NCBI GenBank assembly: GCA_013139395.1
Contig: WTAX01000066.1
Span: 1 to 11,746, forward strand
Direction of reading: 5' to 3'
DNA length: 11,746 nt
From: Gammaproteobacteria bacterium
GTDB taxonomy: Bacteria; Pseudomonadota; Gammaproteobacteria; GRL18
The translations under genes and the position numbers were made by a program. Below, piece after piece: positions 1 to 11,746 of this stretch. The notes under the pieces were generated by a model. The model was not told where the DNA came from. It saw only the letters and a program-made list of their open reading frames with translations, and made no database searches. Position 1 is the first letter of the stretch. Every line of letters starts with the position of its first letter.

Positions 1-858
1 ATAAGGGGTGGTCATACTGGAAATGAAGGTACCAGAATCATAGGTAAAGGTTGATGTCATATTGATGGCATCAGTAATGGAGATTAAGCGACCACTGGTG
101 TCATAGTGGATATCTGCTGTTCGACCAAAAGGATCGGTTACGTGGGTTATCTTGAGTGGATCTGCATTTTTATAGTCGAACAGGGTCTCCTGTCCGATGG
201 CATCTGTAAGCCTTATCAGACGATTCTGATCGTCATAATGAAGTGTGACTGCATTTCCGGCAGCATCCCTGATTTGAGATAAGAAAATTCGACGTGGATA
301 GCTTTGTTGACCATCAGATGCACTGTAAATATATTGACTGCCATCAGGCATACGGCGCTCATAGTTTGTTGATGTGACACGCACCAGTTGTGCACCCGTA
401 CGTTGATCGGGTGAAAAGGTGTTATTACTGGAATTATAGCCACCATAGTCACGTGTACCACCACCTGGCAGATAAACTCTGACCTGACTGCCGGGGCTTT
501 GTGGATTATCCTGTACATAAGAGAGCCAGTTAAAATTCCATTTTTTACCTAGATTAAAGAAGGTAAAGTCAGCGGGCTGATAGGCTTCACGTTGATTATA
601 AGTTAATGTCACAGGAACCGCCGGCCCTTTGGGTGGTTCATAGCCTACCGGTGTGTCTGTGATATTCAGGCTCACCAGCATCGTATGTACCCGGTATTTC
701 GGCATCCCTTTTCCAGGACAGGGATTACCGCAAACCTTATGATCATCAATTGAACTCTGGTTTACCTGGACTTTACCGGTATTACCTGCTGTCGCTATTG
801 AAAACGAACAGGCAAAGGCAACCAGACTCATGGCAAGGGTGTTTATCCATGGTTTCAT
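1..858 (-). CDS. Exported YD-repeat (RHS family) protein, N-terminal part, runs off the left edge
   Basis: The frame is open from an ATG at 858 to base 1, giving 286 residues with no stop, so the C-terminus lies outside the window. The start has a good ribosome site (AGGAG, about 6 bases upstream). Residues 1 to about 24 form a Sec signal peptide (MKPWINTLAMSLVAFACSFS, then ATA before the likely cut). A CGNPC motif near residue 45 follows. Residues about 60-190 resemble the N-terminal region that precedes YD repeats (PGGGTRDY, MPDGSQYIYS). From about residue 200 there are at least three YD-type repeats: GNAVTLHYDDQNRLIRLTD, then DPFGRTADIHYDTSGRLISI, then TSTFTYDSG. YD repeats in known RHS and teneurin proteins build a beta-barrel shell, often with a variable C-terminal domain. 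Whether this one carries a toxin tip cannot be seen. The next gene upstream ends 26 bases before this start, so the two are probably cotranscribed. Confidence 0.88.
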   Translation of the reverse strand, partial: MKPWINTLAMSLVAFACSFSIATAGNTGKVQVNQSSIDDHKVCGNPCPGKGMPKYRVHTMLVSLNITDTPVGYEPPKGPAVPVTLTYNQREAYQPADFTFFNLGKKWNFNWLSYVQDNPQSPGSQVRVYLPGGGTRDYGGYNSSNNTFSPDQRTGAQLVRVTSTNYERRMPDGSQYIYSASDGQQSYPRRIFLSQIRDAAGNAVTLHYDDQNRLIRLTDAIGQETLFDYKNADPLKITHVTDPFGRTADIHYDTSGRLISITDAINMTSTFTYDSGTFISSMTTPY

Positions 859-884
859 ATAAAGCTCCTGAATTTATTTTTTTA

Positions 885-1526
885 TTATTTCAAATCAATT
901 ATTTTTTTACTGGAAGGTAATTTAATGGGCAAATAAGTCTGGGGATCAATTCCAGATTTTTTTTCTGTTGCACCATCATTGTCAAAATCAAGTGAAAGAC
1001 CATCCGCATGCCGATAAATACCCGACTGATAAGTTAATGGACACGGAGTATCTTCGGCACTGCATAAAACGGCAATGCAACCATAAAGTTTCCAATAAGC
1101 GTCTTTTTCCGGGCTGCTATAGCCTTCAGAAAAGAAAGAGGAGTCACGAGGGGTATAACGGATATAATCACCAGGCTTTATAATACTCCTGTCGAAATCT
1201 TCACGTCCCATTAATAAAGAAATTTGTTCCAGTTTACGACCGACGGGGACTTTAACGGATAAAATCTGAACTTTCTTGATAAAAGTGTCAACATCGTCCG
1301 GCAGTTCTTTCCAGTATCCTTCACGACGAGCCCACTGATAAATTTTAGCCGTTTGTTTGGCATCAGCGACATTCACGACTGGGCCTAAAACAATGTTGCG
1401 ATAGGTGTTATCACCCTGCAATCCACATTGTTTTGTCTCATTACATCTATAATAGTCCGATGCAACGGCGAAAATTGGTAACATCAGAAGCAGAATGACG
1501 ATTATTATTTTTGGTGTGCCTGGCAT
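885..1526 (-). CDS. Exported protein of unknown function paired with the YD-repeat gene
   Basis: I do not recognise this 213-residue protein. The first 23 residues are a clear signal peptide: a short polar start, the hydrophobic run IIIVILLLMLPIFAV, then an Ala-Ser cut site before DYYRC. The mature part has five cysteines (28, 34, 150, 155, 162), enough for two disulfides in the periplasm or outside the cell. A DxDNDG stretch at 180-185 looks like the start of a calcium-binding loop, but the rest of an EF-hand or dockerin loop is not evident. There is no lipobox, since the cysteine at 28 lacks the L-x-G/A context. The ATG at 1526 has a weak ribosome site (GGAAAG). It ends 26 bases before the YD-repeat protein starts, on the same strand, so the two probably act together. 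It could be a chaperone, a partner or an immunity-like protein; the sequence does not decide. Confidence 0.75.
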   Translation of the reverse strand: MPGTPKIIIVILLLMLPIFAVASDYYRCNETKQCGLQGDNTYRNIVLGPVVNVADAKQTAKIYQWARREGYWKELPDDVDTFIKKVQILSVKVPVGRKLEQISLLMGREDFDRSIIKPGDYIRYTPRDSSFFSEGYSSPEKDAYWKLYGCIAVLCSAEDTPCPLTYQSGIYRHADGLSLDFDNDGATEKKSGIDPQTYLPIKLPSSKKIIDLK

Positions 1527-1635
1527 CTTTGTATTCTTTCCTTATTTAACAGACTGAATGCCTGTTTTTAAATTTTATATTCGATCCATTAGAAATAATT
1601 GAGCTTTATAATATCGAAATGAATTAATCTTTATA

Positions 1636-1666
1636 GTAGGAACAATCCCTGATATTGTAGGACAAT
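1636..1666. repeat. Near-identical 10-11 base direct repeat, 21 bases apart
   Basis: GTAGGAACAAT (1636-1646) recurs as GTAGGACAAT (1657-1666), differing by one A. The 21-base spacing is two helical turns, as expected for two operator half-sites on one face of the DNA. It lies about 110-140 bases upstream of the 213-residue exported protein. In AT-rich DNA this could be chance. Confidence 0.3.
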
Positions 1667-1742
1667 AATTACAACAAACTAAAATAAACATTTAATTACT
1701 TAATTATCATGAAGTTAGATAACAGTATAAAAAGAAATGGAT

Positions 1743-2051
1743 TTACTGATTTGTGAAACAAGTCACATTAAGTGTAATTTGATGAACATAATATAAATAA
1801 TAGTTCTTAAAATCTTTATAATGTGATAGATGAATATGAATTAAAATTGTCATCATTTCACTGTGGGTCATTATCCCTTTTCTGCGTCGTTCTTTATCAC
1901 CATTTTTAAGTTGCATTTTTTCTCATTCAGGATAAAAAGCTTTATTAAAATCATCGACATCACAATATAATGCATCTATAGTATTCAACGTCTGTTCCTT
2001 GTTCTTCTCATTTGATTTGGTCGTTAAATGATCAGATCGATGAACAGGCAT
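1743..2051 (-). pseudogene. IS982-type transposase, N-terminal relic with an in-frame stop
   Basis: Read leftward from an ATG at 2051, this frame gives about 102 residues that match the usual N-terminus of IS982-family transposases: LYCDVDDFNKAFYPE, then a stop, then EKMQLKNG, RRRKG, HSEMMTILIHIHLSHYKDFK and NYYLYYV. The stop (TGA at 1925-1923, codon 43) falls where the family normally has Trp after Pro-Glu, so a TGG to TGA change is the simplest reading. The frame ends at 1743-1745, before any catalytic DDE residues. Beyond it other frames give only weak resemblance to the next family block, so the rest is deleted or badly decayed. I found no terminal inverted repeats. The family call rests on motif memory, not a search. 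Confidence 0.65.
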
Positions 2052-2148
2052 TTAGTTCAATAGTTTTTCAAGTTTCTTATCCAGAACTCAGGTTAGTTAC
2101 AATAAATTACATTAATTGAAAAATGAACATAATAAATGAAAAAGTATA

Positions 2149-2550
2149 ATGTTGCCTATTAAAAGAATTTTATTTCCGGAACGTTCCCGAACATTTTATG
2201 GTAAACGCTGGCTTGATATTGCATTGCGTACAATACATTTAATTGGCCTGTTAGGTCTAGCGGGCGGGGTTTTATTTAGCGCCGAACAATCATTATGGCT
2301 GCCCTATTTTATCAGCACAATCATATCGGGTTCGGCTATGGTTTTATTAAGCCTGTGGTCAAATGCTAACTGGATATTGCAAAATCGTGGTTTAGTCATT
2401 ATCGCAAAAGTTGTTCTACTTTCATTGTTACCTGTGCTAACAGGTTATGAACAATACCTGCTCATTATTATCGTTGTTATGTCTGGTATTTCATCTCATG
2501 CCACAGCTAAGTTTCGTTATTATTCACCTATATTGGGACGAGAAATTTAG
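2149..2550 (+). CDS. Small integral membrane protein, about four helices, unknown function
   Basis: This 133-residue protein is strongly hydrophobic, with likely membrane helices near residues 27-45, 50-70, 83-101 and 102-119. The N-terminus is basic (KRILFPERSRTFYGKRW) and so probably cytoplasmic. The tail after the last helix is SSHATAKFRYYSPILGREI. I cannot name the family, and no metal-binding His pair or transporter signature is visible. It is the only rightward gene with good support here, and its stop lies 4 bases from the stop of moeA, leaving no room for a separate intergenic terminator. The ATG at 2149 has only a weak purine stretch (GAAAAAG) upstream. The nearest upstream ATGs, at 2136 and 2123, are in other frames. 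Confidence 0.72.
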   Translation: MLPIKRILFPERSRTFYGKRWLDIALRTIHLIGLLGLAGGVLFSAEQSLWLPYFISTIISGSAMVLLSLWSNANWILQNRGLVIIAKVVLLSLLPVLTGYEQYLLIIIVVMSGISSHATAKFRYYSPILGREI

Positions 2551-2554
2551 TCAT

Positions 2555-3772
2555 TTAAAATAATTTGAATGGATGAACCGTCACCATATCGCCAATTTCA
2601 ACTGATTCACTCTCATGTCCCAGATAAATGAAACAATTACCTTTACTCATGGAACTTAAGACACCTGAGCCCTGCTTTCCAGTGCTTTTAACTACCATCC
2701 CATGTTCAGGGTCCTGCTCTATAATACCACGTTGAATTTCTGTTCTGCCGGGCAGCTTGCGTAATTGAGTCATACAGGGGATTTGTAAATCAATGAGTTC
2801 TATATCTTTGTGCCCCATTAATTGTTTAATAGCAGGTCTGACGAAATACATGAACGTAACCATAACAGCAACAGGATTACCTGGAAGCCCAAAAAAATGA
2901 GCATTATTGAACTGTCCAAAGGTTAATGGTCGACCAGGTTTTAAATGTAATTTATTGAAATAAGTTTGCCCTGATTCATCAAGACATTGTTTTATATAAT
3001 CTGCATCACCGACTGAAACACCACCAGATGTGATCAGCATATCAGCTTCACTTGCACCTTGAGTCAGAGCCTGAGTAATAGTTTCTTTATTATCGGGGAT
3101 AACCCCCATATCAATCACATCAACTCCCAGATCTTTTAACATGCCGCTAATAGTATAGCGATTACTATCATATATTTGACTGCCTTCAAGCGCTTCACCA
3201 ATACTGCGGATTTCATCACCACTGGAAAAAACAGCGACTCTGATGTTACGTTTTACTTTTAACGAAGCTAAGCCTAAAGAAGCTAAAACACCCAGTTGCG
3301 CCGCACCGACAACTTGCCCTGACGCTAACACGACACTGTCTTTAGCAATATCTTCACCAATATTTCTTACATTTTGTCCAGGCTTAATCTGTGAGCCAAT
3401 TTCAATGGCATTACCTTTAACAGACACTTTTTCCTGTTCAATGACGGTATCAGCATTAGCTGGCATCTTTGCTCCCGTCATAATCCGAATACATTCACCT
3501 TTTTCTATCACGCCAGCAAAAGGTGTACCGGCAAAAGAAGTGCCTATATTTTTTAACGCCTTAGTCCCGTCGCCTGGAATATCATCTGAATTAAAGGCAT
3601 AACCATCCATTGCCGAATTTTGATAGACAGGAACATTCATTGGTGAAATCACATCTTCTGCTAATGTTTTACCTAAAGCATTGGGTAAAATAATTGTTTG
3701 TTGATTTATAAGAGATGTGATCTGATGTTTGATAATAGTTGATGCTTCATCAACACTAATAGTATTGTTCAT
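2555..3772 (-). CDS. moeA: MoeA, molybdopterin molybdenum/tungsten transferase
   Basis: MoeA inserts the metal oxyanion into adenylylated molybdopterin, the last common step of Mo and W cofactor synthesis, in the cytoplasm. The 405 residues match the usual length. The N-terminal MoeA domain (about 5-170) includes SAMDGYAF (53-60). The molybdopterin-binding domain (about 177-315) shows the hallmark TSGGVSVGDADY (248-259), LKPGRPLTFG (277-286) and GLPGNPVAVMV (295-305). The C-terminal beta domain follows (about 325-400). The ATG at 3772 follows GGAAAG at close spacing. The gene starts 55 bases after tupC ends on the same strand, so it is probably the last gene of the cluster. Placement beside tungstate transport and AOR genes suggests a tungsten-dedicated copy; this is inference, as the residues do not reveal metal preference. 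Confidence 0.95.
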   Translation of the reverse strand: MNNTISVDEASTIIKHQITSLINQQTIILPNALGKTLAEDVISPMNVPVYQNSAMDGYAFNSDDIPGDGTKALKNIGTSFAGTPFAGVIEKGECIRIMTGAKMPANADTVIEQEKVSVKGNAIEIGSQIKPGQNVRNIGEDIAKDSVVLASGQVVGAAQLGVLASLGLASLKVKRNIRVAVFSSGDEIRSIGEALEGSQIYDSNRYTISGMLKDLGVDVIDMGVIPDNKETITQALTQGASEADMLITSGGVSVGDADYIKQCLDESGQTYFNKLHLKPGRPLTFGQFNNAHFFGLPGNPVAVMVTFMYFVRPAIKQLMGHKDIELIDLQIPCMTQLRKLPGRTEIQRGIIEQDPEHGMVVKSTGKQGSGVLSSMSKGNCFIYLGHESESVEIGDMVTVHPFKLF

Positions 3773-3821
3773 GACTTTCCAATAAAAAAATTTAAATGTA
3801 ACAGGATTGCTTGTGGGCTAA

Positions 3822-3841
3822 AAAATCCTATATGGGATTTT
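3822..3841 (-). terminator. Weak terminator-like hairpin across the tupC stop codon
   Basis: AAAATCC (3822-3828) and GGATTTT (3835-3841) can form a 7-base stem with a 6-base loop. On the minus strand the stem runs into six Ts in total. The stem is AT-rich and overlaps the tupC stop codon, so at best it would reduce read-through into moeA. It could equally be a chance palindrome. Confidence 0.25.
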
Positions 3842-4556
3842 CATTCATTTTACCCTGATAGAGATGCAGATGACGATTAAATGCCAATTCACCACAATGA
3901 GGATCATGACTGGTTAAAACAATGCCGATATTATCTTCTTTTAGCTGATTGATAGTATCGTAGGTACTATGACGAGAATGTTTGTCCATATTGGCAAAAG
4001 GCTCATCCAATAGCATAAAAGCAGGTTTAATCACCCATGAACGGGCAATAGCTACTCGTTGTTTTTCGCCACCGGATAATGCATAACTATTTCGTTTGCT
4101 CAAATGATCCAGAGCAACTACTTTAAGTGCCTCATTTACCTTATGTGCAATTTCATCTTTGGCTAATTTTTTATGCATTAGACCATAGGCGACATTGTCG
4201 TACACGGTACCGCTAAAAAGATAAGGTGTTTGGTGTAAATAACAAAAATGCTTGCGTAAAAAAAATTTTTGAGAGAACCAGAATTTTGATTTTGATTGCG
4301 CAGCCTCTGATGCCTTTTGTTGATAGGTAATGGAGAAATTATCAGGTTTTAGTAAACCTGACAGCACTTTTAAAAATGTGGATTTCCCCGAACCATTCTG
4401 GCCTGTCATCAAAACAAAATGATTAGATGATAATTCAACATTGAGATCATTTAAAATCAGTTTTTTATTCCTTACAAAAAGAATATTATTTAATATAAAA
4501 TTATGAATATATTGTTTAGAAGTGATTAAATTATCATCATGAACTTTCTTTGTCAT
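3828..4556 (-). CDS. tupC: TupC-like tungstate ABC transporter ATPase
   Basis: This 242-residue protein is a complete ABC ATPase that would power tungstate uptake with TupB and TupA. Walker A is GQNGSGKST (52-60), the Q-loop glutamine is Q109 (YLHQTPYLF), the signature is LSGGEKQR (160-167), Walker B is FMLLDEP (180-186) and the switch histidine is H217 (LTSHD). The first 25 residues before the nucleotide-binding fold are rather long. There is no C-terminal TOBE/mop domain, in keeping with Tup-type rather than ModC-type ATPases. Its ATG overlaps the tupB stop (ATGA, 4 bases), typical of coupled translation. The substrate is inferred from TupA and TupB, since ATPases alone do not show it. Confidence 0.9.
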   Translation of the reverse strand: MTKKVHDDNLITSKQYIHNFILNNILFVRNKKLILNDLNVELSSNHFVLMTGQNGSGKSTFLKVLSGLLKPDNFSITYQQKASEAAQSKSKFWFSQKFFLRKHFCYLHQTPYLFSGTVYDNVAYGLMHKKLAKDEIAHKVNEALKVVALDHLSKRNSYALSGGEKQRVAIARSWVIKPAFMLLDEPFANMDKHSRHSTYDTINQLKEDNIGIVLTSHDPHCGELAFNRHLHLYQGKMNENPI

Positions 4557-5254
4557 GAAACCATTTCCCCTCTACCCTGAATAATGCTTAAAAACAAATT
4601 TAGTACTAATGCCATTAATAATAACACTAATCCCAGAGCAATACCTTGTGCAAAACTCCCCTTACTTGTTTCCAGTGCAATGGCTGTTGGGATATTGCGA
4701 GTATAGTTTAAAATGTTACCTCCAACCATCATAGAACTGCCGACTTCAGCAATGATTCGACCAAAACCAGCAATAATGGCCGCCATCAGGCCAAATCGAG
4801 CTTCCTTCAATACCGTTAAAATAGAATAAAAAGTGGGTGCACCCAATGTAATTGCAGTTTCCCATACACGCCTGTCGGTTGATTGTAAGCTGGCATGACT
4901 AAGGGCAACTAATAACGGAAAGCATAAGACTATTTGGCCCATTATCATCGCATCCTGCGTAAATAATAATTTTAAGTCACCCATAGGACCGGCACGGGAT
5001 AATAATAAATAGAGCGTTAAGCCAACTACTACCGCTGGAATTGACATGGCAGTATTAAACAGGGCAATTAGTAATTGACGTCCGGGAAAACGAAAATAGG
5101 CCAGACAAAAAGCAAAAATAATAGCAATAGGTGCTGAAAATATAATGGCTCGAAGTGAAACACTAAATGATAAAAATATAATGGTCCAGAGATCAGGATC
5201 AGCACTGATTAACAAAGAAATAGCCTGAGTTGTTGCCAGAGATAAATCACTCAT
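4553..5254 (-). CDS. tupB: TupB-like tungstate ABC transporter permease
   Basis: This is the inner-membrane permease of the tungstate importer, with about five or six hydrophobic helices. The cytoplasmic coupling loop that docks on the ATPase is visible: ETAITLGAP, then a helix, then AAIIAGFGRIIAEVGSSMMV and GGNI. That block is typical of TupB/ModB-like permeases. I chose the ATG at 5254 (MSDLSLATTQ, 233 residues), 8 bases after the upstream gene stops. A TTG at 5284 in the same frame would add ten residues and overlap the moeB end by 22 bases, but has no ribosome site. A GGAAG lies about 12 bases before the ATG, a little far. The stop overlaps the tupC start by 4 bases. Confidence 0.9.
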   Translation of the reverse strand: MSDLSLATTQAISLLISADPDLWTIIFLSFSVSLRAIIFSAPIAIIFAFCLAYFRFPGRQLLIALFNTAMSIPAVVVGLTLYLLLSRAGPMGDLKLLFTQDAMIMGQIVLCFPLLVALSHASLQSTDRRVWETAITLGAPTFYSILTVLKEARFGLMAAIIAGFGRIIAEVGSSMMVGGNILNYTRNIPTAIALETSKGSFAQGIALGLVLLLMALVLNLFLSIIQGRGEMVS

Positions 5255-5262
5255 ATTATTTA

Positions 5263-6012
5263 TTAACTTCCACACACTGAACAATTAGGATTTTTGGGTA
5301 ACTGCATACTTTCCCATTGCATACTTAAAGCATCAAATAACAATACTCTTCCTATGAGAGAATCACCTTTATTGATAATAAGTTTGATGACTTCAATGGC
5401 CTGCATACTGCCCAACACGCCAACAACAGGTGACAAGATACCACTATTGCTGCAATTTTGCCTTGAATCATTACGTCCGCCATAGAAACAATGGTAACAG
5501 GGACTGTCAGGATGACCACAATGATAAACAGATATTTGCCCCTCCCAGCGTATTACAGCAGCAGAGACCAGCCATTTTTTATATGTGACGCAGGCCTGAT
5601 TGATTTCAAAGCGGGTAGTTAAATTATCAGTACAATCAACGACAATATCAGCAGCAGCAACTTGTGATAATAATAACTCACCATTGAGTTTATCATTAAT
5701 CGGGTTAATCTTAATATGCGAATTAATATTAATCATGCGCTGATAACAGGAACTCACTTTACTATGCCCAATTCCCTGTTCATCATGGGCAATTTGACGT
5801 TGTAAATTATTAAGCTCAACCTTATCATGATCAGCAATTGTTATTTCACCAACACCACTGGCTGCCAGATAAAGAGCAACGGGTGAACCAAGCCCACCTA
5901 CACCGATAATTAACACTTTAGCGGATAATAATTTTTCTTGTCCCTGGACATCAACTTCAGGTAGTAAAATATGACGGCTATAACGTGACAATTCATTATC
6001 AGAAAAAACCAC
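5263..6012 (-). CDS. moeB: MoeB/ThiF-family E1-like adenylyltransferase
   Basis: Enzymes of this family use ATP to adenylate the C-terminal Gly-Gly of a small ubiquitin-fold sulfur carrier (MoaD or ThiS), which then becomes a thiocarboxylate. The 249 residues equal the usual MoeB length. Seen here: the ATP loop GVGGLGS (37-43), acidic D61 and D63, LNNLQRQ (68-74) with its arginine finger, VDCTDN (125-130) with the magnesium aspartate, a zinc site from CYHC (172-175) and CSVC (244-247), and a conserved cysteine at 187. The start is a GTG at 6012 sharing one base with the TAG of the preceding gene, with a G-rich ribosome site inside that gene's last codons. The likely partner is the MoaD-like protein two genes upstream. 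The 122-residue protein directly before it also ends in Gly-Gly. MoeB versus ThiF cannot be told from sequence alone; the context favours pterin cofactor work. Confidence 0.9.
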   Translation of the reverse strand: MVFSDNELSRYSRHILLPEVDVQGQEKLLSAKVLIIGVGGLGSPVALYLAASGVGEITIADHDKVELNNLQRQIAHDEQGIGHSKVSSCYQRMININSHIKINPINDKLNGELLLSQVAAADIVVDCTDNLTTRFEINQACVTYKKWLVSAAVIRWEGQISVYHCGHPDSPCYHCFYGGRNDSRQNCSNSGILSPVVGVLGSMQAIEVIKLIINKGDSLIGRVLLFDALSMQWESMQLPKNPNCSVCGS

Positions 6013-6380
6013 TAGCCACCCCCGCGTTGAAATGATAAATCAAATTTTTTAAAAAATTGTTTATATTGCTCTTGAGTATAATTTATAAAATGAAAATTAA
6101 CGAATAAACGGGGAATAATTAAAGAACCAATGATTCTATCTGATTGCTCAGAAAAAGTGATTATCAGCTGAGTAATATTTGGGGATGTTGAAGTTGCAGC
6201 TGTACTATCGGCCAACAGCTTTATACTATTTCCACTAATGGAATAATTGAGTTCTCCGGCAAACAGTTTAAATTGATTAAGAAATTCAAAACGGCTATAG
6301 CCCATTTCTTTATCAATAATAAATTCACCAGCAGACGTATTAGCCACCTGCAACTTCCGGCCATAAAGCCAGCGTATCAT
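6012..6380 (-). CDS. Unrecognised 122-residue AOR-cluster protein with a Gly-Gly-Gly tail
   Basis: I do not recognise this protein. It has alternating hydrophobic strands (for example FEFLNQFKLFAGELNYSI, TQLIITFSEQ and GSLIIPRLFVNFHFINY), a short charged helix (EQYKQFFKKFD) and ends in FQRGGG. There is no signal peptide and no metal-binding motif. The last codons (GGT GGC, stop) are the same as those of the MoaD-like gene before it, and the next gene is an E1 enzyme that acts on Gly-Gly tails. It could be a second E1 substrate, a scaffold or an assembly factor for the tungsten cofactor. The start is uncertain: the ATG at 6380 overlaps the MoaD-like gene by 41 bases. A GTG at 6347 would give 111 residues and overlap by only 8 bases. 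Gly-rich codons also double as a ribosome site for moeB, a simpler reason for the tail. Confidence 0.75.
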   Translation of the reverse strand: MIRWLYGRKLQVANTSAGEFIIDKEMGYSRFEFLNQFKLFAGELNYSISGNSIKLLADSTAATSTSPNITQLIITFSEQSDRIIGSLIIPRLFVNFHFINYTQEQYKQFFKKFDLSFQRGGG

Positions 6381-6591
6381 TTTCTACCAGAATCGTGGAA
6401 TCTCTATCGGGCGGGCAAATAAAAACGCCATTTAAAATAACCAGATAAGCTTCTTCACGATCAATTTTAAAAAAATCAATGACTTGATGTACACTCATCT
6501 TTTCATTAATTTCAACCTTAGCGGCATTAGCTTTGGCGTGAGCTGGCAGATGCCGTGCTAAACCGGCAAAACATTTAAGTGTGATATTCAT
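6340..6591 (-). CDS. moaD: MoaD-like ubiquitin-fold sulfur carrier
   Basis: MoaD-type carriers hold sulfur as a C-terminal thiocarboxylate and deliver it to the pterin dithiolene. This one has 83 residues, the beta-grasp pattern (MNITLKCFAGLARHLP at the start, VHQVIDFF helix, AYLVILNGVFI, then LVENDTLALWPEVAGG) and the required Gly-Gly end. The ATG at 6591 is chosen because AAGGG stands just before it. A TTG at 6615 would add eight residues without a ribosome site. It starts 34 bases after aorC ends. Being inside the AOR cluster with its own E1 gene, it is probably dedicated to the tungsten cofactor; the AOR clusters of some betaproteobacteria are also reported to carry a MoaD-like gene. Confidence 0.88.
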   Translation of the reverse strand: MNITLKCFAGLARHLPAHAKANAAKVEINEKMSVHQVIDFFKIDREEAYLVILNGVFICPPDRDSTILVENDTLALWPEVAGG

Positions 6592-6625
6592 ATTAGCCCT
6601 TAGCCAAATGAGCAATAAGTTCTCA

Positions 6626-7882
6626 TTATACTTGAGAGAGTGATGTTGCTAAATAAGCTTCCATTAATCGACTTGGATTTTCCATAAGTCGATCTTTCCA
6701 AATGCCTAATTTAACTTTACCACGAATTAAACCACGAACAACACCAATATGTTGTGTATGACCCAAACTGCTAATGCCGACCAGGCAATCATCTTTAAAC
6801 TGGATATTTAAATAACGATAATTATCTTTATCCAGTAAAATACTCTGTTCTCCGCCTGGTACTCCCATCCATTGACCAAAAGAGGTAGAGATCAAGCCCA
6901 TAGTATCTAAAATATTCATATTGATACTACCCTGATGAATATTTTTGTTATCGTTTACCATATTGATTGCGGCAATTCGACCATGTTCTACAGCAGTGGG
7001 TTGAATGGCCTGGACATGCTTAGTTTGATCAGAAAAATCTAAAGCCTGTGCCACGTCACCGGAAGCATAAACATTATCAATATTGGTTTGTAAAAATTCA
7101 TTGACAATAATACCCTGATCCACAGCAATGCCGGAGTTTTCAAGAAAAGTGATGTTAGATTTAACGCCTGTAGCACATATCACTAAGTCAGCAGCTAACG
7201 ACTCAGCATCTTTTAACTCAACATTCAAAGCATGGTCACTATTATTAGTTTCGTTAATCGCCGTCACTTGCTGAGATGTTAATATGGTAATACCTTTAGA
7301 CTCACACCAGGACTTTAGTAAGCCGCCAGCGGTATCATCCATCATTCTGGGCACCATACGATCACCCATTTCTACCACCGTCAGCTTAACGCCGCGTTTA
7401 AGTAATGATTGAAGAATGATACAACCAATAAAACCAGCCCCCATAAGCACAACTGAAGAACCAGAAACCGCTTTATCAGCAATATTTCGTGCATCTTCGA
7501 GGGTCCAGCAATTATGAACATTGCACGAATCAATACCAGCAATAGGAGGTGAAATGGCAGATGCACCCGTTGCAATTAAAAGCTTATCATAAGCCATAGT
7601 TTCATTATTCGCTAATACAATATTATTTTGTGCAGTATCAACTTTAGTAACGAGTTGACTGACAATATCTATATTATTATTGCTAAAATAATTAGCATCA
7701 TGGCGTAAATAAGTACCACTTTGAGTAATTTTTTCTTCCAAAAAATAAGGGATAGCCATACGGGAATATGGTGGTTCGATTTGACCTGTCACTAGACTGA
7801 TTTGAGCATCTTGATCCATTTTACGAATCGTTTCACAGGCAATAACCCCAGATGGGCCAGCACCTACAATAATATAATGCAT
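6626..7882 (-). CDS. aorC: AorC-like FAD/NADH-binding subunit of aldehyde oxidoreductase
   Basis: A 418-residue pyridine nucleotide-disulfide oxidoreductase fold. The FAD Rossmann motif is VGAGPSG (6-12), the second dinucleotide motif is MGAGFIG (147-153) with acidic E171 at the end of the next strand, which favours NADH over NADPH, and YASGDVA (272-278) is the FAD closing motif. There is no redox CxxC pair near residue 40 of the glutathione-reductase type, so disulfide chemistry is unlikely. In the three-subunit AOR of Aromatoleum aromaticum the equivalent subunit passes electrons between the iron-sulfur chain and NAD+; the same job is inferred here. The ATG at 7882 follows GGAAG at good spacing. 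It is separated from aorB by 254 bases of palindromic repeats, the widest gap in the cluster. Confidence 0.88.
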   Translation of the reverse strand: MHYIIVGAGPSGVIACETIRKMDQDAQISLVTGQIEPPYSRMAIPYFLEEKITQSGTYLRHDANYFSNNNIDIVSQLVTKVDTAQNNIVLANNETMAYDKLLIATGASAISPPIAGIDSCNVHNCWTLEDARNIADKAVSGSSVVLMGAGFIGCIILQSLLKRGVKLTVVEMGDRMVPRMMDDTAGGLLKSWCESKGITILTSQQVTAINETNNSDHALNVELKDAESLAADLVICATGVKSNITFLENSGIAVDQGIIVNEFLQTNIDNVYASGDVAQALDFSDQTKHVQAIQPTAVEHGRIAAINMVNDNKNIHQGSINMNILDTMGLISTSFGQWMGVPGGEQSILLDKDNYRYLNIQFKDDCLVGISSLGHTQHIGVVRGLIRGKVKLGIWKDRLMENPSRLMEAYLATSLSQV

Positions 7883-7918
7883 CCTTAAACTTCCTTAATT
7901 CATTAAACGTATTAGACT

Positions 7919-7977
7919 GTGTGCATCCGTAAATGGCAGTTTCAGGCGAATGAATCCGCCTATTTATGGATGGACAC
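7919..7977. repeat. Short palindromic repeat with nested stems
   Basis: The outer arms are CATCCGTAAAT (7924-7934) and ATTTATGGATG (7962-7972), pairing at 10 of 11 positions plus one G-T wobble. They extend through GTGT (7919-7922) and ACAC (7974-7977) across one mismatch. Inside is a second stem, AGGCG (7944-7948) with CGCCT (7957-7961). The inner motif AGGCGAAT also occurs in the larger palindrome 4 bases to the right, so the two may belong to one repeat family. It lies in the untranslated gap between aorB and aorC and would be folded in a shared transcript. Confidence 0.7.
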
Positions 7978-7980
7978 TAG

Positions 7981-8140
7981 CTAGTACTTAAACACATTAA
8001 TTTTGACTATTTTCAATAGGTAGGGGCGAATTTATTCGCCTTTTGATGGATACAAATCCAAGCTTTAGGCGAATAAATTCGCCCCTACAAAAAGACATAA
8101 AATTTTTCAATCAGTCATAATTAATGTGTTCTGGTACTAG
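7981..8140. repeat. 160-base palindromic element, MITE- or REP-like, ending on the aorB stop
   Basis: The outer arms (7981-8007 and 8114-8140) match at 23 of 27 bases and both begin with CTAGTAC, then share AACACATTAATT and TGAC. Inner arms (8020-8040 and 8068-8088) are a perfect 21-base inverted repeat with core GGGGCGAATTTATTCGCC. The tip is another small hairpin (TGGAT, ACAA, ATCCA at 8047-8060). The core reads as an interspersed palindrome of the kind found in many copies in some gammaproteobacteria; copy number here is unknown. The right arm contains the TAG stop of aorB (8137-8139). There is no long T-run after the stem on the minus strand, so it is not a classic terminator. It may stabilise the upstream tupA-aorAB message or be a non-autonomous mobile element. 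Confidence 0.85.
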
Positions 8141-9993
8141 TCTTTAAGACCCAGACGTTTACGTGTTTCATCAGTTGGTACACCATCACTACTCCAACCA
8201 CGTAACTCATAATATTCAGGCATCATTTCTTCTACTTTTGAAACAATTCCTTTAGCAGGTCCCGTTTTAGCCGCTTCTGTACGTAAACGTTCAGGTAATG
8301 TGTCATCAGCACTGGTAATACCTGCTTTTAGATTAAAGTCACGTTCCAGATTCCAGATACGCTCACCTACCTCCACCAGACGCTCTGCAGTCCAGCCGCC
8401 GCCACAAGCCGCTTCAACCTGTGGTGCAATATTATCTAAACTCCAGGCAAAGGTTGTAAATAAACATAAGCCTGCTGAATCAACTGCTCCAGTTGCATCC
8501 TGAAATGCTTTAACTAAACCCGGTTTTCCTTCAGCAGTTAATGGATCAGTCTTCTCAGGAATACCTAATACTTCTGATGCAACGGTATAACCCCTGACGT
8601 GACAAGCACCACGATTAGAAGTAGCGTAGTTTAAACCAATACCCTGAATGCCACGTGGATCATAGGCAGGAAATTCCTGACCTTTCACCGTCATTGACAG
8701 TTCTGGTCGACCATATTTTTCACATAGACGTTTTGAACCCAATGCTAAATCCTGACCAAAGCCTTCACCAGAGGCTACCCATTCAACAGCTTTTGTCAGT
8801 GCGACAGCATTACCAAAATTAAATTCAATCCCGCCGGTTTGTTCTTTTGTCAGTACGCCGTCTTCATACATTTCCATTGCTGCTGCAACAGTTGCACCAA
8901 AGGTAATGGGATCAAAACCTTCTTCATTACAAACAAAATTAACATAAGTTAAAGCATCTAAATCATCAACACCATTATCTGCACCTAAGGCCCAGGCGGC
9001 TTCATATTCTAAACCACCAGAATTGCCCCAGTATTTTGATTTATTTTCAACGCTGAAATGTCCCTGATCGATGGTAGAAATACGACCACAGGCAATCGTA
9101 CAGCCAAAACAAGCGGCATTGGTTGTTAAGTTAGGACGTCCATCTGATTTTCTGGGTTCATGCATGGCTTCACCAGAAATCGCATGGGCACCATCAAACT
9201 GAACCTCTTTCATATTATTAGTGGGTAAGGCTCCGATTTCATTAATAACATTCATTAATACCTGAGTGCCATAGGCTGGTAAGCCCTGACCCGTCACAGG
9301 ATTTTCTGCCAGAACTGCTTTGCCTTCATTAACGGCCTTCATAAAACCCGCAGGATCAGCTAGATTACCAACACCAAGAGTTCCACGTATGGCAACAGCC
9401 TTCAGATTTTTTGATGCCATAACAGTACCAACCCCGGAACGCCCGGCAGCACGGTGTAAGTCATTAACAATACCGGCATAAAAACAACCGTTCTCAGCAG
9501 GACGGCCCACTGCGGCAATACGTAACAATGGATCTTGATGTTTATTATGTAACCATTCATCTGTATTCCAGACTGATGTACCCCAGATATCATCTGCGGC
9601 CATTAATTCAGCATGATCATTTTCGATATACAGATAAACAGGGGTGGGTGATTTTCCTTCAAAAATAACCATATCCCAACCAGCACTTTTCATCTCTGCA
9701 CCAATAAAACCACCTGAATTTGAACAGGCAATACAATTGGTTAAAGGGCCTTTAGTCACAACCACATAGCGTCCACCTGTTGCAGCCATTGTTCCAGTCA
9801 AGGGACCGGTTGCCATGATCATTTTATTTTCAGGACTTAAAGGATCACAAGCCGGATCAATTTCTTCTGAAAGGTATTTTGATGCTAAACCACGAGAACC
9901 TAAATAATCATTCTTCCACTCTTCATTAAGAGCCTCAGTTGTGATTTCACCAGTGGTTAAATTAACACGTAATAATTTTCCTGCCCAAGACAT
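8137..9993 (-). CDS. aorB: AorB, tungsten-containing aldehyde:ferredoxin oxidoreductase catalytic subunit
   Basis: The catalytic subunit oxidises aldehydes to carboxylic acids at a tungsten held by two pterins, next to one [4Fe-4S] cluster, in the cytoplasm. The 618 residues match the AOR family. The N-terminal domain carries GSRGLASKYL (32-41) and GPLTGTMAATGGRYVVVTKG (63-82). The cluster ligands are C295, C298, C302 (CFGCTIAC) and C510 (DSAGLCLF). Pterin and substrate motifs are GLEYEAAWALG (327-337), DPRGIQGIGLNYATSNRGAC (445-464) and the family HVRG stretch (465-468). Nothing essential looks missing. The ATG at 9993 follows a strong AAAGGAGA. It starts 12 bases after aorA stops, so AorA is its obvious electron partner. 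The exact aldehyde cannot be read from sequence, and tungsten rather than molybdenum is inferred from family and the Tup genes. Confidence 0.96.
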   Translation of the reverse strand: MSWAGKLLRVNLTTGEITTEALNEEWKNDYLGSRGLASKYLSEEIDPACDPLSPENKMIMATGPLTGTMAATGGRYVVVTKGPLTNCIACSNSGGFIGAEMKSAGWDMVIFEGKSPTPVYLYIENDHAELMAADDIWGTSVWNTDEWLHNKHQDPLLRIAAVGRPAENGCFYAGIVNDLHRAAGRSGVGTVMASKNLKAVAIRGTLGVGNLADPAGFMKAVNEGKAVLAENPVTGQGLPAYGTQVLMNVINEIGALPTNNMKEVQFDGAHAISGEAMHEPRKSDGRPNLTTNAACFGCTIACGRISTIDQGHFSVENKSKYWGNSGGLEYEAAWALGADNGVDDLDALTYVNFVCNEEGFDPITFGATVAAAMEMYEDGVLTKEQTGGIEFNFGNAVALTKAVEWVASGEGFGQDLALGSKRLCEKYGRPELSMTVKGQEFPAYDPRGIQGIGLNYATSNRGACHVRGYTVASEVLGIPEKTDPLTAEGKPGLVKAFQDATGAVDSAGLCLFTTFAWSLDNIAPQVEAACGGGWTAERLVEVGERIWNLERDFNLKAGITSADDTLPERLRTEAAKTGPAKGIVSKVEEMMPEYYELRGWSSDGVPTDETRKRLGLKD

Positions 9994-9999
9994 AGTCGT

Positions 10000-10007
10000 T
10001 CTCCTTT
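10000..10007 (-). promoter_or_regulatory. Strong aorB ribosome binding site overlapping the aorA stop
   Basis: On the minus strand AAAGGAGA ends 6 bases before the aorB ATG and is the best Shine-Dalgarno match in the cluster. The last two bases of the aorA stop codon TAA are its first two bases. Ribosomes ending aorA would therefore release on the aorB start region, favouring coupled, high expression of the catalytic subunit. Confidence 0.7.
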
Positions 10008-10485
10008 AAGCGTTGGTTGATGGTGAGTTATCAGTTTGAGTCGCCCATTGGCGCATTTTTTCCATTCCTGTTTGATCAGCATCAACATAGGTAATGGCTT
10101 GTGTTGGACAAGCCGAAACACACTTGGGATCACCATCACAAAGATCACATTTGATCACTTTGCCGGTGCTGTGGTTGTAATTAATCGTGCCAAAAGGACA
10201 GGAAATTGTACACACTTTACAGCCAACACAATTATTGTCATTAACCACTTTGGCACCAGTTATTGGATTCAAACTGATGGCATCAACGGGACATGCCTGT
10301 TGACACCATGCATCAGAACATTGTGTACAGGTATAGGGTACAAAGCGTCCTTCCTGATGGAAAGTAAAGACTTTTATACGGGACTTTGAAGGGTTGAATA
10401 CACCTTCATTTTCATATGAGCAAGCCAGCTCACATTGTAAACATCCAGTACATTTATCTGGATTAATAACAAGGGACTTTTCCAT
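10006..10485 (-). CDS. aorA: AorA-like ferredoxin subunit with four [4Fe-4S] clusters
   Basis: A 159-residue electron-transfer protein with sixteen cysteines in four sets: 12, 15, 18, 22; 53, 56, 61, 65; 86, 89, 92, 96; and 113, 116, 122, 126. This is the HycB/DmsB-like arrangement, able to hold four [4Fe-4S] clusters and form a wire between the tungsten site in AorB and the FAD in AorC. There is no signal peptide, so it is cytoplasmic. The C-terminal tail (about 135-159) is polar and carries no cysteines. The ATG at 10485 follows GGAGA at good spacing. It starts 52 bases after tupA stops and ends 12 bases before aorB. In characterised three-subunit AORs the equivalent small subunit is stacked on the large one; that arrangement is inferred here. 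Confidence 0.93.
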   Translation of the reverse strand: MEKSLVINPDKCTGCLQCELACSYENEGVFNPSKSRIKVFTFHQEGRFVPYTCTQCSDAWCQQACPVDAISLNPITGAKVVNDNNCVGCKVCTISCPFGTINYNHSTGKVIKCDLCDGDPKCVSACPTQAITYVDADQTGMEKMRQWATQTDNSPSTNA

Positions 10486-10537
10486 TCAAGATTCTCCGTA
10501 ACTTGTTGATTAAAAAATATATTGATCAGTAGTTCTG

Positions 10538-11395
10538 TTATTTACCAGCATAGCCGTCTACTGATGGTATAAATAATACCTGACCGTCTTTTTTATACTG
10601 CCCGATTAATTGCTGACCCTGTTTAGAGGTCAGCCAGTTAATAAGTATATTAGCACCATTGATATTAATGTCATTATAGCGCTCAGGATTTACAGCAATA
10701 ATTCCATAGGGATTAAATAAAAAGGCATCCCCCTGATATAAGAGTTTTAAATGTGTTTTATCTTTATAACTTAGCCAGGTGCCACGATCTGTCAGTGTAT
10801 AAGCACCCAGTTCGTCAGCTATTTGAATGGCTTTACCCATACCCTGTCCTATTTCCCGATACCACCTTCCTTTTGGAATAACATCCGCAGAAGCCCATAT
10901 CTTTTTTTCTTTTTTATGTGTACCGGAATCATCACCACGAGATATAAACAGACTTTCTTTTTGTTGAATGCTTTGAAATACAGTCTGTGTTGAGCTGCTA
11001 TTACCTATTGAGGCAGGATCTTCAGCAGGTCCAATAATAACAAAGTCATTGTACATCACAGCATGGCGCTTAACACCGTAGCCTTTTTTAATGAATTGTT
11101 TTTCTGCATCGAGGGCATGAACCAGCAGTACGTCAACATCCCCTTCTTTTCCCATTCTCAATGCTTTTCCAGTACCCACAGCAATAACATGGACTTTATA
11201 GCCGCTTTCATTTTCAAAATAGGGTAATAAATGCTGTAGTAAACCGGAATTTTCGGTGCTGGTGGTAGTGGCTAAACGAATAATATTATTTTTTAATAAA
11301 GCGCTGTCAGGAGATGAACTTTGCGCTGCAGCAGCAATATTTAAAAACAAAAAGATTGAGGAAAAATATGTTATAAAAAATAAATATTTTATCAA
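10538..11395 (-). CDS. tupA: TupA, periplasmic tungstate-binding protein
   Basis: The 285-residue protein begins with a signal peptide (about 1-24, hydrophobic FFITYFSSIFLFLNIAAAA). It carries the TupA hallmark LATTTSTENSGLL (41-53; TTTS at 43-46), whose Thr/Ser residues bind the oxyanion. GTGKALRMGKEGDVDVLLVH (74-93) and SRGDDSGTHKKE (152-163) are also typical of TupA. These separate it from ModA (molybdate) and WtpA. The start is a TTG at 11395. No ATG lies upstream in frame, a stop lies three codons before, and the first internal ATG (codon 81) would lose the signal and the binding loop. The ribosome site is weak, which may keep expression low. Unlike the usual tupABC order, its permease and ATPase are about 5 kb away at the other end of the same cluster. 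Confidence 0.93.
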   Translation of the reverse strand: MIKYLFFITYFSSIFLFLNIAAAAQSSSPDSALLKNNIIRLATTTSTENSGLLQHLLPYFENESGYKVHVIAVGTGKALRMGKEGDVDVLLVHALDAEKQFIKKGYGVKRHAVMYNDFVIIGPAEDPASIGNSSSTQTVFQSIQQKESLFISRGDDSGTHKKEKKIWASADVIPKGRWYREIGQGMGKAIQIADELGAYTLTDRGTWLSYKDKTHLKLLYQGDAFLFNPYGIIAVNPERYNDININGANILINWLTSKQGQQLIGQYKKDGQVLFIPSVDGYAGK

Positions 11396-11413
11396 TGTAA
11401 TTTACCAGTATTG

Positions 11414-11419
11414 ATTATA
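11414..11419 (-). promoter_or_regulatory. Candidate -10 box for the tup-aor operon
   Basis: On the minus strand a perfect TATAAT stands about 18 bases before the tupA TTG start, preceded by TTG. A transcript from it would have a leader of only about a dozen bases. No good -35 hexamer lies 17 bases upstream (the match there is weak), so it may need an activator or may be chance in AT-rich DNA. Confidence 0.35.
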
Positions 11420-11535
11420 CAAAACTAAATTTTATACATAATAGCAAGTATAGAAATATATACCACCCTTAATCCTAAGTTTAAATAATCACGCTATAAA
11501 AAAATAAAAATAAGTGACCATAGGCTTAACAATAA

Positions 11536-11563
11536 TTATTTAGACATGAGTTATTTAGACATG
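11536..11563. repeat. Tandem 15-base repeat upstream of the tup-aor operon
   Basis: TTATTTAGACATG occurs at 11536-11548 and again at 11551-11563, a head-to-tail repeat with a 15-base period. It is about 140 bases upstream of the tupA start, inside the only gap that can hold the operon promoter. Two spaced copies could be regulator-binding sites, but the 15-base spacing puts them on different faces of the helix, and it is not a match to the ModE palindrome. Confidence 0.5.
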
Positions 11564-11590
11564 CAAGCTGAATAATTAGCAAATGATTCA

Positions 11591-11746
11591 CTATTTGTTT
11601 AAATTTATAATTTTTTTCAGGATTTCAGGGTGATCAAATTCACGCCCCCCTACAGCCTTATAAGCAATAGTGCCATTGGGACTAATGATGTATGTTGTCG
11701 GCAAGCCTCTTACTTTCCAGCTATCCATAGAAGCAGCATCCGGATC
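11591..11746 (-). CDS. TlpA/ResA-like thioredoxin-fold protein, C-terminal 51 residues
   Basis: The frame is open from the right edge (11746) to a TAG at 11591-11593, so only the C-terminus is present. The visible part reads DSWKVRGLPTTYIISPNGTI followed by AYKAVGGREFDHPEIL and a final helix KKIINLNK. The RGLPTTYII stretch, with its cis-proline, and the following S-P-N-G-x-I turn are the hallmark C-terminal half of periplasmic TlpA/ResA-type thioredoxins, which reduce disulfides, for example during cytochrome c maturation. The CxxC active site would lie outside the window. It ends 195 bases before tupA starts, with no clear terminator between, so it may be a separate unit or an upstream neighbour. 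Confidence 0.82.
   Translation of the reverse strand, partial: DPDAASMDSWKVRGLPTTYIISPNGTIAYKAVGGREFDHPEILKKIINLNK

Follow-up and report, generated by a model that had tools for sequence, protein, structure and literature searches.

To our knowledge, the ubiquitin fold is common to the well-studied sulfur carriers on which MoeB/ThiF-type enzymes act as loading enzymes. For tungsten aldehyde oxidoreductase (AOR), the locus described in Aromatoleum aromaticum is aorABCDE, in which the gene for AorE (WP_041646407) comes fifth, after those encoding the FeS, AOR, FAD, and MoaD-like proteins (PMC6365974). According to the accessible text of that report, neither AorD nor AorE was detected in the purified enzyme. 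In the portion of a second report that is available (PMC9295118), co-expression of aorD and aorE together increased AOR activity from 4.5 to 16 U/mg, and to 85 U/mg with added tungsten; the tungsten content in the same series (base, aorDE, aorDE with added tungsten) was 1.06, 0.39, and 1.52. Per tungsten, these figures correspond to about 4, 41, and 56 U/mg. The roughly tenfold increase in activity per tungsten with aorDE points to cofactor quality more than to metal loading and suggests that the cofactor was better made, not that more metal was present.

The stretch of DNA analyzed here (the window) comprises 11,746 nucleotides of a gammaproteobacterial contig (WTAX01000066.1). It contains a three-subunit AOR cluster composed of genes for the FeS, AOR, and FAD subunits, a MoaD-like protein, a protein designated X, and a MoeB-type E1 (Table 1). 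All cluster genes are located on the minus strand and are accompanied by transport-like genes and by the gene for MoeA. The periplasmic binding protein is probably a tungstate-binding TupA-like protein, and a TupBC-like role is probable for the permease and ATPase genes. The Tup names were assigned from context, as was the permease, together with its hydrophobic sequence; this protein resembles an ABC permease (TupB-like) and has no Pfam match at E≤1. The E1 displays the motifs GVGGLG and DCTDN and two CxxC motifs.

Table 1. Features of the AOR cluster in the window.
Feature	Position	Strand	Basis or remark
MoeA, metal insertion into molybdopterin	2555..3772	-	Pfam MoeA_N, MoCF_biosynth, MoeA_C
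ATPase gene (probable TupC-like)	3828-4556	-	Pfam ABC_tran 8.8e-28
Permease gene (probable TupB-like)	4553-5284	-	Hydrophobic; between E1 and ATPase genes
MoeB/ThiF-type E1	5263..6012	-	Pfam ThiF 1.2e-76; NCBIfam MoeB PRK05690 above cut-off
X C-terminal tail, CGC GGG GGT GGC TAG = Arg-Gly-Gly-Gly-stop	6012..6026	-	Sequence
SD-like sequence GGGGGTGG for overlapping moeB, inside X tail codons	6016-6023	-	
Protein X, 122-codon ORF	6012..6380	-	ORF call; no Pfam/NCBIfam family
MoaD-like beta-grasp carrier	6340..6591	-	Ends Val-Ala-Gly-Gly; Pfam ThiS E 4.7e-6
FAD/NAD(P) oxidoreductase, AorC/WorN-like subunit	6626..7882	-	Pfam Pyr_redox_2 5.7e-52
Tungsten AOR large subunit, AorB/WorL-like	8137..9993	-	Pfam AFOR_C 7.2e-141, AFOR_N 1.3e-75
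Polyferredoxin subunit, AorA/WorS-like	10006..10485	-	Pfam Fer4 families
Periplasmic binding protein (probably TupA-like)	10538..11395	-	Pfam PBP_like_2 1.3e-42

An initial sequence-only reading of the window had pointed out that the MoaD-like gene and its neighbor both end in Gly-Gly codons and are directly followed by an E1 gene. This was confirmed: the moaD gene ends in GTT GCA GGT GGC TAA (Val-Ala-Gly-Gly), the GTG start codon of moeB overlaps the TAG stop codon of X, and GGTGGCTA is present at both stops, the MoaD/X and X/E1 overlaps forming near-identical junctions. The shared Gly-Gly tail was retained, with the correction that the tail of X consists of three glycines following Arg/Lys rather than two. 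X had also been described as an unrecognized protein of 122 residues. The open reading frame exists and is indeed unrecognized, but its true start is probably located after the first ATG (position 6380), which falls within moaD. Since the sequence common to the relatives of X starts mainly at about KEMGYSR, translation probably initiates at GTG 6347 (within the Gly-Gly codons of MoaD; 111 residues) or at ATG 6305 (97 residues).

Neither Pfam nor NCBIfam gave a match for the 122-residue sequence (E≤1), and comparison of X and its profile with Pfam, NCBIfam, and PDB sequences returned nothing usable. PDB matches to designed OR proteins were short and were rejected as not meaningful. Protein P0055 had no match among plasmids, and a scan of genome contigs with X alone gave 61 stretches fitting the pattern, none of which was confirmed. 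X itself had no ThiS match in Pfam, and ThiS was absent among the families listed (25 of 30) for 78 relatives. Together with a different predicted fold, described below, this supports the earlier view that X has only the tail in common with MoaD.

Gamma- and alphaproteobacteria were found to encode relatives of X, in most cases immediately downstream of moaD in operons for three-subunit AORs. A protein search returned 22 proteins, and 118 were obtained with a profile (the window X being counted in both). Inspection of genome contigs revealed 113 confirmed places in Granulosicoccaceae, Sedimenticola, Rhodospirillales, Azospirillum, Entotheonella, and other taxa. The best 80 of these 113 loci were kept for neighborhood counts: the MoaD gene was directly upstream of X in 75, and the stretch included an AOR subunit in 77 and a relative of the FAD subunit in 76. 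The order MoaD-FeS-AOR-FAD-X also occurs (L037, L087), indicating that X does not depend on an adjoining MoaD gene. Among the same 80 loci, moeB came immediately after X and in the same orientation in 3, a count that leaves aside two loci with moeB on the X strand beyond the distance limits (L073, L081). It was on the opposite strand in 15, at 1.0–1.4 kb in 14 of them, and was not in the stretch in 60, some of these stretches being short. The opposite-strand arrangement, 1.0–1.4 kb past X, is found in a group of loci of which many are from marine gammaproteobacteria (L050, L052, L053, L057, L058, L061–L063, L065, L067–L070, and L072).

Several loci display unusual arrangements. In G102 (L162, 3481-3912), the X and MoaD genes are convergent, X being encoded on the opposite strand; its RGGG end is nevertheless kept. 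In G322, X is duplicated in tandem (L126, 1932-2261 and 2265-2558), both GGG tails being kept (RGGG and KGGG). Two AOR clusters (L127 and L157) each contain two MoaD-like genes, one devoid of a Gly-Gly tail and the other with PPVAGG. The tail-less frames (L127 3315-3644, also L153 155-502, and L157 3372-3623) end in SVWPKIR or IWPQC, and this partner may have a role of its own. Two MoaD-like frames are present in L154 as well, and a protein of 245 residues (P0197) consists of an FAD-reductase domain followed by a fused MoaD-like domain ending in PPIAGG.

The final Gly-Gly was present in 22/22 proteins of the first search and in 116/118 proteins of the wider profile search, although, of the tail glycines, only G120 and G122 were invariant in an alignment of 78 of the 118. 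Departures were limited to the two remaining database relatives, which end in KGLG, and to one of 53 Thermus-type fusions (RGGA). The 80/80 tails of the genome-contig scan are uninformative because the search pattern contained FQRGGG. Since the earlier patterns and profiles included the tail, a profile lacking the last ten residues was used to search 370 genomes of the class. This tail-blind search gave an X match in 42 genomes, and all 39 undecayed genes with the 3' end present ended in [RK]GGG (38 genomes, one of them with a tandem pair). The gene of G139 was counted among the 39, the first third of X being missing or in another frame. Left outside the tail count were two genes cut by contig ends before the tail (G106, G336) and two broken or decayed genes in genomes without AOR (G100, G211). 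Candidates missed by the tail-blind search were dropped, namely weak matches (E 0.002–0.004) in 646-residue frames (G078, G198) and a fragment (G276). No undecayed X gene without the tail was found among the 42 matches in the 370 genomes, and the proposal of a Gly-Gly tail thus survived a search for homologues lacking it. With tail-including profiles, 47 distinct X genes were recovered, 33 ending in RGGG and 14 in KGGG. These conservation counts rule out chance as the origin of the tail.

The distribution of X follows that of AOR. AFOR_C was detected (E≤1e-10) in 53 of the 370 genomes, 40 with X and 13 without. It was carried by 40/42 X-positive versus 13/328 X-negative genomes (Fisher 9e-40, kinship being ignored). 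The two X-positive genomes lacking AOR (G100, G211) contain only broken remnants of X; these are located near a moeB gene (L139 2509-2816 and L159 2394-2522) and suggest decay following loss of the tungsten enzyme. Among the AOR-positive genomes without X, four have distant AORs only (G073, G202, G300, G330), and in six the contig stops ahead of MoaD, at it, or a short distance past it (G017, G109, G259, G266, G290, G302). The remaining three (G248, G288, G315) harbor a class III-type AOR and MoaD, with no X beside MoaD and none found elsewhere in the genome. The association of X with class III-type AOR is thus strong, although not absolute.

AlphaFold2 models of two different relatives (pLDDT 82.6 and 88.5) predicted the order strand-helix-four strands-helix, corresponding to a KA1/SRPBCC-like fold. 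The strand order that defines the beta-grasp fold is different. X is therefore predicted not to adopt the beta-grasp fold, a conclusion drawn from the predicted strand order, fold searches alone being insufficient. The comparison with beta-grasp proteins proposed in the sequence-only reading was accordingly negative for both models. A buried C-terminus, which would have counted against the proposal, was seen in neither model: the chain finishes, after the last helix, in a low-confidence stretch of about 3–5 loose residues. The tail of MoaD and ThiS is extended and longer than this predicted loose tail.

The Pfam model of DUF1952 (PF09189) gave no match for X at E≤1 and matched one of 78 relatives (E 0.24). 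Profile alignment of X with DUF1952 domains by hhalign gave a probability of 93.2 (P 2.9e-7 over 46 columns), and of 75.4 (P 2.4e-5) after removal of the last 6 residues. The top Foldseek match of the window model was the DUF1952 domain of PDB 1v8c. A distant relationship between X and DUF1952 is thus likely, membership of this family not being claimed. In the Thermus MoaD-related protein (PDB 1v8c), the DUF1952 domain is located behind MoaD and ends in RGGG, as does X, and the two have in common the pattern K/R-V/I-G-S-L-x-I-P-x-L-x-V. In Thermus and Oceanithermus, MoaD and DUF1952 form one fused protein, whereas nearly all of the proteobacterial X proteins seen have a gene of their own; a MoaD-X fusion was also found in P0071. 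Of 56 fusion-length proteins, three looked frameshifted (P0130, P0147, P0154) and were left out of the counts. The internal MoaD motif P-[PAE]-[VI]-A-G-G was kept in all 53 remaining fusions, 50 of which end in RGGG and three in RDGG, RGGA, or RAGG. A control genome, Thermus composti, had matches for both DUF1952 and AFOR_C. The accessible part of a published table of AOR-MoaD neighborhoods includes 'Tth', taken here as Thermus thermophilus (PMC1779556). Neither DUF1952 nor TTHA0341 was encountered in any paper found by literature searches, which largely excluded subscription papers.

Seven genomes of the window genus encode a MoeB outside the AOR cluster, and six of them have a cluster copy in the comparison. 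In a FastTree phylogeny of 37 sequences (midpoint rooting, interpreted for topology alone), the nine cluster E1s of the genus formed one clade, apart from the seven non-cluster MoeBs. Grouped with this clade were the cluster E1s of Sedimenticola and of G090, as well as the sole MoeB-type copy of G017; the cluster-borne E1s of G162, Bse_30, and a marine group fell outside. By this topology, the window E1 is a paralogue specific to the AOR cluster, and the second MoeB of the genus is a different one. A survey of E1 and MoaE covered 56 genomes, 47 with X and 9 with a class III-type AOR and without X. A ThiF-family protein (E≤1e-20) was present in 55 of the 56. None was detected at this threshold in G232 (L116, L219), a genome scored as 100% complete that encodes MoaE and an X ending in KGGG; either the E1 is missing from the assembly or the genome is a real exception. 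Several genomes have only one ThiF-family protein, and this single E1 would have to serve ThiS, MoaD, and possibly X.

X is almost certainly a maturation factor for AOR with a functional tail. Of what was initially considered (E1 substrate, conjugation target, or assembly factor), the link to the tungsten cofactor and AOR maturation is supported; a beta-grasp fold is not. The reading that we favor, at slightly better than even odds, is that X is a dedicated maturation factor of three-subunit (class III) AORs acting as an E1-loaded sulfur carrier for the tungsten cofactor, a second carrier beside the MoaD-like protein. In this reading, the free Arg/Lys-Gly-Gly-Gly tail is a working part of X and is most likely used like that of MoaD. 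The MoeB-type E1 would adenylate the terminal glycine, and the C-terminal carboxylate would be converted to a thiocarboxylate. X, working one-to-one with the MoaD-like protein, would then deliver sulfur while the tungsten bis-molybdopterin cofactor is being assembled, possibly as dithiolene sulfur or as a ligand on tungsten. That X is an E1 substrate of any kind appears reasonably probable; that its cargo is sulfur is an evenly balanced proposal. According to the models, X most likely carries a ubiquitin-like tail on a different, KA1/SRPBCC-like fold. Support comes from conservation of the tail at the protein level, AOR dependence, the position next to MoaD, the MoaD-X fusions, the predicted non-beta-grasp fold, and the AOR-cluster E1 in the genus; the activity per tungsten gained with aorDE and the CBASS cGAS precedent for ubiquitin-like conjugation of a protein without the ubiquitin fold also favor this reading. 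The counter-evidence to a second carrier comprises the short tail leaving a helix, the genome G232, the three AOR-positive genomes G248, G288, and G315, and the KGLG, RDGG, RGGA, and RAGG ends. E1 loading is further opposed by the usual location of moeB away from X and by the cluster E1s that fall outside the window clade.

X could instead be an adaptor or insertion chaperone, its GGG tail not being activated but docking, as the MoaD tail does, into a partner (MoaE, the AOR apo-enzyme, or the E1) to guide cofactor assembly or insertion. We consider this unlikely, since a docking peptide would rarely be so strict at its last residue across sequences that are about 30% identical, and since the MoaD-X fusions keep both Gly-Gly motifs. 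The adaptor role would account for the short tail leaving a helix in both models, for invariant positions unlike a catalytic set, and for the presence of X in G232 without a detected E1; KA1/SRPBCC-like folds are, moreover, usually binding domains.

Conjugation of the E1-activated tail of X to lysines of AOR or of a maturation enzyme, in the manner of a ubiquitin-like modifier, is improbable. The absence of AorD and AorE from purified AOR, in the accessible text (PMC6365974), does not favor it, and no E2, E3, or JAB protease was found among the ten window proteins scanned. The tail logic would be the same as in ubiquitin-like proteins, those of archaea functioning in both sulfur transfer and conjugation according to the available text (PMC11323500), and conjugation of cGAS offers a precedent in the part of the report that could be consulted (PMC10097602).

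The sequence-only reading had raised the counter-explanation that the Gly codons serve solely for ribosome binding at the start of moeB, which overlaps X, GGGGGTGG being at Shine-Dalgarno distance from its GTG codon. moeB was directly downstream of 9/47 distinct X genes and was not detected there for the other 38 (G001 being cut at this point by a contig end), all of which keep [RK]GGG. The three glycines are specified by 28 codon triplets among the 47 genes, and each of the four Gly codons is used at every position. Thus, the tail is not merely a moeB ribosome site, and this explanation, now very improbable, was rejected as the main reason for a tail that persists in the absence of moeB and when moeB lies at another place. 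The first Gly codon ends in a purine in 6/9 moeB-adjacent genes versus 8/38 others. Since the moeB-adjacent genes look codon-tuned, both readings are partly true: the glycines are kept for the protein and some codon choice may serve the ribosome site, the bases of GGGGGTGG doubling, as a possible secondary use in the window genus, as a Shine-Dalgarno sequence for moeB. Replacement of MoaE by X as the catalytic half of molybdopterin synthase was likewise rejected as very improbable because MoaE is present in 52/56 surveyed genomes (including 8/9 of the window genus) and X has no match to Pfam MoaE (PF02391), although MoaE was not found in the window's own genome (79% complete), G085, G102, and G139.

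Returning to the second-carrier reading, its boldest form is that X represents a family of E1-activated sulfur carriers that would be the first in metal-cofactor synthesis without a beta-grasp fold, paired one-to-one with MoaD, served by a shared or dedicated E1, and providing the sulfur that makes the tungsten cofactor competent. We put this forward tentatively, as somewhat doubtful. If true, the tail rather than the fold would define an E1 substrate in cofactor synthesis, DUF1952 would gain a role, and the effect of aorDE on AOR activity would be explained. It could also help in producing tungsten enzymes for acid reduction and biofuel work.

The position of X after the FeS-AOR-FAD-MoaD genes, in the window and in the scan loci, matches the order of aorABCDE, and X is probably AorE, the putative AOR maturation factor of Aromatoleum, an equation drawn from gene order only. 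The accessible text describes AorE as similar to MoaD, a resemblance that X lacks. WorX, a ThiS-like protein encoded beside AOR and predicted to help in pterin biosynthesis, corresponds to the MoaD-like gene and not to X, and the available part of that report does not mention a second tailed protein (PMC13328260). Literature searches, largely without subscription papers, returned no description of a second Gly-Gly protein for AOR. In CBASS, the E1 role is fulfilled by Cap2, an E1-E2 fusion. In the accessible portions of two reports, the cGAS/CD-NTase of CBASS is a protein without the ubiquitin fold that participates in ubiquitin-like conjugation (PMC10097602, PMC10449767). The likeness of the cGAS/Cap2 pair to X is this ubiquitin-like use of a non-ubiquitin-fold protein; the contexts differ, defense and conjugation in CBASS versus cofactor synthesis for X. 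X resembles the sulfur carriers MoaD and ThiS in its terminal Gly-Gly, its location beside an E1, and its context of cofactor biosynthesis. It differs in its predicted architecture: MoaD and ThiS are beta-grasp proteins, whereas X is predicted to consist of strand-helix-four strands-helix, with the tail leaving from a helix.
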